Shown here: positions 1-64,000 of the stretch, piece by piece
Layout of the letters: each line of letters begins with the position of its first letter
How positions within the stretch are numbered: position 1 is the stretch's first letter
Source: Dongia mobilis
Lineage (GTDB): Bacteria > Pseudomonadota > Alphaproteobacteria > Dongiales > Dongiaceae
DNA: 64,000 nucleotides
Assembly (NCBI RefSeq): GCF_004363235.1
Contig: NZ_SNYW01000008.1
Location: 434,001-498,000 of the forward strand
Reading direction: 5' to 3'
Made by a program: the position numbers and the translations under genes
Notes under the pieces: model-generated
What the model was told of the DNA's origin: nothing
Databases searched by the model: none
What the model saw: the letters and a program-made list of their open reading frames with translations, nothing else

Positions 1-2
1 CG

Positions 3-2336
3 CCCGAGGTCGAGGATCGCCACTACAGCCTGACCGAGCAGGAGCGCCAGGCCCGGCTGAAGGCGCTGGAACAGGCAAAGAAGGACGAGGACAGCCGCAA
101 GCTGACCGAGGCCGAGGAAGCGCGCCGTGCCGCCGAACGCAGCGAGCGCGAGCGAGCGGAACTGGATCGCCGCCGTCGGGAAGAGGAAGAGCGCAAGGCT
201 GCCGAGGAGGCCGCCCGCAAGCAGCGCGAGGCAGATGAGGCGGTCAAGGCTGCCGCCCCGGCCAAGGCGCCGGCTGCCGGCGAGGCCGAGGGGGCCCACC
301 CCCATACCGGCCGCATGCACCTGTCCAAGGCGATCGCCAAGCAGGGCGAGGAAGAAGACGAAAGCGCCCGTCGCCGCACCACCACCGGCCATCGCCCGCC
401 CGCCGTCAAGACACCGGTGCGCGGCAAGGACGACCAGCGTCGCCGCGGCAAGCTGTCGGTCACCCAGGCCCTCGATTCCGAAGGCAGCGAACGCCAGCGC
501 TCGGTCGCTGCGTTCCGCCGCCGTACCGAAAAAGAACGCCGCGCTCACATGATGAGCGGGCAGAACCAGGCAAAAGTGTTGCGCGAAGTCATTCTCCCCG
601 AAGCGATCACCGTCCAGGAACTTGCCAATCGTATGGCCGAGCGCGGCGCCGATGTCATCAAGGCGTTGATGAAGATGGGCGTGATGGCGACCATCAACCA
701 GACCATCGATGCCGATACGGCCGAGCTCATCATCGGCGAATTCGGCCACACCGTGCGCCGCGTTTCCGCGGCCGATGTCGAGCTGGGCCTCGAGGGCGAG
801 GCGGATATCGACGATCATCTGCTGCCGCGCCCGCCGGTCGTCACCATCATGGGCCATGTCGACCACGGCAAGACCTCGTTGCTCGATGCGCTGCGCCAGA
901 CCGACGTGGCGGCGCACGAGGCTGGCGGCATCACGCAGCATATCGGCGCCTATCAGGTGACGCTGCCTTCGTCCAAGAAGATCACCTTCATCGACACGCC
1001 GGGCCACGCCGCCTTCACGGAAATGCGCGCCCGCGGCGCCAATGTGACCGACATCGTCGTGCTGGTCGTGGCCGGCGATGATGGCATCATGCCGCAGACG
1101 GTCGAAGCCATCCATCACGCCAAGGCGGCGAAGGTGCCGATCCTGGTCGCCATCAACAAGATGGACAAGCCCGACGCCAACGCCAACCGCGTGCGCCAGG
1201 AGCTTCTCAGCCACGAGCTGGTGACCGAAGAAATGGGTGGCGACGTGCTCACCGTCGAGGTCTCGGCCAAGACCAAGATGAACCTCGACAAGCTCGAGGA
1301 AGCCCTGCTGCTGCAGGCCGAAATCCTCGACCTCAAGGCCAATCCCGACCGCTCCGCCGTGGGTGCCGTGGTCGAGGCCAAGATGGAGCGCGGCCGCGGC
1401 TCGGTGGCAACCCTGCTGGTGCAGAAGGGTACCCTGAAGGTGGGCGACATCTTCGTGGCCGGCGCCGAATGGGGCCGTGTGCGCGCGCTGCTCGACGATC
1501 GCGGCCGTAACATCGACAGCGCCGGCCCCGCCATGCCGGTCGAGGTGCTGGGCCTGCAGGGCACACCGCAGGCGGGCGACGTGTTCGTCGTCGTGGAATC
1601 GGAAGCCCGCGCTCGCGAGATCACCGAGTTCCGTGCCCATCGCGAACGCGAGAAGCAGGCGGCGGCGGGTGCCCGCTCGACCCTCGAGCAGATGTTCTCC
1701 AAGATCCAGGCCGGCGAGGCCAAGGAAGTGCCCGTGGTCATCAAGGCCGACGTGCAAGGCTCGGTCGAGGCCATCGTCTCCAGCCTCAACCAGCTGGCGA
1801 CCGACGAGGTCAAGGCGCGCGTGCTGCACGCGGCGGTGGGCGGCGTCAACGAAAGCGACGTCACCCTGGCCCGCGCCTCGGGCGGCATGATCATCGGCTT
1901 CAACGTCCGCGCCAACCCGCAGGCGCGCGAGATGGCCAAGCGCGACCATGTCGACATCCGCTACTACTCGATCATCTACAACGTGGTCGACGACATCAAG
2001 GCAGCGATGTCCGGCATGCTGGCGCCGACGCTGCGCGAGAAGTTCCTGGGCAATGCCGAGATCCGCGAGATCTTCAACATCACCAAGACCGGCAAGGTCG
2101 CCGGCTGCATGGTGACCGAAGGCCTGATGAAGCGCGGCGGCAAGGTCCGCCTGCTGCGCGACAACGTGGTCATCCACGAAGGCACGCTGAAGACGCTGCG
2201 CCGCTTCAAGGACGAGGTCCGCGAGGTCAAGGAAGGCTTCGAATGCGGCATGGCCTTCGAGAACTACGACAATATCGAGAAGGGCGACGTCATCGAATGC
2301 TTCGAGGTGGAGGAAGTCGCCCGCGCTCTGGCGTAA
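3..2336 (+). CDS. infB: Translation initiation factor IF-2 (5' end missing)
   Basis: IF-2 is the GTPase that brings initiator tRNA to the 30S subunit and promotes 50S joining. The reading frame is open from base 3, so the true start lies before the window; 777 residues are visible. The first 100 or so residues are a highly charged Glu/Arg/Lys/Ala stretch typical of the IF-2 N-terminal region. The G domain follows with GHVDHGKT (coded near 850), DTPGH and NKMD motifs, then the beta-barrel and C-terminal initiator-tRNA-binding domains. It leads the classic infB-rbfA-truB-rpsO-pnp order. Identification is certain; only the N-terminus is lost. Confidence 0.98.
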
Positions 2337-2360
2337 GGGCCTGGACTTCCACGTTTGAAT

Positions 2361-2462
2361 TCGTCATCCCCGGGCTTGGCCCGGGGATCTACGAGTACCT
2401 TGGTGAAGCCGGATGATCGCTTGCAAACTCGTGGATGGCCGGGCCAAGCCCGGCCATGACGA
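2361..2462. repeat. Paired palindromic repeat (REP/BIME-like) between infB and rbfA
   Basis: Two 36-base arms, 2361-2396 and 2427-2462, are inverted copies of each other. Each arm is itself a hairpin built around a CGGGCTTGGCCCG-type core. The arms differ at positions flanking the core (CCC/GGG in one, GGC/GCC in the other), and each change is matched on the opposite side of its own hairpin, so both still fold. Such elements are common between genes in alphaproteobacteria. It could act as an mRNA-stabilising or attenuating structure; no second copy was noticed in this window. Confidence 0.8.
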
Positions 2463-2487
2463 TTTGTAGTCAACGAGCAAGAACGAG

Positions 2488-2916
2488 ATGCCACGCAAGA
2501 AAACAGTCACCCCCCATGCCGGCCAGCGCCAGTTGCGCGTGGGCGAGGAATTGCGCCATGCACTGGCCGCGATCATCGCCGAGGACCGGCTCTCGGACCC
2601 GGATCTGGCGGGGAAGATGGTGACGGTAACGGCGGTGAAGATCAGCCCCGATCTGCGCAATGCGACCGTCTTCATGACGCACTTCGGGCTTGACCAGTCG
2701 CATGAGGGCGCCGAGCGGCTGGTGCGGGCGCTCAACCGTGCCGCCGGCTACTTCCGCGGCGAACTGGCGCGCCATGTCGAGATGCGCGTCTCGCCGCAGC
2801 TGCGCTTCAAGATCGACGAAAGCTTCGAGGCCGCGAACCGGATCGAACAATTGCTGCACGATCCGGTCGTGCAGGCCGATATCGCCAGGCAGCAACCGGA
2901 AGCCGACGAAGACTGA
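2488..2916 (+). CDS. rbfA: 30S ribosome-binding factor A
   Basis: RbfA is a small KH-like protein that helps mature the 5' end of 16S rRNA and late 30S assembly, and is needed in the cold. The 142-residue product carries the family pattern: an N-terminal basic stretch with GEELRHALA, a central VTVTAVKISPDLRNATVF segment, and a C-terminal PQLRFKIDESFE motif. It starts with ATG 151 bases after infB, beyond the palindromic repeat, and its stop is two bases from truB, which suggests coupled translation. Length and context fit the family. Confidence 0.97.
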   Translation: MPRKKTVTPHAGQRQLRVGEELRHALAAIIAEDRLSDPDLAGKMVTVTAVKISPDLRNATVFMTHFGLDQSHEGAERLVRALNRAAGYFRGELARHVEMRVSPQLRFKIDESFEAANRIEQLLHDPVVQADIARQQPEADED

Positions 2917-2918
2917 GC

Positions 2919-3845
2919 ATGGCGAGGCGCAAGAAGGGCGACAAGGTCGACGGGTGGCTGATCCTCGACAAGCCGGTCGGTGTCACCTCGACCCAGGCCG
3001 TGGCGATCGTCCGCAAACTGTTCAACGCCCAGAAGGCCGGGCATGGCGGCACGCTGGACCCGCTGGCCGACGGCCTGCTGCCGATTGCGCTGGGCGAAGC
3101 CACCAAGACGGTTCCTTACGTCATGGACGGGGTGAAGACCTATCGCTTCACACTGAAATTCGGCGAGGCGCGCGCGACCGACGATGCGGAAGGGCCGGTG
3201 ACGGCTCGCTCCGACAAGCGGCCTGGCGATGACGAGATCCGCGCGGCACTGCCCCATTTCATCGGCGAGATCTCGCAGGTGCCACCGGCATTTTCCGCCA
3301 TCAAGGTGGATGGCGAGCGGGCCTACGACCTGGCCCGCGAGGGAGAAAAGGTGGAACTGGCCCCCCGCATCATTCGCATCGAGGATTTCCGTCTTATAGC
3401 CCGGCCGAGTGCCGACGAGGCCGTGTTCGAGGTGCGCTCCGGCAAGGGTGCCTATATGCGGAGCCTTGCCCGGGACCTCGCTCTATATCTGGGGTCGGTC
3501 GGCCATGTTTCGGCCCTGCGGCGCCTATCTGTTGGGGGTTTCACGGAAAAACAGGCGATTTCACTGGACTCCCTCAGGTCTTTGGGGCATGGTCCGGCCG
3601 CTTTTGAGCATTTGTTGCCGATCGAGACCGCGCTGGACGACATCCCGGCGCTGGCCTTGTCGGCCACCGAGGCGATTCGCCTTCGGTCCGGGCAACCGGT
3701 TGGATTACTCCACCGCCAAGACCGCGATCGAATCCGGGGATTCACCCCGGGCGGCTTGGTTTGCGCCATGGCCGAGGGCAGGCTGGTAGCGATTACCCGC
3801 TACGAAGCTGGTGAAATCGTCCCGGTGCGCGTCATCAACCATTAG
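2919..3845 (+). CDS. truB: tRNA pseudouridine(55) synthase
   Basis: TruB converts U55 of the tRNA T-loop to pseudouridine. The 308-residue protein has DGWLILDKPVGVTS at the N-terminus and the catalytic motif GHGGTLDPLADGLLP, whose Asp (about residue 48) is the nucleophile in this family. A C-terminal PUA-like region follows. It begins two bases after rbfA and is followed 18 bases later by rpsO, the usual order in proteobacteria. Nothing unusual was seen. Confidence 0.97.
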   Translation: MARRKKGDKVDGWLILDKPVGVTSTQAVAIVRKLFNAQKAGHGGTLDPLADGLLPIALGEATKTVPYVMDGVKTYRFTLKFGEARATDDAEGPVTARSDKRPGDDEIRAALPHFIGEISQVPPAFSAIKVDGERAYDLAREGEKVELAPRIIRIEDFRLIARPSADEAVFEVRSGKGAYMRSLARDLALYLGSVGHVSALRRLSVGGFTEKQAISLDSLRSLGHGPAAFEHLLPIETALDDIPALALSATEAIRLRSGQPVGLLHRQDRDRIRGFTPGGLVCAMAEGRLVAITRYEAGEIVPVRVINH

Positions 3846-3863
3846 GACCAAAGGAGAAGGTCG

Positions 3864-4133
3864 ATGTCGATCACTGCGGAACGCAAGCAGGAAGTCATCA
3901 AGGAATTCGCGAAGGCCGCCAACGACACCGGTTCGCCGGAAGTGCAGATCGCGATCCTCACCGAGCGCATCAAGAATCTGACCGAGCACCTGCAGAGCCA
4001 CGACAAGGATTTCCATTCCCGTCGCGGCCTCCTGGTGATGGTCGGCCAGCGCCGCCGCCTGCTGGACTACCTCAAGAAGACCAGCAACCAGCGCTACCAG
4101 GACATCCTGGGCAAGTTGGGTCTGCGCCGCTAA
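3864..4133 (+). CDS. rpsO: 30S ribosomal protein S15
   Basis: S15 is a primary 16S rRNA-binding protein of the 30S platform. The 89-residue length is exact for the family, and it has the typical [15 protein letters not shown] start, [15 protein letters not shown] helix, [12 protein letters not shown] loop and RRLLDYLKK segment. A strong AAGGAGAAGG ribosome-binding site precedes the ATG. It sits upstream of pnp as in many bacteria, with a hairpin in between. Confidence 0.98.
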
Positions 4134-4145
4134 GCCATCCGGTCG

Positions 4146-4179
4146 ATCCCGCCCCGGTCGTAAAGTCCGCGGGCGGGAT
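4146..4179 (+). terminator. Hairpin between rpsO and pnp
   Basis: ATCCCGCC (4146-4153) pairs perfectly with GGCGGGAT (4172-4179) around an 18-base loop, just after the rpsO stop. Only TTGTCCT follows, so it is a partial terminator or an RNA-processing structure rather than a strong terminator. In other bacteria the rpsO-pnp spacer carries a terminator and a cleaved hairpin through which PNPase controls itself. That role here is inference. The rest of the spacer up to 4403 shows nothing else clear. Confidence 0.4.
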
Positions 4180-4403
4180 TGTCCTATCCGGGGGCATTGC
4201 TTCCGGATGAAAGAAGCGGCTAGCGCGGTTCATCGACCGCCGCACCAGCCGCCAAGAAAGCCGGGCCGACGCAAGCAACGCCACCATTTCGCATCGTGCG
4301 TTGCTTTCGCGGGTCCGGCAACCGCAAGGGTCGAGTGACCGATTCCGGCCGTCTTGCGGGTGCATTGGCACCCGGGGGTCCGGAATCCATGAAGGACCAG
4401 GAC

Positions 4404-6566
<2,163 letters not shown>

Positions 6567-6577
6567 GCAGGGTTACG

Positions 6578-6599
6578 GGGGCGGCCGTTTGGCCGCCCC
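6578..6599 (+). terminator. Rho-independent terminator after pnp
   Basis: GGGGCGGCC (6578-6586) pairs perfectly with GGCCGCCCC (6591-6599) around a GTTT loop, 11 bases after the pnp stop. A moderately T-rich run (CCTTATCGTTTTC) follows. It closes the infB-pnp block. Confidence 0.65.
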
Positions 6600-6629
6600 G
6601 GCTCCTTATCGTTTTCAGCAGGTCATCCG

Positions 6630-7388
6630 ATGTCGCTGAAACTGACGCTGCCCCGGGTGATTGGCCATCGCGGCGCCGCCGAGGCGGCGCCGGAAAACAC
6701 GCTTGCCGGCTTCCGCGAGGCGAAGCGCCAGGGTGCCGTCTGGGTCGAGTTTGACGCCAAGCTCTCGGCCGACAACCGGTGCTTCCTGCTGCACGACGAC
6801 ACGGTCGATCGCACCACCAATGGCAAGGGTGCCGCACGCGCGAAGACATGGGACGAGCTTGCCCGCCTCGATGCGGGATCCTGGAAGGGGCCGCAATTCG
6901 CCGGCGAGCGGTTGCCGCTGCTAAAGGAAACGCTCGCCCTCTTTGCTGAACTCGACCTGGCCTTCAATCTCGAACTGAAGCCCTGCCCGGGCCGCGAGAT
7001 CGAGACGGCCCGCCTCGTGCTGGCGGAGCTCCGTGAATCCTGGCCGGTGTCCAGGCCCAGCCCCCTCGTTTCCAGCTTCGACCTGCCTTGTCTCGAGGTG
7101 GCGCGCGACGAATTCCCGGAATTTCCCCGCGGCCTTCTGCTGGAGGAACATCCGGCGGATTGGGCGGCCATTGCCCGACGTCTCGACGTTGCCACGGTCA
7201 ACATCTGGGACCGGGACGCCAGCGCGGAATGGGCCGGCGAGATCAAGGCGGCGGGCTATGGCCTGCTGGTCTACACGGTCAACGATGCCGAACGCGCGGC
7301 CCAGCTGATCGGCTGGGGCGTCGATGGCGTATTCACCGATGCGCCCCGGCGCGTCGGCGCCCGAATCTTGGATTTGCCCGCACAATAA
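6630..7388 (+). CDS. ugpQ: Glycerophosphodiester phosphodiesterase
   Basis: The enzyme hydrolyses glycerophosphodiesters to glycerol-3-phosphate and an alcohol. The 252-residue protein has the GDPD TIM-barrel signature: IGHRGAAEAAPENT at the N-terminus (catalytic His and metal-binding residues), VEFDAKLSADN, HDDTVDRTT, and FNLELKPCPG in the middle. It ends with VYTVND and GVDGVFTDAP. No signal peptide is seen, which points to a cytoplasmic UgpQ-like enzyme rather than a periplasmic GlpQ. The start is ATG 6630. It follows the pnp terminator, so it probably has its own promoter. Confidence 0.9.
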   Translation: MSLKLTLPRVIGHRGAAEAAPENTLAGFREAKRQGAVWVEFDAKLSADNRCFLLHDDTVDRTTNGKGAARAKTWDELARLDAGSWKGPQFAGERLPLLKETLALFAELDLAFNLELKPCPGREIETARLVLAELRESWPVSRPSPLVSSFDLPCLEVARDEFPEFPRGLLLEEHPADWAAIARRLDVATVNIWDRDASAEWAGEIKAAGYGLLVYTVNDAERAAQLIGWGVDGVFTDAPRRVGARILDLPAQ

Positions 7389-7397
7389 CGATATAAT
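7368..7397 (+). promoter_or_regulatory. Sigma-70-type promoter for the gene at 7440
   Basis: TTGGAT (7368-7373) lies 18 bases before a perfect TATAAT (7392-7397). It overlaps the end of the upstream phosphodiesterase gene and sits 43 bases before the TTG start at 7440. An A/T-rich box is conspicuous in this GC-rich setting. Confidence 0.5.
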
Positions 7398-7439
7398 TCA
7401 ACAAGGCGGGAACCCATCGGCCCGCCACGGGAGGACGTT

Positions 7440-8840
7440 TTGAAGGCATTGAAGCCGCTGCTGATTTCGGGGGCCGAGGTATTGCCGCTGGTGGAAGGCG
7501 GCAAGGGCATTTCGGTCTCCAACGGGCAATCCTCCGGCGCCTGGGCGCTGGCCGGGGGTGTCGGGACCTTTTCCGGCGTCAATGCCGATTCCTATGACGA
7601 GAATGGCCACCCCATTCCCCAGATCTACCGCGGCAAGACGCGGCGCGAGCGCCACGAAGAATTGCTCGATTACGCCATCAAGGGCGGTATCGCCCAGGCG
7701 AAGATCGCCCGCGATGTCATGGGCAAGGCCGGCCGCCTGCACATGAATGTGCTGTGGGAAATGGGCGGCGCCGAGCGCGTATTGCACGGTGTGCTGGAAG
7801 GCGCCAAGGGCCTCATTCACGGCGTCACCTGCGGCGCCGGCATGCCCTATCGCATTGCCGAGATCTGCGCCCAATACGGCATCCATTATTACCCGATCGT
7901 CTCCTCCGCCCGCGCCTTCCGCGCCCTCTGGAAGCGCGCCTATCACAAGTTCCATGACCTTCTGGGCGGCGTCGTCTACGAGGATCCGTGGCTGGCGGGC
8001 GGCCATAACGGCCTCTCCAACGTCGAGGACCCGACCAAGCCGCAGGCGCCCTATGAACGCGTGCGCGAATTGCGCAAGACGATGCGCGAGGAATGCGGCC
8101 TCGCCGACACGCCGATCATCATGGCGGGCGGCGTCTGGGCGCTCGAGGAATGGGAGGACTGGATCGACAACCCGGAACTGGGCCCGATTGCCTTCCAGTT
8201 CGGGACGCGGCCGTTGCTGACCCAGGAAAGCCCGATCTCCGATGCCTGGAAGAAACGTCTGTTGACCCTGGAAAAGGGCGACGTCTTCCTCAACCGCTTC
8301 AGCCCGACGGGCTTCTATTCCTCGGCCGTGAACAACGCCTTCATCCAGGAATTGCGTGATCGTTCCGAGCGGCAGGTGGCCTTCTCCCACGACAAGGTGG
8401 GCGAGCATGAATGGCCCTTCGCCGTCGGTGCGCGCGGTCGCCTGGTCTATCTCACCGCGGCCGACAAGCTCAGGGCCGAGGAATGGGTCCGCCAGGGTTT
8501 CACCGAAACCCTGCGCACGCCGGATTCGACCCTCATCTTCGTTACCCGGGAAAAGGCCAACGAGATCCTGAAGGACCAGATCGATTGCATGGGCTGCCTT
8601 TCCGCGTGCAATTTCTCGAACTGGGCGCAGAACGAGGAGGGCACCACCGGCCGGAAGGCCGACCCCAGGAGCTTCTGCATCCAGAAGACTCTTCAGGAGA
8701 TCAGCCATTCCGACAAGCTGGAGGACCAGCTGATGTTCGCTGGCCACAACGCCTATCGTTTCAAGGACGATCCCTTCTATGCCAACGGCTTTATCCCGTC
8801 GGTGAAGCAGTTGATCGAGCGGCTGGTGACGGGCAAGTAG
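7440..8840 (+). CDS. Nitronate monooxygenase-like flavoprotein with C-terminal cysteine cluster
   Basis: This is a 466-residue member of the 2-nitropropane dioxygenase/nitronate monooxygenase group of FMN TIM-barrel enzymes. Supporting segments are GGVGTFSGVNADSY, the HGVTCGAGMPYRIAE phosphate/flavin loop, YYPIVSSARAFRALWKR, MAGGVW and FQFGTRPLL. It is longer than simple nitronate monooxygenases. The C-terminal part has C383-X2-C386-X3-C390 plus C413, which could hold an Fe-S cluster. The start is TTG 7440 with GGGAGGA five bases upstream, and no better ATG exists. The substrate is unknown; it belongs to a large uncharacterised subgroup. Confidence 0.8.
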   Translation: MKALKPLLISGAEVLPLVEGGKGISVSNGQSSGAWALAGGVGTFSGVNADSYDENGHPIPQIYRGKTRRERHEELLDYAIKGGIAQAKIARDVMGKAGRLHMNVLWEMGGAERVLHGVLEGAKGLIHGVTCGAGMPYRIAEICAQYGIHYYPIVSSARAFRALWKRAYHKFHDLLGGVVYEDPWLAGGHNGLSNVEDPTKPQAPYERVRELRKTMREECGLADTPIIMAGGVWALEEWEDWIDNPELGPIAFQFGTRPLLTQESPISDAWKKRLLTLEKGDVFLNRFSPTGFYSSAVNNAFIQELRDRSERQVAFSHDKVGEHEWPFAVGARGRLVYLTAADKLRAEEWVRQGFTETLRTPDSTLIFVTREKANEILKDQIDCMGCLSACNFSNWAQNEEGTTGRKADPRSFCIQKTLQEISHSDKLEDQLMFAGHNAYRFKDDPFYANGFIPSVKQLIERLVTGK

Positions 8841-8850
8841 GACGCGGCGG

Positions 8851-9552
8851 GTGTCGGCCGCGCCAATGGTCCCGTCGATCGATCCGCGCATCGCCGAATT
8901 GGCGCCGGATTTCCGTGCCTTCAGCATCGTCATGGAGGCGGGCGGTCCCAACATCGGCTCGGTTGCCGAAATCGCCCTCGATGACGCTTACAAGGCAGCA
9001 GCCCGGAACCAGCCAGACTGGGCCGGGGTGCATCTTGCCGCCTGGGCGCAGGTGTTCCAGCGCTTCGGCGCCAAGCCGCAGCGCACCCCCTGCTCGGCCG
9101 AGGCGCTCCGCAAGCGCTTCCTGCGCGACGGCGCGCTGCCGCGCGTCAATCCCGTGGTGGATCTTTACAACGCGATCAGCCTGCAATTTGCCGTGCCGGT
9201 CGGCGGCGAGAATCTCGAGGCCTATGTCGGGTCGCCGCGCCTCACCATCGCCGACGGTACCGAGGCCTTCGACACGATGAAGGATGGAAGCCCCGTCATC
9301 GAGGCGCCGGAACCCAATGAGGTCATCTGGCGCGACGATCTCGGGGTCACCTGTCGCCGCTGGAACTGGCGGCAGGGGGTGCGGACCCGGCTCGATGCCG
9401 ATGCGCGCTGCATGTGGTTCATCCTGGAGAGCCTGTCGCCCATGCCGCTTGAGGCTCTGCAGGCGGCAGGCGCGGCACTTGTCGCAGGCTTGCAGGCAAT
9501 GTCACCGGACGCGCGCATCCGGGCCGACTTGCTGACCTTGCCGGGCCTGTAA
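8851..9552 (+). CDS. B3/B4 tRNA-binding-domain protein
   Basis: The 233-residue protein is made almost wholly of the B3/B4 fold found in the beta subunit of phenylalanyl-tRNA synthetase, here free-standing. Characteristic segments are RTPCSAEALRKRFL, LPRVNPVVDLYNAISL and EVIWRDDLGVTCRRWNWRQGVRT. Free-standing members are thought to be editing-like or tRNA-related proteins, but their role is not established. The start is GTG 8851, with ATG 8866 as an in-frame alternative. It begins ten bases after the flavoprotein gene and may share its transcript. Confidence 0.8.
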   Translation: MSAAPMVPSIDPRIAELAPDFRAFSIVMEAGGPNIGSVAEIALDDAYKAAARNQPDWAGVHLAAWAQVFQRFGAKPQRTPCSAEALRKRFLRDGALPRVNPVVDLYNAISLQFAVPVGGENLEAYVGSPRLTIADGTEAFDTMKDGSPVIEAPEPNEVIWRDDLGVTCRRWNWRQGVRTRLDADARCMWFILESLSPMPLEALQAAGAALVAGLQAMSPDARIRADLLTLPGL

Positions 9553-9698
9553 CGGGCGTTCGCCTCGCACCCGTGTTGATATGGCCATGGCCGCTGTCCT
9601 GCCATGCGTGCGCGGCATGCGTGGCCGCAATACTTGGGTCTGTGGCCCGACGGGAAATGCGCTAGGCTGCCGCGCAAGCCATTTCCGGGACGATAGAT

Positions 9699-10646
9699 TT
9701 GGACCGAACAGAACCTGCCGGCAAGGGCGACCGCTCGAGACCTGCGCCCCTCAAACCCTGGCAAGTCGCCGCCCTGATCGCGACGCTGTCGCTGGTCTGG
9801 GGCTATAACTGGGTGATGATGAAGGTGGCGACCCATGATGCGCCGCCTTTTGCCTTCGCCGCCTTGCGCTTCCTGGGTGGTGCCATCGTGCTGATGGCCA
9901 CCTTCAAGCTGATGGGGCGCAATCTGCATTGGCGCCTGATGGCCGCGCGCTGGAAGACCGTGGCGCTGGTTGGCCTGTTCCAGACCGCCTGCTGCTTCGG
10001 CCTCATCACCTGGGCGATCTCGACCGGCACGGCGGGGCGCGCCGCCATCCTCAACTACACCATGGTCTTCTGGGTGCTGGTCTTCTCGGCGGCATTCCTG
10101 CACGAGAGGGTGCCGGCCGTGCAATGGGCGGCGGCGGGGCTTGCCCTCATCGGCATCGGATGCATCGTGTTCCAGGGCGGCGGCTCGGGCGATCTTTTCA
10201 ATATCGCCCTTGGCCTCGCTGCCGGCCTCACCTGGGGGATCGGCGTCATCGTCACCAAAAGGGCGATGAAATTCGGGGCGATCGATTCGATGGCGCTCAC
10301 CGCCTGGCAGATGCTGGTGGGGGCCATCATCCTCTGTCTCGTCGCCCTGCTGGTGCCGGAACCGCCGATCGACTGGACGCCCGCCTTTATCGCCGCGATC
10401 CTCTACAACATCGGCCCGGCGACGCCCTTGGCCTATGTCATCTGGTTCACCCTCATCAGCCGGCTCTCGGCCGGCCTCGCCTCGCTCAGCATCATGCTGA
10501 CCCCGCTCCTCGGCATCGTCCTTTCCGGCTTGCAACTGGGTGAGAGGCCGGGGCTTGTCGAGGGGGTGGGGATGGGGCTTATCCTCTTGGCCATTGCGGG
10601 GCTGGGGATCGTCGGCAACCGGCGGAACGGCACCCGCCGCGCCTGA
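9699..10646 (+). CDS. DMT-superfamily (EamA) exporter
   Basis: This 315-residue integral membrane protein has about ten hydrophobic segments in two EamA repeats. The first is marked by SLVWGYNWVMMKVA and ALRFLGG, the second by GLTWGIGVIVTKRAM and LASLSIMLTPLLGI. Members export amino acids or metabolites; the substrate cannot be told. The start is TTG 9699. The next ATG in frame would remove part of the first membrane helix. The protein ends with a short basic tail. Confidence 0.85.
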   Translation: MDRTEPAGKGDRSRPAPLKPWQVAALIATLSLVWGYNWVMMKVATHDAPPFAFAALRFLGGAIVLMATFKLMGRNLHWRLMAARWKTVALVGLFQTACCFGLITWAISTGTAGRAAILNYTMVFWVLVFSAAFLHERVPAVQWAAAGLALIGIGCIVFQGGGSGDLFNIALGLAAGLTWGIGVIVTKRAMKFGAIDSMALTAWQMLVGAIILCLVALLVPEPPIDWTPAFIAAILYNIGPATPLAYVIWFTLISRLSAGLASLSIMLTPLLGIVLSGLQLGERPGLVEGVGMGLILLAIAGLGIVGNRRNGTRRA

Positions 10647-10659
10647 GGCGGGGGATGGC

Positions 10660-11223
10660 ATGGGGTGGCGACAGGCCGGTCTCGGTGTTCTGCTGATGCT
10701 GGCGCCAGGGATCAATGCGGGCTTCGCCGCGGACAGCGCCGCGCTGGAGCAGCGGGCGCGCGAGCAATACATGGACGGCCTTTACGGCGCCGCCGACGAA
10801 TCGGTCCGCGCTGCTATCAATGCGGCCCATCCGGAGGATTTCAACCGCCTCATCTTGCTGCAAGGGCTGATCGCAAGCCGCCTCGCCGCCGACGGTGCCA
10901 ATGCCGCCGATGGTCGTGCCATCCTCTCCATGGCGGTGGAACACAGCCGCGACGGCGCCTGGCCCCGGCCGGTGATCGACTATCTGCTCGGCTTCAAGCA
11001 GTTGCAGCAGGTCGCCAATGCGATCAGGGGTGCCGGCATCAGCAATGAGGGCAAGCTGGCGCGGCTCTGCGAACTCTCCTTCTATGCCGGCGCCTTTGCC
11101 ATCAATGACGGCGACCGCGGCTTCGCCCAGCGCCTGCTCGACAAGGCGGAAGAATCCTGCGCCGCCGATGATCCCTATCGCCTGCTCACCGTGATCGAGC
11201 GCGAACGCCTGGCCATGCCTTGA
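10660..11223 (+). CDS. Secreted helical-repeat hypothetical protein
   Basis: The 187-residue product begins with a clear signal peptide: MGWRQAG, a hydrophobic core, then a likely cleavage after the GFAAD region. The mature part is Ala-rich and helical with TPR/Sel1-like spacing (segments around EQYMDGLYGAADESVRAA and FAQRLLDKAEE). I do not recognise a family. The start is ATG 10660, 13 bases after the exporter gene, which suggests co-transcription. The frame extends upstream into the exporter gene, but that part is an overlap artefact. Confidence 0.6.
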   Translation: MGWRQAGLGVLLMLAPGINAGFAADSAALEQRAREQYMDGLYGAADESVRAAINAAHPEDFNRLILLQGLIASRLAADGANAADGRAILSMAVEHSRDGAWPRPVIDYLLGFKQLQQVANAIRGAGISNEGKLARLCELSFYAGAFAINDGDRGFAQRLLDKAEESCAADDPYRLLTVIERERLAMP

Positions 11224-11406
11224 ACAACGCCGTGCCCGGATCGGTCCCACCCTCTGAACTGCGGGGCGCCGGGCTCTGCGCTACGCCCTGTCGGACATCG
11301 CAGGCCTTTGGAATCCTTGCCTGAATTCCGATATCGAATGTCGGCAATCGGCTATTTACAGCAGCGCCCCATCCTGAACATATAGAGAACAGAAAGGATG
11401 GGTCGC

Positions 11407-12459
11407 ATGTTCGACGAAGAGGCCAGGCTGAACCACGACGACAAGATGCGTTTCATCGCCGCGGTGATGAAGGTGGACGAGGCCGATGCAGCGCTCAAGG
11501 CCGGCGATATTGCCGGTGCACTCGCTCTCTACCGTGCCGCGATCGGGGTGTGCCCGCCCTGCCAGACGCGCGGTGATTTCCGCGTCCTTCTCGGCGGACA
11601 TCTCTTCGACCAGGGCGAGGCGGCGGCCGCGGAGGGCGAGTTCCGCGCTGCCCTCGCGGATGGCTGCGGCTACCCGCATGAGGCCCTGCGGCGCCTCGCC
11701 TTTGCCTGCGCCGCCCAGGGTGCCTTCGACGCCGCCGTGGCGGCAATGCACCGGGCGGCGAAGGAAGGCGAGGATCTGGCTTTCGCCAGCCAGGCGATCG
11801 TCGCCTTCGGACTGGCGCTGGGGCGAATCGACGAGGCGCGCTCGGTGGCGGAAGACGGGCCGGAATTGGCCGATTGCCAGCCCGAATTTCGCCGCCGGCT
11901 TGCCCTCGCCGCGGCGGAACTGGCGCTGCTGGCGGGTGACCGGGCGCGGCTGCGCGCCTCCCTCGACGCTGCTGCGGCATTCCGGGCCGAGGATGGCGCC
12001 CATCCAGGGTCTGACGAAACCCTTCGCCAGGCGGTGCTCGACCGCGTCGCCGGGTGGCTGGAACCGCGACCCGTAATCGAGGCGGCCCTTGCCGCCAATC
12101 CGCAGGACTGGGCGACCATCGCCTGGGATGTCCTTTGCGGTCGAGCCGTCCCGGCCGATCTGATGACGCGTCTCGAGCAACAGCCCTGGGGCATCCGCGC
12201 GGAATCTCTTGCGCTCTACCGGCGCCTCGCCGGCCTGCTGGCGGAACGGGCCGGCAATGACGTGGCGGCGCGGCACCATTACGACGCCGCCCGCATCGAG
12301 CCATTCACACAATGGTGCCTCGATTATCACCTGGCCGGGCTCGGCCTGGAGCGGCTGCGGCCGGAACGGCCGGGATTGGAACGGCCGGGATTGGAACGGC
12401 CGGGATCGGAGCCCTCGGAGCGGGATCCGCTGGAGGCGGAGCGGGTGCGACTGCCATGA
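11407..12459 (+). CDS. TPR-like hypothetical protein with tandem-repeat C-terminus
   Basis: The 350-residue protein is helical and Ala-rich with several TPR-like pairs (for example ALKAGDIAGALALYRAAI and HLFDQGEAAAAEGEFRAA). No signal peptide is seen, so it is probably cytoplasmic. The C-terminus carries ERPGL repeats coded by three 15-base DNA repeats. ATG 11407 is chosen because AGGA lies eight bases upstream; an in-frame ATG at 11398 overlaps that site. Its stop overlaps an ATG at 12456, suggesting an operon with the remnant ORF that follows. The function is unknown. The 183 bases upstream show no convincing promoter. Confidence 0.6.
   Translation: MFDEEARLNHDDKMRFIAAVMKVDEADAALKAGDIAGALALYRAAIGVCPPCQTRGDFRVLLGGHLFDQGEAAAAEGEFRAALADGCGYPHEALRRLAFACAAQGAFDAAVAAMHRAAKEGEDLAFASQAIVAFGLALGRIDEARSVAEDGPELADCQPEFRRRLALAAAELALLAGDRARLRASLDAAAAFRAEDGAHPGSDETLRQAVLDRVAGWLEPRPVIEAALAANPQDWATIAWDVLCGRAVPADLMTRLEQQPWGIRAESLALYRRLAGLLAERAGNDVAARHHYDAARIEPFTQWCLDYHLAGLGLERLRPERPGLERPGLERPGSEPSERDPLEAERVRLP
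12363..12407 (+). repeat. Three 15-base tandem repeats inside the TPR gene
   Basis: The unit GGAACGGCCGGGATT occurs three times in direct succession (12363-12377, 12378-12392, 12393-12407, with the last base changed). The unit is a multiple of three, so copy-number changes would lengthen or shorten the ERPGL tail without a frameshift. Confidence 0.9.
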
Positions 12460-12695
12460 TCGGGCCGGTCGAGGAGGAATCCGCGCGACCGCCTTTCCCG
12501 GCGCGATTGCAGCGCGAGCAACAGGCTCTGGGCCTCATTCTGGGCCTGCGCAGCCGCAGCCTTGCCATCTGCGTGACCGCCGCGGCGTCTTATCCCGCCT
12601 ATCTGGCCTGGTCGAGGGCGCCACGCCTATCGTCGTACTTTCTGCCGCCTCATTTGCCGAGGGCGAAGGGGCTGAAATTGGTGTCGCGGTCATAG
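12456..12695 (+). pseudogene. Probable truncated membrane-sensor N-terminus
   Basis: This 79-codon ORF starts at an ATG that overlaps the preceding TGA (ATGA), the hallmark of a coupled operon gene. The first 50 or so residues (QREQQALGLILGLRSRSLA followed by a hydrophobic stretch and YPAYLAW) resemble the N-terminal lead-in and first membrane segment of class III adenylate cyclase or similar sensor proteins. The reading then runs antisense into the end of yhhQ and stops. I read it as a gene cut off by a rearrangement near 12620-12650. A real small membrane protein is the alternative. Confidence 0.35.
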
Positions 12696-13351
12696 ACATC
12701 TATGCCTTCGGCGCGCTTCAGCCTGTTTACCACCAGATAGGTGAGCGGCGTTGCCAGCGCCTCATAGGTGATCTTGAACAGCCACTGGCTCAGCATCACC
12801 GAGAAGAGAAGATCGTTCGGCCACAATCCATAAAAGGCGATGGTCAGGAAGATCGCCGTGTCGAAGCCCTGGCCGATCACAGTCGAGCCGATCGTGCGCA
12901 TCCAGAGGTGGCGGCCCTCCATCCAGACCTTCATCTTGGCAAGGATGGTCGAGTTCATGAACTCGCCGACCAGATAGGCGGCGAAGGAGGCGGCGAGAAT
13001 GCGCGGCTGGCTGCCGAGGATCGCCTCGTAGGAAGCCTGGTCGGTCCAGTCGGGATGGGCGGGCAGCGCCTGGCCGAGGCTGATGGCGGTCACCGCGAAG
13101 ACGTTGCAGGCAAAGCCGATCCAGATCACGCGCCGCGCCCGCTTGAAGCCATAGACCTCGGTCAGGATGTCGCCGAGGATATAGGAGATCGGGAAGATAA
13201 GGTCGGCCGCTTGCAGGGGATAGTCGAAGATCAGGATCGCCTTGGCGGCGATCACGTTGGAGATCAGCAGATTGGTGACGAACAGGGCCACCACGACCAC
13301 GAACAGGGTCGAATGGCGCGTGAGGTCGGATTGCGGGCCGGTCGCGGGCAT
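12650..13351 (-). CDS. yhhQ: Queuosine precursor transporter (VUT/YhhQ family)
   Basis: YhhQ imports the queuosine precursors preQ0/preQ1 across the inner membrane. The 233-residue protein has about six hydrophobic helices and the family motifs: LFVTNLLISNVIAAK near the N-terminus, PISYILGDILTEVYG, SFAAYLVGEFMNS and TIGSTVIGQGFDTAIF. It is divergent from queA-tgt-queG, the last steps of queuosine synthesis, which strongly supports the assignment. The start is ATG 13351, with a good promoter just upstream. Its 3' end overlaps the remnant ORF on the other strand. Confidence 0.93.
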   Translation of the reverse strand: MPATGPQSDLTRHSTLFVVVVALFVTNLLISNVIAAKAILIFDYPLQAADLIFPISYILGDILTEVYGFKRARRVIWIGFACNVFAVTAISLGQALPAHPDWTDQASYEAILGSQPRILAASFAAYLVGEFMNSTILAKMKVWMEGRHLWMRTIGSTVIGQGFDTAIFLTIAFYGLWPNDLLFSVMLSQWLFKITYEALATPLTYLVVNRLKRAEGIDVYDRDTNFSPFALGK

Positions 13352-13386
13352 GGCGATGTCTCGGAAAATGGGCGGATTTTGGCGGG

Positions 13387-13415
13387 GTTATAGACCCATG
13401 GGGCAGGGCCAGCAA
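13387..13415 (-). promoter_or_regulatory. Sigma-70-type promoter for yhhQ
   Basis: Reading the minus strand, TTGCTG (13415-13410) is followed after exactly 17 bases by TATAAC (13392-13387). The -10 box is 35 bases before the yhhQ ATG. It lies in the 123-base gap shared with queA. I looked for a preQ1 riboswitch in this leader and did not see one. Confidence 0.55.
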
Positions 13416-13474
13416 GGCCGGGCACTGCATGGCGCCATGCTTGCCGCAGGCAGGCGACCGGATCACGGCGGACC

Positions 13475-14605
13475 ATGACAAGTGGGCAGGAGAAAGCTAA
13501 AACCCCGGCCATGACCGGTCCCCGAACTCCGTTAACCTTATCCGATTTCGATTTCGCGCTGCCCCCGGAGCGGGTAGCGCTCTATCCGGCGAACCCCCGC
13601 GATTCCGCGCGCCTGCTCTATGTTCCGGCGGTGCCCAGCGGCGTGGGCGATGGTTTCGGTGATTTCCGGGTTCGCGACCTGCCCGGGCTGCTGCAGGCAG
13701 GCGATCTCCTCATCAGCAACGACACACGGGTCATTCCGGCGCAGCTGGCGGGGAAACGGGGCACGGCCGGGATCGAGGTGACGCTGATCGAGGATGCACG
13801 GGTCCGGGATGCCCGGGCGGCTGATGCCGTGCGCTGGTGGGCCTTTGCCAAGCCGGGGAAGAAGCTGAAACCCGGCGATACCGTGACCTTCGGTGAAAAT
13901 TTTGCGGCGACGGTTGTCGAGAAGAAGCCGGAAGGCGAGATACTGTTCGATTTCGGCAGCGACCCCGTTGCCTTCCAGGCCAACCTCGCGCGCTTCGGCG
14001 CCATGCCGCTGCCGCCCTATATCCGGAAATCCCGCGCCGTTGGCAGCGCCGATGCCAGCGACTACCAGACCATTTTCGCCGCGCGCGACGGGGCGGTGGC
14101 GGCGCCCACGGCGGGTCTGCATTTTACCCCCGAGTTGCTGGCGGCCCTCGAGCGGCGCGGCGTCGAGCAGCATCGCGTCACCCTGCATGTGGGCGCCGGC
14201 ACCTTCCTGCCGGTCAAGGTGGAGAATATCGCCGAACATCGCATGCATGCCGAATATGGCGAGGTGAGTGCCGCAACCGCCGATGCCGTCAACCGCGCCC
14301 GGGCCGAGGGCCGGCGAATCGTCGCAATCGGCACCACATCATTGCGCATCCTCGAAAGCGCCGCGAAAGACGGCCGCCTTTTGCCCTTCGCCGGCGCGAC
14401 CGATATCTTCATCACGCCCGGCTACCGGTTCCAGATCGTGGATTTGCTTATGACCAATTTCCATCTGCCCAAATCCACTCTCTTCATGCTGGTCGCGGCC
14501 TTTGCCGGCCTGGAGCGCATGCGCGCGGCCTATGCCCATGCCATCGCCGGCAGCTATCGCTTCTTCTCCTATGGCGATGCCAGTTTGCTGGAGTGCCGCC
14601 GATGA
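13475..14605 (+). CDS. queA: S-adenosylmethionine:tRNA ribosyltransferase-isomerase
   Basis: QueA transfers and rearranges the ribosyl group of SAM onto preQ1 in tRNA, giving epoxyqueuosine. The protein (376 residues from ATG 13475) has family motifs [45 protein letters not shown] and [12 protein letters not shown], and ends with [16 protein letters not shown] 13511 is an equally plausible start (364 residues) and would remove a Lys/Gln-rich lead. The stop overlaps the tgt start as ATGA, so translation is coupled. It acts after Tgt, although it is coded first. Confidence 0.96.
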
Positions 14606-15723
14606 GCGGCCGGTTCGATCTTCTTGCCACCGACGGCAAGGCGCGGCGCGGTCGCATCCACACCGCCCATGGCATCGTCAACACGCCGGCCTTCATGCCG
14701 GTGGGGACGGCCGGCACGGTAAAGGCGATGCTGCCGGAATCGGTGAAGGCAACCGGGGCCGAGATCGTGCTGGGCAATACCTATCACCTGATGCTGCGCC
14801 CCGGTGCCGAGCGCGTCGCCTCCTTTGGCGGCCTCCATAAATTCATGAACTGGCCGGGACCGATCTTGACTGATAGCGGCGGCTTCCAGGCGATGTCGCT
14901 TTCCGATCTCAGGAAGATCAGCGAACAGGGCGTCGAATTCCGCTCGCATATCGACGGCTCGAAGCACATGCTGACACCCGAGCGCTCGATCGAAATTCAG
15001 GACCTCCTGGATTCCAACATCACCATGGTGCTGGACGAATGCACACCCTTTCCGGCAACTCCCGAACAGGCGGCGGAATCGATGCGCCGCTCGATGCGCT
15101 GGGCGGCGCGCTGCCGGGAGGCGTTCCGCGACCGCGACGGCTATCTGCTGTTCGGCATTGTCCAGGGCGGCATCTATCCGAATCTGCGCCGGGAATCGGC
15201 TGAAGCGCTGGTCCGGATCGGCTTCGACGGCTATGCCATCGGCGGCCTTGCCATCGGCGAGGGCCAGCAGCAGATGTTCGGCGTACTCGACTACACGCCG
15301 GATCTCCTGCCCCGTGAAAAGCCCCGCTATCTGATGGGCGTCGGCAAGCCCGGCGACATCGTCGGTGCCGTCGCCCGCGGTATCGACATGTTCGATTGCG
15401 TGATGCCGACGCGCTCCGGCCGCACCGGCCTAGCACATACCCGCTATGGCGACATCAATATGCGGAATGCCCGCCACGCCAGCGACGACCGCCCGATCGA
15501 TCCCAAATGCGCCTGCCCGGCCTGCAGCGCCTATGTGCGCGGCTATATCCACCATCTGATGAAGACCAAGGAGATCCTGGGGGCGATGCTGCTGACCTGG
15601 CACAACCTCCATTATTATCAGGAGTTGATGCAGGGAATGCGCGCGGCGATCGAGCAAGGCAGGCTCGCCGATTTCATTGCCGAGTTCGAGCGCGGGCAGG
15701 CCCTGGGGGACCTGCCGGGCTAG
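14602..15723 (+). CDS. tgt: tRNA-guanine transglycosylase
   Basis: Tgt swaps guanine-34 of Asn, Asp, His and Tyr tRNAs for preQ1. The 373-residue protein has the base-exchange residues D91 (in DSGGFQ) and nucleophile D265 (in FDCVMPTR). The zinc site C303, C305, C308, H334 has exactly the spacing of the well-studied bacterial enzyme. ATG 14602 is preferred over GTG 14593 because it overlaps the queA stop and has GGAG eight bases upstream. QueG follows after ten bases. Confidence 0.97.
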
Positions 15724-15733
15724 GAGGAAGGGC

Positions 15734-16879
<1,146 letters not shown>

Positions 16880-16984
16880 TGCCTCGCCAGGTTCATTTGT
16901 AAAGCTTCCAGATTCAAGGGGATGTCGTTGCCGCCATGGGCAAAAACATGATCTGACAAAGGCTCGGTCGAGCGATCGCGGCAA

Positions 16985-17014
16985 TTGACGGCATAAACTA
17001 TCCTTTCCTATTCT
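16985..17014 (+). promoter_or_regulatory. Sigma-70-type promoter upstream of cfa
   Basis: TTGACG (16985-16990) and TATTCT (17009-17014) are separated by 18 bases, in an unusually A/T-rich patch of the 214-base gap after queG. The -10 box is 79 bases before the preferred cfa start. Confidence 0.5.
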
Positions 17015-17093
17015 TAACCACGTTGAGAGCTGCAAAATCACCAGAGCCGGTCTCTCGGGGATGGGAGCGAAGCCGGCTTCGAAGGGGGCAGGC

Positions 17094-18341
17094 ATGTTCG
17101 CGCGATTGTTGCGGGCCGGCATCCGGACCGGTCGGATCTCCGTCATCGACCACCTTGGGCGGCGCCAGGATTTCGGCAGTGGATCGCCCGCCGTTACCCT
17201 GCGGCTGCACGACCCGAAGGTCTCGATGGAAATGGGGCTCAATCCCTGGCTGAAGGTGGGCGAGGCCTATATGGATGGCCGCCTCACCATCGAAGAGGGG
17301 TCGCTCTACAATCTCATCGAGATCGGCATGGTCAATACCAGCGGTCTCATGGGCGCCAAGATGCAGCGCGTGATGGGCGTCTTCAACAAATTGCTGCGTT
17401 GGTGGCACCAGCACAACCCTGTCGGCCTGGCGCAGCGCAATGTCGCGCATCACTACGACCTGTCGCGCCAGCTGTTCGAGCTCTTTCTCGACGAGAGCAT
17501 GCAGTATTCCTGCGCCTATTTTCAGCGTCCGGAGGCGAGCCTTGCCGAGGCACAGCAGGCCAAGATGCGCCATATCGCCTCCAAGCTGCTGCTGGAGCCG
17601 GGACAGAAGGTGCTCGATATCGGCTGCGGCTGGGGCGGGCTCGGCATCTATCTCGCCAAGACGGCCGGCGTGAAGGTCACGGGCGTCACCCTTTCCAGGG
17701 AACAGCACGAGGTTGCCTGCCAGCGTGTGAAGGCGGCGGGTTTGGAAGGCCAGGTCGAGTTCAAGCTGCAGGACTACCGCCTGGAGCCGGACCGCTTCGA
17801 CCGCATCGTCTCGGTTGGCATGTTCGAGCATGTGGGCCTGAAGCACTTCCCGGAGTTCTTCGGCAAGGTCGAGGAATTGCTGGTCGAGGGCGGCGTCGCC
17901 CTGCTGCATGCGATCGGTCGGCGTGACGGCCCCGGCCACACCAATCCGTGGCTCCGGAAATACATCTTCCCCGGCGGCTATTCACCGGCCCTCTCGGAGG
18001 TGCTGCCGGTGATCGAGCGCACCGGACTGTGGGTCACCGATATCGAGATCCTGCGCCTGCACTATGCCGAGACGCTGCGTTGCTGGCGCGAGAACTTCAA
18101 CCGCAACCGCGACAAGATCCGCGCCCTCTATGACGAGCGCTTCTGCCGCATGTGGGAATTCTACCTGATCGGCAGCGAGGTCTCGTTCCGCTATGATTAC
18201 AACATGGTCTTCCAGATCCAGATGAGCCGCGGCATCAAGGCGGTGCCGATCACCCGCGACTACATGTTCGACTGGGAGCGCCAGGAAGCGGCGGCGCCGA
18301 AGGCGAAGATCGCCTGGAAGAGCGGCGAGGCAGCGGAATAG
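17094..18341 (+). CDS. cfa: Cyclopropane-fatty-acyl-phospholipid synthase
   Basis: The enzyme adds a methylene group from SAM to unsaturated membrane acyl chains, usually in stationary phase or stress. The 415-residue protein has the N-terminal lipid-binding part (NPWLKVGEAYMDGRL), NVAHHYDLSRQLFELFLD, the SAM motif VLDIGCGWGGLG, and SVGMFEHVGLKHFPEFF. The C-terminal half has YIFPGGYSPAL and LRLHYAETLRCWRENF. ATG 17094 has AGGGGG six bases upstream; ATG 17061 would add 11 residues. It ends 34 bases before a convergent histidine kinase gene. Confidence 0.95.
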   Translation: MFARLLRAGIRTGRISVIDHLGRRQDFGSGSPAVTLRLHDPKVSMEMGLNPWLKVGEAYMDGRLTIEEGSLYNLIEIGMVNTSGLMGAKMQRVMGVFNKLLRWWHQHNPVGLAQRNVAHHYDLSRQLFELFLDESMQYSCAYFQRPEASLAEAQQAKMRHIASKLLLEPGQKVLDIGCGWGGLGIYLAKTAGVKVTGVTLSREQHEVACQRVKAAGLEGQVEFKLQDYRLEPDRFDRIVSVGMFEHVGLKHFPEFFGKVEELLVEGGVALLHAIGRRDGPGHTNPWLRKYIFPGGYSPALSEVLPVIERTGLWVTDIEILRLHYAETLRCWRENFNRNRDKIRALYDERFCRMWEFYLIGSEVSFRYDYNMVFQIQMSRGIKAVPITRDYMFDWERQEAAAPKAKIAWKSGEAAE

Positions 18342-18375
18342 GCCAGGCCCTGCCTTAACCCGCCTGGACGCAGGA

Positions 18376-19686
<1,311 letters not shown>

Positions 19687-19919
19687 TGCGTCGTACTGCC
19701 CCCGCCCACACGCCCGCGTTACCGCGCCGGCTTGCCGGCGCGCCCCAGGCGATCTTCGGATGCAACAAACATGCAGCGGGAAAGGCGCTGGGCTCTTCCC
19801 GGCGGTCTGCCGTCGCTCTCCGGTTGGGGACTTCACTAAGCCATGACGCACCGATCAACAAGCGTCGAGAATGGTGAATAAATCGTAAAACTCGCGCAAG
19901 ACGTGTTAACGAATTGCCG

Positions 19920-21314
19920 TCAGGACGCCGAGGAGCCCGGATCGGCCGGCAGCAGTACCCGAACGCGCAAGCCGCGCACGGCCTCCCCCGCGTCCTTGCG
20001 ATTCTGCAGTTCGATCGTGCCTCCCTGGGCCAGAATCGCTGCCCGGGCGATGGCGAGGCCAAGGCCGGTCCCGCCCGAGTTCCGGTTACGCGACTGTTCC
20101 AGCCGATAGAAGGGATGGAAGACCCGTTCCATCTCGCCTTCCGGTATGCCGGGTCCGTCATCCTCGATGAGGATCTCGAACGCCTGTCCCTTGCGCGACA
20201 GCGCAATGGCGGCGCGGGCGCCGTAATGGATGGCATTGTCGATCAGATTGCCGAGCGCGCGCTTCAGCGCCAGTCGCTGGCAAATCGTCATCCACGGGCC
20301 GTCACCGGCAATGTCGAGTGTGGCGGCCGACTGGTGTTCCGCGGCTTCCCGCAGCAGAGCGCGCAGGTCGATTGCCGCCGCCGGCTCCGGATTGCCTTCC
20401 GCGCGGGCAAAGGCCAGGGTGGCGCCGATCATCGTCTCCATCTCGTCGAGATCGGCCAGCATCTTTTGGCGCAGCTCGTTATCGGCCATGAATTCGGCGC
20501 GCAGGCGCAGTCGCGTGATCGGCGTCTTCAGGTCATGCGAGATGGCGGCAATCATCTGCAGCCGGTCCTCGATCAGGCGCGCGATCCGTGCCTGCATGGC
20601 ATTGAAGGCGCTGGCGGCGCGGCGCAACTCGCCGACACCCTGTTCCGGCAGCCGTTCACCGCCCTGGCGGACCAGGCGGCCGCCGGCATCGACCCCGGCA
20701 CGGCCGAGGGATTCCGCCGCGCGCGTCAGCCGATTCAGCGGCCGCATCAGTCGCAGCACGGCATAAAGACAGAGCCCGAGCACGGCGACGACGCTGCCGA
20801 TCGTGAGGCCGATCAGCTGCGGGCTGGCCCATGGCAGATCGGCCACCATGGGGAACTCGAAATTAAGCCAGCTGTCATCGGCAAGCCGGATCGCCACCCG
20901 GACCGGGACGACGGCGCGGGCTGCATGGCGAGCCTCGATGATCCCGGCTCCCACCCTGATCTCGCGCCAGGCAACGCGCTGCAGCCGGTCCGCCAGTGCC
21001 GTGGCCAGCGGTACGAGGTCGCGCGGTGGCTGCGGCTGCGCCACCAGCGGCTCGGGCCCGACGCGGACATCGAGTGAGGGCCCGCTCATCGCGTCGGCGA
21101 CACCTCGCCGCAGGATCGGTGCGGTGTGGTCGAGAAAGGTGGCCAGGGCGGCGATGCGCTCTGCGGCACGCTGATCCTCGAGGCGCAGCAGCACTTCGTT
21201 GCGGTTGATATTGTGGAGTAGGACGGTGACTGCTTGCGAGGCCAGCACGGCGGTTACCAGGATCAGCAGCAGCCAGGCGAGAATCGAATCTGGAACGAAG
21301 CGGCGCAGGTTCAT
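19920..21314 (-). CDS. EnvZ-type sensor histidine kinase
   Basis: The 464-residue membrane kinase has a first helix near residues 11-33, a periplasmic region of about 130 residues, a second helix near 168-188, and a HAMP linker. H260 lies in AISHDLKTPITRLRL. The ATPase part has NLIDNAIHYG, EDDGPGIPEG, FYRLEQSRN and GGTGLGLAIA. Its ATG overlaps the stop of the response-regulator gene (ATGA at 21311-21314), so the two are translated together. Because degP is divergent, an envelope-stress role like that of CpxA or RstB is likely but inferred. Confidence 0.9.
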   Translation of the reverse strand: MNLRRFVPDSILAWLLLILVTAVLASQAVTVLLHNINRNEVLLRLEDQRAAERIAALATFLDHTAPILRRGVADAMSGPSLDVRVGPEPLVAQPQPPRDLVPLATALADRLQRVAWREIRVGAGIIEARHAARAVVPVRVAIRLADDSWLNFEFPMVADLPWASPQLIGLTIGSVVAVLGLCLYAVLRLMRPLNRLTRAAESLGRAGVDAGGRLVRQGGERLPEQGVGELRRAASAFNAMQARIARLIEDRLQMIAAISHDLKTPITRLRLRAEFMADNELRQKMLADLDEMETMIGATLAFARAEGNPEPAAAIDLRALLREAAEHQSAATLDIAGDGPWMTICQRLALKRALGNLIDNAIHYGARAAIALSRKGQAFEILIEDDGPGIPEGEMERVFHPFYRLEQSRNRNSGGTGLGLAIARAAILAQGGTIELQNRKDAGEAVRGLRVRVLLPADPGSSAS

Positions 21315-22072
21315 GATGCCGCCGCGGCTTCGACCCGGCTGACGGCGGCGGCGAAGAGATAGCCCTCGCCGCGCACGGTGGTGATCAGCTGCGGGTCGCC
21401 CGGGTCCACCTCGATCTTGCGCCGCAGGCGGCCGATCTGCACATCGATGGCGCGATCGAAGGGCTGCGCGGCACGGCCGCGCGTCAGGTCCAGCAGCTGA
21501 TCGCGGCTGAGCACACGGCGTGGCCGCTCGGCCATTGCCACAAGCAGGTCAAATTCGCCGCTGGAAAGGTCGACCGGTCCAGCCGGCCCCACCACCCGGC
21601 GCGCGCCAAGCTCGATCCGCCAGGCACCGCCATCGGGCGCCGTGAACTGCAGCTCGGTGCCGCCACCCGCGACCGGTGCCGCTTCGCCACCGCGCCGCCG
21701 CAGCACGGCGCGGATCCGGGCCAGCAATTCCCGCGGATTGAAGGGCTTGGGCAGATAATCGTCGGCCCCCATCTCCAGCCCGACGATGCGGTCGGTCTCG
21801 TCGCCGGCAGCCGTCAGCATGATGATCGGTATCAGCCGGTTGGGCCCGCCCTCGGCCCGCAACTGAGCGCAAAGGGAAAGACCGGTCTCGCCGGGCAGCA
21901 TGATGTCGAGGACGATGAGGTCGATGCGGGCATCGCCCAGCACGCGGCGCATCTCGCGCCCGTCGGCGGCCGTGCTGGCGCGCAACCCGTGCTTCTGCAG
22001 GAAGCGCGAGAGCAGGTCGCGAATCTCGCGGTCGTCATCGACCACCAGGATATGGGGCGTCTTGTCGGTCAC
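21311..22072 (-). CDS. OmpR-family response regulator
   Basis: The 253-residue regulator has a receiver domain (phospho-acceptor D56 in LIVLDIMLPGETG, K in LPKPFNPREL) and an OmpR/PhoB winged helix ending in DVQIGRLRRKIE and VRGEGYLFA. The start is GTG 22072: the open frame continues upstream to 22291, but that part crosses the regulatory region. It is the first gene of a two-gene operon with the kinase and is divergent from degP across 231 bases that carry candidate binding sites. Confidence 0.92.
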   Translation of the reverse strand: MTDKTPHILVVDDDREIRDLLSRFLQKHGLRASTAADGREMRRVLGDARIDLIVLDIMLPGETGLSLCAQLRAEGGPNRLIPIIMLTAAGDETDRIVGLEMGADDYLPKPFNPRELLARIRAVLRRRGGEAAPVAGGGTELQFTAPDGGAWRIELGARRVVGPAGPVDLSSGEFDLLVAMAERPRRVLSRDQLLDLTRGRAAQPFDRAIDVQIGRLRRKIEVDPGDPQLITTVRGEGYLFAAAVSRVEAAAAS

Positions 22073-22103
22073 GTCTCGTCGCCGGAATTTGGCCGGAAAA
22101 ATG

Positions 22104-22121
22104 CATTGCGCCACTGCAATG
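22104..22121. promoter_or_regulatory. Inverted repeat upstream of the response regulator
   Basis: CATTGC (22104-22109) and GCAATG (22116-22121) are perfect inverted repeats six bases apart. On the minus strand they fall between TTGGCA and CATTTT, a weak -35/-10 pair with 18-base spacing, so the site could be an operator over the promoter. A GC hairpin (GCGCGC, 22128-22133 and 22138-22143) lies next to it. Confidence 0.4.
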
Positions 22122-22155
22122 TGCCAAGCGCGCGTCGGCGCGCACTTCCTATTTG

Positions 22156-22171
22156 GTAACAGAACGTAACA
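22156..22171. promoter_or_regulatory. Phased GTAACA direct repeat (candidate OmpR-type box)
   Basis: GTAACA occurs at 22156-22161 and 22166-22171, a 10-base period, one helical turn. OmpR-family dimers bind such head-to-tail half-sites. It lies between an OmpR-type regulator gene and degP, so autoregulation and degP control are both plausible. Confidence 0.5.
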
Positions 22172-22259
22172 AGGCAAGGCCCGGTCATGATCCGTTGCCA
22201 AACAGGGGGCGGGCCGACATTTCGCCGTGGCCGGCCCGGCCCAATATCGGTGCCAGAGG

Positions 22260-22276
22260 GGATACCGATCGTATCC
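22260..22276. promoter_or_regulatory. Inverted repeat in the degP leader
   Basis: GGATAC (22260-22265) and GTATCC (22271-22276) form a perfect inverted repeat around CGATC, ending 27 bases before the degP ATG. It may be an operator or an mRNA hairpin close to the ribosome-binding site. Confidence 0.4.
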
Positions 22277-22303
22277 GCCCATAGAGCCCAAGGGAGAACC
22301 GAC

Positions 22304-23887
22304 ATGAGCAACGCAGCAAAAGGCGAGGCCGCGTCAGGTCGCCACGCCGATCTGTTCCGCCGCACCGCCCGCGCCGCCCTGATCCTGGGGGGCCTCGCAA
22401 TCATTCCGCCCAGCATCGCCCTGACCCAGATGCACCCCGCCAATGCCGACCAGCCGGCGCTGTTGCAGGATGGCCGTCCGGCCAGTTTTGCCGATCTGGC
22501 GCAGAAGGTGGCCCCGGCAGTGGTCAACATCTCCTCGACCCACCGGATGGACGGGTCTGGCGCGGACGGCATGGGCCCGGACGGGCCGGGCGACCTGCCC
22601 TTCGCATTTCCGCCGGGCTCGCCCTTCGAGGAGTTCCTGCGCCCCTTCCTCGAGCAGCATCGCCGCGGTTTCGGACAGGACGGACAGCGACCGGTACGAC
22701 CGCGCAATGCCACCTCGCTCGGTTCGGGCTTCATCATCGACCCCGCCGGCTACATCGTCACCAATAACCACGTGATCGAGGGGGCGAGCGAAATCACGGT
22801 GACGCTCAATGACGATACCGAACTGCCGGCCAAGCTCATCGGCACCGATCCGAAGACCGATATCGCGCTCCTCAAGGTGGAGACCGAGCGCAAGCTGCCT
22901 TCGGTCGCCTGGGGCGATTCCGACAAGGCGCGGGTCGGCGATTGGGTAATGGCGGTCGGCAACCCGTTCGGCCTCGGCGGCACGGTGACAGCCGGCATCG
23001 TCTCGGCCCGCGGCCGCGACATTCAGGAAGGCCCGTTCGACGATTTCATCCAGATCGATGCCGCCATCAACCGTGGTAATTCCGGCGGGCCGACCTTCGA
23101 TCTTGCCGGCAATGTGGTTGGCATCAACACGGCGATCTATTCGCCCTCCGGCGGGTCGGTCGGCATCGGCTTCGCCATCCCCAGCAATCTTGCCAGGGAT
23201 GTGGTGGCGCAGCTTCGCGAGAACGGCACGGTCGAACGCGGCTGGCTGGGCGTCGAGATCCAGCAGGTGACACCCGACCTCGCCCAGGGCCTCGGTCTCG
23301 ACGAACCTCGGGGCGCCCTCGTCGCCAATGTCGATCCGGCAAGCCCGGCCGGCCAGGCCGGCATCGAAGCGGGCGATGTGATTCTCGGCTTCGACGGCAG
23401 TGCGGTGAAGGAACTGCGCGACCTGCCGCGCCTGGTGGCGGCGGCGAAACCCGGTGACAAGGCCGAGATCCTCGTGTTGCGGGGCGGGCGCGAGCAAACG
23501 CTCAATGCCACGATCGGCCGCATGGAGAACGATGCGGTGGTGGCGAGTGCCGGTCCTGCGCCGGAATCCAGCGGTGGCATCGTGGTGAGCGACGTGCTCG
23601 GTGCGCGCCTCGCCCCGCTCGACGATACGGCGCGGCAGCGTTTCGGCCTCGCCGATGACGCCGCGGGCGTGGTCGTCGCGGATCTTGCCGACAATTCGCC
23701 GCTTCTCGAACAGGGCATCCGGCCAGGCGACGTGATCGTCAAGGTGGGAGATCGCCTGGTCAGCAAGCCAGCCGAGATCGCCGAGGCGGCCTTGAAGGTG
23801 AGGGACAGCGCGAAGCCGGTCCTCCTCATGCTCGTCAACCGCGACGGCCGCGATCGTTTCGTGGCGGTCAATCTGAAGGACGCCTAG
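22304..23887 (+). CDS. degP: Periplasmic serine protease/chaperone, DegP/HtrA family
   Basis: This is an envelope quality-control protease of 527 residues. It has an N-terminal membrane/signal segment (about residues 20-42) and a trypsin-like domain with catalytic H156 (TNNHVIEGA), D186 (TDIALLKV) and S260 (NRGNSGGP). Two PDZ domains follow (near 290-385 and 425-520). ATG 22304 has AAGGGAGAA upstream; the longer open frame from 22187 is rejected because it lacks a signal-peptide start. It is divergent from an OmpR-type two-component operon. Its stop lies inside a 16-base tandem repeat, followed by a strong terminator. Confidence 0.95.
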   Translation: MSNAAKGEAASGRHADLFRRTARAALILGGLAIIPPSIALTQMHPANADQPALLQDGRPASFADLAQKVAPAVVNISSTHRMDGSGADGMGPDGPGDLPFAFPPGSPFEEFLRPFLEQHRRGFGQDGQRPVRPRNATSLGSGFIIDPAGYIVTNNHVIEGASEITVTLNDDTELPAKLIGTDPKTDIALLKVETERKLPSVAWGDSDKARVGDWVMAVGNPFGLGGTVTAGIVSARGRDIQEGPFDDFIQIDAAINRGNSGGPTFDLAGNVVGINTAIYSPSGGSVGIGFAIPSNLARDVVAQLRENGTVERGWLGVEIQQVTPDLAQGLGLDEPRGALVANVDPASPAGQAGIEAGDVILGFDGSAVKELRDLPRLVAAAKPGDKAEILVLRGGREQTLNATIGRMENDAVVASAGPAPESSGGIVVSDVLGARLAPLDDTARQRFGLADDAAGVVVADLADNSPLLEQGIRPGDVIVKVGDRLVSKPAEIAEAALKVRDSAKPVLLMLVNRDGRDRFVAVNLKDA

Positions 23888-23936
23888 GCTGAAGCACGCC
23901 CAGGCTGAAGGACACCCAGGCCGAAGAACGCCCAGG
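23873..23936 (+). repeat. Four 16-base tandem repeats spanning the degP stop codon
   Basis: Four units of the form CTGAAGGACGCCTAGG run head to tail: 23873-23888, 23889-23904, 23905-23920 and 23921-23936, each one to four bases different. The first unit contains the last degP codons and its TAG stop. Because 16 is not a multiple of three, later copies are out of frame. It looks like duplication by replication slippage. Confidence 0.9.
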
Positions 23937-23976
23937 CGAGGCGTCGCAATGCCTCCGGCCTGACTCCAGCGCCAGA

Positions 23977-24002
23977 CGGGGCGTTCGTTCGGGAACGCCC
24001 CG
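23977..24002 (+). terminator. Rho-independent terminator after degP
   Basis: CGGGGCGTTC (23977-23986) pairs perfectly with GAACGCCCCG (23993-24002) around a six-base loop and is followed directly by TTTTT (24003-24007). Only the plus side has the T tract, so it serves degP rather than the convergent ilvE. Confidence 0.85.
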
Positions 24003-24029
24003 TTTTTCCCGCGGCCGCGGCGGGGAGCC

Positions 24030-24902
24030 CTAGGCCCCGACTTCCTTCAGATAGTCCTCGCGCATCTGCCGCGTCAGCGGGCCGACCTTGAACTTGTACT
24101 CGCCGATCTGGCCGACCGGGGTCACCTCGGCGGCGCTGCCCACCAGAAAGACTTCGTCGGTTCTGCCCAGTTCCTCCGGCTGGATCGCGCGCTCGATGAC
24201 CTTGATCTGGCGGCGCTGGGCAAGCTCGATCACCGTCTGGCGGGTCAGGCCGTTGAGGAAGCAATCGGGCTTCGGCGTGTGCAACTCGCCGTTCTGCACA
24301 AGAAAGACATTGGCGCCGGTGGCTTCCGCCAGCAGGCCGCGGTAATCCAGCATCATCGCGTCCTGGAACCCTTCCTGCTCGGCCTCGTGCTTCGAAATGG
24401 TGCAGATCTGGTAGAGGCCGGAGGCCTTGGCTGCCGTGGGCGCGGTGTCCGGGGCCGGTCGCTTGTACTTTGCCCATTTTAGGCGGATGCCGTTGGCGAG
24501 CAGTTCAGGCGAGAAATAGGAGGGCCATTCCCAGGCGGCGATGGCGACATGGATCTTGTTCTGCTGGGCCGAGACGCCCATCATCTCGGACCCGCGCCAG
24601 GCGATGGCGCGGACATAGCAGTTCTGGAACCCGGTGCGTTTCACCAAATCGGTCTTGGCCGCCTCGATCTCGTCCACGGAAAAGGGCAGGCGATAGCCGA
24701 CAATCTCGGCCGATTTATGCAGGCGCTCGGTATGTTGGCGTGATTTGAACACCTTGCCATTATAGGAGCGTTCGCCTTCGAACACGGCTGAGGCATAATG
24801 GAGCGAATGCGTGAGGACGTGCAGCTTTGCCTCGCGCCAGGGAATGAACTTGCCGTCCATCCAGATTTCACCGTCTCGATCGTCGAAAGGCACCAGGCTC
24901 AT
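24030..24902 (-). CDS. ilvE: Branched-chain amino acid aminotransferase
   Basis: This fold-IV PLP aminotransferase performs the last step of valine, leucine and isoleucine synthesis. The 290-residue protein has HSLHYASAVFEGERSYNG, VRAIAWRGSEMMGV and the PLP lysine K159 in TAAKASGLYQ. It also has GLLAEATGANVFLV and NGLTRQTVIELA. A strong AGGAGGA precedes ATG 24902. It is divergent from a MarR-type gene (petP) with a shared regulatory gap, a pairing seen in other alphaproteobacteria. Confidence 0.95.
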   Translation of the reverse strand: MSLVPFDDRDGEIWMDGKFIPWREAKLHVLTHSLHYASAVFEGERSYNGKVFKSRQHTERLHKSAEIVGYRLPFSVDEIEAAKTDLVKRTGFQNCYVRAIAWRGSEMMGVSAQQNKIHVAIAAWEWPSYFSPELLANGIRLKWAKYKRPAPDTAPTAAKASGLYQICTISKHEAEQEGFQDAMMLDYRGLLAEATGANVFLVQNGELHTPKPDCFLNGLTRQTVIELAQRRQIKVIERAIQPEELGRTDEVFLVGSAAEVTPVGQIGEYKFKVGPLTRQMREDYLKEVGA

Positions 24903-24929
24903 GAATTCCTCCTACGCGAACCCTTGTGT

Positions 24930-24948
24930 CGGGTTATAAAGAAACCCG
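24930..24948. promoter_or_regulatory. Inverted repeat in the ilvE-petP gap
   Basis: CGGGTT (24930-24935) and AACCCG (24943-24948) are perfect inverted repeats with a seven-base A/T spacer. The site lies in the ilvE leader, downstream of its probable promoter. Spacing of this sort suits a MarR dimer, and petP is the adjacent gene; the link is inference. Confidence 0.45.
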
Positions 24949-24959
24949 AATTGAGGGTG

Positions 24960-24988
24960 GTTTTAAAACATTCGACCAGATAAGTCAA
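24960..24988 (-). promoter_or_regulatory. Sigma-70-type promoter for ilvE, overlapped by a palindrome
   Basis: On the minus strand TTGACT (24988-24983) is followed after 17 bases by TAAAAC (24965-24960). The perfect palindrome GTTTTAAAAC (24960-24969) covers the -10 box, a natural place for a repressor. Confidence 0.5.
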
Positions 24989-25003
24989 CAAGCCTGACAT
25001 AAA

Positions 25004-25510
25004 ATGATGACGGATTCCAAGTCACAGCCTAACCCCTTGTTCCTGCGGGACGATGAACTCCGGCAGGGGATCGAGATGCTGTTCTTCGGCTATCGCGATT
25101 TCACCGCCAAGGCCGACCAGACACTGGCCGCCTATGATTTCGGCCGCGCCCATCACCGGGTGATCTATTTCGTCGGCCGCAATCCGGGCATGACGGTCTC
25201 GGACCTCCTCGACATCCTCAAGATCACCAAGCAGAGCCTCTCCCGTGTGCTGTCGCAGCTGGTGCGCGAGGGCTTCATCGTGCAGAAGCCGGGCACCACC
25301 GACCGCCGGCAGCGCCTGCTCTCGCTCACTGAAAAGGGGGCTGAGCTCGAGCGCAAGCTGACCGAAGACCAGCGGGCGCTGGTGGCGAAAGCCTACAAGG
25401 CGGCCGGCGCCGAAGCGGTCGAGGGGTTCAAGAAGGTTCTCCTCGGCCTCGTCAATGAAGAGGACCGCGCGCGCTTTCGCGGCCCTGCCGGCCCCGGTGG
25501 CGGGCGTTGA
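25004..25510 (+). CDS. petP: MarR-family regulator, PetP-like
   Basis: The 168-residue winged-helix regulator has the strongly conserved GRAHHRVIYFVGRNPGMTVSDLL and ITKQSLSRVLSQLVREGFI segments that recur in PetP-type proteins, and TDRRQRLLSLTEKG in the wing. In Rhodobacter capsulatus, petP with petR affects cytochrome bc1 expression; here petR also follows. No ribosome-binding site precedes ATG 25004 (a second ATG adjoins it), so it may be leaderless or poorly translated. It is divergent from ilvE and followed by a 66-base gap to petR. Confidence 0.8.
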   Translation: MMTDSKSQPNPLFLRDDELRQGIEMLFFGYRDFTAKADQTLAAYDFGRAHHRVIYFVGRNPGMTVSDLLDILKITKQSLSRVLSQLVREGFIVQKPGTTDRRQRLLSLTEKGAELERKLTEDQRALVAKAYKAAGAEAVEGFKKVLLGLVNEEDRARFRGPAGPGGGR

Positions 25511-25576
25511 CGCCGTGATCGTGACGGTGGCCAAGGCGGGCGCCGTGGCGGGCGGCAAGACGGGCGGTATTCGGGC

Positions 25577-26320
25577 ATGAGCCAGCATCCGGCGCATATC
25601 CTCATCGTCGATGACGACAAGCGGCTGCGCGAGTTGATCGGCCGTTACCTCACCGAACAGGGTTTCCGGGTGACGCTGGCCACCGATGCCGCCGATGCCA
25701 GGGCCAGGCTCGCCTCGATCAGCTTCGACCTCATCGTTCTAGACATCATGATGCCGGGCGAGACCGGGCTCGAGCTCACGCAATCGCTGCGGCTGGACAA
25801 TGCCGTGCCGATTCTGCTGCTGACCGCCATGGGCGAGGTGCAGGACCGCATCAACGGCCTCGAACGCGGGGCCGACGACTATCTTTCGAAGCCGTTCGAG
25901 CCGAAGGAACTGGTGCTGCGCATCAATGCCATCCTGAAGCGCGCCCAGGCCGTCGCGGTGAAGCCGACCCCGGCCACCGGCACCGTCCGCTTCGGCGCCT
26001 TCGCTTTCGAAATTGCCCGCCGCCGCCTGTTGCGCAGCGGCGAAATCGTGCACCTGACCGAGGCGGAGTCCGACCTGCTGACACAATTGGCGCGCCGGGC
26101 CGGCGAGGCGGTGAGCCGCGACGAATTGCTGGCCCGCAACGGCGAGGCGGGTGGCGAGGTTGCAACGGAAAACGGCCATGAAAACGGGGCCGAATCCAAT
26201 GCCTCGCGCCTGGTCGATGTGCAGATGACGCGCCTCCGGCGCAAGATCGAGGATGACCCCAGGTTTCCGCGCTATCTGCAGACGGTGCGCGGCATCGGCT
26301 ATGTGCTCAGGCCGGATTGA
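25577..26320 (+). CDS. petR: OmpR-family response regulator, PetR-like
   Basis: The 247-residue regulator has a receiver domain (D56 in LIVLDIMMPGETG, K in LSKPFEPKEL) and a winged helix ending DVQMTRLRRKIEDD and VRGIGYVLRPD. A loop of about 20 residues rich in Gly, Glu and Asn (near 190-210) interrupts the DNA-binding domain and looks like an insertion. The position after a PetP-like MarR gene and before a kinase fits the petP-petR pattern. The kinase begins close behind. Confidence 0.82.
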   Translation: MSQHPAHILIVDDDKRLRELIGRYLTEQGFRVTLATDAADARARLASISFDLIVLDIMMPGETGLELTQSLRLDNAVPILLLTAMGEVQDRINGLERGADDYLSKPFEPKELVLRINAILKRAQAVAVKPTPATGTVRFGAFAFEIARRRLLRSGEIVHLTEAESDLLTQLARRAGEAVSRDELLARNGEAGGEVATENGHENGAESNASRLVDVQMTRLRRKIEDDPRFPRYLQTVRGIGYVLRPD

Positions 26321-26337
26321 GCCGGGCGGGCGCAACG

Positions 26338-27678
26338 ATGCACAATCCCTTCCGCGACTGGCTGACCGGTTTCGAGCGCATGCTGCCGCGGAGCCTGCTC
26401 GGCCGCTCGATCCTCATCATCGTGACGCCGATCGTGCTGCTGCAGGTGGTGTCGGCCTGGGTCTTCTATGACAGTCACTGGGAAACGGTGACGCGCCGCC
26501 TCGCGCAATCGGTGGCAGGCGAGATCGGCGCCATCGTGCAGATGATGCCGCGCCACCCGACGGCAGAGGAATTGCAGCCGCTCTTTGCCATCGTCGATGA
26601 CGATATGGGCCTGGAACTGACGTTCAAATCCGGCGAGATCCTGCCCAACGATCCCACCATCATGCGCCAGAACCTGGTCGACCAGCAGCTGGCCCGTGCC
26701 CTGGAATCGCGCGTCGAGCGGCCCTTCATCATCGACAGCCGCAGCCTCGAGAAGCTGATCGAGATCCATGTCCAGCTGGCGGACGGGGTGCTGCATGTGG
26801 TGGTGCCGCGTCGGCGGTTGTTCTCATCGACCACCTATGTCTTCCTGCTGTGGATGGTGGGGACGTCTCTGGCCCTGCTGACCGTCGCCACCTCGTTCAT
26901 GCGTCACCAGGTACAGCCGATCAAGCGCCTTGCCCAGGCGGCCGAGGATTTCGGCAAGGGTCGCGAGATGGCGCCGTTCCGCCCCGACGGTGCCACCGAG
27001 GTTGCACTGGCCGGCCAGGCCTTCAACCTGATGCGCAACCGCATCCGCCGCCAGATCGTGCAGCGGACCGAGATGCTGGCCGGCGTCAGCCACGATCTGC
27101 GGACGCCGCTCACGCGCATGAAGCTGCAGCTTGCCATGATGGGTGACGGACCCGACATCGCCGATCTCAAGAAGGATGTCGCCGACATGGAGCGCATGAT
27201 CGGCGCCTATCTGGCTTTCGCCCGCGGCGAGGGAACCGAGCACCCGCAGCCGACCGACATCGCCGCCCTGGTGGCCGATGTGGCGGGTGACGCCCGCCGC
27301 CACGGCGCCGACATCGAGCTTGCCCTGCCGGCCCGCGGCATCGTCGTGCCGTTGCGTCGCGATGCCTTTCGCCGGGCGCTGGGCAATGTGGTCGGCAATG
27401 CCCAGCGCTATGCCAGCCGGGTGGCCGTGACACTCGATCTGAAGCCGCGCCATGTCGAGGTGATGGTGGACGATAACGGTCCCGGCATTCCGGCGGGCGC
27501 CCGCGAGGACGTGTTCAAGCCGTTCTTCCGCCTGGAGCAGTCGCGCAATCCGGAGACGGGCGGGACCGGTCTTGGCCTCACCATCGCGCGTGACATCATC
27601 CGCGGCCATGGCGGCGATCTGGAACTCCAGGATGCGCCGGGCGGCGGCCTGCGAGCGGTGATTCGGGTGCCTTTGTAG
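26338..27678 (+). CDS. Sensor histidine kinase paired with petR
   Basis: The 446-residue membrane kinase has helices near residues 22-44 and 166-188, a periplasmic part of about 120 residues, a HAMP linker, and H252 in GVSHDLRTPLTRMKL. ATPase motifs are NVVGNAQRYA, DDNGPGIPAG, FFRLEQSRN and GGTGLGLTIA. ATG 26338 is preferred; a TTG at 26317 overlaps the petR stop and would add seven residues. It probably phosphorylates the adjacent regulator. It ends ten bases from a convergent gene with no terminator visible. Confidence 0.9.
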   Translation: MHNPFRDWLTGFERMLPRSLLGRSILIIVTPIVLLQVVSAWVFYDSHWETVTRRLAQSVAGEIGAIVQMMPRHPTAEELQPLFAIVDDDMGLELTFKSGEILPNDPTIMRQNLVDQQLARALESRVERPFIIDSRSLEKLIEIHVQLADGVLHVVVPRRRLFSSTTYVFLLWMVGTSLALLTVATSFMRHQVQPIKRLAQAAEDFGKGREMAPFRPDGATEVALAGQAFNLMRNRIRRQIVQRTEMLAGVSHDLRTPLTRMKLQLAMMGDGPDIADLKKDVADMERMIGAYLAFARGEGTEHPQPTDIAALVADVAGDARRHGADIELALPARGIVVPLRRDAFRRALGNVVGNAQRYASRVAVTLDLKPRHVEVMVDDNGPGIPAGAREDVFKPFFRLEQSRNPETGGTGLGLTIARDIIRGHGGDLELQDAPGGGLRAVIRVPL

Positions 27679-27688
27679 CCCGGTCCGA

Positions 27689-29029
27689 CTAGGCTTCCGC
27701 TTCGATCAATTGCACCGGCCGCGCCAGGACCAGGCGGACACGCCCGCGCCCGGCCTTGTCGAGGGCGATGTGGCGGCAGCGTTCCGCCAGGCGCTTGCGC
27801 AGCAGGATCAGGCGCGCCTCGAGATTCTCCGAGAATTCGGGCAGGCGGATCTGCGGCGACAGGCGCAACTCCTTGTTGCTGAATTCGGTGCGCCCGCCCT
27901 TGGCATACTCGCCCAGCAACAGCCACAGGATCGAGCCGGCAACGCCCTTGATGACATATTCGTCCTCGACGAACACGCTGTCATCCGCGGCGTAGTGGCG
28001 GATTACCAGCGGCGCACCGCTGTCCAGCGGCCGGGCGGTGCCGGCGGGCGGCGTGGCTTCCTCCGTTTCGCCGGACAGGCGGCAGATCGCCTCGGCGAGA
28101 TGCCCGGCGAGGATCGCCAGCGCATCCTCCTCGTCATAGCCGAAGCGGCCCTCCTCCGGGCTTTCCGCGTAGAGGATGCCGAGGAGGCGGCCCTCCTGCA
28201 GCAGCGGCAACGCGATCTGGCTGGCACTGTGGCCGAGGCCGGGCAGGGGGATCTCGGTCTCCAGGCGATGTGCCAGCGGACTGGCGCGGAGCGCGTCGCG
28301 AATGGCGCGGCCATAGAGGTAGTCGCGCGTCGCATGGGCGATGCGAATCGGGGTCCGTTCGCGTGCCGCCACGCCGATGACGCCCTGGCCCGGCAGGATC
28401 TCGGCGCCGACGCCGGATTCCGGATAGCCATGGCTGGCCACGGTATAAAGCCGCTCGCCGCCGGCATCGGACATCAGCAGCATCACATGCGGCATCTGGA
28501 ATTCTGCGGCCAGTTGTTCCATCAGGCAGGCAATCAGGCTGTCGAGGTCCCTCGCCGCCGCCAGCCGCGCCAGCGTCTGGCGCAAGGCGGCAAGCAGCGG
28601 TGTGCGTGGCAGCGGCGCCGGCAACTGATCCGGGCGCACGGTGTCGATCCGGATGACCTTGTAGACGTCGGCTCCCAAAAGGCGGAAGACGCCGGCCATC
28701 CCCTCATGGGAGGCGATGCCGGCCAGTTTGGCCTTCATCGCCTCGAACAATCCGCCCTCGCTCTCGGTCCGCAGGTAGTGGAGGTGCAGCCGGTGCTGCG
28801 CGCAGGTCTGCGGGTGCTTGAGGAGCACGGTGGCGCGCGGGTTGACCAGGATGTTGGCGCGGGTCTTGCTGAAGAACTGGTAGGAGATGGCGACGTGCTC
28901 GGCATCGACATAATGCACGTCGGAGATGACGCTGACATTGGGGATGCCATCGGCATCGCAGGTGGCAATCTCGGACGGAATCGTCCCTTCCAGGCTGGCG
29001 CGCAGGGCTGTCAAGGTGACCTCGCTCAT
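27689..29029 (-). CDS. Flavin-barrel/GAF/winged-helix fusion protein
   Basis: The 446-residue protein has three parts. Residues 1-130 look like a pyridoxamine-phosphate-oxidase-type split barrel (IATCDADGIPNVSVISDVHYVD, VLLKHPQTC). Residues 150-325 form a GAF domain (DLDSLIACLMEQLAAEFQ, PGQGVIGVAARERTPIRI, IALPLLQEGRLLGILYAE). The C-terminal 110 or so residues (VFVEDEYVIKGVAGSILW, FSNKELRLSP, LEARLILLRKRL) look like a winged-helix output domain. It could be a ligand-sensing regulator; the ligand is unknown. Its ATG overlaps the stop of the neighbouring split-barrel gene. Confidence 0.7.
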   Translation of the reverse strand: MSEVTLTALRASLEGTIPSEIATCDADGIPNVSVISDVHYVDAEHVAISYQFFSKTRANILVNPRATVLLKHPQTCAQHRLHLHYLRTESEGGLFEAMKAKLAGIASHEGMAGVFRLLGADVYKVIRIDTVRPDQLPAPLPRTPLLAALRQTLARLAAARDLDSLIACLMEQLAAEFQMPHVMLLMSDAGGERLYTVASHGYPESGVGAEILPGQGVIGVAARERTPIRIAHATRDYLYGRAIRDALRASPLAHRLETEIPLPGLGHSASQIALPLLQEGRLLGILYAESPEEGRFGYDEEDALAILAGHLAEAICRLSGETEEATPPAGTARPLDSGAPLVIRHYAADDSVFVEDEYVIKGVAGSILWLLLGEYAKGGRTEFSNKELRLSPQIRLPEFSENLEARLILLRKRLAERCRHIALDKAGRGRVRLVLARPVQLIEAEA

Positions 29030-29529
29030 GCCGCCGCGGCGGCAAAATCCGCCAGGTCGGTCAGGCGCTGTCCGGCGCCGGGCCCGGGTGTCTGCTGGAA
29101 AACGTCGCGTGGTCTGAAAACCAGGGTCACGAAGGGGCCGGATTCCGGCGCGCTGAAATAACCCTGGGCCGGCCCTTCGGGATAGCCGAGCGCCACCAGC
29201 TCGGCCGATGTCTGGCGATAATGGCGCGCACGCTCGCGTGCATCCTGCGCGTCGAAGGGAGCAGCGCGGCCGTCATTGCCCTTGATCTGCAGCGAGCGGA
29301 AACTGCGAACGTCGCTGAAGACGGCGGCGATCTCGCCATTGGCGGCAAGATCGGCCAGCAGCGGCTGCGCCTCGTCGGCGAGGACGAACAGCCGCAGGAC
29401 CTGTTCCTTTGCCTGCCAGCGGCAGCCATAGGCGTGGCACAGGCTGGGCACATGGGTGGCGTCGCGGGTCGCCACCGACATGGCGACCGGTCCCTTGATC
29501 AGGGCAAGGATGGCGGGGTCGAGTTTCAT
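29026..29529 (-). CDS. Split-barrel (PNPOx-like) flavin/cofactor-binding protein
   Basis: The 167-residue protein resembles the small PNPOx-like family: GPVAMSVATRDATHVPSLCHAYGCR, then VLADEAQPLLADLAANGEIAAVFSD and RSLQIKGND. Members bind FMN, heme or F420; which is used here cannot be told. ATG 29529 is chosen; the frame extends upstream without a recognisable start. Its stop overlaps the start of the larger fusion protein as ATGA, so the two are made together. Confidence 0.65.
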   Translation of the reverse strand: MKLDPAILALIKGPVAMSVATRDATHVPSLCHAYGCRWQAKEQVLRLFVLADEAQPLLADLAANGEIAAVFSDVRSFRSLQIKGNDGRAAPFDAQDARERARHYRQTSAELVALGYPEGPAQGYFSAPESGPFVTLVFRPRDVFQQTPGPGAGQRLTDLADFAAAAA

Positions 29530-29670
29530 GAGGCTTCGGCACCAGATGATGTGTCCGTTGCCTGGGAAGATAGGATCGGCACCGAATCCGGTCGAGTGCG
29601 CGCCGTCACGGTCGGGTCCGCCGGCTTGAACCGGGAGCCGGCCCAAACCGACACATTCGCCTGCCGCCGG

Positions 29671-30033
29671 TCAATAGAGCCGGCCGCCATTGGGCACGTC
29701 GAGGCTGGGTGCCACCAGCACCACCTCGCCCTCCGCATCCGGAAATCCCAGCACCAGTACTTCGGACATGAACTTGCCGATCTGCTTCTTCGGAAAATTC
29801 ACCACCGCCGCCACCTGCCGGCCGGGCAGTTCATCAAGGGCATAGCGCTTCGTGATTTGGGCCGACGAGCGTTTCATTCCGATCTCGGGCCCGAAATCGA
29901 CGGTCAGCTTGTAGGCCGGACGCCGCGCCTCCGGATAGGGCTCGGCGGCGACGATCGTGCCGACCCGGATATCGACCTTGCGGAAGTCGTCATAGCTGAT
30001 TTCGGCGGCAATCGGTTCCGGCTGGCTGGTCAT
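29671..30033 (-). CDS. csaA: CsaA-type tRNA-binding/chaperone protein
   Basis: The 120-residue protein is a single OB-fold of the CsaA/tRNA-binding type, related to the C-terminus of methionyl-tRNA synthetase. Family marks are FRKVDIRVGTIVAAEPYPEA, RRPAYKLTVDFG, KRSSAQITKRY and GRQVAAVVNFPKKQIGKFMS. CsaA is linked to export-related chaperone activity in Bacillus. It lies 38 bases after the lipoate-ligase-like gene on the same strand but is probably not part of that system. Confidence 0.92.
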   Translation of the reverse strand: MTSQPEPIAAEISYDDFRKVDIRVGTIVAAEPYPEARRPAYKLTVDFGPEIGMKRSSAQITKRYALDELPGRQVAAVVNFPKKQIGKFMSEVLVLGFPDAEGEVVLVAPSLDVPNGGRLY

Positions 30034-30071
30034 GGATTCCGTCTCGGGTCGCGCAGGTTCCTGCCAGCGAT

Positions 30072-30764
30072 CTAACCGGGGAGCGGCGTCGTGCGCAAGG
30101 CATCGCGGAAGATTGCCGCGACAATATCCAGGACCGACTCGCGGCCGAGATGGCTGGCGAGCGAGGTCGCCGCCCCGGGGCGCCAGCGCCGTTCTGGCAT
30201 GAATGCATCCTCGAAGGCGGCAAGGGCATCGAAGGGGCGGGCGAGTTCGCCTTCGACCAGCAGGCAGGCATGAGCGAGGATCGCCTGGCCGCCGCCTGTG
30301 GCGCGCTTGCGGCGCTGGGCGACGCCGGCGATCTTGCGACCACCCAGCGCAAGGTCATAGCGGCCGGGGCAGAAGGCATCGGCGATCTCGCCCGTCTCGA
30401 CTGCGAGGCCGAGTTCACCGAGGGCACGGGCGAGCAGATCGGCCAGGTGCCGGTAGGCATCGTCGATCGACCATGGGTTCCCAGGGCCAATGCGATAGGC
30501 GAGGGCGATGTTGAGCATGCCGTGAAATTGCGCCACCGGGGCGCCGCCGGTCGCGCGCACAAGGACCGGCCAGCCACGCGCAAGGGAAGCCGCCGCTGCC
30601 GGCTCGAAGCCGGCGAGGGCGGCCACCCGCGACGGCACGATCAGCGCCTCGTCCATACGCCAAAGGCGTGCAGCGGCCTGGGCACCGGCGGCAACCCCGT
30701 CCAGCAATTCGGCTTCTCCGGCCAGCGCCGGTTCCGCTGCCGCCGGTACCAGGTTGTCGATCAA
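30072..30764 (-). CDS. Lipoate-protein ligase-like protein
   Basis: The 230-residue protein matches the biotin/lipoate ligase fold: ALIVPSR, WPVLVRATGGAPVAQ, GMLNIALAYRI, FCPGRYDLAL and the conserved lysine K144 in GGRKIAGVAQRRK. It most likely lipoylates the tiny lipoyl protein coded just upstream. The start is unclear. TTG 30764 has no good ribosome-binding site, and the frame is continuous with the lipoyl gene through RVAAIFR to its TGA, with the typical FRLID opening lying before the TTG. Reinitiation after the TGA is likely. Confidence 0.75.
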   Translation of the reverse strand: MIDNLVPAAAEPALAGEAELLDGVAAGAQAAARLWRMDEALIVPSRVAALAGFEPAAAASLARGWPVLVRATGGAPVAQFHGMLNIALAYRIGPGNPWSIDDAYRHLADLLARALGELGLAVETGEIADAFCPGRYDLALGGRKIAGVAQRRKRATGGGQAILAHACLLVEGELARPFDALAAFEDAFMPERRWRPGAATSLASHLGRESVLDIVAAIFRDALRTTPLPG

Positions 30765-30785
30765 TCGGAAGATGGCGGCAACCCG

Positions 30786-31016
30786 TCAGGCGATGGCGGC
30801 GATGATGCTGCCGCGCTTGAAGGGCTGTTCCGCCGGCACGCGGATCCGCAGGATGCCGGCAGCCGGGGCCGTCACGTCGAAACTGGTCTTTTCCACCATC
30901 ACCTCGGCAATCAGATCGCCTGCGCGCACCGCATCACCATCGGCAAAGAGCCAGGCGGAGACGGCACCCTCGATCTCACCTTCCCAGAGATCGGCGGGAA
31001 TCACCACCGGAATCAT
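30786..31016 (-). CDS. Free-standing lipoyl-domain carrier protein
   Basis: The 76 residues are just one biotinyl/lipoyl domain. K43, in the turn VMVEKTSFDVTAPAAG, is the expected attachment site. A normal E2 would continue with a subunit-binding domain and an acyltransferase domain; both are absent, and the gene ends cleanly at TGA 30788-30786. Its ATG overlaps the E1-beta stop (ATGA). It presumably acts as a mobile carrier for the adjacent E1. Biotin rather than lipoate is possible, but the ligase next door favours lipoate. Confidence 0.85.
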   Translation of the reverse strand: MIPVVIPADLWEGEIEGAVSAWLFADGDAVRAGDLIAEVMVEKTSFDVTAPAAGILRIRVPAEQPFKRGSIIAAIA

Positions 31017-32056
31017 CGGCCTGCCCGCACGATCTGCCGGGCTGTGGCGACAATCTTTGCCGCGCTGGGCAGGGCGGGATGCTCCAGCGCCGGGCTGAAG
31101 GGGATCGGGATGTCGGGAAAGGCGATGCGCCGTGGCGGCGCCTTCAGTGCAACGCCCGATTCCACCACCGAGGCGATGATCTCGCCCGAGACGCCGAAGC
31201 TCTGATAATCCTCGTCAACCACCAGCAGGCGCCCGGTCTTTGCCGTCGAGGCGATGATGGTGGCGCGGTCGAGCGGCACCAGGGTGCGAAGATCGACCAC
31301 CTCCGCCGCGATGCCTTCTTCGCCGAGACTCTGGGCGGCGTCGAGCGCCAGATGTACGCCGGCCCCCAGGCTGACGATGCAGATGTCGTTGCCGGCCCGG
31401 CAGATCGCTGCCTGGCCGAAGGGGATCTCATAGGCATCCTCGGGCACGTCGGTGATGCTGCCCTGCACCGTGCCGAGCCAGCCCATGCCCTGCAGCGCCT
31501 TGTGGAACATGAAGATCACCGGGTTGTCGTCGCGGATGGCCCGGATCATCAATCCCTTGGCGTCATGTGCGTTGCTGGGGACCACCACCTTCATGCCGGG
31601 GAGATGGGCAAAGGTGCCATAGAGGCACTGGCTGTGCTGCCCGGCATCGCCATAGCCGCCGCCGACCGAGGTCATCAGCACCAGCGGCACCGGCGACTGG
31701 CCGCCGGAGAAATAGCAGTTCTTGGCGGCGAGGTTGTAGATCGCATCCATGCAGACGCCGAAGAAGTCGACGAACATCAGTTCGACCACCGGCCGCAGGC
31801 CGACCGCCGCCATGCCGACGGCGGCGCCAATGAAGCCGGTCTCGGAAATAGGCGTGTCGCGCACCCGTGCCGGACCGAATTCATCAAGCAGACCTCGGGT
31901 ATTGCCGAAGACGCCGCCGAGGGCGGCGATATCCTCGCCCAGCACCAGCACCGAATCGTCGCGGCGCATCTCCTGGGCGATCGCCTCGGCCATCGCCTTG
32001 GCGATGGTGAGGTTGCGCCGCGTCCGGTTGGGCAGGATGGTGGCGGTTGCGGTCAT
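31013..32056 (-). CDS. Thiamine-diphosphate dehydrogenase E1, beta subunit
   Basis: The 347-residue protein is an E1-beta of the 2-oxoacid/acetoin dehydrogenase type: LTIAKAMAEAIAQEM, VLGEDIAALGGVFG, DTPISETGFIGAAVGMA and DAGQHSQCLYG, then a C-terminal transketolase domain with EVVDLRTLVPLD and VVDEDYQSFGVSGEI. It pairs with the alpha subunit coded 12 bases upstream and overlaps the lipoyl gene by four bases. Substrate class cannot be fixed; acetoin or a branched-chain or diketone-derived substrate are all open. Confidence 0.9.
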   Translation of the reverse strand: MTATATILPNRTRRNLTIAKAMAEAIAQEMRRDDSVLVLGEDIAALGGVFGNTRGLLDEFGPARVRDTPISETGFIGAAVGMAAVGLRPVVELMFVDFFGVCMDAIYNLAAKNCYFSGGQSPVPLVLMTSVGGGYGDAGQHSQCLYGTFAHLPGMKVVVPSNAHDAKGLMIRAIRDDNPVIFMFHKALQGMGWLGTVQGSITDVPEDAYEIPFGQAAICRAGNDICIVSLGAGVHLALDAAQSLGEEGIAAEVVDLRTLVPLDRATIIASTAKTGRLLVVDEDYQSFGVSGEIIASVVESGVALKAPPRRIAFPDIPIPFSPALEHPALPSAAKIVATARQIVRAGR

Positions 32057-32068
32057 GACACTCTCCCC

Positions 32069-33049
32069 TCAGGCGAAGACTTTTTCATAGGCCTGCTCGG
32101 GCACCGGATAGGCTGCCGCGCGCGCCTTGGAGATCGCCCGGTCGACCAGCGCTTCCGCCTCATCGGTGAGAGCACGGTCCGCCGTCGGGTCCAGGATGCC
32201 GAGGCCGAGCAGCTTCGCGCGCAGCTGCGGAATAGGGTCGGTCAGAGCCTCCTTCTCGCCCTTGGGCCGATAACCTTCCGCATCGCCAATGAAATGTCCG
32301 GCCAGGCGGTGGGTCTCGATCTCGATCAGGCTGGGTCCCTCGCCAGCACGGGCCCGGGCGATGGCGGCGCCGGCCACGGCGAAGATCGCCTCCGGATCGT
32401 TGCCGGCGACGCGGTGCCCCGGCATGCCATAGGCGGCGGCGCGGGCATCGTTTTGCGGCACTGCCGTGGATTGCGCCTTGGCGACCGAGATCCCCCAGGC
32501 ATTGTCCTCGATCACGATGACCACCGGCGCCTGCCAGATTGCGGCGAGGTTGAGCGATTCGTGAAAGGCGCCCTGATTGGCCGCCCCTTCGCCGATGAAG
32601 GAGACGGCGACGCGCCTTTCATTGCGCAGCTTGAAGGCGGTGGCAGCCCCCACCGCCGGCCCCATCCCTTGCGCGATGATGCCGGAACAACAGAAATTCA
32701 CCGCGGCGTCGAATATGTGCATATGGCCGCCACGACCACCGCTCAAGCCCGTTGCCTTGCCGAAGATCTCGGCTGCCATGGCGTCGAGATCGACCCCCTT
32801 GGCGATGGCAATGTGGTGCGGCCGGTGGGTCGCGGTGACGAAATCGCCGGCATCGAGATGCGCACAGACGCCCACGGCGCAGGGTTCCTGGCCGTTGGAG
32901 AGGTGCATCTCGCCCGGAATAGGGCCATTCGCCATGTTGAAGACTGGCGACTTGCCCTCGAAATAGGCGGCGGCGATCCGTTCCTCGAAAATGCGGGACT
33001 TCACCATGGTCTGGTACATCCAGAGCCATTGCTTTGGACTCGGGCGCAT
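32069..33049 (-). CDS. Thiamine-diphosphate dehydrogenase E1, alpha subunit
   Basis: The 326-residue protein is an AcoA/PdhA-like E1-alpha. It has MYQTMVKSRIFEERI, HLSNGQEPCAVGV, RGGHMHIFD and the thiamine-diphosphate motif from G153-E-G to N183 (ending VIVIEDN). It decarboxylates or cleaves a 2-oxo substrate and passes the acyl group to lipoate. ATG 33049 has GGGGAGG five bases upstream; the open frame to 33139 is rejected. The cupin gene lies 52 bases upstream on the same strand. Confidence 0.92.
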   Translation of the reverse strand: MRPSPKQWLWMYQTMVKSRIFEERIAAAYFEGKSPVFNMANGPIPGEMHLSNGQEPCAVGVCAHLDAGDFVTATHRPHHIAIAKGVDLDAMAAEIFGKATGLSGGRGGHMHIFDAAVNFCCSGIIAQGMGPAVGAATAFKLRNERRVAVSFIGEGAANQGAFHESLNLAAIWQAPVVIVIEDNAWGISVAKAQSTAVPQNDARAAAYGMPGHRVAGNDPEAIFAVAGAAIARARAGEGPSLIEIETHRLAGHFIGDAEGYRPKGEKEALTDPIPQLRAKLLGLGILDPTADRALTDEAEALVDRAISKARAAAYPVPEQAYEKVFA

Positions 33050-33101
33050 CGGACGCCTCCCCTGATGTGATGCCGGTTGAGGTGTTGCCAGGACGAAGAT
33101 G

Positions 33102-33533
33102 TCAGGCGGCCAGGGCTTGTTTCGCCTGCGCGTCGGCAAAGAATTTCCAGTCGAGCATCATGATGATCGACTTGTCCGGGTTCACGAAGGCAACCGGGCC
33201 GTGATTGGCGAACCAGAGAACCGTGTCTTCCAGGAATTCGGTGCGCTCGTGATAGACGCCGAGCGGCTCATAGCCGTAATCGCCGGCGCGGGCGATGCCG
33301 GCGCGGTAGTCCATGACGCCCTTCAGCATCAGATATTCGCCGGCGCCGTAATGGAAATGCGGCGCGAAACTGGAGCCCTTGTCGCATTTGAAAAGAACGG
33401 TCCAGGTGCCGGTCTCGGGGCTGACCCGCAGCACCTTGAAGGCGATGGCATCGGTGAATGGAATCCACGCCATCTTTTCGGTTTCGCACAGGATGTCGGC
33501 GGGATTGCTGTCCGCCGGAAGCGCATCGGCCAT
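33102..33533 (-). CDS. Three-His cupin dioxygenase, acetylacetone-cleaving (Dke1)-like
   Basis: The 143-residue single-domain cupin has H59 and H61 (APHFHYGAGEY) and H95 (GVYHERT) in place for a three-histidine Fe(II) site, the arrangement known from acetylacetone dioxygenase Dke1. Segments IPFTDAI, SPETGTWTVLFKC, GSSFAPH and ANHGPVAFV also resemble Dke1 as I recall it. That enzyme splits a beta-diketone into acetate and methylglyoxal. It leads an operon with E1 subunits. ATG 33533 has AAGGAAA upstream. A 2,4'-dihydroxyacetophenone dioxygenase-like role is the main alternative. Confidence 0.65.
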   Translation of the reverse strand: MADALPADSNPADILCETEKMAWIPFTDAIAFKVLRVSPETGTWTVLFKCDKGSSFAPHFHYGAGEYLMLKGVMDYRAGIARAGDYGYEPLGVYHERTEFLEDTVLWFANHGPVAFVNPDKSIIMMLDWKFFADAQAKQALAA

Positions 33534-33684
33534 TGTCGGTTTCCTTCCAGTTTGTTCCAGAAACTCGTTGATTTGACTGGTTCCGGATTCTGCAGGACAG
33601 TATGGCGATGCACTGCCGCTCAGGTCTTGCCGGAGCGGGACGCAAAACTTGCTCCAGCCTGCCAAGCCCTCGAAGAGGCCAGCC

Positions 33685-34635
33685 ATGCAGCCGGGTATCC
33701 AGGAAAGCATGATCCAGTCGACCTCCGTCCTGCCGCCGGCGCGGCAATATGACTGGTGGCGCGAGGCGGTTTCCGACACGCATCTCGGCTGGGACCTGCC
33801 GCGCCGCGACGCCGGCGATTTCCGGGCGCGCTTCCGGCACCAGGATTTCGGCCGGGCGCAGATCGTGCACTGTGCCTGCGACCCCTGCCATGGCCGCCGC
33901 GGCCGTCACGAGATCGGGCAATCGCATGAGCCGTCCTTCGGCCTGCTCTATATCCTGAAAGGCCGCGAAAGCCTCAACCAGGCGGGCCGCGAGATCGTGC
34001 TCGAAGCCGGTTCCTTCACCCTGTGGGATTCGACCCGGCCGATCGAGTTCGGCCTGCCGGACGAGTTGGAGAAGATTACCCTGCTGGTGCCGCAGGAGGC
34101 CGTGACCGACCTGCTGCCCATGGCGGCCGATCTGGTCATGCGGCCGATCAGCGGCAGGCGCGGTCGCGGCGCGTTGCTGACAACCCATCTGCGCGCCCTG
34201 GCCCGGGAAGGAGCTGCCCTGCCGGCTGGGCTGCAGGCGCCGGTCCTGCGCGCGACACTCGACCTGCTGGTCGCGGCGATCGAGCCGGAAGCGGAATCAG
34301 GCGAAGGTGCCTATCAGCGCGCGCTCCGCGCGCGCATCCAGGATTTCGTGCTCGCGCGCCTCAACGACCCTGCCCTGGGGCCGGAACTGGTGGCGGCATC
34401 GCTCGGTCTCTCGGCGCGGCAGGTGCATCGCCTGTTCAATGCCGGCGGCATCACCCTCGACCGCTGGATCTGGCGCCAGCGCCTGCAGCGCTGCCGCGAC
34501 GAGTTGAAGGCGCGACCGCACGCCTCGATCAGCGAGATCGCTTATCAATGGGGCTTCAGCGATTCGGCCCATTTCAGCCGTGCCTTCAAGGCGGCCTTCG
34601 GCCTCTCGCCCAGGGCCTTCCGCAAGGATCCATAG
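33685..34635 (+). CDS. AraC-family transcriptional regulator (FeaR-like layout)
   Basis: The 316-residue regulator has an N-terminal AraC-binding-like sensor domain (YDWWREAVSDTHLGWDL, SFGLLYILKGRESLNQAG) and a C-terminal double helix-turn-helix with AASLGLSARQVHRLFN and ISEIAYQWGFSDSAHFSRAFK. This layout is common in activators of aromatic, amine or ketone breakdown. ATG 33685 is preferred (AGAGG upstream), with ATG 33709 and TTG 33649 possible. It is divergent from the cupin-E1-lipoyl operon and is its likely regulator. The 151-base gap shows no clear inverted repeat. Confidence 0.88.
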   Translation: MQPGIQESMIQSTSVLPPARQYDWWREAVSDTHLGWDLPRRDAGDFRARFRHQDFGRAQIVHCACDPCHGRRGRHEIGQSHEPSFGLLYILKGRESLNQAGREIVLEAGSFTLWDSTRPIEFGLPDELEKITLLVPQEAVTDLLPMAADLVMRPISGRRGRGALLTTHLRALAREGAALPAGLQAPVLRATLDLLVAAIEPEAESGEGAYQRALRARIQDFVLARLNDPALGPELVAASLGLSARQVHRLFNAGGITLDRWIWRQRLQRCRDELKARPHASISEIAYQWGFSDSAHFSRAFKAAFGLSPRAFRKDP

Positions 34636-34664
34636 GGGCCGCATCCGCCGGCGATGACGGCCCC
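34635..34664. terminator. Stem between convergent araC-type and gcvPB genes
   Basis: GGGGCCG (34635-34641) pairs with CGGCCCC (34658-34664) around 16 bases. It lies exactly between two convergent genes and could end both transcripts. There is no T tract, so it is only a candidate. Confidence 0.3.
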
Positions 34665-34669
34665 CGCGG

Positions 34670-36208
34670 CTATTCCGCCGCCTGCTTGGTTTCCTCCGGC
34701 TTCCAGCGCAGGATCGGCTGGCGCGCGGCCAGCGTTTCATCCAGGCGCCGGCGCGGCGTGTGATAGGGGGCGCCGCGGAAATACTCGGCGTCGCCCATCT
34801 TGGCGCGCTTGGCGAGGCCCTTCACCACGCCGATATAACGATCGAGGCCGATCTTGCTTTCGGTTTCTGTCGGCTCCATCAGCAGGGCGCCATGGACGAC
34901 CAGGGGGAAATACATGGTCATCGGGTGATAGCCCTCGTCGATCATCGCCTTGGCGAAATCGAGGGTGGTGACGCCGGTGCCTTCGAGGAAGTCGTCATTG
35001 AACAGCGCCTCGTGCATGCAGGTGCCGGGGAAGGCGGCGGTGAGTTCGTCGCGCAGGCAGGCGAGGAGATAGTTCGCATTGAGGACCGCATCGCCCGAGA
35101 CCTGGCGCAGGCCGTCGGCGCCGTGGCTCAGCATGTAGGATAGCGCGCGGGTGAACATGCCCATCTGGCCATGGAAACCCTTGAGGCGGCCGAACGACCC
35201 CTTTGGTCCATCCGGACCGTCATCATGCTCGACCAGATCGAAGCCGTTGGCGCCGTGGGTGACGTAGGGCAGTGGCGCATAGGGGGCGAGCGCCGCCGAC
35301 AGCACGACCGGGCCGGAACCCGGCCCGCCGCCGCCATGGGGTGTCGAGAAGGTCTTGTGAAGATTGATGTGCATGGCGTCGACGCCGAGATCGCCCGGCC
35401 GCACGCGGCCGACGATGGCGTTGAAATTGGCGCCGTCGCAGTAGAAGTAGCCACCCACTCCATGGATCGCATCGGCGATGTCGACGATGTCGTTCTCGAA
35501 CAGGCCGCAGGTATTCGGGTTGGTGATCATGGTGCCGGCGACATCGGGGCCGAGCTTCGCCTTGAAGGCGGCAAGGTCGACGCGGCCGCGCTCATCCGCC
35601 GGGACCGGATCGACCTCGTAGCCAATGCTGGCGGCGGTGGCCGGGTTGGTGCCGTGGGCGGATTCCGGTACCAGGATGCGCTTCCTGGCGTCGCCCTTGG
35701 CGAGATGCGCGGCGCGGATGGCCAGCATGCCGCAAAGCTCGCCATGGGCGCCGGCGGCCGGCGACATGGCGACGGCCGGCATGCCGGTCAGGGTCTTCAG
35801 CCAGTGTGCCAGGGTATCGATCAGTTCCAGCGCCCCCTGCACGGTCGAGACGGGCTGCATCGGATGCAGGTCGGCGATTCCTTGCAGGCGCGCCATCTTC
35901 TCGTTGAGGCGCGGATTGTGCTTCATGGTGCAGGAGCCCAAAGGATAGACCGACATGTCGATCGCGTAGTTCTTCTGGCTCAGCTTGGTGTAGTGGCGCA
36001 CCACCTGCGGCTCGGCGAGACCCGGCAGGCCGATCGCGCCCTTGCGCTTCAAGCTGCCCAGGCGTTCCTTGTGCTGCGGCACGTCGGGCAGGTCGACGCC
36101 GGATCGGCCCTTTACGTCCATCTCGAAGATCAGCGGCTCCTCGATCATCAGGCCGCGATTGCCCGAGATGGTATCGGTGTTCACGTTCACATTGGCGGGC
36201 GCGCTCAT
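34670..36208 (-). CDS. gcvPB: Glycine dehydrogenase (decarboxylating), subunit 2
   Basis: This is the PLP-carrying half of the P-protein of glycine cleavage. The 512-residue protein has [48 protein letters not shown], and the PLP-lysine region [21 protein letters not shown]. It decarboxylates glycine and loads aminomethyl onto GcvH lipoate, together with GcvPA. It overlaps gcvPA by four bases. The split P-protein is normal for many alphaproteobacteria. Confidence 0.96.
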
Positions 36209-37551
36209 GCCAGCACCTCCTTGAGGCCGCTCTCGAGCGCGGCCATGTCGTCGTCGCTATTGAGTTCCGTCGCCGCCACCAGCAGCAGGTTCTCCGCCTC
36301 CGGGGCGGGATGCAGGCGGAAGACCGGTACGCCGCCGAGGATGCGCTTCTTCGCCAGCGCCTCGACCACCGGCACGGCCGGTTTCGGCAAGGCCAGGGTG
36401 AACTCGTTGAAGAATGTGTCGTTCAGCAGCTTGACGCCGGGCAGGGCGGCAAGTCGATCGGCTAGCCGGCTCGCCTTGGCGTGGTTGAGAGCGGCCAGCT
36501 TCGCAAGCCCCGCTTCGCCCAGCAGGGTGAGGTGCATGGTGAAGGCCAGCGCGCAGAGGCCGGAGTTGGTGCAGATGTTGCTGGTCGCCTTCTCGCGCCT
36601 GATATGCTGCTCGCGGGTGGAGAGGGTAAGGACCCAGCCACGCCTGCCATCGACATCGACGGTCTGGCCGGCAAGGCGCCCCGGCATCTGCCGCAGGTAT
36701 TTTTCGCGCGCCGCAAAGAGGCCGACATAGGGCCCGCCGAAGCCCAAGGGATTGCCGAGTGACTGGCCTTCGGCGACGACGATGTCGGCACCCATCTCGC
36801 CGGGCGGCGTCACCAGCCCGAGGGAGACGATCTCGGTCACGGCAACGATCAAAAGGGCGCCCGCCGCGTGGACCGCCTCGGCGAGCCTGGTGAAATCCGA
36901 GAGATGGCCGAAGAAGCTGGGATTCTGCACGACCACGCAGGAAACATCCGGCCCCAGTTGCGCAACCAGATCCTCCTTGCCCTTTGCATCCAGCGGCGCC
37001 ACCACGGTTTCGAAGCCGGTGTGGTGGCCGTGGGTGACGACCACGTCGCGATAATGCGGATGCAGACCGCCGGAGAGCACGGCCTTTTTCCGCCGCGTGA
37101 CGCGGTTCGCCATGGCGACCGCTTCCGTTGTCGCCGTGGCGCCGTCATACATCGAGGCGTTGGCGACATCCATCGCGGTGACGAGCGCCACCTGGGTCTG
37201 GAATTCGAACAGGTATTGCAGCGTGCCCTGGGCCACTTCGGGCTGGTAGGGCGTGTAGGAGGTGAGGAATTCGCCGCGCTGGATGAGGTGATCCACCGCC
37301 GCCGGGATGTGATGGCGATAGGCGCCCGCACCCAGGAAGCTCGGCGCCTCCGAGGTGCCGAGATTCTTGCGCGCCATGCCGCCGATGACGCGCTCCACCT
37401 CCATCTCCGGCAGATGATTGGTAAGCCCCGCAATCGGCTGGGCCAGCAGTTTTTCCTTTGGCACGTCGCCATAAAGGGCGTCGATCGAGGGAACGCCGAT
37501 CTTCGCCAGCATCACCTGGCGGTCGGCATCAGTCTGCGGCAGGAAGCGCAT
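36205..37551 (-). CDS. gcvPA: Glycine dehydrogenase (decarboxylating), subunit 1
   Basis: This is the other half of the split P-protein, 448 residues, lacking the PLP lysine. Family segments are [51 protein letters not shown] and [10 protein letters not shown], with [14 protein letters not shown] in the C-terminal half. It lies 24 bases after gcvH and its stop overlaps gcvPB, so the two subunits are translated in step. Confidence 0.96.
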
Positions 37552-37575
37552 GATGCGTCCGATCCTCTCTCTGGC

Positions 37576-37953
37576 TCAATGCAGGCCGTCGCAATAGGCC
37601 TTGTAGGCGGCCTCATCCATCAATTCGTCGAGCTCGGCCTTGCTGGCGATGCGGAGCTTGGCAAACCAGCCCTTGCCCAGCGCGTCCTCGTTGACCGTGC
37701 CGGGCGCGTCGCCGAGGGCCGCGTTGACCTCGACCACCTCGCCGCCCACCGGCGCATAGACCTCGGAGGCTGCCTTGACCGATTCGACCACCGCAAGCTC
37801 CTTGCCCTTCTCGACTTTCTTGCCGATGGCCGGCAGGTCGACGAACACCACATCGCCCAACTGCTCCTGGGCATAGGGGCTGATGCCCACCGTGGCGACA
37901 TCGCCCTCAAGCTTCACCCACTCATGTTCCTTGCTGAAGCGAATACCGCTCAT
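37576..37953 (-). CDS. gcvH: Glycine cleavage H protein
   Basis: GcvH is the lipoyl carrier of glycine cleavage. The 125-residue protein has [20 protein letters not shown], the lipoylated K60 in [14 protein letters not shown], and [18 protein letters not shown] 37953 has AGGAG nine bases upstream; the longer frame to 38025 is rejected. It offers a useful contrast with the other free lipoyl protein at 30786, which shares only the lipoyl fold. Confidence 0.97.
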
Positions 37954-38031
37954 CCCTGATATCTCCTCTGTTTTCGCGCGCGTCCTGCTGGGATCGTCGC
38001 GCTTTTCTCCGGTGAAACTGACCATGATGAC

Positions 38032-39177
38032 TTAGCCGCGATGGTAGCGATGCGGCACGAAGGGCATCGGCGCCACCTTCGCCGGCAGGGCCTTGCCGCG
38101 CACCATCAGGTTGAGTTGCGTGCCGTCGGCGGCCTGTGCCGTCGCCACATAGCCCATGGCGATCGGCGCGCCGAGGCTGGGCCCGAAGCCGCCGGACGTG
38201 ACCTCGCCGATGGTTGCGCCGTTCTGGTCCGAGATTTCGGTATGGGCGCGGGCCGGCGCCTTGCCCTCGGGCAGGATACCGACACGGCGGCGTGCTGGAC
38301 CGTCGCGCAATTGCTGCTGCACGATGGCAGCACCGGGGAAGCCGCCTTCCTCGCGGCGGCGCTTCTGCATCGCCCAGACTAGGTTCGCCTCGACCGGATT
38401 CGTGGCCGGGCCGATGTCGTTGCCGTGCAGGCAGAGCCCGGCCTCGAGGCGGAGCGAGTCGCGCGCACCCAGCCCGACCGGCCTTACCGCGGCATCGGAC
38501 AGCAGGCGCTGCGCCAGATCGTGCACGGCGCCGTCCGGTACCGAGATCTCGAACCCGTCCTCGCCGGTATAGCCGGAGCGCGTGGCGAGGCAGGGGATCC
38601 CGGCCACATCCAGCGCGGTCCCTTGCATGAAGGTAAGTGCGGCGCTGCCGGGTGCGTGGCGGATGAGGACCGCCGCCGCCTGCGGTCCCTGCAGCGCGAT
38701 GAGCGAGCGGTCGGCGATCACCTCGATGTCGCAGGCCTTGTCGAGATGCGCCCTGAGATGCGCGATATCGGCCAGCTTGCAGCCGGCATTCACCACCATG
38801 AAAAGATGGTCGCCATCATCGCCGGCACCCATCCTTGTCACCATCAGGTCGTCGAGGATGCCGGCGCGGTCGTCGAGAAAAAAGGAATAGCGCTGCTGGC
38901 CGGGTTTCAGATTGATGAAATCGGCCGGGCAGAGCTTCTCGAGCGCCGCCGCCACGGTCGCGAAATCCTTCGCCCGGAGGCGGATCTGGCCCATATGAGA
39001 AACGTCGAACAGTCCGGCGGCCGCGCGCGTGTGCTGGTGTTCGGCCAGGATGCCGGCGGGATATTGAACCGGCATGTCATAACCGGCAAACGGCACCATC
39101 CTGGCGCCCAGAGACAGGTGCAGGTCATATAGGGCGGTGCGATGAAGGGCCTGGTCGGTCCCGCTGATGGCGCTCAC
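38032..39177 (-). CDS. gcvT: Aminomethyltransferase (glycine cleavage T protein)
   Basis: GcvT releases ammonia from aminomethyl-lipoate and forms methylene-tetrahydrofolate. The 381-residue protein has HLSLGARMVPFAGYDMPVQY, HTRAAAGLFDVSHMGQI, SGYTGEDGFEIS, LGARDSLRLEAGLCLHGND and VGLGARD. The start is GTG 39177 with AAGGA eight bases upstream; the frame reaches 39294 but that part overlaps the riboswitch. It is the first gene of gcvT-gcvH-gcvPA-gcvPB. Confidence 0.95.
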   Translation of the reverse strand: MSAISGTDQALHRTALYDLHLSLGARMVPFAGYDMPVQYPAGILAEHQHTRAAAGLFDVSHMGQIRLRAKDFATVAAALEKLCPADFINLKPGQQRYSFFLDDRAGILDDLMVTRMGAGDDGDHLFMVVNAGCKLADIAHLRAHLDKACDIEVIADRSLIALQGPQAAAVLIRHAPGSAALTFMQGTALDVAGIPCLATRSGYTGEDGFEISVPDGAVHDLAQRLLSDAAVRPVGLGARDSLRLEAGLCLHGNDIGPATNPVEANLVWAMQKRRREEGGFPGAAIVQQQLRDGPARRRVGILPEGKAPARAHTEISDQNGATIGEVTSGGFGPSLGAPIAMGYVATAQAADGTQLNLMVRGKALPAKVAPMPFVPHRYHRG

Positions 39178-39240
39178 GCTTAGAATCCTTCCGACAGATG
39201 GCGACCGCGACCGGGCGTCCTTGCCGGACAGCCCGCGCGA

Positions 39241-39475
39241 CCCCCCTCTGTCTTCGGAACCTGAGAGATTGGCCGTCGGCCCCGCGCGCCGCAACCGGGC
39301 GCGCCTGTAGGAAGGCTGGCGGTTTACTCCTTCGGTGGGATGAAGCCCAGGTGTGGGGCCATCCGCTTTCCAGAGTTTTTCCCCGCATCGGTCCTTTTGC
39401 CTGAGAGTTTCCGGGGGCGGTTGCTCCTTCGGCGCTCATCGCTGGTCACTCTGGCCAGTCCTGAGTCTCTCCCGA
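39241..39475 (-). ncRNA. Tandem glycine riboswitch upstream of gcvT
   Basis: On the minus strand the leader holds two glycine aptamers in series. The first (about 39475-39360) has GGGAGAGACTC, the conserved GCCGAAGGAGCAA and AACTCTCAGGCAAAAGGAC. The second (about 39345-39241) has ACCGAAGGAGTAAACC, then ATCTCTCAGGTTCCGAAGACAG. The short linker between them is normal for the cooperative tandem form. Sixty-odd bases separate it from the gcvT GTG. It should switch the glycine cleavage operon on when glycine is high; the switching hairpin itself is not obvious. Confidence 0.95.
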
Positions 39476-39494
39476 CGCGGGTTTTGCCGCCGGC

Positions 39495-39524
39495 AAGATG
39501 GGCTGGCGGCGGATGTTCCGTCAA
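39495..39524 (-). promoter_or_regulatory. Possible promoter of the gcv operon
   Basis: On the minus strand TTGACG (39524-39519) is followed after 18 bases by CATCTT (39500-39495), about 20 bases before the riboswitch begins. The -35 is good and the -10 weak, but the position is right. Confidence 0.35.
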
Positions 39525-39583
39525 GGACTATCCGCTGGGCGCCATATTTTTGTGCAGTTGCGGCACGAACTGCCACGGCTGCT

Positions 39584-40174
39584 TCATTGCAGCGGGTTGC
39601 GGCGATTGTAATCGAGTTCCTGAGGCGTCAGCTCCAGGCTGATCCAGATGCGATAGAAATCGCCGTTCTCGCCCTGGTTCAGCGGCGTATAGACCAGGAC
39701 CTCGTCCTGGATGGTTCCCTGGACCCGCGAGGCGGTGAAGGGAATCTCGACATCCATCAGCTGGTCGCCTGGCAGCAGCTGGCCGCCCGGACCGGTGACG
39801 CCGACCCGATAGCGGAACCGGGCAGCGCTGTCCGGGTTGTTGGGGCCGCGGGAAGCGCCGAATTCCAGCTGTATCTCGGAGCGTATCGTGGTGGCGCCGG
39901 TCGAGCGGTTCTCCTCGTAGTAGCAGAGCGATTTGGAACGCGTGATGCGTGCCTCGAACGAGGTATTGGTCAGGTCCTCGGCTGGCCCGGCAAAGCGCGT
40001 GAGATAGGACGCGTCATTCACCACGCGTACCTGCGGACAGGGCCGGCTGCGCGGTGAACCCTCATCGCTGCTGCAGGCGGCGAGCAGCCCGGCCCCGGCG
40101 AGGAGCGCCAGAACCGGGGCGGCAAGCTTCCTGGCCGGGCGGAGCTGCCATGCGAGTCGTTTGGTGCCGAGCAT
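39584..40174 (-). CDS. Putative lipoprotein of unknown function
   Basis: The 196-residue product starts with a basic region and hydrophobic core followed by a lipobox (GLLAAC, lipidated Cys near residue 34) and then SSDEGS, so it should be membrane-anchored. The mature part is beta-rich with VRVVNDASYLTRF, ITRSKSLCYYEE, EIQLEFGASRGP and FYRIWISLELTPQELDYNR. I do not recognise the family. ATG 40174 has AGGA six bases upstream; the frame runs upstream through the next gene but that part is not real. Confidence 0.75.
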   Translation of the reverse strand: MLGTKRLAWQLRPARKLAAPVLALLAGAGLLAACSSDEGSPRSRPCPQVRVVNDASYLTRFAGPAEDLTNTSFEARITRSKSLCYYEENRSTGATTIRSEIQLEFGASRGPNNPDSAARFRYRVGVTGPGGQLLPGDQLMDVEIPFTASRVQGTIQDEVLVYTPLNQGENGDFYRIWISLELTPQELDYNRRNPLQ

Positions 40175-40233
40175 CTTTGTCCTTTCCGAGGTTCCGCGAC
40201 CGCTTGCGGGTATGCAGGCCGTTCGGGTGCCTG

Positions 40234-40473
40234 TCAGAGCCTGTTGTGGGTGCCATCGCAGAGGGGTTGTTTTGCGCTGTTCTTGCAGCCGCAGAAGAAG
40301 ACCGTCTTGGCGTCGCCGGCCTGGAACTTCACCGGCGAAAGGCCGGTTCCCTGATGCGAGCCGTCGCAGAAGGGTTGCTTGCTGCTGCGGCCGCAGGCGC
40401 ACCAGAAATAGGTTTTGCCGGCCTCGACCTCGACCTTGAAAGGCGCCTTCTGCGCGATCTGCGGCTCGGACAT
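40234..40473 (-). CDS. Double CDGSH iron-sulfur protein
   Basis: The 79-residue protein consists of two CDGSH motifs: C25, C27, C36, H40 (ending PFCDGSH) and C61, C63, C72, H76 (ending PLCDGTH). Each should hold a 2Fe-2S cluster with three Cys and one His. The layout matches the mitochondrial CISD3/MiNT type rather than dimeric mitoNEET. No membrane segment is present. ATG 40473 has AAGGAG nine bases upstream. Its role is probably electron or cluster transfer. Confidence 0.92.
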   Translation of the reverse strand: MSEPQIAQKAPFKVEVEAGKTYFWCACGRSSKQPFCDGSHQGTGLSPVKFQAGDAKTVFFCGCKNSAKQPLCDGTHNRL

Positions 40474-40712
40474 GCGACTTTCTCCTTTCTGACGGTGGAT
40501 GCGGGCCAAACACTTGATGTGCCGGGGCCAGTATCTACCGGGACCGGCATTTACCAGCACCAGGAATTACCGGCAGCAGGAATGTTAAATTCCGATTGCC
40601 GCGACGATGCTAGGTCGGTGCCGGACTTTAGTGAAGCCGGCGCGATCGGACAACCGGTACGGCGCTGCCCCGGCAAAACCGCGCCATCGCCGCTACCGCC
40701 GCGCATTAGACA

Positions 40713-40740
40713 TTGCCTCGCAAGTCCAAAACCCTATATT
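40713..40740 (+). promoter_or_regulatory. Sigma-70-type promoter for ispH
   Basis: TTGCCT (40713-40718) and TATATT (40735-40740) are 16 bases apart, 49 bases before the ispH ATG. The remaining gap from 40474 holds only a small GGAAT/ATTCC inverted repeat. Confidence 0.45.
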
Positions 40741-40789
40741 CCGGGAAAGAGCGACACATCCCGGCGCCGGAAACCAAGACCCGGAAGAC

Positions 40790-41734
40790 ATGACAAAGTC
40801 CAAACTGACCGTCTACCTGGCTGCGCCGCGCGGCTTTTGCGCCGGCGTCGACCGCGCCATACAGATCGTCGAGCGCGCATTGGAGCGCTATGGCGCCCCG
40901 GTCTATGTCCGCCACGAGATCGTCCACAACCGCCATGTGGTCGAGACGCTGGAGCGCAAGGGTGCCGTCTTCGTCGAGGAACTGGACGAGATTCCGGGCA
41001 AGTTCCCGGTGGTCTTTTCTGCCCATGGTGTGCCGAAATCGGTGCCCGAAGATGCCGAGCGGCGCGAACTCATGTATCTCGACGCCACCTGCCCGCTGGT
41101 CTCCAAGGTGCACCGCGAGGCCGAGGGCCATCATGCCGCCGGCCAGCACATCATCCTGATCGGCCATGCCGGCCATCCCGAGGTGATCGGCACGATCGGG
41201 CAATTGCCGGACGGCGCCGTCACCCTGGTCGAGACGGCCGAGGATGCCGAGAGGCTGTCCGTCGGCGATCCGGACAATCTCGCCTATATCACCCAGACAA
41301 CCCTTTCCATCGACGACACCATCGGCATCATCGCCGTCCTGAAGCGGCGTTTTCCCAACATCCACGGACCGCGCAAGGAAGACATCTGCTACGCCACCAC
41401 CAACCGCCAGCAGGCGGTCAAGGCGATCGCGGAAAAGTGCGACCTGATGCTGGTGATCGGCGCGCCGAATTCGTCGAACTCGCGGCGCCTGGTCGAAGTC
41501 GCGGTCTCGGCCGGATGTCCCTCCGCCTATCTGGTGCAGAAGGCGGCCGAGATCGACTGGCGCTGGTTCCAGGATGTCCGCACCGTCGGCATCACGGCCG
41601 GCGCCTCGGCACCGGAGATCCTGGTGCAGGAAGTGATCGCCGCCCTCAGGGACCGGTTCGAGATCGATACCGACGAGGTGTCGGTAACCACCGAGACGAC
41701 GCATTTCAAACTGCCCCGCGCCCTCACAGCCTGA
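40790..41734 (+). CDS. ispH: 4-hydroxy-3-methylbut-2-enyl diphosphate reductase
   Basis: IspH is the last enzyme of the MEP isoprenoid pathway, making IPP and DMAPP with a 4Fe-4S cluster. The 314-residue protein has the three cluster cysteines at C17 (PRGFCAGV), C101 (DATCPLV) and C200 ([10 protein letters not shown]), and [18 protein letters not shown] and [11 protein letters not shown]. The frame is open further upstream, but ATG 40790 gives the normal N-terminus. It is followed after 22 bases by thrB. Confidence 0.97.
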
Positions 41735-41756
41735 GCCCCGATCGGAAGCCTAGTCC

Positions 41757-42731
41757 ATGGCCGTCTATACCGAAGTGCCGGATGGCGAACTGGCGGCCTT
41801 CATTGCCGCCTATGACATCGGCGATGTCGTCTCCTGCAAGGGGATTGCCGAGGGCGTCGAGAACTCCAACTACATCCTGCACACGACCGGTGGCAGCTAT
41901 ATCCTGACGCTCTATGAAAAGCGCGTGCACAAGGAGGACCTGCCCTTCTTCCTCGGCCTGATGGAGCATCTGGCGGAAAAGGGCCTCAACTGCCCGACGC
42001 CGATCAAGGCCAGGGACGGCGTGGCGCTGCGCGAATTGTGCGGCCGGCCGGCGGCCCTCATCTCGTTCCTCGAGGGCATGTGGCCGCGCCGACCGACCGA
42101 GAAGCACTGCCAGCAGGTGGGCGTGGCGCTGGCCGATCTCCATCTGAAGGGCGCCGATTTCCCGATGCAGCGGCCCAACAATCTGTCGGTCGAAGGCTGG
42201 CGGCTCCTGGTTGCCAGTACGAAGGACCGCGCCGACGAGGTGAAACCGGGCCTCGGCCAGGTCATTACGGCCGAGCTCGATCATCTGGCTGGGAATTGGC
42301 CGACCGGCCTGGCACGCGGCGTCATCCATGCCGACCTCTTTCCCGACAATGTGTTCTTCATCGGCGAGCGGCTGTCCGGTCTGATCGACTTCTACTTCGC
42401 CTGCACCGATTTCCTCGCCTATGACCTTGCCATCTGCCTCAACGCCTGGTGCTTCGAGGCCGCAAGTGGCGGCAGGGCGGGCGAATTCAACGTGACCAAG
42501 GCGCGGCTCATGATCGAGGGCTATCGCCGCCTGCGACCCCTCTCGGATGATGAACTTGCGGCCCTGCCGCTGCTGGCGCGCGGTTCGGCGCTGCGCTTCC
42601 TGCTGACGCGCCTCTATGACTGGCTCAACCATCCGCCGGGCGCCTTCGTGCAGCCGAAGGATCCCCTGGAATACCTCAAGAAACTGACCTTCCATCAGCA
42701 GGCGCGGAGTGTCGCGGCCTATGGCTTGTGA
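41757..42731 (+). CDS. thrB: Homoserine kinase (APH-fold type)
   Basis: This phosphorylates homoserine on the way to threonine. The 324-residue protein is of the aminoglycoside-phosphotransferase-like type used by many alphaproteobacteria, not the GHMP type. It has [22 protein letters not shown], the catalytic-loop motif [14 protein letters not shown], and [17 protein letters not shown]. The threonine synthase gene is elsewhere in the window. Its TGA overlaps the ATG of rnhA (TGATG). Confidence 0.95.
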
Positions 42732-43177
42732 TGTCTGATCTCAAGACCGTCGACATCTTCACCGATGGTGCCTGTTCCGGGAATCCGGGGCCGGGCGGCT
42801 GGGGCGCCCTGCTGCGCTATGGCGCCACCGAGAAGGAATTGTCGGGCGGCGAGAAGGAAACCACCAACAACCGCATGGAACTTATGGCGGCGATCGCCGC
42901 GCTGGAGGCCCTCAAAGGGCCGGTGCGGGCGCGGCTCCATACCGACAGCCAGTACGTGAAGAACGGCATCACGGCCTGGATCCATGGCTGGAAGAAAAAC
43001 GGCTGGCGGACCGCCGACAGGAAGCCGGTCAAGAATGTCGATCTGTGGCAGCGCCTGGATGCGGCGCTGAAGGATCACAAGGTCGAATGGATCTGGGTCA
43101 AGGGCCATGACGGCCATGTCGAAAACGAACGCGCTGACGCGCTGGCACGCAGTGCCATTCCGGGGAGATCAGCATGA
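42731..43177 (+). CDS. rnhA: Ribonuclease HI
   Basis: It cuts the RNA strand of RNA-DNA hybrids. The 148-residue protein has catalytic D12 ([11 protein letters not shown]), E50 (NNRMELMA), D72 (HTDSQYV) and D136 (ENERADALA), with the basic handle [20 protein letters not shown] 42731 shares one base with the thrB stop, and its own stop overlaps the next start, so three genes are tightly coupled. Confidence 0.97.
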
Positions 43178-43731
43178 CCACGGCCCTCGTCATCATCGAT
43201 CTGCAGAAGGACATCCTGAAAGGCCTGGGATCGCCGCAACGGCAGCCCGTGCTGGACAGCGCGGTGGACGCTGTGGTGGCGCGCATGGCTTCCCTGCAGC
43301 GACTGGCCCGCGAGACGAACGTCCCGGTCGTCGTCGTGCAGCATGACGGCAGGCCGGACCATCGCCTGGGCCGCGGCAAGCCGGGCTGGGAATTGCGCCC
43401 GGAAATCGCGCCGCTGGGGAACGACACGCTGATTCACAAGCAGGCGAGCGATTCCTTCTTCGAGACGGGGCTTGATGCCGCGCTGAAGGCGAAAGGAGTC
43501 TCCCGCATCGTGCTGGGCGGCTGCATGAGCCAGTATTGCATCGATACGACCGCGCGCCGGGCGGTGACGCTGGGCTATGACGTGACGCTGGTCGCCGACG
43601 GCCATGCCACTGCTGATGCAGGGGCGCTCAGCGCGGAACAGATCTCTGCGCACCACAACCTGCTGCTCGACGGTTTTGGTGCCGGCGGCCGGACCATCAG
43701 CGTGATGAAGGCCGACAAGATCGGCTTCTAG
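43174..43731 (+). CDS. Isochorismatase-like cysteine hydrolase
   Basis: The 185-residue protein has the family triad: D9 (VIIDLQKDI), K89 ([10 protein letters not shown]) and nucleophile C122 in [14 protein letters not shown]. Substrates in this family include isochorismate, nicotinamide and other amides; the substrate here is unknown. It overlaps rnhA by four bases (ATGA). Its TAG stop is the palindrome CTAG, which also ends grpE on the other strand. Confidence 0.88.
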
Positions 43732-44339
43732 GCCACCGTGTCGACGTGGGGCGGCTGGTCGCCAGCCGGCTTCGGCTCGCCTTTGGCGACGCCGACCAGT
43801 GCCGGGCGCAGCAGGCGATCGTGCATGACATAGCCCGCCTGCAATACCTGGACCACGGTGCCCTGCGGCTTGTCGGTGCCCGGGACCTCGAACATCGCCT
43901 GGTGCAGATTGCTGTCGAACTTCTCGCCTTCCGGCCAGATGCGCTTGATGCTCTGCCTCGTAAAGGCGGCGTCGAGCTGACGCTCGGTCGCCGAGACGCC
44001 GTCATAGAGGTTCTTCAATGCCTCGTCGCTGGCCAGCGCCTCGGCGGGGATGGCGGCAAGGGCGCGGGCGAGATTGTCGGCGACCCCCAGCATCTCCTTG
44101 GCGAAATTGCTGGCGGCGTACTTCGCGGTCTCGTCGCGCTCGCGCGTCAGGCGCCGGCGGGTGTTCTCGGTCTCGGCCACGGCGCGCAGCAGCTGGTCCT
44201 TGAGCGCGGCGATCTCGGCCTGCAGCCCGGCGACGTCGCCGACGGCATCAAGATTGATTTCGGCACCCGGATTGACCGGGTTGTCGATCGCGTCTGTTTC
44301 GGGCGCGGTTTCGGCAGTCTTTTCGTTCTGGGCCGACAT
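43728..44339 (-). CDS. grpE: Nucleotide exchange factor GrpE
   Basis: GrpE drives ADP release from DnaK. The 203-residue protein has an acidic N-terminus, a long coiled coil (ALKDQLLRAVAETENTRRRL), FAKEMLGVADNLARAL, and the C-terminal beta domain with NLHQAMFEVP and VLQAGYVMHDRLLRPALVGV. It lies 52 bases downstream of hrcA on the same strand, a common heat-shock pairing. No heat-shock promoter was recognised between them. Confidence 0.96.
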   Translation of the reverse strand: MSAQNEKTAETAPETDAIDNPVNPGAEINLDAVGDVAGLQAEIAALKDQLLRAVAETENTRRRLTRERDETAKYAASNFAKEMLGVADNLARALAAIPAEALASDEALKNLYDGVSATERQLDAAFTRQSIKRIWPEGEKFDSNLHQAMFEVPGTDKPQGTVVQVLQAGYVMHDRLLRPALVGVAKGEPKPAGDQPPHVDTVA

Positions 44340-44391
44340 GACGGTTGCTCAACTCCTGACCAAGATGCTGTGTCGCTATGCTGCGTCTTCC

Positions 44392-45498
44392 TTAGCCGAG
44401 AATCCGGCCGATGACCTTGGCGGTATAGTCCACCATGGGGATGATGCGCGCATAATTGATGCGGCTGGGGCCGATGACGCCGATGGCGCCGATCAGCCGG
44501 CGCTGGCTGTCGCGATAGGGGGAAATCACCGCCGAGCAGCCGGCTAGACCGAACAGGTCGCTCTCGGCGCCGATGAAGATTTGGACCCCGTCGGCCACCT
44601 CAGCCGCCTCGACCAATTTAAGCAATTGCTCCTTGGCTTCAAGGGCGGCGAAGAGCGAGCGCAGGCGCTCGAGATCGGCCACGCCGGTGACGTCCTCCAG
44701 CAGATGCGCCTGGCCGCGCACGATGAGGGCGCCCGAATTGTCCTCCCTGGACCAGGACGCAAGGCCCGCCTCGACCACTTTCTTGGTGAGGGCGTCGAGG
44801 GCGGCGCGCTCGCTCTCCAGTTCCTGCAGGATCTGGTCGCGGCCGAGCGCCAGCGTACGGCCGGCGAGGCGCGTGGTGAGGTAATTGGTCGCCTCGATCA
44901 GGGCCGAGGGTGGCAATCCGACCGGCACGTCGACGATGCGGTTTTCCACCATGCCGCCTTCCGTCACCATGACGACGAGGGCGCGGCCGGGGGCGAGATG
45001 CACGAACTCAAGGTGTTTCAGCGGCCTGTCGGTCTTCGGCGCCACCACCATGCCGGCGCAGCGCGAGAGGCCGGAGAGCATCAGCGTCGCCTGGTCGAGG
45101 ACCTCGGGCAGGGAGCGGCCGGCCGCGGCACAGCGCGCGTCGATCGAGGAGCGCTCGTCCTCGGTGAGGCCGCCAGTCTCCATCAGGCCATCGACGAACA
45201 GGCGCAGGCCAAGTTCGGTCGGCAGGCGGCCGGCCGATGTGTGCGGCGCGAACAGCAGGCCAAGTTCCTCGAGATCCGCCATTACATTGCGAATCGTGGC
45301 CGGCGACAACTGGCCGCCGGTCAACTGGCCCAGCCGCCGCGACAGGGTCCGTGAGCCGACCGGCTCGCCGGTCTCGACATAGGCCTCCACGATGGTCCGG
45401 AAGATATCGCGCGACCGCGCCGACATCTCGCTCAGCACCGGCCGGTGCTGGATGCTCGCGGAAGTCGACTGGTTGCCTGAATTCTGTCGGAATTGCAT
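44392..45498 (-). CDS. hrcA: Heat-inducible transcription repressor HrcA
   Basis: HrcA represses heat-shock genes by binding CIRCE elements. The 368-residue protein has an N-terminal winged helix (SRDIFRTIVEAYVETGEPVGSRTL, LSPATIRNVMADLEELGLL, PHTSAGRLPT), a GAF-like middle, and the C-terminal SVIG-type end with SRINYARIIPMVDYTAKVI. ATG 45498 is chosen, with a later ATG (MSARSRD) possible. The frame continues upstream through low-complexity Pro/Gly/Thr codons that look non-coding. No CIRCE is seen upstream, so its targets lie elsewhere. Confidence 0.94.
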   Translation of the reverse strand: MQFRQNSGNQSTSASIQHRPVLSEMSARSRDIFRTIVEAYVETGEPVGSRTLSRRLGQLTGGQLSPATIRNVMADLEELGLLFAPHTSAGRLPTELGLRLFVDGLMETGGLTEDERSSIDARCAAAGRSLPEVLDQATLMLSGLSRCAGMVVAPKTDRPLKHLEFVHLAPGRALVVMVTEGGMVENRIVDVPVGLPPSALIEATNYLTTRLAGRTLALGRDQILQELESERAALDALTKKVVEAGLASWSREDNSGALIVRGQAHLLEDVTGVADLERLRSLFAALEAKEQLLKLVEAAEVADGVQIFIGAESDLFGLAGCSAVISPYRDSQRRLIGAIGVIGPSRINYARIIPMVDYTAKVIGRILG

Positions 45499-45600
45499 GT
45501 GGTTACCGCTCGGGTTGAAACCATCATGCGCCAATTTAAGGTGCCTTGCGATGGCATTCAACGCCGCGCCGCGTGAAGGCGGTGCCCGGGTGGCGCGTCG

Positions 45601-45662
45601 GTTGGTTCCCGGGTTGGCGCCGGGGGTAGTCCCGTGGGTTGGTCCCGGGGGTTGGTGTCGGG
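45601..45662. repeat. Degenerate 12-base repeats upstream of hrcA
   Basis: About five imperfect units of the form GTTGGTCCCGGG run in series. They sit in the 562-base stretch between hrcA and ctaC (45499-46060), which otherwise holds a TGCGGC/GCCGCA hairpin at 45709-45725 and the candidate ctaC promoter. Confidence 0.55.
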
Positions 45663-45817
45663 TCATTCACCAGAGCGTCGCGGATTAATCTAAGTTAAGA
45701 TCAGCTCTTGCGGCACATTGCCGCATTGGCGGAGGGGAAATCGGGAAGCCCGACCCGACAAGGCCTTGGCGCCCGCCGGGCCGCCCTGTCCCGGGGCCGA
45801 CATCCCCTTGGCAATGC

Positions 45818-45846
45818 TTGAGTTAGCGCAAGGTCCCGTGTAGTTT
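45818..45846 (+). promoter_or_regulatory. Candidate promoter for the cytochrome oxidase operon
   Basis: TTGAGT (45818-45823) and TAGTTT (45841-45846) are 17 bases apart, giving a leader of about 200 bases before the ctaC start. It is the best match in the gap. A long GC-rich leader follows with no recognised element. Confidence 0.4.
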
Positions 45847-46060
45847 CAGCCTGCTTTGTGGGGGGCCGCATGGCTTTCCATGCGCAGCCAATGCGCCGGC
45901 AGTGAAGGCACAGCGACATCCGGACCGGGCGGAATGCCCGATCCCCGGGGCGGCGCTTGTCGGCAGGGCCGGTAGATCAGCCGGGGATGGCGGCAGGTGC
46001 GTTCAGGATTTGTTCCGTTACGCCCGCGTCGCCACTCTTGCCATAACGGATGGGATCGAG

Positions 46061-46960
46061 ATGTTTCTGATGCAGAAGTGCGGCCGGGTAGTGGCGCAAG
46101 CGGCCGGTGCGGTGACGATGGCTGCCGGTTCGCTGGCAATGGCGGGCGGTGCCCTGGCCCAGGAAATCCTGGGGGCGCCGCAGGACCGGCAACTCGGCCT
46201 GCAGGAACCGGCCACCTCGATCGCGGTCGACCTCAATCACTTCCACAATTGGGTGCTGATGCCGATCATCACCGGCATTACCATCTTCGTGATGCTGCTG
46301 CTGCTCTGGGTGATGATCCGCTACAACGCCAAGCGCAACCCGGTGCCCTCGAAGACTACCCACAACACCACGATCGAGGTGCTGTGGACGGTCATCCCGA
46401 TCCTGATCCTGATCGGCATCGCCGTGCCCTCGTTCAAGCTGCTCTACAAGCAGCTCGACCTGCCGGAAACCGATCTCACCATCCGCGCCATCGGCAAGCA
46501 ATGGTACTGGACCTACGAGTACCCCGACGACGGCAAGTTCACCTTCGACGCCAACATGATCCAGACGGCCGATCTCCAGCCCGGCCAGCTGCGCCTGCTG
46601 GAGACCGACAACGAGGTCGTCCTGCCGGTCGGCAAGAACATCCGCATCCAGATCACCGCGGCAGACGTGATCCATGCCTGGACCGTGCCTGCTTTCGGTA
46701 TCAAGCACGACGCCGTGCCGGGCCGCGTCAACGAAAGCTGGTTCAACATCGACCGGCCAGGCATCTATTACGGCCAGTGTTCCGAGTTGTGCGGCACGCT
46801 GCATGCCTTCATGCCGATCAAGATCCGCGCCGTCAGCCCGGAGGAATATGCCGCCTGGCTCGAGGAGGCGAAGGCCAAGTATACGCCGCTCGAGGAGGAG
46901 GCCGTGCCCACCGCCGAGGTCGCGGTGCCCGCGGCCGGCACGCAGATGGCCGCCAACTGA
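46061..46960 (+). CDS. ctaC: Cytochrome c oxidase subunit II
   Basis: Subunit II receives electrons from cytochrome c at its CuA centre. The 299-residue protein has a signal sequence (to about residue 34), two membrane helices, QWYWTYEYPD, and the CuA ligands in VIHAWTVPAFG and CSELCGTLHAFM (two Cys, two His, Met and Glu). The start is ATG 46061, with ATG 46070 close behind. The first gene of the oxidase operon; no heme c motif is present, so this is an aa3-type oxidase. Confidence 0.96.
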   Translation: MFLMQKCGRVVAQAAGAVTMAAGSLAMAGGALAQEILGAPQDRQLGLQEPATSIAVDLNHFHNWVLMPIITGITIFVMLLLLWVMIRYNAKRNPVPSKTTHNTTIEVLWTVIPILILIGIAVPSFKLLYKQLDLPETDLTIRAIGKQWYWTYEYPDDGKFTFDANMIQTADLQPGQLRLLETDNEVVLPVGKNIRIQITAADVIHAWTVPAFGIKHDAVPGRVNESWFNIDRPGIYYGQCSELCGTLHAFMPIKIRAVSPEEYAAWLEEAKAKYTPLEEEAVPTAEVAVPAAGTQMAAN

Positions 46961-46994
46961 ACCAGCCAGCTAATCCGAGTATAGGGACAAAGCC

Positions 46995-48623
46995 ATGAGC
47001 CCCGTCAGCACCACGCATCACGACGCCCACGATCACCACGACCATCACCCGACGGGCCTCAAGCGCTATCTGTTCTCCACGAATCATAAGGACATCGGCA
47101 CGATGTACCTTATCTTCGCGATCTGCGCGGGCCTGATCGGCGGCCTGTTCTCGATCTACATGCGCATGGAGCTGATGGAGCCAGGCATCCAGTATTTCGG
47201 CACCGATGCCCAGGTCGACGGCCAGCACTGGAACGTGATCATCAGCGCCCACGCGCTCATCATGATCTTTTTCACCGTCATGCCGGCGCTGATCGGCGGC
47301 TTCGGCAACTGGTTCGTGCCGCTGATGATCGGCGCGCCCGATATGGCGTTCCCGCGCATGAACAACATCAGCTTCTGGCTGTTGATCCCGTCCTTCGCGC
47401 TGCTGATCGGCTCGGCCTTCGTCGATGGCGGCGTGGGTTGCGGCTGGACGCTCTATCCGCCGCTCTGTTCCGACGGCCAGCCGGGCATGGCGGTCGACAT
47501 GGCGATCTTCTCGATGCATCTGGCCGGCGCCTCGTCGATCCTCGGCGCCATCAACTTCATCACCACCATCTTCAACATGCGCGCTCCCGGCATGACCCTG
47601 CACCGCATGCCGCTGTTCGTCTGGTCGGTGCTGGTGACGGCCTTCCTGCTGCTGCTGTCGCTCCCCGTTTTCGGCGGCGCCATCACCATGATGCTGACCG
47701 ATCGCAATTTCGGCACCGCCTTCTTCAAGCCGGAAATGGGCGGCGATCCGATCCTGTTCCAGCACCTGTTCTGGTTCTTCGGTCACCCCGAGGTCTACAT
47801 CCTGATCCTGCCGGGCTTCGGCATCATGAGCCAGATCGTGTCGACCTTCTCGAAGAAGCCGGTCTTCGGCTATCTCGGCATGGCCTACGCCATGGTCGCG
47901 ATCGGCTTCGTCGGTTTCGTGGTCTGGGCGCATCACATGTATACGGTTGGCCTCGACGTCGATACGCGCGCCTATTTCACCGCCGCCACCATGGTGATCG
48001 CGGTGCCGACCGGCGTGAAGATCTTCTCCTGGATCGCCACCATGTGGGGCGGCTCGATCGAGTTCCGGGTGCCCATGGTCTGGGCGCTGGGCTTCATCTT
48101 CCTGTTCACCATCGGCGGCGTCACCGGCGTCGTGCTGGCCAATGGCGGTCTCGATCAGGGCCTGCACGACACCTATTACGTGGTGGCGCATTTCCACTAT
48201 GTGCTCAGCCTGGGCGCCGTCTTCTCGATCTTCGGTGCCTATTACTACTGGATCTCCAAGATCTCCGGCCGCGAGCACCCCGAATGGGCGGGCCATCTGC
48301 ATTTCTGGACCACCTTCGTCGGCGTCAACCTGACCTTCTTCCCGCAGCATTTCCTGGGTCTGGCCGGCATGCCGCGGCGCTATCCGGACTACCCGGACGC
48401 CTTCGCCTTCTGGAACCACATCTCCTCGATCGGCTCCTATATCGCCTTCGCCTCCACCCTCTTCTTCGTGGTGATGGCGCTCTACACGGTGATCGCCGGC
48501 CGCAAAGCGGCTGCCAATCCCTGGGGGCAGGGCGCCACCACGCTGGAATGGACGCTGCCTTCGCCGCCGCCCTTCCACACCTTTGAAACGCTGCCGGTGA
48601 TCGAACCGGCGAAGCACCACTGA
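46995..48623 (+). CDS. ctaD: Cytochrome c oxidase subunit I
   Basis: Subunit I holds heme a and the heme a3-CuB centre. The 542-residue, twelve-helix protein has [13 protein letters not shown], the CuB region [27 protein letters not shown], and [17 protein letters not shown] with the heme ligands. The His-rich N-terminus ([11 protein letters not shown]) is notable and may bind metal. The K-channel and D-channel regions look standard. It lies 34 bases after ctaC. Confidence 0.98.
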
Positions 48624-48630
48624 ACCGGCT

Positions 48631-48653
48631 GGCGGCGGGCATCACCCGCCGCC
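48631..48653 (+). terminator. GC hairpin between ctaD and ctaB
   Basis: GGCGGCGGG (48631-48639) pairs perfectly with CCCGCCGCC (48645-48653) around CATCA. No T tract follows. It may stabilise the ctaCD message or reduce read-through into the assembly genes. Confidence 0.4.
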
Positions 48654-48667
48654 CGCACTTTCGGGAT

Positions 48668-49633
48668 GTGACAGCAGTGCGTCGAAACGCGCTTCATAAC
48701 GTGCATGACAAGAGCGACCTGGCCGCCGAGATGGTCGCCGCGGGTGCCCGCGTCGGCGATTTCTGGGCGCTGATGAAGCCGCGCGTCATGTCGCTGGTCG
48801 TGTTCTCGGGCTTTGCCGGGCTCTATGTGGCGCCGGGCGAAATCCATCCGCTGATCGCCGCGGTGGCCGTGCTGTGCATCGCGGTTGCCGCCGGTGCCTC
48901 CGGCGCCATGAACATGTGGTATGACCGCGACATCGATGGAATCATGAGCCGCACCTGCGGCCGCCCGATTCCCAAGGGGTATGTTGCGCCGGAACAGGCC
49001 CTGGCCTTCGGCCTCGCGCTTTCGGCCTTCTCGGTCATGCTGATGGGCCTTGCGGTTAACGTCGCGGCGGCGGCCCTGCTCGCCTTCACCATCTTCTTCT
49101 ATGTCGTCGTCTATACGATCTGGCTGAAGCGCCGCACGCCGCAGAACATCGTCATCGGCGGCGCCGCCGGCGCCTTCCCGCCGATGATCGGCTGGGCGGC
49201 GGTGACCGGCTCGATCGACTGGGCCTCGCTGCCGCTGTTTGCGCTCATCTTCATGTGGACGCCGCCGCATTTCTGGGCGCTCGCCCTCTGGCGCAATCCG
49301 GACTACATGCGGGCCGGCGTGCCCATGATGCCGGTCGTCGCCGGCATGGAATCCACCAAGAAGCAGATGCTGCTCTATACCGTGCTGCTGGCGCCGGTGG
49401 CGCTGGCGCCGGTCTTTCTCGGCGTGGCCGGCTGGGTCTATGGCGCGACCGCGATCGTGCTCAATGCCGGCTTCATATATCGCGCCTGGCGCGTGCTGCG
49501 CTCGGACGACCTCGTCTGGGCCAAGAAGATGTTCGGCTTTTCGCTCGTCTACCTCTTCCTGCATTTCCTCGTGCTGATGCTGGACCGGGCACCCGGACTC
49601 GTCAGCCTGGTGCGGGGCACTTTGGCATGGTGA
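48668..49633 (+). CDS. ctaB: Protoheme IX farnesyltransferase
   Basis: CtaB makes heme o from heme b for later heme a synthesis. The 321-residue membrane prenyltransferase has [18 protein letters not shown], the first Asp-rich motif in [21 protein letters not shown], and the second region [11 protein letters not shown] followed by [10 protein letters not shown]. The start is GTG 48668. The next small gene starts inside its last codons. Confidence 0.96.
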
Positions 49634-49779
49634 AGGAAGTGGGCACCGCGATGCATCTCGACATCGAGGCAGAACGGGCGAGGCGCCTGCGGCAGCGCAA
49701 CTGGGCCCTCGCCGGGGCCCTCGTACTCTTCGTCGTCCTGGTCTTCATCGTTTCCATCGTCAAGATGGGGGGCAATTGA
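49627..49779 (+). CDS. CoxF-like small membrane protein
   Basis: This 50-residue ORF lies between ctaB and ctaG, where alphaproteobacteria often code a tiny CoxF-type protein. It has a basic N-terminal part ([14 protein letters not shown]), one hydrophobic helix and the end SIVKMGGN, typical of that group. ATG 49627 overlaps the ctaB stop; ATG 49651 is an alternative giving 42 residues. The stop shares a base with the ctaG ATG. Its role in oxidase assembly is assumed from position. Confidence 0.75.
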
Positions 49780-50417
49780 TGGCCGCCACACCCGAATCCA
49801 GCCGCAATCTCGGCCAGCGCAACCGCAATGTCATGATGTGGCTGGTCGGCCTCGTCGCCGGCATGACCGGGCTCGCCTTCGCCTCGGTGCCGCTCTACGA
49901 CCTGTTCTGCCGGGTGACCGGTTTCGGCGGTACGCCGATGCGCGCCGAGGAGGCCAGTGTTGCCATCGGCACGCGCGATCTTACCGTCACCTTCAATGCG
50001 GACCTCGCCGCCGGCATGCCGTGGCGTTTCTTCCCCACCGAGAACAAGATGACGGTGCGGACCGGCGTCACCTATACCGCCACCTATGTCGCCGAGAACC
50101 CGACCGGCGAAACGGTCACCGGTTCCTCCACCTTCAACGTGTCGCCGGATATTTTCGGCAAATACTTCGTCAAGGTGCAGTGTTTCTGCTTTGAGCGGCA
50201 GGAGCTGAAGCCGGGCGAGCGGGTGGAAATGCCGGTGGTGTTCTATCTCGACCCGCAGCTGGAAGAAGACCCCTATCTCGGGAAGATCGGCGAGGTCACC
50301 TTGTCCTATACCTTCTTCCGGGTAGAGAACGACCCGGTCAGCCTGGGCGCCGTGGCGCCGGACCTTGTGCCGGAAGCGACGGTTCCGGCACAAGCTGGCC
50401 AAAATGGCGGTAGTTGA
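49779..50417 (+). CDS. ctaG: Cytochrome c oxidase assembly protein (CuB insertion)
   Basis: CtaG/Cox11 delivers copper to the CuB site of subunit I. The 212-residue protein has one N-terminal membrane helix, VPLYDLFCRVTGFGGT, and the copper motif QCFCFERQELKPGERVEMPVVFYLDP in its periplasmic beta domain. ATG 49779 shares one base with the coxF stop (TGATG). A short non-conserved tail follows the core. Confidence 0.96.
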   Translation: MAATPESSRNLGQRNRNVMMWLVGLVAGMTGLAFASVPLYDLFCRVTGFGGTPMRAEEASVAIGTRDLTVTFNADLAAGMPWRFFPTENKMTVRTGVTYTATYVAENPTGETVTGSSTFNVSPDIFGKYFVKVQCFCFERQELKPGERVEMPVVFYLDPQLEEDPYLGKIGEVTLSYTFFRVENDPVSLGAVAPDLVPEATVPAQAGQNGGS

Positions 50418-50495
50418 GTAGATTGACGTGCAATCCAGCCGGCACGGGGGAGAGATACCGGGGCCGGTGCGATGAGAGAAGAGAGAGTTGAAGCC

Positions 50496-51326
50496 ATGAG
50501 CGATGCGGCGGCGCACAAGCCAAACCACCCCTATCACCTGGTCGATCCCAGCCCGTGGCCGCTGGTCGGCAGCATTGCCGGCGGCGTCTTCACCATCGGC
50601 ATGGTTTTCTACATGCACGGCAAGGCCGGCTTCCTGGTCTCGGTCCTGCCGGGCATCGTCCTCATCCTCCTCACCATGCTGGGCTGGTGGCGCGATGTGG
50701 TGAAGGAAGCCGAAATCGACAAGGCGCACAGCCCGGTCGTGCAGATCGGCCTGCGCTATGGCATGGCGCTGTTCATCGCCTCCGAAGTGATGTTCTTCGT
50801 CGCCTTCTTCTGGGCCTTCTTCGACGCCTCGCTCTTCCCGAAGGATGCCGTCGGCGGCGTCTGGCCGCCGCAGGGCGTCCTGGTGCTGGACCCGCTGCAG
50901 ATCCCGCTGCTCAATACCCTCATCCTGCTGCTGTCGGGCTGCACGGTCACTTGGGCGCATCACGCGCTGCGCGAAGGCGACCGCCAGAACTTCATCCGCG
51001 GCCTCGCCCTCACCATCCTGCTGGGCATCATCTTCACCGGCTTCCAGGCCTATGAGTACGCGCATGCGCCGTTCGGCTTCAAGGACGGGATTTACTCCTC
51101 GACCTTCTACATGGCGACCGGCTTCCACGGTTTCCACGTTCTGGTCGGCACCCTGTTCCTGATCGTCTGCCTGTTTCGCGGCTTCAAGGGGCATTTCACG
51201 CCCGATCATCATTTCGGCTTCGAGGCGGCAGCCTGGTACTGGCACTTCGTCGACGTGGTCTGGCTGTTCCTGTTCGCCTGGATCTATATCTGGGGTTCGG
51301 GTCCCGGCCCCTATTATGGTGCATAA
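50496..51326 (+). CDS. ctaE: Cytochrome c oxidase subunit III
   Basis: Subunit III is the seven-helix subunit that stabilises proton uptake in the oxidase. The 276-residue protein begins HPYHLVDPSPWPLVGS and has GMALFIASEVMFFVAFFWAFFDASLFP, TVTWAHHALREGDR and GFHGFHVLVGTLFL, ending in WYWHFVDVVWLFLFAWIYIWG. ATG 50496 matches the family N-terminus; ATG 50472 would add eight residues. Confidence 0.97.
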   Translation: MSDAAAHKPNHPYHLVDPSPWPLVGSIAGGVFTIGMVFYMHGKAGFLVSVLPGIVLILLTMLGWWRDVVKEAEIDKAHSPVVQIGLRYGMALFIASEVMFFVAFFWAFFDASLFPKDAVGGVWPPQGVLVLDPLQIPLLNTLILLLSGCTVTWAHHALREGDRQNFIRGLALTILLGIIFTGFQAYEYAHAPFGFKDGIYSSTFYMATGFHGFHVLVGTLFLIVCLFRGFKGHFTPDHHFGFEAAAWYWHFVDVVWLFLFAWIYIWGSGPGPYYGA

Positions 51327-51347
51327 CGCCATGGGAGCGCCGGCCCG

Positions 51348-51704
51348 GTGACGGTCCGCGCTCCCATCCTGACCGGATTGGCCTGCCGTTGCCCGCGCTG
51401 CGGGCAGGGCAGGCTTTTTCGCGGCCTGCTGACGGTGCGCGAGCGCTGCGAGCATTGCGACCTGGACCTCAAGGCGGCCGATAGCGGCGATGGGCCGGCG
51501 GTCTTCGTCATTCTGTTGCTGGGCGCCATTCTGGCGCCGCTGGTCTTCTGGGTCGAGTTCGGTCTCGAGCCGCCCTTCTGGGTGCATGTCGTGCTGTGGC
51601 CGCCCTTGGTCCTGGGCGCAGCCATCGCTATGCTGCGGCCGCTAAAGGGTGTCATGATCGCCCTGCAATTCCACCACCAGGCCGCCGAGCACCGGGTAGA
51701 ATAG
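51348..51704 (+). CDS. DUF983 family membrane protein
   Basis: The 118-residue protein has a zinc-ribbon-like start (CRCPRCGQGRLFRGLLTV and CEHCDLDL) followed by two hydrophobic helices. This is the DUF983 pattern, often found between ctaE and surf1 in alphaproteobacteria. Its function is unknown. The start is GTG 51348, 21 bases after ctaE. Confidence 0.88.
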   Translation: MTVRAPILTGLACRCPRCGQGRLFRGLLTVRERCEHCDLDLKAADSGDGPAVFVILLLGAILAPLVFWVEFGLEPPFWVHVVLWPPLVLGAAIAMLRPLKGVMIALQFHHQAAEHRVE

Positions 51705-51734
51705 TCCGCCCGCGCCGGCGGCGGATATCGATTG

Positions 51735-52484
51735 ATGACGCAACCGAGCCTCCTTTCCCGCTTCCGGCCCAAACTCTGGCCGACGTTGATCACCATTCCG
51801 GCGGTCCTCTTCATGCTGGCGCTCTGCGTCTGGCAGGTACAGCGGCTCTACTGGAAGGAAGGTCTGATTGCCGAGCGTGTCGCACGGTCGGAGGCGACCG
51901 CAATTCCCCTGCCGCCGATCGGCGCCAATATCGCCGAGGCCGAATTCCGCCGCGTCGAACTGCTCGGCCGCTTCGACCATGCCCGCGAATTCTACCTCGC
52001 CGCCCGCTCGCAGAACGGCAATGTCGGCTACTGGGTCGTGACGCCGTTCCTGCTGGCCGATGGCGGCGGCGCCGTTCTGGTCAATCGCGGCTGGGTGCCC
52101 AATGAAAAGAAGCAGCCGGAAACGCGGGCCGAGGGCCAGTTGCCGGATGGCATCGCGATCGAGGCCCTGGTGCGGCAGCCGCAGCGTCAGGCCTGGTTCC
52201 AGCCGGACAACGAGCCGCAGAAGAATACCTGGTACTATCTCGACCCCGCCGAGATCGCGGCCGCCAGCGGCCTGCCCCTGCGGCAGGATCTCTACCTAGA
52301 CATCGTCAAGGGCGAGGTCCCGGGTGGCTTCCCGATCGGCGGCCAGACCCGCATCAACCTGCCCAATGACCATCTGCAATATGCCATCACCTGGGGCTCC
52401 CTGGCGCTCGCCCTCATCGTCATCTACGTGATGTCGAGCCTGGAAAAGGGCCAGGCCGCCAGGTCGCCCCGGGGACAGCCATGA
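51735..52484 (+). CDS. SURF1-family oxidase assembly protein
   Basis: SURF1 helps insert heme a into subunit I. The 249-residue protein has a helix near each end and between them RRVELLGRFDHAREFYLA, VVTPFLLADGGGAVLVNRGWVP and LPNDHLQYAITWGSLALALIVIY, the standard family marks. ATG 51735 is preferred over the overlapping TTG 51732. Its stop overlaps the following peptidase gene (ATGA). Confidence 0.94.
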   Translation: MTQPSLLSRFRPKLWPTLITIPAVLFMLALCVWQVQRLYWKEGLIAERVARSEATAIPLPPIGANIAEAEFRRVELLGRFDHAREFYLAARSQNGNVGYWVVTPFLLADGGGAVLVNRGWVPNEKKQPETRAEGQLPDGIAIEALVRQPQRQAWFQPDNEPQKNTWYYLDPAEIAAASGLPLRQDLYLDIVKGEVPGGFPIGGQTRINLPNDHLQYAITWGSLALALIVIYVMSSLEKGQAARSPRGQP

Positions 52485-53974
52485 ACGCACCTTCCTATCG
52501 CAGCCTGGAACAGCGCTTTGCCCGCATGGGGGCAATCAACGAGGCGGCGGGCATGCTGCATTGGGATATGGCGGCGGTCATGCCGGAGGGTGGCCACGGG
52601 GCGCGCGCCGAGCAGCTGGCCGTCCTCGGCGTCATTGCCCACGAGATGATGACGGCGTCGGACACGGCCGAGCTGCTTGCCGCAGCCGAGGCGGAAGAAC
52701 TCGATTCCTGGCAGCGTGCCAACCTTGCCGAGATGCACCGCCTGCATACCCATGCGACGGCATTGTCGCCGCGCCTGGTCGAGGCGATGACGCGCGCGCG
52801 GACCGCCTGCGAGAAGGCCTGGCGCGCGGCACGGCCGGCGGGCGATTTTGGTGCGGTGATTGAGCCGCTGCGCCATGTGCTGGACCTCACCCGCGAGGCC
52901 GCGGCAGCCAAGGCCGAGAAACTGCGCCTGTCGCCCTACGAGGCACTGATGGACGAGTTCGAGCCCGGCGCCCGGATTGCCGACATCACGCCGATCTTCG
53001 ACGATTATGCCGCCTTCCTGCCCGATTTCCTGGGCCGTGTCCTGGAACGGCAGCAGAGCGAAGGCGCCCCGGTCGAGCCGGCCGGGCCCTTTCCGATCGC
53101 CACGCAAAAGGCGCTGGGCGAAAGGGTGATGGGCATCCTCGGCTTCGATTTCCGTCACGGCCGCCTGGATACCTCTCTGCATCCGTTCTGCGGCGGCACG
53201 CCGGACGACGTGCGCATCACCACGCGCTATGACGAGCTGTCCTTTGCCGGCGCTCTGATGGGCGTCATCCACGAGACCGGGCATGCGCTGTACGAGCGCG
53301 GCCTGCCGGAGGCCTGGCGGCGCCAGCCGGTGGGCCAGGCGCGCGGCATGGCGCTGCACGAGAGCCAGTCGCTGCTGATCGAGATGCAGGCCGCGCGCAG
53401 CCGCGAATTCTGCGCCTTTCTTTCGCCGCTGCTCAGGGAAACCTATCCCGGCAATGACGCCGCCTTCGCGCCGGACAACCTGTTCCGCCTCTATACCCGC
53501 GTCGCGCCCGGCTTCATCCGCGTCGATGCCGACGAGGTTACCTATCCCGCCCATGTCATCTTGCGCTATCGCCTGGAACAGGCGCTGATTTCCGGCGACC
53601 TTGCGCTGCGCGACCTGCCGGGCGCCTGGAACGAGGGCATGCGGCACCTGCTGGGCCTTGCCGTGACCAGTGATCGCGAAGGCTGCCTGCAGGACATCCA
53701 CTGGTTCGACGGCGCCTTCGGCTATTTCCCCTGCTACAGCCTCGGCGCCATGAACGCGGCGCAATTCTATGCCAGCGCGGCCGCGGCCGATCCCGGCATT
53801 CCTGCCGCCCTAGGCCGCGGCGACTTTAGCCTCTTGCTTGCCTGGCTGCGCGAGAACGTGCACGGCCTCGGCTCAAGCCTGACCACCGCCGAGATCGTGA
53901 CCCGCGCCACCGGCCGGCCGCTCGATGCCGGCGTGTTTCGCGCCCATCTCGAGCGCCGTTATCTCGGGGTGTGA
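52481..53974 (+). CDS. Carboxypeptidase Taq (M32) metallopeptidase
   Basis: The 497-residue zinc carboxypeptidase has HETGH (H264, E265, H268) as metal and catalytic site and the third-ligand region GMALHESQSLLIEMQ. Other family marks are MLHWDMAAVMPEGG, HPFCGGTPDDVRITTRY and EVTYPAHVILRYRLE. It is soluble and cytoplasmic. It overlaps surf1 by four bases although its function is unrelated to the oxidase. Confidence 0.95.
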   Translation: MNAPSYRSLEQRFARMGAINEAAGMLHWDMAAVMPEGGHGARAEQLAVLGVIAHEMMTASDTAELLAAAEAEELDSWQRANLAEMHRLHTHATALSPRLVEAMTRARTACEKAWRAARPAGDFGAVIEPLRHVLDLTREAAAAKAEKLRLSPYEALMDEFEPGARIADITPIFDDYAAFLPDFLGRVLERQQSEGAPVEPAGPFPIATQKALGERVMGILGFDFRHGRLDTSLHPFCGGTPDDVRITTRYDELSFAGALMGVIHETGHALYERGLPEAWRRQPVGQARGMALHESQSLLIEMQAARSREFCAFLSPLLRETYPGNDAAFAPDNLFRLYTRVAPGFIRVDADEVTYPAHVILRYRLEQALISGDLALRDLPGAWNEGMRHLLGLAVTSDREGCLQDIHWFDGAFGYFPCYSLGAMNAAQFYASAAAADPGIPAALGRGDFSLLLAWLRENVHGLGSSLTTAEIVTRATGRPLDAGVFRAHLERRYLGV

Positions 53975-53988
53975 GAACCGGTCCAGCA

Positions 53989-54023
53989 GCCAGACTGTCG
54001 GCGGCCAGACTGTCGGCGGCCAG
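53989..54023 (+). repeat. 15-base tandem repeat after the M32 peptidase gene
   Basis: GCCAGACTGTCGGCG occurs at 53989-54003 and 54004-54018, followed by a five-base partial copy. It starts 15 bases after the stop codon. Confidence 0.85.
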
Positions 54024-54074
54024 GCACTTGAGTAAACCCGGGCGGATTGGCAGCATGGGGCGAAGGGGACACCC

Positions 54075-56165
54075 ATGATCAGAGCTGGCCGTTACAGGGG
54101 AGGTTCCGACCCCGCCACAAATCGCGGTCACCAGCGGCCCTATGCCATGCTGGTGGCCCTGGTTGCGGCCGTCTATGCCTACCATGTCGGCGGCGAAATT
54201 GCGGGCCTGCGCCCCGATCTGCTGCCGTTCGTCTGGGGTGCCCCCGCCTTTCTTCTGGCGCCGCTCCTGGTGCTGGGCTGGCGCATGCTGCCGCCTGTCG
54301 CCGTGGTGGCGCTCGCTTTCCAGGTCTATCGCCATGGCGGCGCCTGGGGGCCGGGGGCGCTAGCGGCCGGCGGCGATCTCGTCGCTGCGGTAATCGCCGT
54401 GCTGGCACTTTCTCTCTTCGCGCCGATCGACCTGCGCCTGCGGCACCAGCGCGATTTCGGCCGCCTCGCCCTGGTGGCCGGCCTGCTGGTGCCGGGACTC
54501 CTTGCCGGGCTGTCCCTGCTGCTGAGCCGGGCACTCGGCTTCGGCCCAGCCGGCACGTTCGCCGCCAGCTGGCTGATGCTGCTGGCGGCGAACGCGGTGG
54601 CGCTGCTTGCCGCGGTTCCCTTCGCCATCGTCTGGGTCACCCAATCGCAGGCGCGCGGCCCGCATCCTGCCGAACTGCGCTGGCTTGTGCTCATCGCCTT
54701 CGTCTTCGTGGGGATCGTCTGGTGGCTGCCCGACAAATTCCTCGGCGCCGCCGTCTATCTCGCCCTGCTCGGCCTGCCGCTCGCCTTCTATGCACTCACC
54801 CGCTACGGGCGCCGCGGTGCCAGCACGGCCGCGATGATCTTCGCCCTTGTTCTCGTGGCCGGCGCCAGCCAGGGGGTTACGCTGTTTGCCGGACTGGCCG
54901 GGCCCCATGTCCTGCCGGCGCTGATCGTCTTCCTGCTTGCGGTTGAATGCGGGCTGATGATCGTGGCGATCGCGCGCGCCGAGCAGGATCGCGAGCAGGA
55001 TCGCGTCGCCGAGAACGAATCCCGCCTGCGCATGCTGATCGACAACACCAAGGTAGCACCCTATGCCATGCCCGGACCGCAATTCATCACTTACAGCTTC
55101 ATCAGCGACCGCATCGAGGCCATGACCGGCCACTCCTTGGCCGAGTGGAACGAGCCCAAGGCCTGGTTCCGCTTCATGCATCCCGAGGACCTGCCGCGCA
55201 TGTCCTCGATCGATGCCAGCGAGCTTGTGCCGGAGCGCGACTACGAATGGGAATATCGCCTGGTACACAAGGACGGCTCGCCGGTCTGGATCCGCGATCT
55301 CTTTCGCATCGACCGCAAGGCCGACGGCACGCTGGAACTGCGCGGCATGATGACCGATGTCACCGTCTTGAAGACCCGTGAACTGGCGCTGGCCGAGCGC
55401 GAGCGGGAACTGGAGGTGGCGCGCGACCAGGCCGAGGCGGCGAACCGCGCCAAATCCAGCTTTCTCGCCACCATGAGCCACGAATTGCGAACGCCGATGA
55501 ACGCCATCATCGGCTTTGCCGAGGTGATGAACTCCGAGGCGTTCGGCGCCCTAACTACCAAACAGCGCGAGCATATCGGCGATATCATGGCGTCCGGCCA
55601 GCACCTGCTGCAACTCATCAACGACATCCTCGACATGTCGAAGATCGAAGCCGGTCGCTTCGAAATCAACGAGGAACTGGGCGAACTCGACCATCTCATT
55701 GCGAGCTCGGTACGGATCAACGCACCGGCCGCCGAGCGGCGCGGCATCCGTGTCGAGGTCGACAATCCCCATACCTGTCTCGGCCTCGTCGCCGACCAGC
55801 GGGCGGTCCGGCAGATCCTGCTTAACCTCATTTCCAATGCCATCAAGTTCAGCCCGGAAAAGGGCGTCGTGACCCTCAGGGCGCGCTGCCGGGATGACGG
55901 CAGCCTCGCCCTCAGCGTCACGGACCGGGGCATCGGCATGTCTGCGGAGACTGTGGCACGCATCTTCGAGCCCTTTTTCCAGGGCAGTGGGGTCGATTTT
56001 CGCCACAAGCGGGAGGGCACCGGGCTCGGCCTCGCCATCTCGCAGAAACTGGCAGCAATGCATGGCGGCGAACTGGTCATCGACAGCGTCCTGGGTGCCG
56101 GGACGACGGTAACCCTGACCCTGCCGGCGGCGCGGGTCCGGGCGGTCGAGATGGCGGTCAAATAG
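54075..56165 (+). CDS. Membrane PAS-domain sensor histidine kinase
   Basis: The 696-residue kinase has about eight hydrophobic helices over residues 20-305 (a MASE1-like input region), then a PAS/PAC domain (ISDRIEAMTGHSLAEWNEPKAWFRFMHPED, WEYRLVHKDGSPVWIRDL). A coiled coil leads to H469 in MSHELRTPMNAIIGF. ATPase motifs are NLISNAIKFSP, VTDRGIGMS and GTGLGLAIS. ATG 54075 has GAAGGGG upstream. No response regulator adjoins it, so the partner is unknown. Confidence 0.88.
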   Translation: MIRAGRYRGGSDPATNRGHQRPYAMLVALVAAVYAYHVGGEIAGLRPDLLPFVWGAPAFLLAPLLVLGWRMLPPVAVVALAFQVYRHGGAWGPGALAAGGDLVAAVIAVLALSLFAPIDLRLRHQRDFGRLALVAGLLVPGLLAGLSLLLSRALGFGPAGTFAASWLMLLAANAVALLAAVPFAIVWVTQSQARGPHPAELRWLVLIAFVFVGIVWWLPDKFLGAAVYLALLGLPLAFYALTRYGRRGASTAAMIFALVLVAGASQGVTLFAGLAGPHVLPALIVFLLAVECGLMIVAIARAEQDREQDRVAENESRLRMLIDNTKVAPYAMPGPQFITYSFISDRIEAMTGHSLAEWNEPKAWFRFMHPEDLPRMSSIDASELVPERDYEWEYRLVHKDGSPVWIRDLFRIDRKADGTLELRGMMTDVTVLKTRELALAERERELEVARDQAEAANRAKSSFLATMSHELRTPMNAIIGFAEVMNSEAFGALTTKQREHIGDIMASGQHLLQLINDILDMSKIEAGRFEINEELGELDHLIASSVRINAPAAERRGIRVEVDNPHTCLGLVADQRAVRQILLNLISNAIKFSPEKGVVTLRARCRDDGSLALSVTDRGIGMSAETVARIFEPFFQGSGVDFRHKREGTGLGLAISQKLAAMHGGELVIDSVLGAGTTVTLTLPAARVRAVEMAVK

Positions 56166-56305
56166 GACTGCCGGCGCAAGGTTCTCACGGGATTCATGAC
56201 AATTTCGCAGGGGCAACCGGCGCGGATCGGGTGTTGCCTTGCTTGTCAGGGCGCGGCCGCCGCCCTAATTTGGGGCGCAATCGAGGGTCAGTGAAGGATT
56301 TCCCC

Positions 56306-57721
56306 TTGCGTTACATCAGCACGCGCGGCCAGGCGCCGCGTCTCGGCTTCGAGGAGGCGCTCCTCACCGGCCTCGCCCGCGATGGCGGGCTCTATGTGCC
56401 GGAAACCTGGCCGCAACTGGGCAAGGCGGCGCAGGCCCGCCTTGCCGGCCAGCCCTATGGCGCAGTGGCCGCCCAGGTAATGCGGCCCTTCGTCGGCAGG
56501 TCACTTGCCGGCAAGGCGCTGCAGGGCGCCATTGCCGAGGCTTACGGCACCTTTCGCCACCAGGCGGTGGCACCGCTCGTCCAGATCGACGAGGGGCTCT
56601 GGCTGATGGAACTTTTCCACGGCCCGACGCTCGCCTTCAAGGACGTGGCGCTGCAGCTCCTTGGCCAGCTTTACGACCGGGTGCTGAAGGCGCGGGGCGA
56701 GCGCATCACGGTGATCGGCGCAACCTCGGGCGATACCGGTTCGGCCGCCCTCGAGGCCTGCCGTGACCGCGCCGCCATTGACATATTCATCCTGCACCCG
56801 AAGGGCCGCGTCTCGGAGGTGCAGCGCAGGCAGATGACCACGATCGATGCCGCCAACGTCCACAACATCGCCATCGACGGCTCGTTCGACGATTGCCAGG
56901 ACCTGGTCAAGGCGATGTTCAACGACCAGGCCTTCCGCGATCGTGTCAACATGGCGGCGGTGAATTCCATCAACTGGGCCAGGGTGCTTGCCCAGGTCGT
57001 CTATTACGTGACCGGGGCAATCGCTCTGGGGGCGCCGCACCGTGCGGTCAGCTTCGCCGTGCCATCGGGCAATTTCGGCAATGTCTATGCCGGCTATGCG
57101 GCGAAATCCATGGGCCTGCCGATCGAGCGGCTGATCGTCGGCTCCAACCGCAACGACATCCTGACCCGCTTCTTCTCCAGCGGTGCCATGAAGATCACCC
57201 GGGTGACGCCCTCGCTCTCCCCCTCAATGGATATCCAGGTCTCCAGCAATCTCGAGCGGCTGCTGTTCGACCTCTTCGACCGCAAGGGCGAGAAACTGGC
57301 CGCCGCCATGCAGGAATTCCGCAGGAGCGGCCACTTCACGGCACCTCAGCGACACTGGGGCCGCGTGGCGAAAACATTCCACGCCCATCGCCTCGACGAC
57401 CGGCAGACGCTGGCCGCCATGCGTGACGTCCACCGCCGTACCGGCATGCTGGTGGACCCGCATTCGGCCATCGGCCTTGCCGCGGCGCTCGATGCGCGCA
57501 GATCCGCCGCGAAATCCGCGACCCCGATCATCTCGCTGGCGACCGCGCATCCCGCAAAATTCCCCGATGCGGTCGAGCAGGCGACCGGCATCCGCCCGGC
57601 TCTACCGTCACATCTTGCGCATCTGATGTCGGCCCGCGAGCGGCTGACCGACCTGCCCAACGATCTTGCCCGGGTGCAGGACTTCGTGCTCGCCAATACT
57701 CGCCTCGGCCACAACCGATGA
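56306..57721 (+). CDS. thrC: Threonine synthase
   Basis: ThrC converts O-phosphohomoserine to threonine with PLP. The 471-residue protein has STRGQAPRLGFEEALLTGLARDGGLYVP, the PLP lysine K112 in GPTLAFKDVALQLLG, GATSGDTGSAALEA and the PLP-phosphate region VPSGNFGNVYAGY. TTG 56306 is preferred: AAGGA lies seven bases upstream and it gives the usual RYISTRG start; GTG 56291 would add five residues. Its TGA overlaps the next ATG. Confidence 0.95.
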   Translation: MRYISTRGQAPRLGFEEALLTGLARDGGLYVPETWPQLGKAAQARLAGQPYGAVAAQVMRPFVGRSLAGKALQGAIAEAYGTFRHQAVAPLVQIDEGLWLMELFHGPTLAFKDVALQLLGQLYDRVLKARGERITVIGATSGDTGSAALEACRDRAAIDIFILHPKGRVSEVQRRQMTTIDAANVHNIAIDGSFDDCQDLVKAMFNDQAFRDRVNMAAVNSINWARVLAQVVYYVTGAIALGAPHRAVSFAVPSGNFGNVYAGYAAKSMGLPIERLIVGSNRNDILTRFFSSGAMKITRVTPSLSPSMDIQVSSNLERLLFDLFDRKGEKLAAAMQEFRRSGHFTAPQRHWGRVAKTFHAHRLDDRQTLAAMRDVHRRTGMLVDPHSAIGLAAALDARRSAAKSATPIISLATAHPAKFPDAVEQATGIRPALPSHLAHLMSARERLTDLPNDLARVQDFVLANTRLGHNR

Positions 57722-58998
57722 ATGTTCGATTGACAGAGGACAGCGTCGAGATCACGACCCTGCCGAACGGCTTTCGCGTCGCCACGGACCGCATGGATTC
57801 GGTCGAGACGGTGTCACTGGGCGTCTGGGTCGGGATCGGCACGCGCCACGAGGATGCGGCCGAGAATGGCGTCTCGCACCTTCTCGAGCACATGGCGTTC
57901 AAGGGAACGCGGCGTCGCTCGGCGCGCGACATCGCGGTGGAAATCGAGAATGTGGGCGGCGTCCTCAACGCCTATACCGGGCGCGAGCAGACCGCCTACT
58001 ACGCCAAGGTGCTGGCCGAGGATACGGCACTTGCCCTCGACCTCATTGCCGACATCCTGCAGCATTCCACCTTCGACGCCCAGGAACTGGAGCGCGAGCG
58101 CGGCGTCATCATCCAGGAGATCGGCCAGGCGGAGGACACGCCGGACGACATCGTCTTCGATCACTTCCAGGAGACGGCCTTTCCGGAACAGAGCATGGGC
58201 CGTCCGGTCCTCGGCCGCGCCGAGATCATCGCCGAACTCAAGGCCGAGGCGATCGCCGGCTATATGCTGAGCCGCTATCGTCCCGGAAACATGGTGCTGG
58301 CGGCGGCCGGAAGGGTCGAGCATCGGCGCCTGGTCGACCTCGCCCTGGCGGCCTTCGATCAGCTGCCGCCGGGCGGCGCGGCGGCGACCGATCCGGCGCG
58401 CTACCAGGGCGGCGAATTGCGCCTCGATCGCGACCTCGAACAGGCCCACATCGTGCTGGGTTTCGACGGCATCGGCATCCACGACCCCGACTACTACGCC
58501 AGCGCGGTGCTGTCGCAGGTGCTGGGCGGCGGCATGTCCTCGCGCCTGTTCCAGGAGGTGCGCGAAAAGCGGGGCCTGGTCTACGGCATCCATTCCTTCG
58601 CCAGCGCCTGGTCGGATGCCGGCATCTTCGGCATCTATGCCGGCACCGGCGAAAAGGAGGCGGCCGAACTGCTGCCGATCGTCTGCGACGAGATGCTGAA
58701 ACTGACCGACCAAATTCCGGAGGAAGAGCTTCGTCGCGCGGGCGCGCAGCTGAAGGCCGGGATCCTGATGGCTCGCGAGAAGACGTCGGCAAGGTGCGAG
58801 CAGCTGGCGGCGCAACTGCTGATCCACAATCGCCCCGTGCCGTCCGCCGAGATCGTGGCCAGGGTGGATGCCGTGACCGGTACCGATCTGGCCCGCGTCG
58901 CTCGCCGCCTGATGGCCTCGACGCCGACGCTCACCACCATGGGGCCGGTCGGTGCCGTGATGGATCTTGCAAGTTTGCAGGAGCGCCTTAGAGTTTGA
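57718..58998 (+). CDS. M16-family zinc metallopeptidase (processing-peptidase-like)
   Basis: The 426-residue protein is related to the beta subunit of mitochondrial processing peptidase. It has the inverted zinc motif HLLEH (H54, E57, H58) in GVSHLLEHMAFKGT, a distal Glu region ELERERGVIIQEI, and NAYTGREQTAYYAKVL. The C-terminal half has GGGMSSRLFQEVREKRGLVY. It follows thrC with an ATGA overlap. No signal peptide is seen; bacterial substrates are not known. Confidence 0.94.
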   Translation: MNVRLTEDSVEITTLPNGFRVATDRMDSVETVSLGVWVGIGTRHEDAAENGVSHLLEHMAFKGTRRRSARDIAVEIENVGGVLNAYTGREQTAYYAKVLAEDTALALDLIADILQHSTFDAQELERERGVIIQEIGQAEDTPDDIVFDHFQETAFPEQSMGRPVLGRAEIIAELKAEAIAGYMLSRYRPGNMVLAAAGRVEHRRLVDLALAAFDQLPPGGAAATDPARYQGGELRLDRDLEQAHIVLGFDGIGIHDPDYYASAVLSQVLGGGMSSRLFQEVREKRGLVYGIHSFASAWSDAGIFGIYAGTGEKEAAELLPIVCDEMLKLTDQIPEEELRRAGAQLKAGILMAREKTSARCEQLAAQLLIHNRPVPSAEIVARVDAVTGTDLARVARRLMASTPTLTTMGPVGAVMDLASLQERLRV

Positions 58999-59020
58999 GG
59001 CCCTTGCTGCCGGGGGCGCC

Positions 59021-59704
59021 ATGTTCCTGTTCGAGCCGCGCTATCGACCCTTGCCGCCACCGCTGATGGGCAAGAGGGTGCGCCTGCGCCCGCCACTGCC
59101 GGGGGATTTCGCCGGCTGGTCCGATCTGCGGCGGCAGAGCCGCGCCTTCCTCGAACCCTGGGAACCGACATGGGGCGAGGAGGCCCTCTCGCGCGCGGTC
59201 TATCGCGCCCGCCAGCGCCGCATGGTGCGCGAATGGAATGCCGATCTCGGCTATGCCTTCCATCTCCTCGCCACGGAGCGGAGCGACGTCGGTGCCCGGC
59301 CTGGGCTCGTGCTGGGCGGCATCAACCTCAATCAGGTGCGGCGGCTCTCGGCGCAATCGGCCAGCCTCGGCTACTGGATGGGCGCCCCCTATGCCGGTCT
59401 CGGGCTGATGCGCGAGGCGCTGGAACTGCTGCTGCCCTATGCCTTCGCCGGTGCCGGCGCGGGCGAGGTTTGCGACCCGGCCATCGGCCTCGGCCTGCAT
59501 CGCATCGACGCCGCCTGCATTCCGGAGAACCAGCGCAGCCGGCGCCTGCTGACCGGTCTGGGCTTTCGCGAAATCGGCCTCGCGCCCCGCTATCTGAAGA
59601 TCAACGGCGACTGGCGCGACCATGTTTGCCATCAGATGCTGGCGGACGATTTCGCGGCGCGTCGCGGCGGCGCATCCTTCCGGCAGTATCTTGCCGACGC
59701 CTAG
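59021..59704 (+). CDS. GNAT N-acetyltransferase, RimJ/RimL type
   Basis: The 227-residue protein has the RimJ-like GNAT pattern: GKRVRLRPPLPGDFAGWSDLR, SASLGYWMGAPYAGLGLMREAL (acetyl-CoA loop), and GLHRIDAACIPENQRSRRLLTGLGF. RimJ acetylates ribosomal protein S5; that substrate is only likely. ATG 59021 is chosen; an earlier in-frame start at 58967 overlaps the M16 gene. It ends three bases from the convergent algH gene. Confidence 0.85.
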   Translation: MFLFEPRYRPLPPPLMGKRVRLRPPLPGDFAGWSDLRRQSRAFLEPWEPTWGEEALSRAVYRARQRRMVREWNADLGYAFHLLATERSDVGARPGLVLGGINLNQVRRLSAQSASLGYWMGAPYAGLGLMREALELLLPYAFAGAGAGEVCDPAIGLGLHRIDAACIPENQRSRRLLTGLGFREIGLAPRYLKINGDWRDHVCHQMLADDFAARRGGASFRQYLADA

Positions 59705-59707
59705 GCG

Positions 59708-60292
59708 TCAGGCATGGCCGATTTCGCCGGAGAGGGTGGTGAGGTTGACGCCGAGCTTGCCGATCGAGCGTTCCCATTTGTTGTCGAGATTGTCGTCGAA
59801 GACGATCTCCTCGTCGGCCGGCACGTTGAGCCAGGCATTGGCCTGCATCTCGGCATCCAGCTGCCCGGGTCCCCAGCCGGCATAGCCGAGCGCCAGCAGG
59901 GCGCGCCGCGGCCCGTGGCCCTCGGCGATGTCCTTGAGGATGTCGAGGGTGGCGGTAAGGCCGATTTCGCCGCCTACCTGCAGGGTCGCGTCATCGACGT
60001 AGTCGGTCGAATGCAGCACGAAGCCGCGTCCGGTTTCGACCGGGCCGCCGGAGCGGATGCGGATATGCTCGGATTCGTTGCCGCCGTCGATGCCGAGCTG
60101 CGACAGCAGATCCGGGAAGGTGAGGGCGCCCACCAGGCGGTTGACGATGAGACCCATGGCCCCGTCATCGGTGTGGGCGCACAGATAGATGACCGTGCGG
60201 GTGAAGCGGGCATCGCGCATCTGCGGCATGGCGACCAGCAATTGCCCGGTCATGAAGCCCTGGTGCAACAGCCCTCGTTTCATGGTTACCAT
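59708..60292 (-). CDS. algH: YqgE/AlgH family protein
   Basis: The 194-residue protein has the family's LLVAMPQMRDARFTRTVIYLCAHTDDGAMGLIVNR start, RSGGPVETGRGFVLHS, and LALGYAGWGPGQLDAEM. The family is widespread and structurally known but its function is unsettled; it was named for an effect on alginate in Pseudomonas. ATG 60292 has AGGA upstream, with ATG 60283 as alternative. It is divergent from the DsbD-like gene across 110 bases. Confidence 0.93.
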   Translation of the reverse strand: MVTMKRGLLHQGFMTGQLLVAMPQMRDARFTRTVIYLCAHTDDGAMGLIVNRLVGALTFPDLLSQLGIDGGNESEHIRIRSGGPVETGRGFVLHSTDYVDDATLQVGGEIGLTATLDILKDIAEGHGPRRALLALGYAGWGPGQLDAEMQANAWLNVPADEEIVFDDNLDNKWERSIGKLGVNLTTLSGEIGHA

Positions 60293-60377
60293 CCGATTCC
60301 TGATACATCCTGCGGGCGGCGATTTGACGCAGGCCGGCCGGAACGAAGTCTTCGCAGCCGACCCCGTGTAACAAGGG

Positions 60378-60383
60378 TATAAT
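60378..60383 (+). promoter_or_regulatory. Perfect -10 box before the DsbD-like gene
   Basis: TATAAT at 60378-60383 is 20 bases before the ATG, so any leader is very short. No good -35 is found at normal spacing; TTGACG at 60324-60329 is too far to pair with it. Confidence 0.4.
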
Positions 60384-60402
60384 CCGTCCCGAAAGTTGGC
60401 AA

Positions 60403-62361
60403 ATGGTGAATCGACTGGCGCATATCACAAGAGCGGTACTGGCCCTGACTGTGCTTGGATCGGGCTTGGCCGCCGCCGCCGGGACCGCCCCGGCGGCTGA
60501 CAGCGCGCGCACCGACCATACCGGCGTCCGCCTCGTTTCGGCCGTGACCGCGGCCGGTGCCGAGCCGACACTGCCCTTCGGTATCGAGATTGTACTGGCG
60601 CCCGGCTGGAAGACGTATTGGCGCAGCCCCGGCGATGCCGGTTTTCCTCCGGAGGTCGAGATCGCCGGGTCGCAGAATGTGGCGGCAGCCGAGCTCGCTT
60701 TCCCGGTGCCGCACCGGTTCGAGCTTTTCGGCCTGCAGACCTTCGGCTATGGCGAGCGGGTGCTGTTTCCCCTGCGGGTGACCCCGGAGCGGCCGGGCGA
60801 GGCGGTCAGTCTCAGGGCACATCTGCGCTATCTCGTCTGCGAGCAGATCTGCATTCCCTACGAGCACGATCTGGCCTTCGACCTGCCGGCGGGTGCCGCC
60901 GGGCTCAGTGCCGACGCGCCCCTCATCAGTGCTGCCGAGGCGCTGGTGCCGGATGACGGCGCGCGCGCGCGCTGGCGCGTGACCGGCATTTCGGTTGCAG
61001 GCGATCAGCTGCAGGTCAGCGCGGAAAGTGCCGGGGTTCCGTTCCGGACGCCGGATCTGCTGGTCGAGGGCCCATCCGGTCTCATCTTCGGCAAGCCGGC
61101 GGTCGATCCGGCATTGGACGGGCGCAGCGTCCATTTCTCCCTGCCGGTCGAGCGTTTCGGCAACGCGCCGGAGGTGGCGACGAGCAACCTCACTTTGACC
61201 CTGGTCGAGGGCGATCACGGCCTGGAGCGGGCTGTGCGCGTCGCCGATTTCGCCGCGGCCGCGACGCCGGTGCGAACCGGCGGCGCCGGCATGTGGCTGG
61301 TGCTGGCGATCGCCTGGCTGGGCGGACTTGTCCTCAACGTGATGCCTTGCGTGCTGCCGGTGCTGGTGCTGAAACTGACCGGCGTCCTCGAAAAGGCGGG
61401 CGCGGCGCGGCGCGATCTGCGCGCCAGCTTTGTCGCCAGTGCCGCCGGCATTGTCAGCGCCTTCCTGCTGCTCGCCATGGCCCTCATCGGCCTCAAGCTC
61501 GCGGGGCTCGGCATTGGCTGGGGCATCCAGTTCCAGCAGCCGGTGTTCCTGGCCGTGCTGGCGGTCATCTGTCTCGCCTTCGCCGCCAATGTCTGGGGCT
61601 GGTTCCAGGTGCCGGTACCGGCCTTCGCGGGCGGCATCGCGGCGGCAGCCGACAGTGCGGAATTCCGCCGGCCGCGCCGTGCCGCCTTTCTGCAGGGCGT
61701 ACTGGCGACGGTGCTGGCAACACCCTGCTCGGCGCCCTTCGTCGGCACCGCTGTGGGCTTCGCCCTGGCGGCGGGACCTGTCGAGATCCTCGCCATCTTC
61801 CTGGCGCTTGGTCTTGGCCTTGCCACGCCCTATCTCGCCATCGCCGGCTTTCCGGCCCTGGTCGGCTGGCTACCGCGCCCCGGGCGCTGGATGCGCTGGC
61901 TGAAGCATGTACTGGCCCTGTCTCTGCTGGGAACGGCGCTGTGGCTCGGCAGCGTGCTGGTCCAGCAACTGGGCTGGTGGCAGCGCGGCCAGAGCGATGA
62001 CAGCATCGCCTGGACCAGGTTCGACGAGCAGGCGATTGCGGCGGAGGTGGCGAGGGGTCGGGTCGTCTTCGTCGATGTGACGGCGGAATGGTGCATCACC
62101 TGCCGCGCCAACAAGGAGTTCGTCCTGCTGCGCGATCCCGTGCGCTCCGCCCTCGGTGCCGCGGACGTGACGCCGATGCTGGCCGACTGGACCAATCCCG
62201 ACCCCGTCATCAGCGCCTATCTTGCCGGTTTCGGCCGTTATGGCATTCCGATGAACGTGGTCTATGGCCCCGGCGCGCCCCGCGGCATCGCCCTCCCCGA
62301 ATTGCTCAGCAGCGACGCCGTGCTGGCGGCGCTGGATGCGGCGCGGCGCAGCACGGAATAA
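60403..62361 (+). CDS. DsbD/ScsB-like thiol-disulfide transmembrane reductase
   Basis: The 652-residue protein moves reducing power from cytoplasmic thioredoxin to the periplasm. It has a signal peptide, a periplasmic N-terminal domain with C146-X3-C150 (VCEQIC), and a membrane domain with C316 (NVMPCVLP) and C442 (ATPCSAPF). A C-terminal thioredoxin domain has C564-X2-C567 (EWCITCRANK). The large N-terminal domain points to the ScsB branch rather than classic DsbD. Clients may be disulfide isomerases or cytochrome c maturation factors. Confidence 0.93.
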   Translation: MVNRLAHITRAVLALTVLGSGLAAAAGTAPAADSARTDHTGVRLVSAVTAAGAEPTLPFGIEIVLAPGWKTYWRSPGDAGFPPEVEIAGSQNVAAAELAFPVPHRFELFGLQTFGYGERVLFPLRVTPERPGEAVSLRAHLRYLVCEQICIPYEHDLAFDLPAGAAGLSADAPLISAAEALVPDDGARARWRVTGISVAGDQLQVSAESAGVPFRTPDLLVEGPSGLIFGKPAVDPALDGRSVHFSLPVERFGNAPEVATSNLTLTLVEGDHGLERAVRVADFAAAATPVRTGGAGMWLVLAIAWLGGLVLNVMPCVLPVLVLKLTGVLEKAGAARRDLRASFVASAAGIVSAFLLLAMALIGLKLAGLGIGWGIQFQQPVFLAVLAVICLAFAANVWGWFQVPVPAFAGGIAAAADSAEFRRPRRAAFLQGVLATVLATPCSAPFVGTAVGFALAAGPVEILAIFLALGLGLATPYLAIAGFPALVGWLPRPGRWMRWLKHVLALSLLGTALWLGSVLVQQLGWWQRGQSDDSIAWTRFDEQAIAAEVARGRVVFVDVTAEWCITCRANKEFVLLRDPVRSALGAADVTPMLADWTNPDPVISAYLAGFGRYGIPMNVVYGPGAPRGIALPELLSSDAVLAALDAARRSTE

Positions 62362-62504
62362 CCGCACGGCCGGCATGGGCACGGCGGCACCTCGATACTT
62401 GGCAAGGGGCGCCGGCGGGCCGTATATCTAGGCCTCACACCCCCACCGGAAGCAGAACGCCCGCCGCCCGCGATTTTGCGGCGGGTACCAGGAAAGGAAG
62501 CGCG

Positions 62505-62987
62505 ATGACCATCAAGGTTGGCGACAAGATCCCCAGTGTTTCGCTGAAGACCATGGACAAGGACGGCATGCAGACGATCAGCACCGACGACCTCTTCAAG
62601 GGGAAGAAGGTGGTGCTGTTCGCATTGCCAGGCGCCTTCACGCCGACCTGCTCGGCCAAGCATCTGCCGGGCTTCGTGCAGAACGCGGCGGCGCTCAAGG
62701 GCAAGGGAATCGACACCATCGCCTGCCTCTCGGTCAACGATGCCTTCGTCATGGATGCCTGGGGCAAGGCGCAGAATGTCGGCGATACCGTGTTGATGCT
62801 GGCCGACGGCAATGCCGATTTCTCGAAGGCGGTCGGCCTCACCATGGACGGTACCGGCTATGGCATGGGTACCCGCGCCTGCCGCTACGCCATGGTGGTC
62901 GACAACGGCGTCGTGAAGACCCTCAATGTCGAAGCGCCGGGCGCCTTCGAGGTATCGAGCGCCGAAGCCGTGCTGAAGGCACTCTGA
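62505..62987 (+). CDS. Peroxiredoxin (Prx5/AhpE-like, atypical)
   Basis: The 160-residue thiol peroxidase has the peroxidatic C49 in LPGAFTPTCSAKHLPGF, with SVNDAFVMDAWGKAQ and GMGTRACRYAMVVD, the Prx5 pattern. Two further cysteines could resolve the sulfenate. There is no signal peptide, so it is cytoplasmic and not a direct client of the neighbouring reductase's periplasmic side. AGGAAAGGAAG precedes ATG 62505. A terminator follows. Confidence 0.94.
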   Translation: MTIKVGDKIPSVSLKTMDKDGMQTISTDDLFKGKKVVLFALPGAFTPTCSAKHLPGFVQNAAALKGKGIDTIACLSVNDAFVMDAWGKAQNVGDTVLMLADGNADFSKAVGLTMDGTGYGMGTRACRYAMVVDNGVVKTLNVEAPGAFEVSSAEAVLKAL

Positions 62988-63008
62988 CCCGAGTCATGTG
63001 AGAGATTG

Positions 63009-63034
63009 CGGGCGGCGGAGCGTACCGCCGCCCG
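63009..63034 (+). terminator. Rho-independent terminator after the peroxiredoxin gene
   Basis: CGGGCGGCGG (63009-63018) pairs with CCGCCGCCCG (63025-63034) around AGCGTA and is followed by TTCCGTTTT. Confidence 0.75.
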
Positions 63035-63061
63035 TTCCGTTTTGGGGAATCGATCGCCATC

Positions 63062-64000
63062 GTGAGCGCGGACGGTACACAGCCGGGGACGAGCCTGGCC
63101 CTCGACATCCTGCGCCGGATCTACGGCCATGCCGCCTTTCGCGGACCCCAGGCGGCGATCATCGATCATGTCGTGGGTGGCGGCGATGCCCTGGTCCTGA
63201 TGCCGACCGGCGGCGGCAAATCGGTCTGCTACCAGATTCCTGCGCTGCTGCGCGATGGCGTGGGCGTCGTGGTCTCGCCGCTGATCGCCCTCATGCAGGA
63301 CCAGGTGGCCGCCCTCCAGCAGATGGGCATCGCCGCCGCCTGCCTCAACTCCGCCCTCAGCCTCGACGAGATGCGCGTGATCGAGGGGCAGATGAAGCGG
63401 GGCGAACTGAAGCTGCTCTATGTCGCCCCCGAGCGCCTGCTGACGCCCTTCTTCCTCAATCTGCTGCGGCAGGTGAAGGTGGCGCTCTTCGCCATCGACG
63501 AGGCGCATTGCGTCTCGCAATGGGGTCACGATTTCCGGCCCGAATACATCCAGCTTTCAGCGCTCCACGAGCAATTTCCCGCGGTGCCGCGCATGGCGCT
63601 CACCGCCACGGCGGACCAGGAGACGCGGGCCGAGATCCGCGAGCGTCTCGCCCTCCAGGAGGCGGCGGTCTATCTCACTTCCTTCGACCGGCCCAATATC
63701 CGCTATCGCGTTACCGAGCGCGGCGACGCAAGAAGGCAATTGTTGGAGCTGATCCAGGGAACCTGGCGGGGCGAGGCCGGCATCGTTTATTGCCAGTCGC
63801 GCAAGAAGGTCGAGGAGGTGGCGGCCTGGCTCGGCGGGCGCGGCGTCGCGGCACTGCCCTATCATGCCGGCATGGAGCAGAAGGTGCGGGCCGCCAACCA
63901 GCACCGCTTCATCACCGAGGACGGCATCGTCATGGTAGCTACCATCGCCTTCGGCATGGGAATCGACAAGCCGGATGTGCGTTTCGTGGCACATCTCGAT
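63062..64000 (+). CDS. recQ: ATP-dependent DNA helicase RecQ (3' end missing)
   Basis: The open frame from GTG 63062 runs off the window; 313 codons are visible. Helicase motifs are in order: FRGPQAAIIDHV (motif 0), MPTGGGKSVCYQIPAL (Walker A), VVSPLIALMQDQV, FAIDEAHCVSQWGHDFRPEY (motif II DEAH), ALTATAD (motif III), FDRPNIRYRV and VYCQSRKKVEEVA. The last visible part is IAFGMGIDKPDVRFV (motif V). RecQ unwinds DNA in repair and fork rescue. The zinc and HRDC domains would lie beyond the edge. The start is uncertain. Confidence 0.95.
   Translation, partial: MSADGTQPGTSLALDILRRIYGHAAFRGPQAAIIDHVVGGGDALVLMPTGGGKSVCYQIPALLRDGVGVVVSPLIALMQDQVAALQQMGIAAACLNSALSLDEMRVIEGQMKRGELKLLYVAPERLLTPFFLNLLRQVKVALFAIDEAHCVSQWGHDFRPEYIQLSALHEQFPAVPRMALTATADQETRAEIRERLALQEAAVYLTSFDRPNIRYRVTERGDARRQLLELIQGTWRGEAGIVYCQSRKKVEEVAAWLGGRGVAALPYHAGMEQKVRAANQHRFITEDGIVMVATIAFGMGIDKPDVRFVAHLD

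What the first reader, a model, noticed from the sequence alone, without database searches (positions are those of the whole stretch)
30072..34635. Compact cupin, E1 and free lipoyl-domain cluster without E2 or E3, under an AraC regulator
Seen: in order on the minus strand, a three-His cupin, E1-alpha, E1-beta, a 76-residue lone lipoyl domain and a lipoate-ligase-like protein, with a divergent AraC-family gene. Family knowledge: E1 normally hands its acyl group to lipoate on an E2 that also carries the CoA acyltransferase, and E3 reoxidises it. Here the carrier is present but the transferase and E3 are not. Inference: either a distant E2/E3 is borrowed, or the acyl or aldehyde group goes to another acceptor. 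A cupin that cleaves diketones would supply a 2-oxo substrate. This reads as an undescribed inducible carbonyl-compound catabolic module with its own carrier and ligase.
Basis: partly seen in the sequence, partly recalled or inferred. Interest (0 to 1): 0.78.

Follow-up and report, generated by a model that had tools for sequence, protein, structure and literature searches.

The report
Disassembled dehydrogenase with free lipoyl carrier
This bacterium carries a small, probably inducible gene set whose relatives in other bacteria and in salt-loving archaea look like a carbonyl-splitting enzyme system in which the usual one-piece swinging-arm protein is broken up into separate small proteins, and in this lineage one of those pieces is missing.

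Summary
In detail: cupin, E1-alpha, E1-beta, a 76-residue lipoyl protein and a lipoyl-attachment enzyme lie in that order, with a divergent AraC gene. The genome is kin to Dongia. The cluster is no strain accident: of 30 E1-beta homologues compared, 30 have the lone lipoyl gene next to E1-beta, in proteobacteria, Rhodococcus and haloarchaea. In 18 of 30 a free-standing E2 catalytic domain follows. In 12 of 30, including all six Dongiaceae loci, it is not linked. In the nine genomes with the E2-less form, 24 of 25 E2 catalytic domains share a reading frame with a lipoyl domain; the other is a contig-edge fragment. So this is a split-E2, acetoin-dehydrogenase-like system, and the window carries the form without its acyltransferase. 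The 'ligase' is better read as a LipL-like cysteine amidotransferase. The cupin keeps all seven functional residues of acetylacetone dioxygenase (Dke1) named in a review, but is linked only in Dongiaceae. A direct repeat between AraC and cupin is exact in five of six loci. Most likely an E2 and an E3 of another complex are borrowed; a non-CoA acceptor is not excluded. Substrate unknown. New variant of a known kind.

The parts
33102..33533 (-). Dke1-like 3-His cupin (PF12973), 143 aa
   Evidence: Pfam 131 bits (longer ORF); 3bal E 9e-20, 2o1q E 6e-26; residues aligned with Dke1 His62, His64, His104, Tyr70, Arg80, Glu98, Thr107 are identical here and in 6 of 6 Dongiaceae
32069..33049 (-). E1-alpha (ThDP dehydrogenase alpha subunit)
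   Evidence: PF00676 213 bits; GHFxGD loop as in two acetoin-type E1-alpha
31013..32056 (-). E1-beta
   Evidence: PF02779/PF02780; clade of 30 apart from own PDH, BKD and acetoin-type and one Caballeronia acetoin-type E1-beta, 100/99 support
30786..31016 (-). free lipoyl-domain carrier protein, 76 aa, lipoyl Lys in VEKTSFD; its start overlaps the E1-beta stop by 4 nt
   Evidence: PF00364 41 bits; the Lys is kept in 30 of 30
30072..30764 (-). LipL-like lipoyl/octanoyl amidotransferase, presumably for the carrier
   Evidence: PF21948 64 bits; NCBIfam best NF053589 69.6 bits against a cut-off of 400; 2p5i/2p0l; Cys and the Lys of (G/A)RK in 19 of 19 aligned, 18 cluster members and one acetoin-operon homologue
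33685..34635 (+). divergent AraC-family regulator (AraC_binding_2 + HTH_18)
   Evidence: FeaR model 155 bits, below its cut-off of 199; found in 6 of 6 Dongiaceae loci and not found within 9 kb in the other 24 (tblastn)
33625..33651 (-). candidate AraC operator: direct repeat CAAG-N17-GCAAGA (22-bp period) between the AraC and cupin starts
   Evidence: only match in the window, 0.09 expected (pattern chosen after seeing the alignment); exact at the same place in window, L019, L020, L047, L048; one mismatch in L053
34670..39294 (-). neighbour, not a part: glycine cleavage genes gcvT-gcvH-gcvPA-gcvPB; GcvH is a possible octanoyl/lipoyl donor
   Evidence: GcvH over NCBIfam cut-off; gcvPB adjacent in 4 of 6 Dongiaceae loci

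Best explanation
An inducible ThDP/lipoyl carbonyl-catabolism module of the acetoin-dehydrogenase type whose E2 is split. The LipL-like enzyme attaches octanoyl/lipoyl to the free 76-aa carrier. E1-alpha/beta cleaves an alpha-dicarbonyl, hydroxyketone or 2-oxo compound and reductively acylates the carrier. The carrier then diffuses, as GcvH does, to an acyltransferase that moves the acyl group to CoA, and to a shared E3 for reoxidation. In 18 of 30 relatives that acyltransferase is a separate gene next to the carrier; in this lineage the gene is gone and the E2 core of another complex (PDH most likely) is used in trans. The cupin, a Dke1-like Fe(II) dioxygenase, supplies the E1 substrate by C-C cleavage, and AraC induces the operon. 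Shown: the anatomy, its conservation, the split, the absence of a free-standing E2 domain from nine genomes, the kept residues. Inferred: the reaction, the borrowed E2 and E3, the substrate, the regulation, loss rather than gain.
For: Lone lipoyl gene next to E1-beta in 30 of 30; free E2 catalytic domain next to it in 18 of 30; attachment enzyme in 18 of 30, and one 8 kb away in Sphingomonas. Four of the 18 free E2 domains were domain-scanned and carry PF00198 only, while own PDH and BKD-like E2 carry lipoyl + E3_binding + PF00198. DHRxxDG is complete in 16 of 18; G741 has DHRxxNG and the Aminobacter frame stops after DH. Lack of a linked E2 is scattered over the E1-beta tree: 5 changes, at least 4 by starred branches. 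In the 9 genomes with the E2-less form there are 25 PF00198 places; 24 share an open frame with a lipoyl domain and the 25th (G290:C23) is a fragment at a contig start. G165 and G263 have just two E2 genes each and no acetoin-type E2 over cut-off. Own genome holds LipB, LipA, GcvH, two E3 and a PDH E2, all over their cut-offs. GHFxGD in 9 of 9 readable of the 10 members shown, as in both acetoin-type E1 and unlike own PDH and BKD. Cupin residues.
Against: Nothing here shows lipoylation, activity or substrate, and no call shows that PDH E2 accepts a foreign free carrier. The E1 subunits match PDH models too, below the E1-alpha cut-off (260 against 394) but at 322 bits against a cut-off of 321 for the broad PDH E1-beta subfamily NF006667. 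The cupin is linked only in Dongiaceae. Haladaptatus chromosomes were not searched. In the tree the deepest proteobacterial line, G159, has no E2, and long branches (Rhodococcus, Sphingomonas) were flagged.
Confidence: 0.55

Rival explanations
1. E2-free system: the acyl group never goes to CoA. The acyl-carrier is hydrolysed, or the carrier serves only as electron acceptor (oxidative cleavage to a free acid), with E3 regenerating lipoyl, in a glycine-cleavage-like layout.
For: No free-standing E2 domain in any of 9 genomes with the E2-less form (24 of 25 E2 domains sit with a lipoyl domain, one is a fragment). The E2-less form keeps carrier and attachment enzyme in Dongiaceae, G159 and G698/G726.
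Against: Close relatives pair the same E1 and carrier with an apparently active acyltransferase. Borrowing an E2 needs no new gene.
Confidence: 0.2
2. The borrowed acyltransferase is the acetoin-type E2 (lipoyl + alpha/beta hydrolase) at G000:C8:20 kb, not PDH E2.
For: That E2 passes its NCBIfam cut-off (407 against 307) and its E1 pair is the nearest of the three own paralogue pairs compared (41.6% and 46.3%).
Against: Only 4 of the 9 genomes with the E2-less form have such an E2 over the cut-off (G000, G291, G698, G726); G165, G263, G290, G299 and G159 do not. I lowered this rival for that reason.
Confidence: 0.04
3. A decaying remnant: the E2 gene was lost and the rest is on its way out.
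For: Some relatives are damaged: the G299 E1-alpha span holds one stop, the Mameliella E1-beta match lies in two frames, Aminobacter has transposase genes where E1-alpha should be and its E2 frame is short.
Against: Five Dongia loci have no stop in any matched span of E1-alpha, E1-beta, lipoyl, attachment enzyme and AraC and an open cupin; catalytic residues and, in four of the five exactly, the repeat are kept.
Confidence: 0.08

Closest known systems
Acetoin dehydrogenase (AcoA/AcoB + AcoC + E3)
   Same: Two-subunit E1 with the GHFxGD loop; an attachment enzyme also follows the acetoin-type E2 gene in Caballeronia (L056); sigma-54-type regulators lie near several members, as I recall for AcoR
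   Different: Carrier is a separate 76-aa protein; the transferase, where present, is a PF00198 domain and not an alpha/beta hydrolase; E1-beta is a separate clade
2-Oxoacid dehydrogenase complexes (PDH, OGDH, BCKDH)
   Same: E1, lipoyl and PF00198 families
   Different: No multidomain E2 in the cluster; no E3-binding domain in the four scanned free E2 domains; no transferase here
Glycine cleavage H protein; LbpA of sulfur oxidation
   Same: A free lipoyl carrier protein, for LbpA with specific ligases (PMC6067878, passages)
   Different: The carrier here resembles E2 lipoyl domains and is linked to a ThDP E1
Single-domain lipoyl proteins of archaea (Borziak 2014, PMC3904984, passages and abstract)
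   Same: Proteins with a lipoyl domain alone were set apart as a class in archaea
   Different: The passages seen do not link them to E1 plus a free E2 domain, nor to bacteria
Dke1, acetylacetone dioxygenase
   Same: Metal and outer-sphere residues
   Different: The positions of Dke1 Phe115/Phe119 are Leu/Asn here (read off; their role is recalled), so the substrate may differ

Membership tests
2-oxoacid / acetoin dehydrogenase complex | ThDP-dependent E1 alpha and beta | tested here: met
   PF00676, PF02779, PF02780 over cut-off
2-oxoacid / acetoin dehydrogenase complex | multidomain E2 with lipoyl and acyltransferase domains in one chain, in the cluster | tested here: not met
   lone lipoyl gene; no PF00198 in the cluster
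2-oxoacid / acetoin dehydrogenase complex | dedicated or shared E3 | tested here: inconclusive
   no E3 in the cluster; two E3 elsewhere in the genome, sharing not shown
acetoin dehydrogenase | AcoC-type E2 (NF011457) | tested here: not met
   lipoyl protein 36 bits against cut-off 307
acetoin dehydrogenase | cleavage of acetoin to acetaldehyde and acetyl-CoA | not testable with these tools
   no activity data
LipL amidotransferase | Cys shared with LipL-type structures (role recalled) | tested here: met
   aligned with 2p5i and 2p0l; 19 of 19
LipL amidotransferase | NCBIfam equivalog score | tested here: not met
   NF047857 46.5 bits against 450; NF053589 69.6 against 400
Dke1 acetylacetone dioxygenase | 3-His site and Tyr70, Arg80, Glu98, Thr107 | tested here: met
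Dke1 acetylacetone dioxygenase | cleaves beta-diketones | not testable with these tools
   no activity data

The most novel reading that the evidence does not exclude
A ThDP dehydrogenase that has abandoned the multienzyme-complex plan: E1 works with a freely diffusing lipoyl carrier, glycine-cleavage style, and in Dongiaceae and at least two other lineages (G159; G698/G726) works without any E2 acyltransferase of its own, passing the acyl group to a non-CoA acceptor or to water. It would be a further class of lipoate-dependent system beside the five complexes and LbpA.
Probability: 0.2. Interest if true: 0.82.

Novelty: new variant of a known kind. Interest (0 to 1): 0.58.

Why it matters
Tethering of the lipoyl arm to the E2 core is the textbook reason why these complexes exist (general knowledge). 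A family seen here in proteobacteria, one actinobacterium and haloarchaea, in which carrier and transferase are separate genes and the transferase is missing in several lines, allows a direct test of whether tethering is needed. It also points to an unassigned carbonyl-catabolic route and to a carrier-linked lipoylation enzyme.

Tried and rejected
Truncated E2 unique to this strain: rejected, lone lipoyl gene in 30 of 30 homologues. A free-standing E2 domain elsewhere in the own genome: rejected, three PF00198 places in frames of 393, 431 and 470 codons, each with a lipoyl domain. The same for eight other genomes with the E2-less form: rejected but for one contig-edge fragment in G290. The acetoin-type E2 as the general partner: rejected, 4 of 9 genomes. 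CsaA-like gene (29671-30033) as a member: rejected, not found in L047/L048. Cupin as the defining part: rejected, 6 of 30. Haladaptatus caseinilyticus E2 at 73.9 kb as the missing free domain: rejected, it is a 532-aa protein next to other E1 genes. The one genome-contig scan, with the attachment enzyme as single query, gave one locus. Papers PMC10579247 and PMC11559062 matched by keyword and did not bear on this (passages). Structure prediction was not used.
Full report
The window lies in a 4.19-Mb genome (G000:C3). A genome of the same genus, G290, carries the cluster on a contig of the same length and layout as a record titled Dongia mobilis MAG (L027). The cupin is 143 aa from 33533 and E1-alpha starts at 33049. 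E1-beta's stop overlaps the start of the lipoyl gene by 4 nt, which suggests one transcript (inference).

Homologues of E1-beta. Searches of 17 genomes of the order, 385 of the class and 398 of the phylum gave 6, 5 and 6 genomes with a close homologue, own genome included each time and with overlaps between the samples (E limits 1e-105, 1e-112, 1e-112). Plasmids gave 101 records at E 1e-80; the 19 best (58-72% identity) were all fetched. With 11 genome loci this makes 30 members. The other 82 plasmid records were not used as members; one of them, Caballeronia grimmiae, served as acetoin-type outgroup.

Gene content (tblastn). The lone lipoyl gene lies next to E1-beta in 30 of 30. E1-alpha is found in 29 of 30; in Aminobacter transposase genes lie there. 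A free-standing E2 catalytic domain follows in 18 of 30: Mameliella, two Phaeobacter, Paracoccus, Gemmobacter, G744, Roseibium, Aminobacter, Sphingomonas, G741, Rhodococcus, Natrialba, Natrinema and five Halobaculum. It is not linked in 12: six Dongiaceae, G159, G698, G726 and three Haladaptatus. The attachment enzyme is in 18 of 30, all proteobacterial; Sphingomonas has one 8 kb away, Rhodococcus has a lipA gene after the E2 domain, and none was found in the ten archaeal stretches, six of which have flanks of only 6 kb. Cupin and AraC were found only in the six Dongiaceae loci. Near other members lie VOC or GMC oxidoreductase genes and sigma-54-type regulators (in G698 the best NCBIfam match is DhaR, 136 bits against 551); these links were listed, not tested.

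The split is real at the domain level. Four of the 18 free E2 domains were scanned and carry PF00198 alone, while own PDH and BKD-like E2 show lipoyl, E3_binding and PF00198 in the same library. The transferase motif DHRxxDG is complete in 16 of 18, reads DHRxxNG in G741, and the Aminobacter frame stops after DH.

The missing transferase. PF00198 places per genome with the E2-less form: own 3, G165 2, G263 2, G290 4, G291 4, G299 3, G159 3, G698 2, G726 2, together 25. A lipoyl domain lies in the same open frame for 24 of these 25; the 25th, G290:C23:4-411, is a fragment at a contig start. An acetoin-type E2 over its cut-off is in 4 of the 9. So G165 and G263 have, as far as these models see, only two full E2 genes each. 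Three Haladaptatus plasmids have 2, 0 and 1 PF00198 matches, in frames of 455-569 codons; their chromosomes were not searched. On an E1-beta tree of 34 rows the 30 members form one clade (100/99) and the E2-less state needs 5 changes, at least 4 by starred branches. The tree flags long branches (Rhodococcus meeting the outgroup, Sphingomonas), and the Dongiaceae clade itself is not starred (83/61). It cannot tell gain from loss; loss is my inference, because E2-bearing clusters occur in Rhodococcus and in most of the haloarchaea as well as in proteobacteria. Against it, G159, the deepest proteobacterial row, has none.

Activities. E1-alpha has GHF.GD where own PDH and BKD-like have GHSMSD and AHSMFD; both acetoin-type sequences have GHFEGD; 9 of 9 readable of the 10 members shown have it, G299 being cut by a stop. 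The attachment enzyme aligns best with 2p5i and 2p0l. Cys and Lys are kept in 19 of 19 aligned sequences, one of which is the Caballeronia acetoin-operon homologue, so a Cys-dependent amidotransferase is more likely than an ATP-using ligase; it scores far below the curated cut-offs, and no donor was tested. LipM and LipL are described in PMC6067878 (passages). The cupin matches Dke1 at all seven functional residues named in the passages seen of PMC4019311; weaker matches include 2,4'-dihydroxyacetophenone dioxygenase (4p9g, E 5e-5). The positions of Dke1 Phe115 and Phe119, whose role I recall and which that paper does not mention, differ.

Regulation. CAAG-N17-GCAAGA occurs once in the window (0.09 expected, 9 of 100 shuffles with a match), between the AraC and cupin starts, and at the same place exactly in four of the five other Dongiaceae loci and with one mismatch in the fifth. 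The pattern was chosen after seeing the alignment. One further exact match lies in L075, an E2 locus of G698.

Prior knowledge. PMC6067878 names five characterised lipoate-dependent complexes and adds LbpA (passages). PMC3904984 sets single-domain lipoyl proteins apart in archaea (passages, outline and abstract). I recall that work on Haloferax 2-oxoacid dehydrogenase operons mentions unattached lipoyl domains; I saw only its title in reference lists, and the 2002 paper is not held. Searches listed no paper whose listing describes E1 with a free lipoyl protein and a free E2 domain. Two of them found nothing, one search listed 12 of 106, and subscription papers are mostly missing, so this is weak evidence of novelty.

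They changed one estimate: the acetoin-type-E2 rival fell from 0.10 to 0.04.

Noticed in passing
window 34670-39294: Glycine cleavage genes gcvT-gcvH-gcvPA-gcvPB next to the AraC gene; gcvPB adjacent in 4 of 6 Dongiaceae loci, so GcvH could be the donor for the LipL-like enzyme.
   Followed up: partly
L048 7783-8769 (G299): E1-alpha of this relative has one stop inside the matched span; E1-beta, lipoyl, attachment enzyme and AraC spans have none.
   Followed up: partly
L034 9001-10040; L036 7713-10963: Plasmid copies in Mameliella (E1-beta match in two frames) and Aminobacter (IS66 genes, no E1-alpha, E2 span with a stop) look damaged.
   Followed up: partly
L022 (G000:C8:13000-29000): A separate acetoin-type E1 pair and E2 (lipoyl plus alpha/beta hydrolase, over cut-off), by eye among transporter and oxidoreductase genes.
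   Followed up: partly
L021 8725-15821 (G159): The E2-less cluster lies beside a rhodanese-like gene (by eye), a flavin oxidoreductase and a ferric-reductase-like gene.
   Followed up: no
L095 7998-8693 (Sphingobium TomMM15 plasmid): Another free-standing E2 catalytic domain (231 aa, PF00198 only) near a different E1 pair and acyl-CoA genes: the split may be wider than the family studied.
   Followed up: partly
L047 6885-9240 (G291): A 514-aa gene (phosphoesterase-like by eye) and an opposite-strand gene lie between the lipoyl and attachment-enzyme genes.
   Followed up: no
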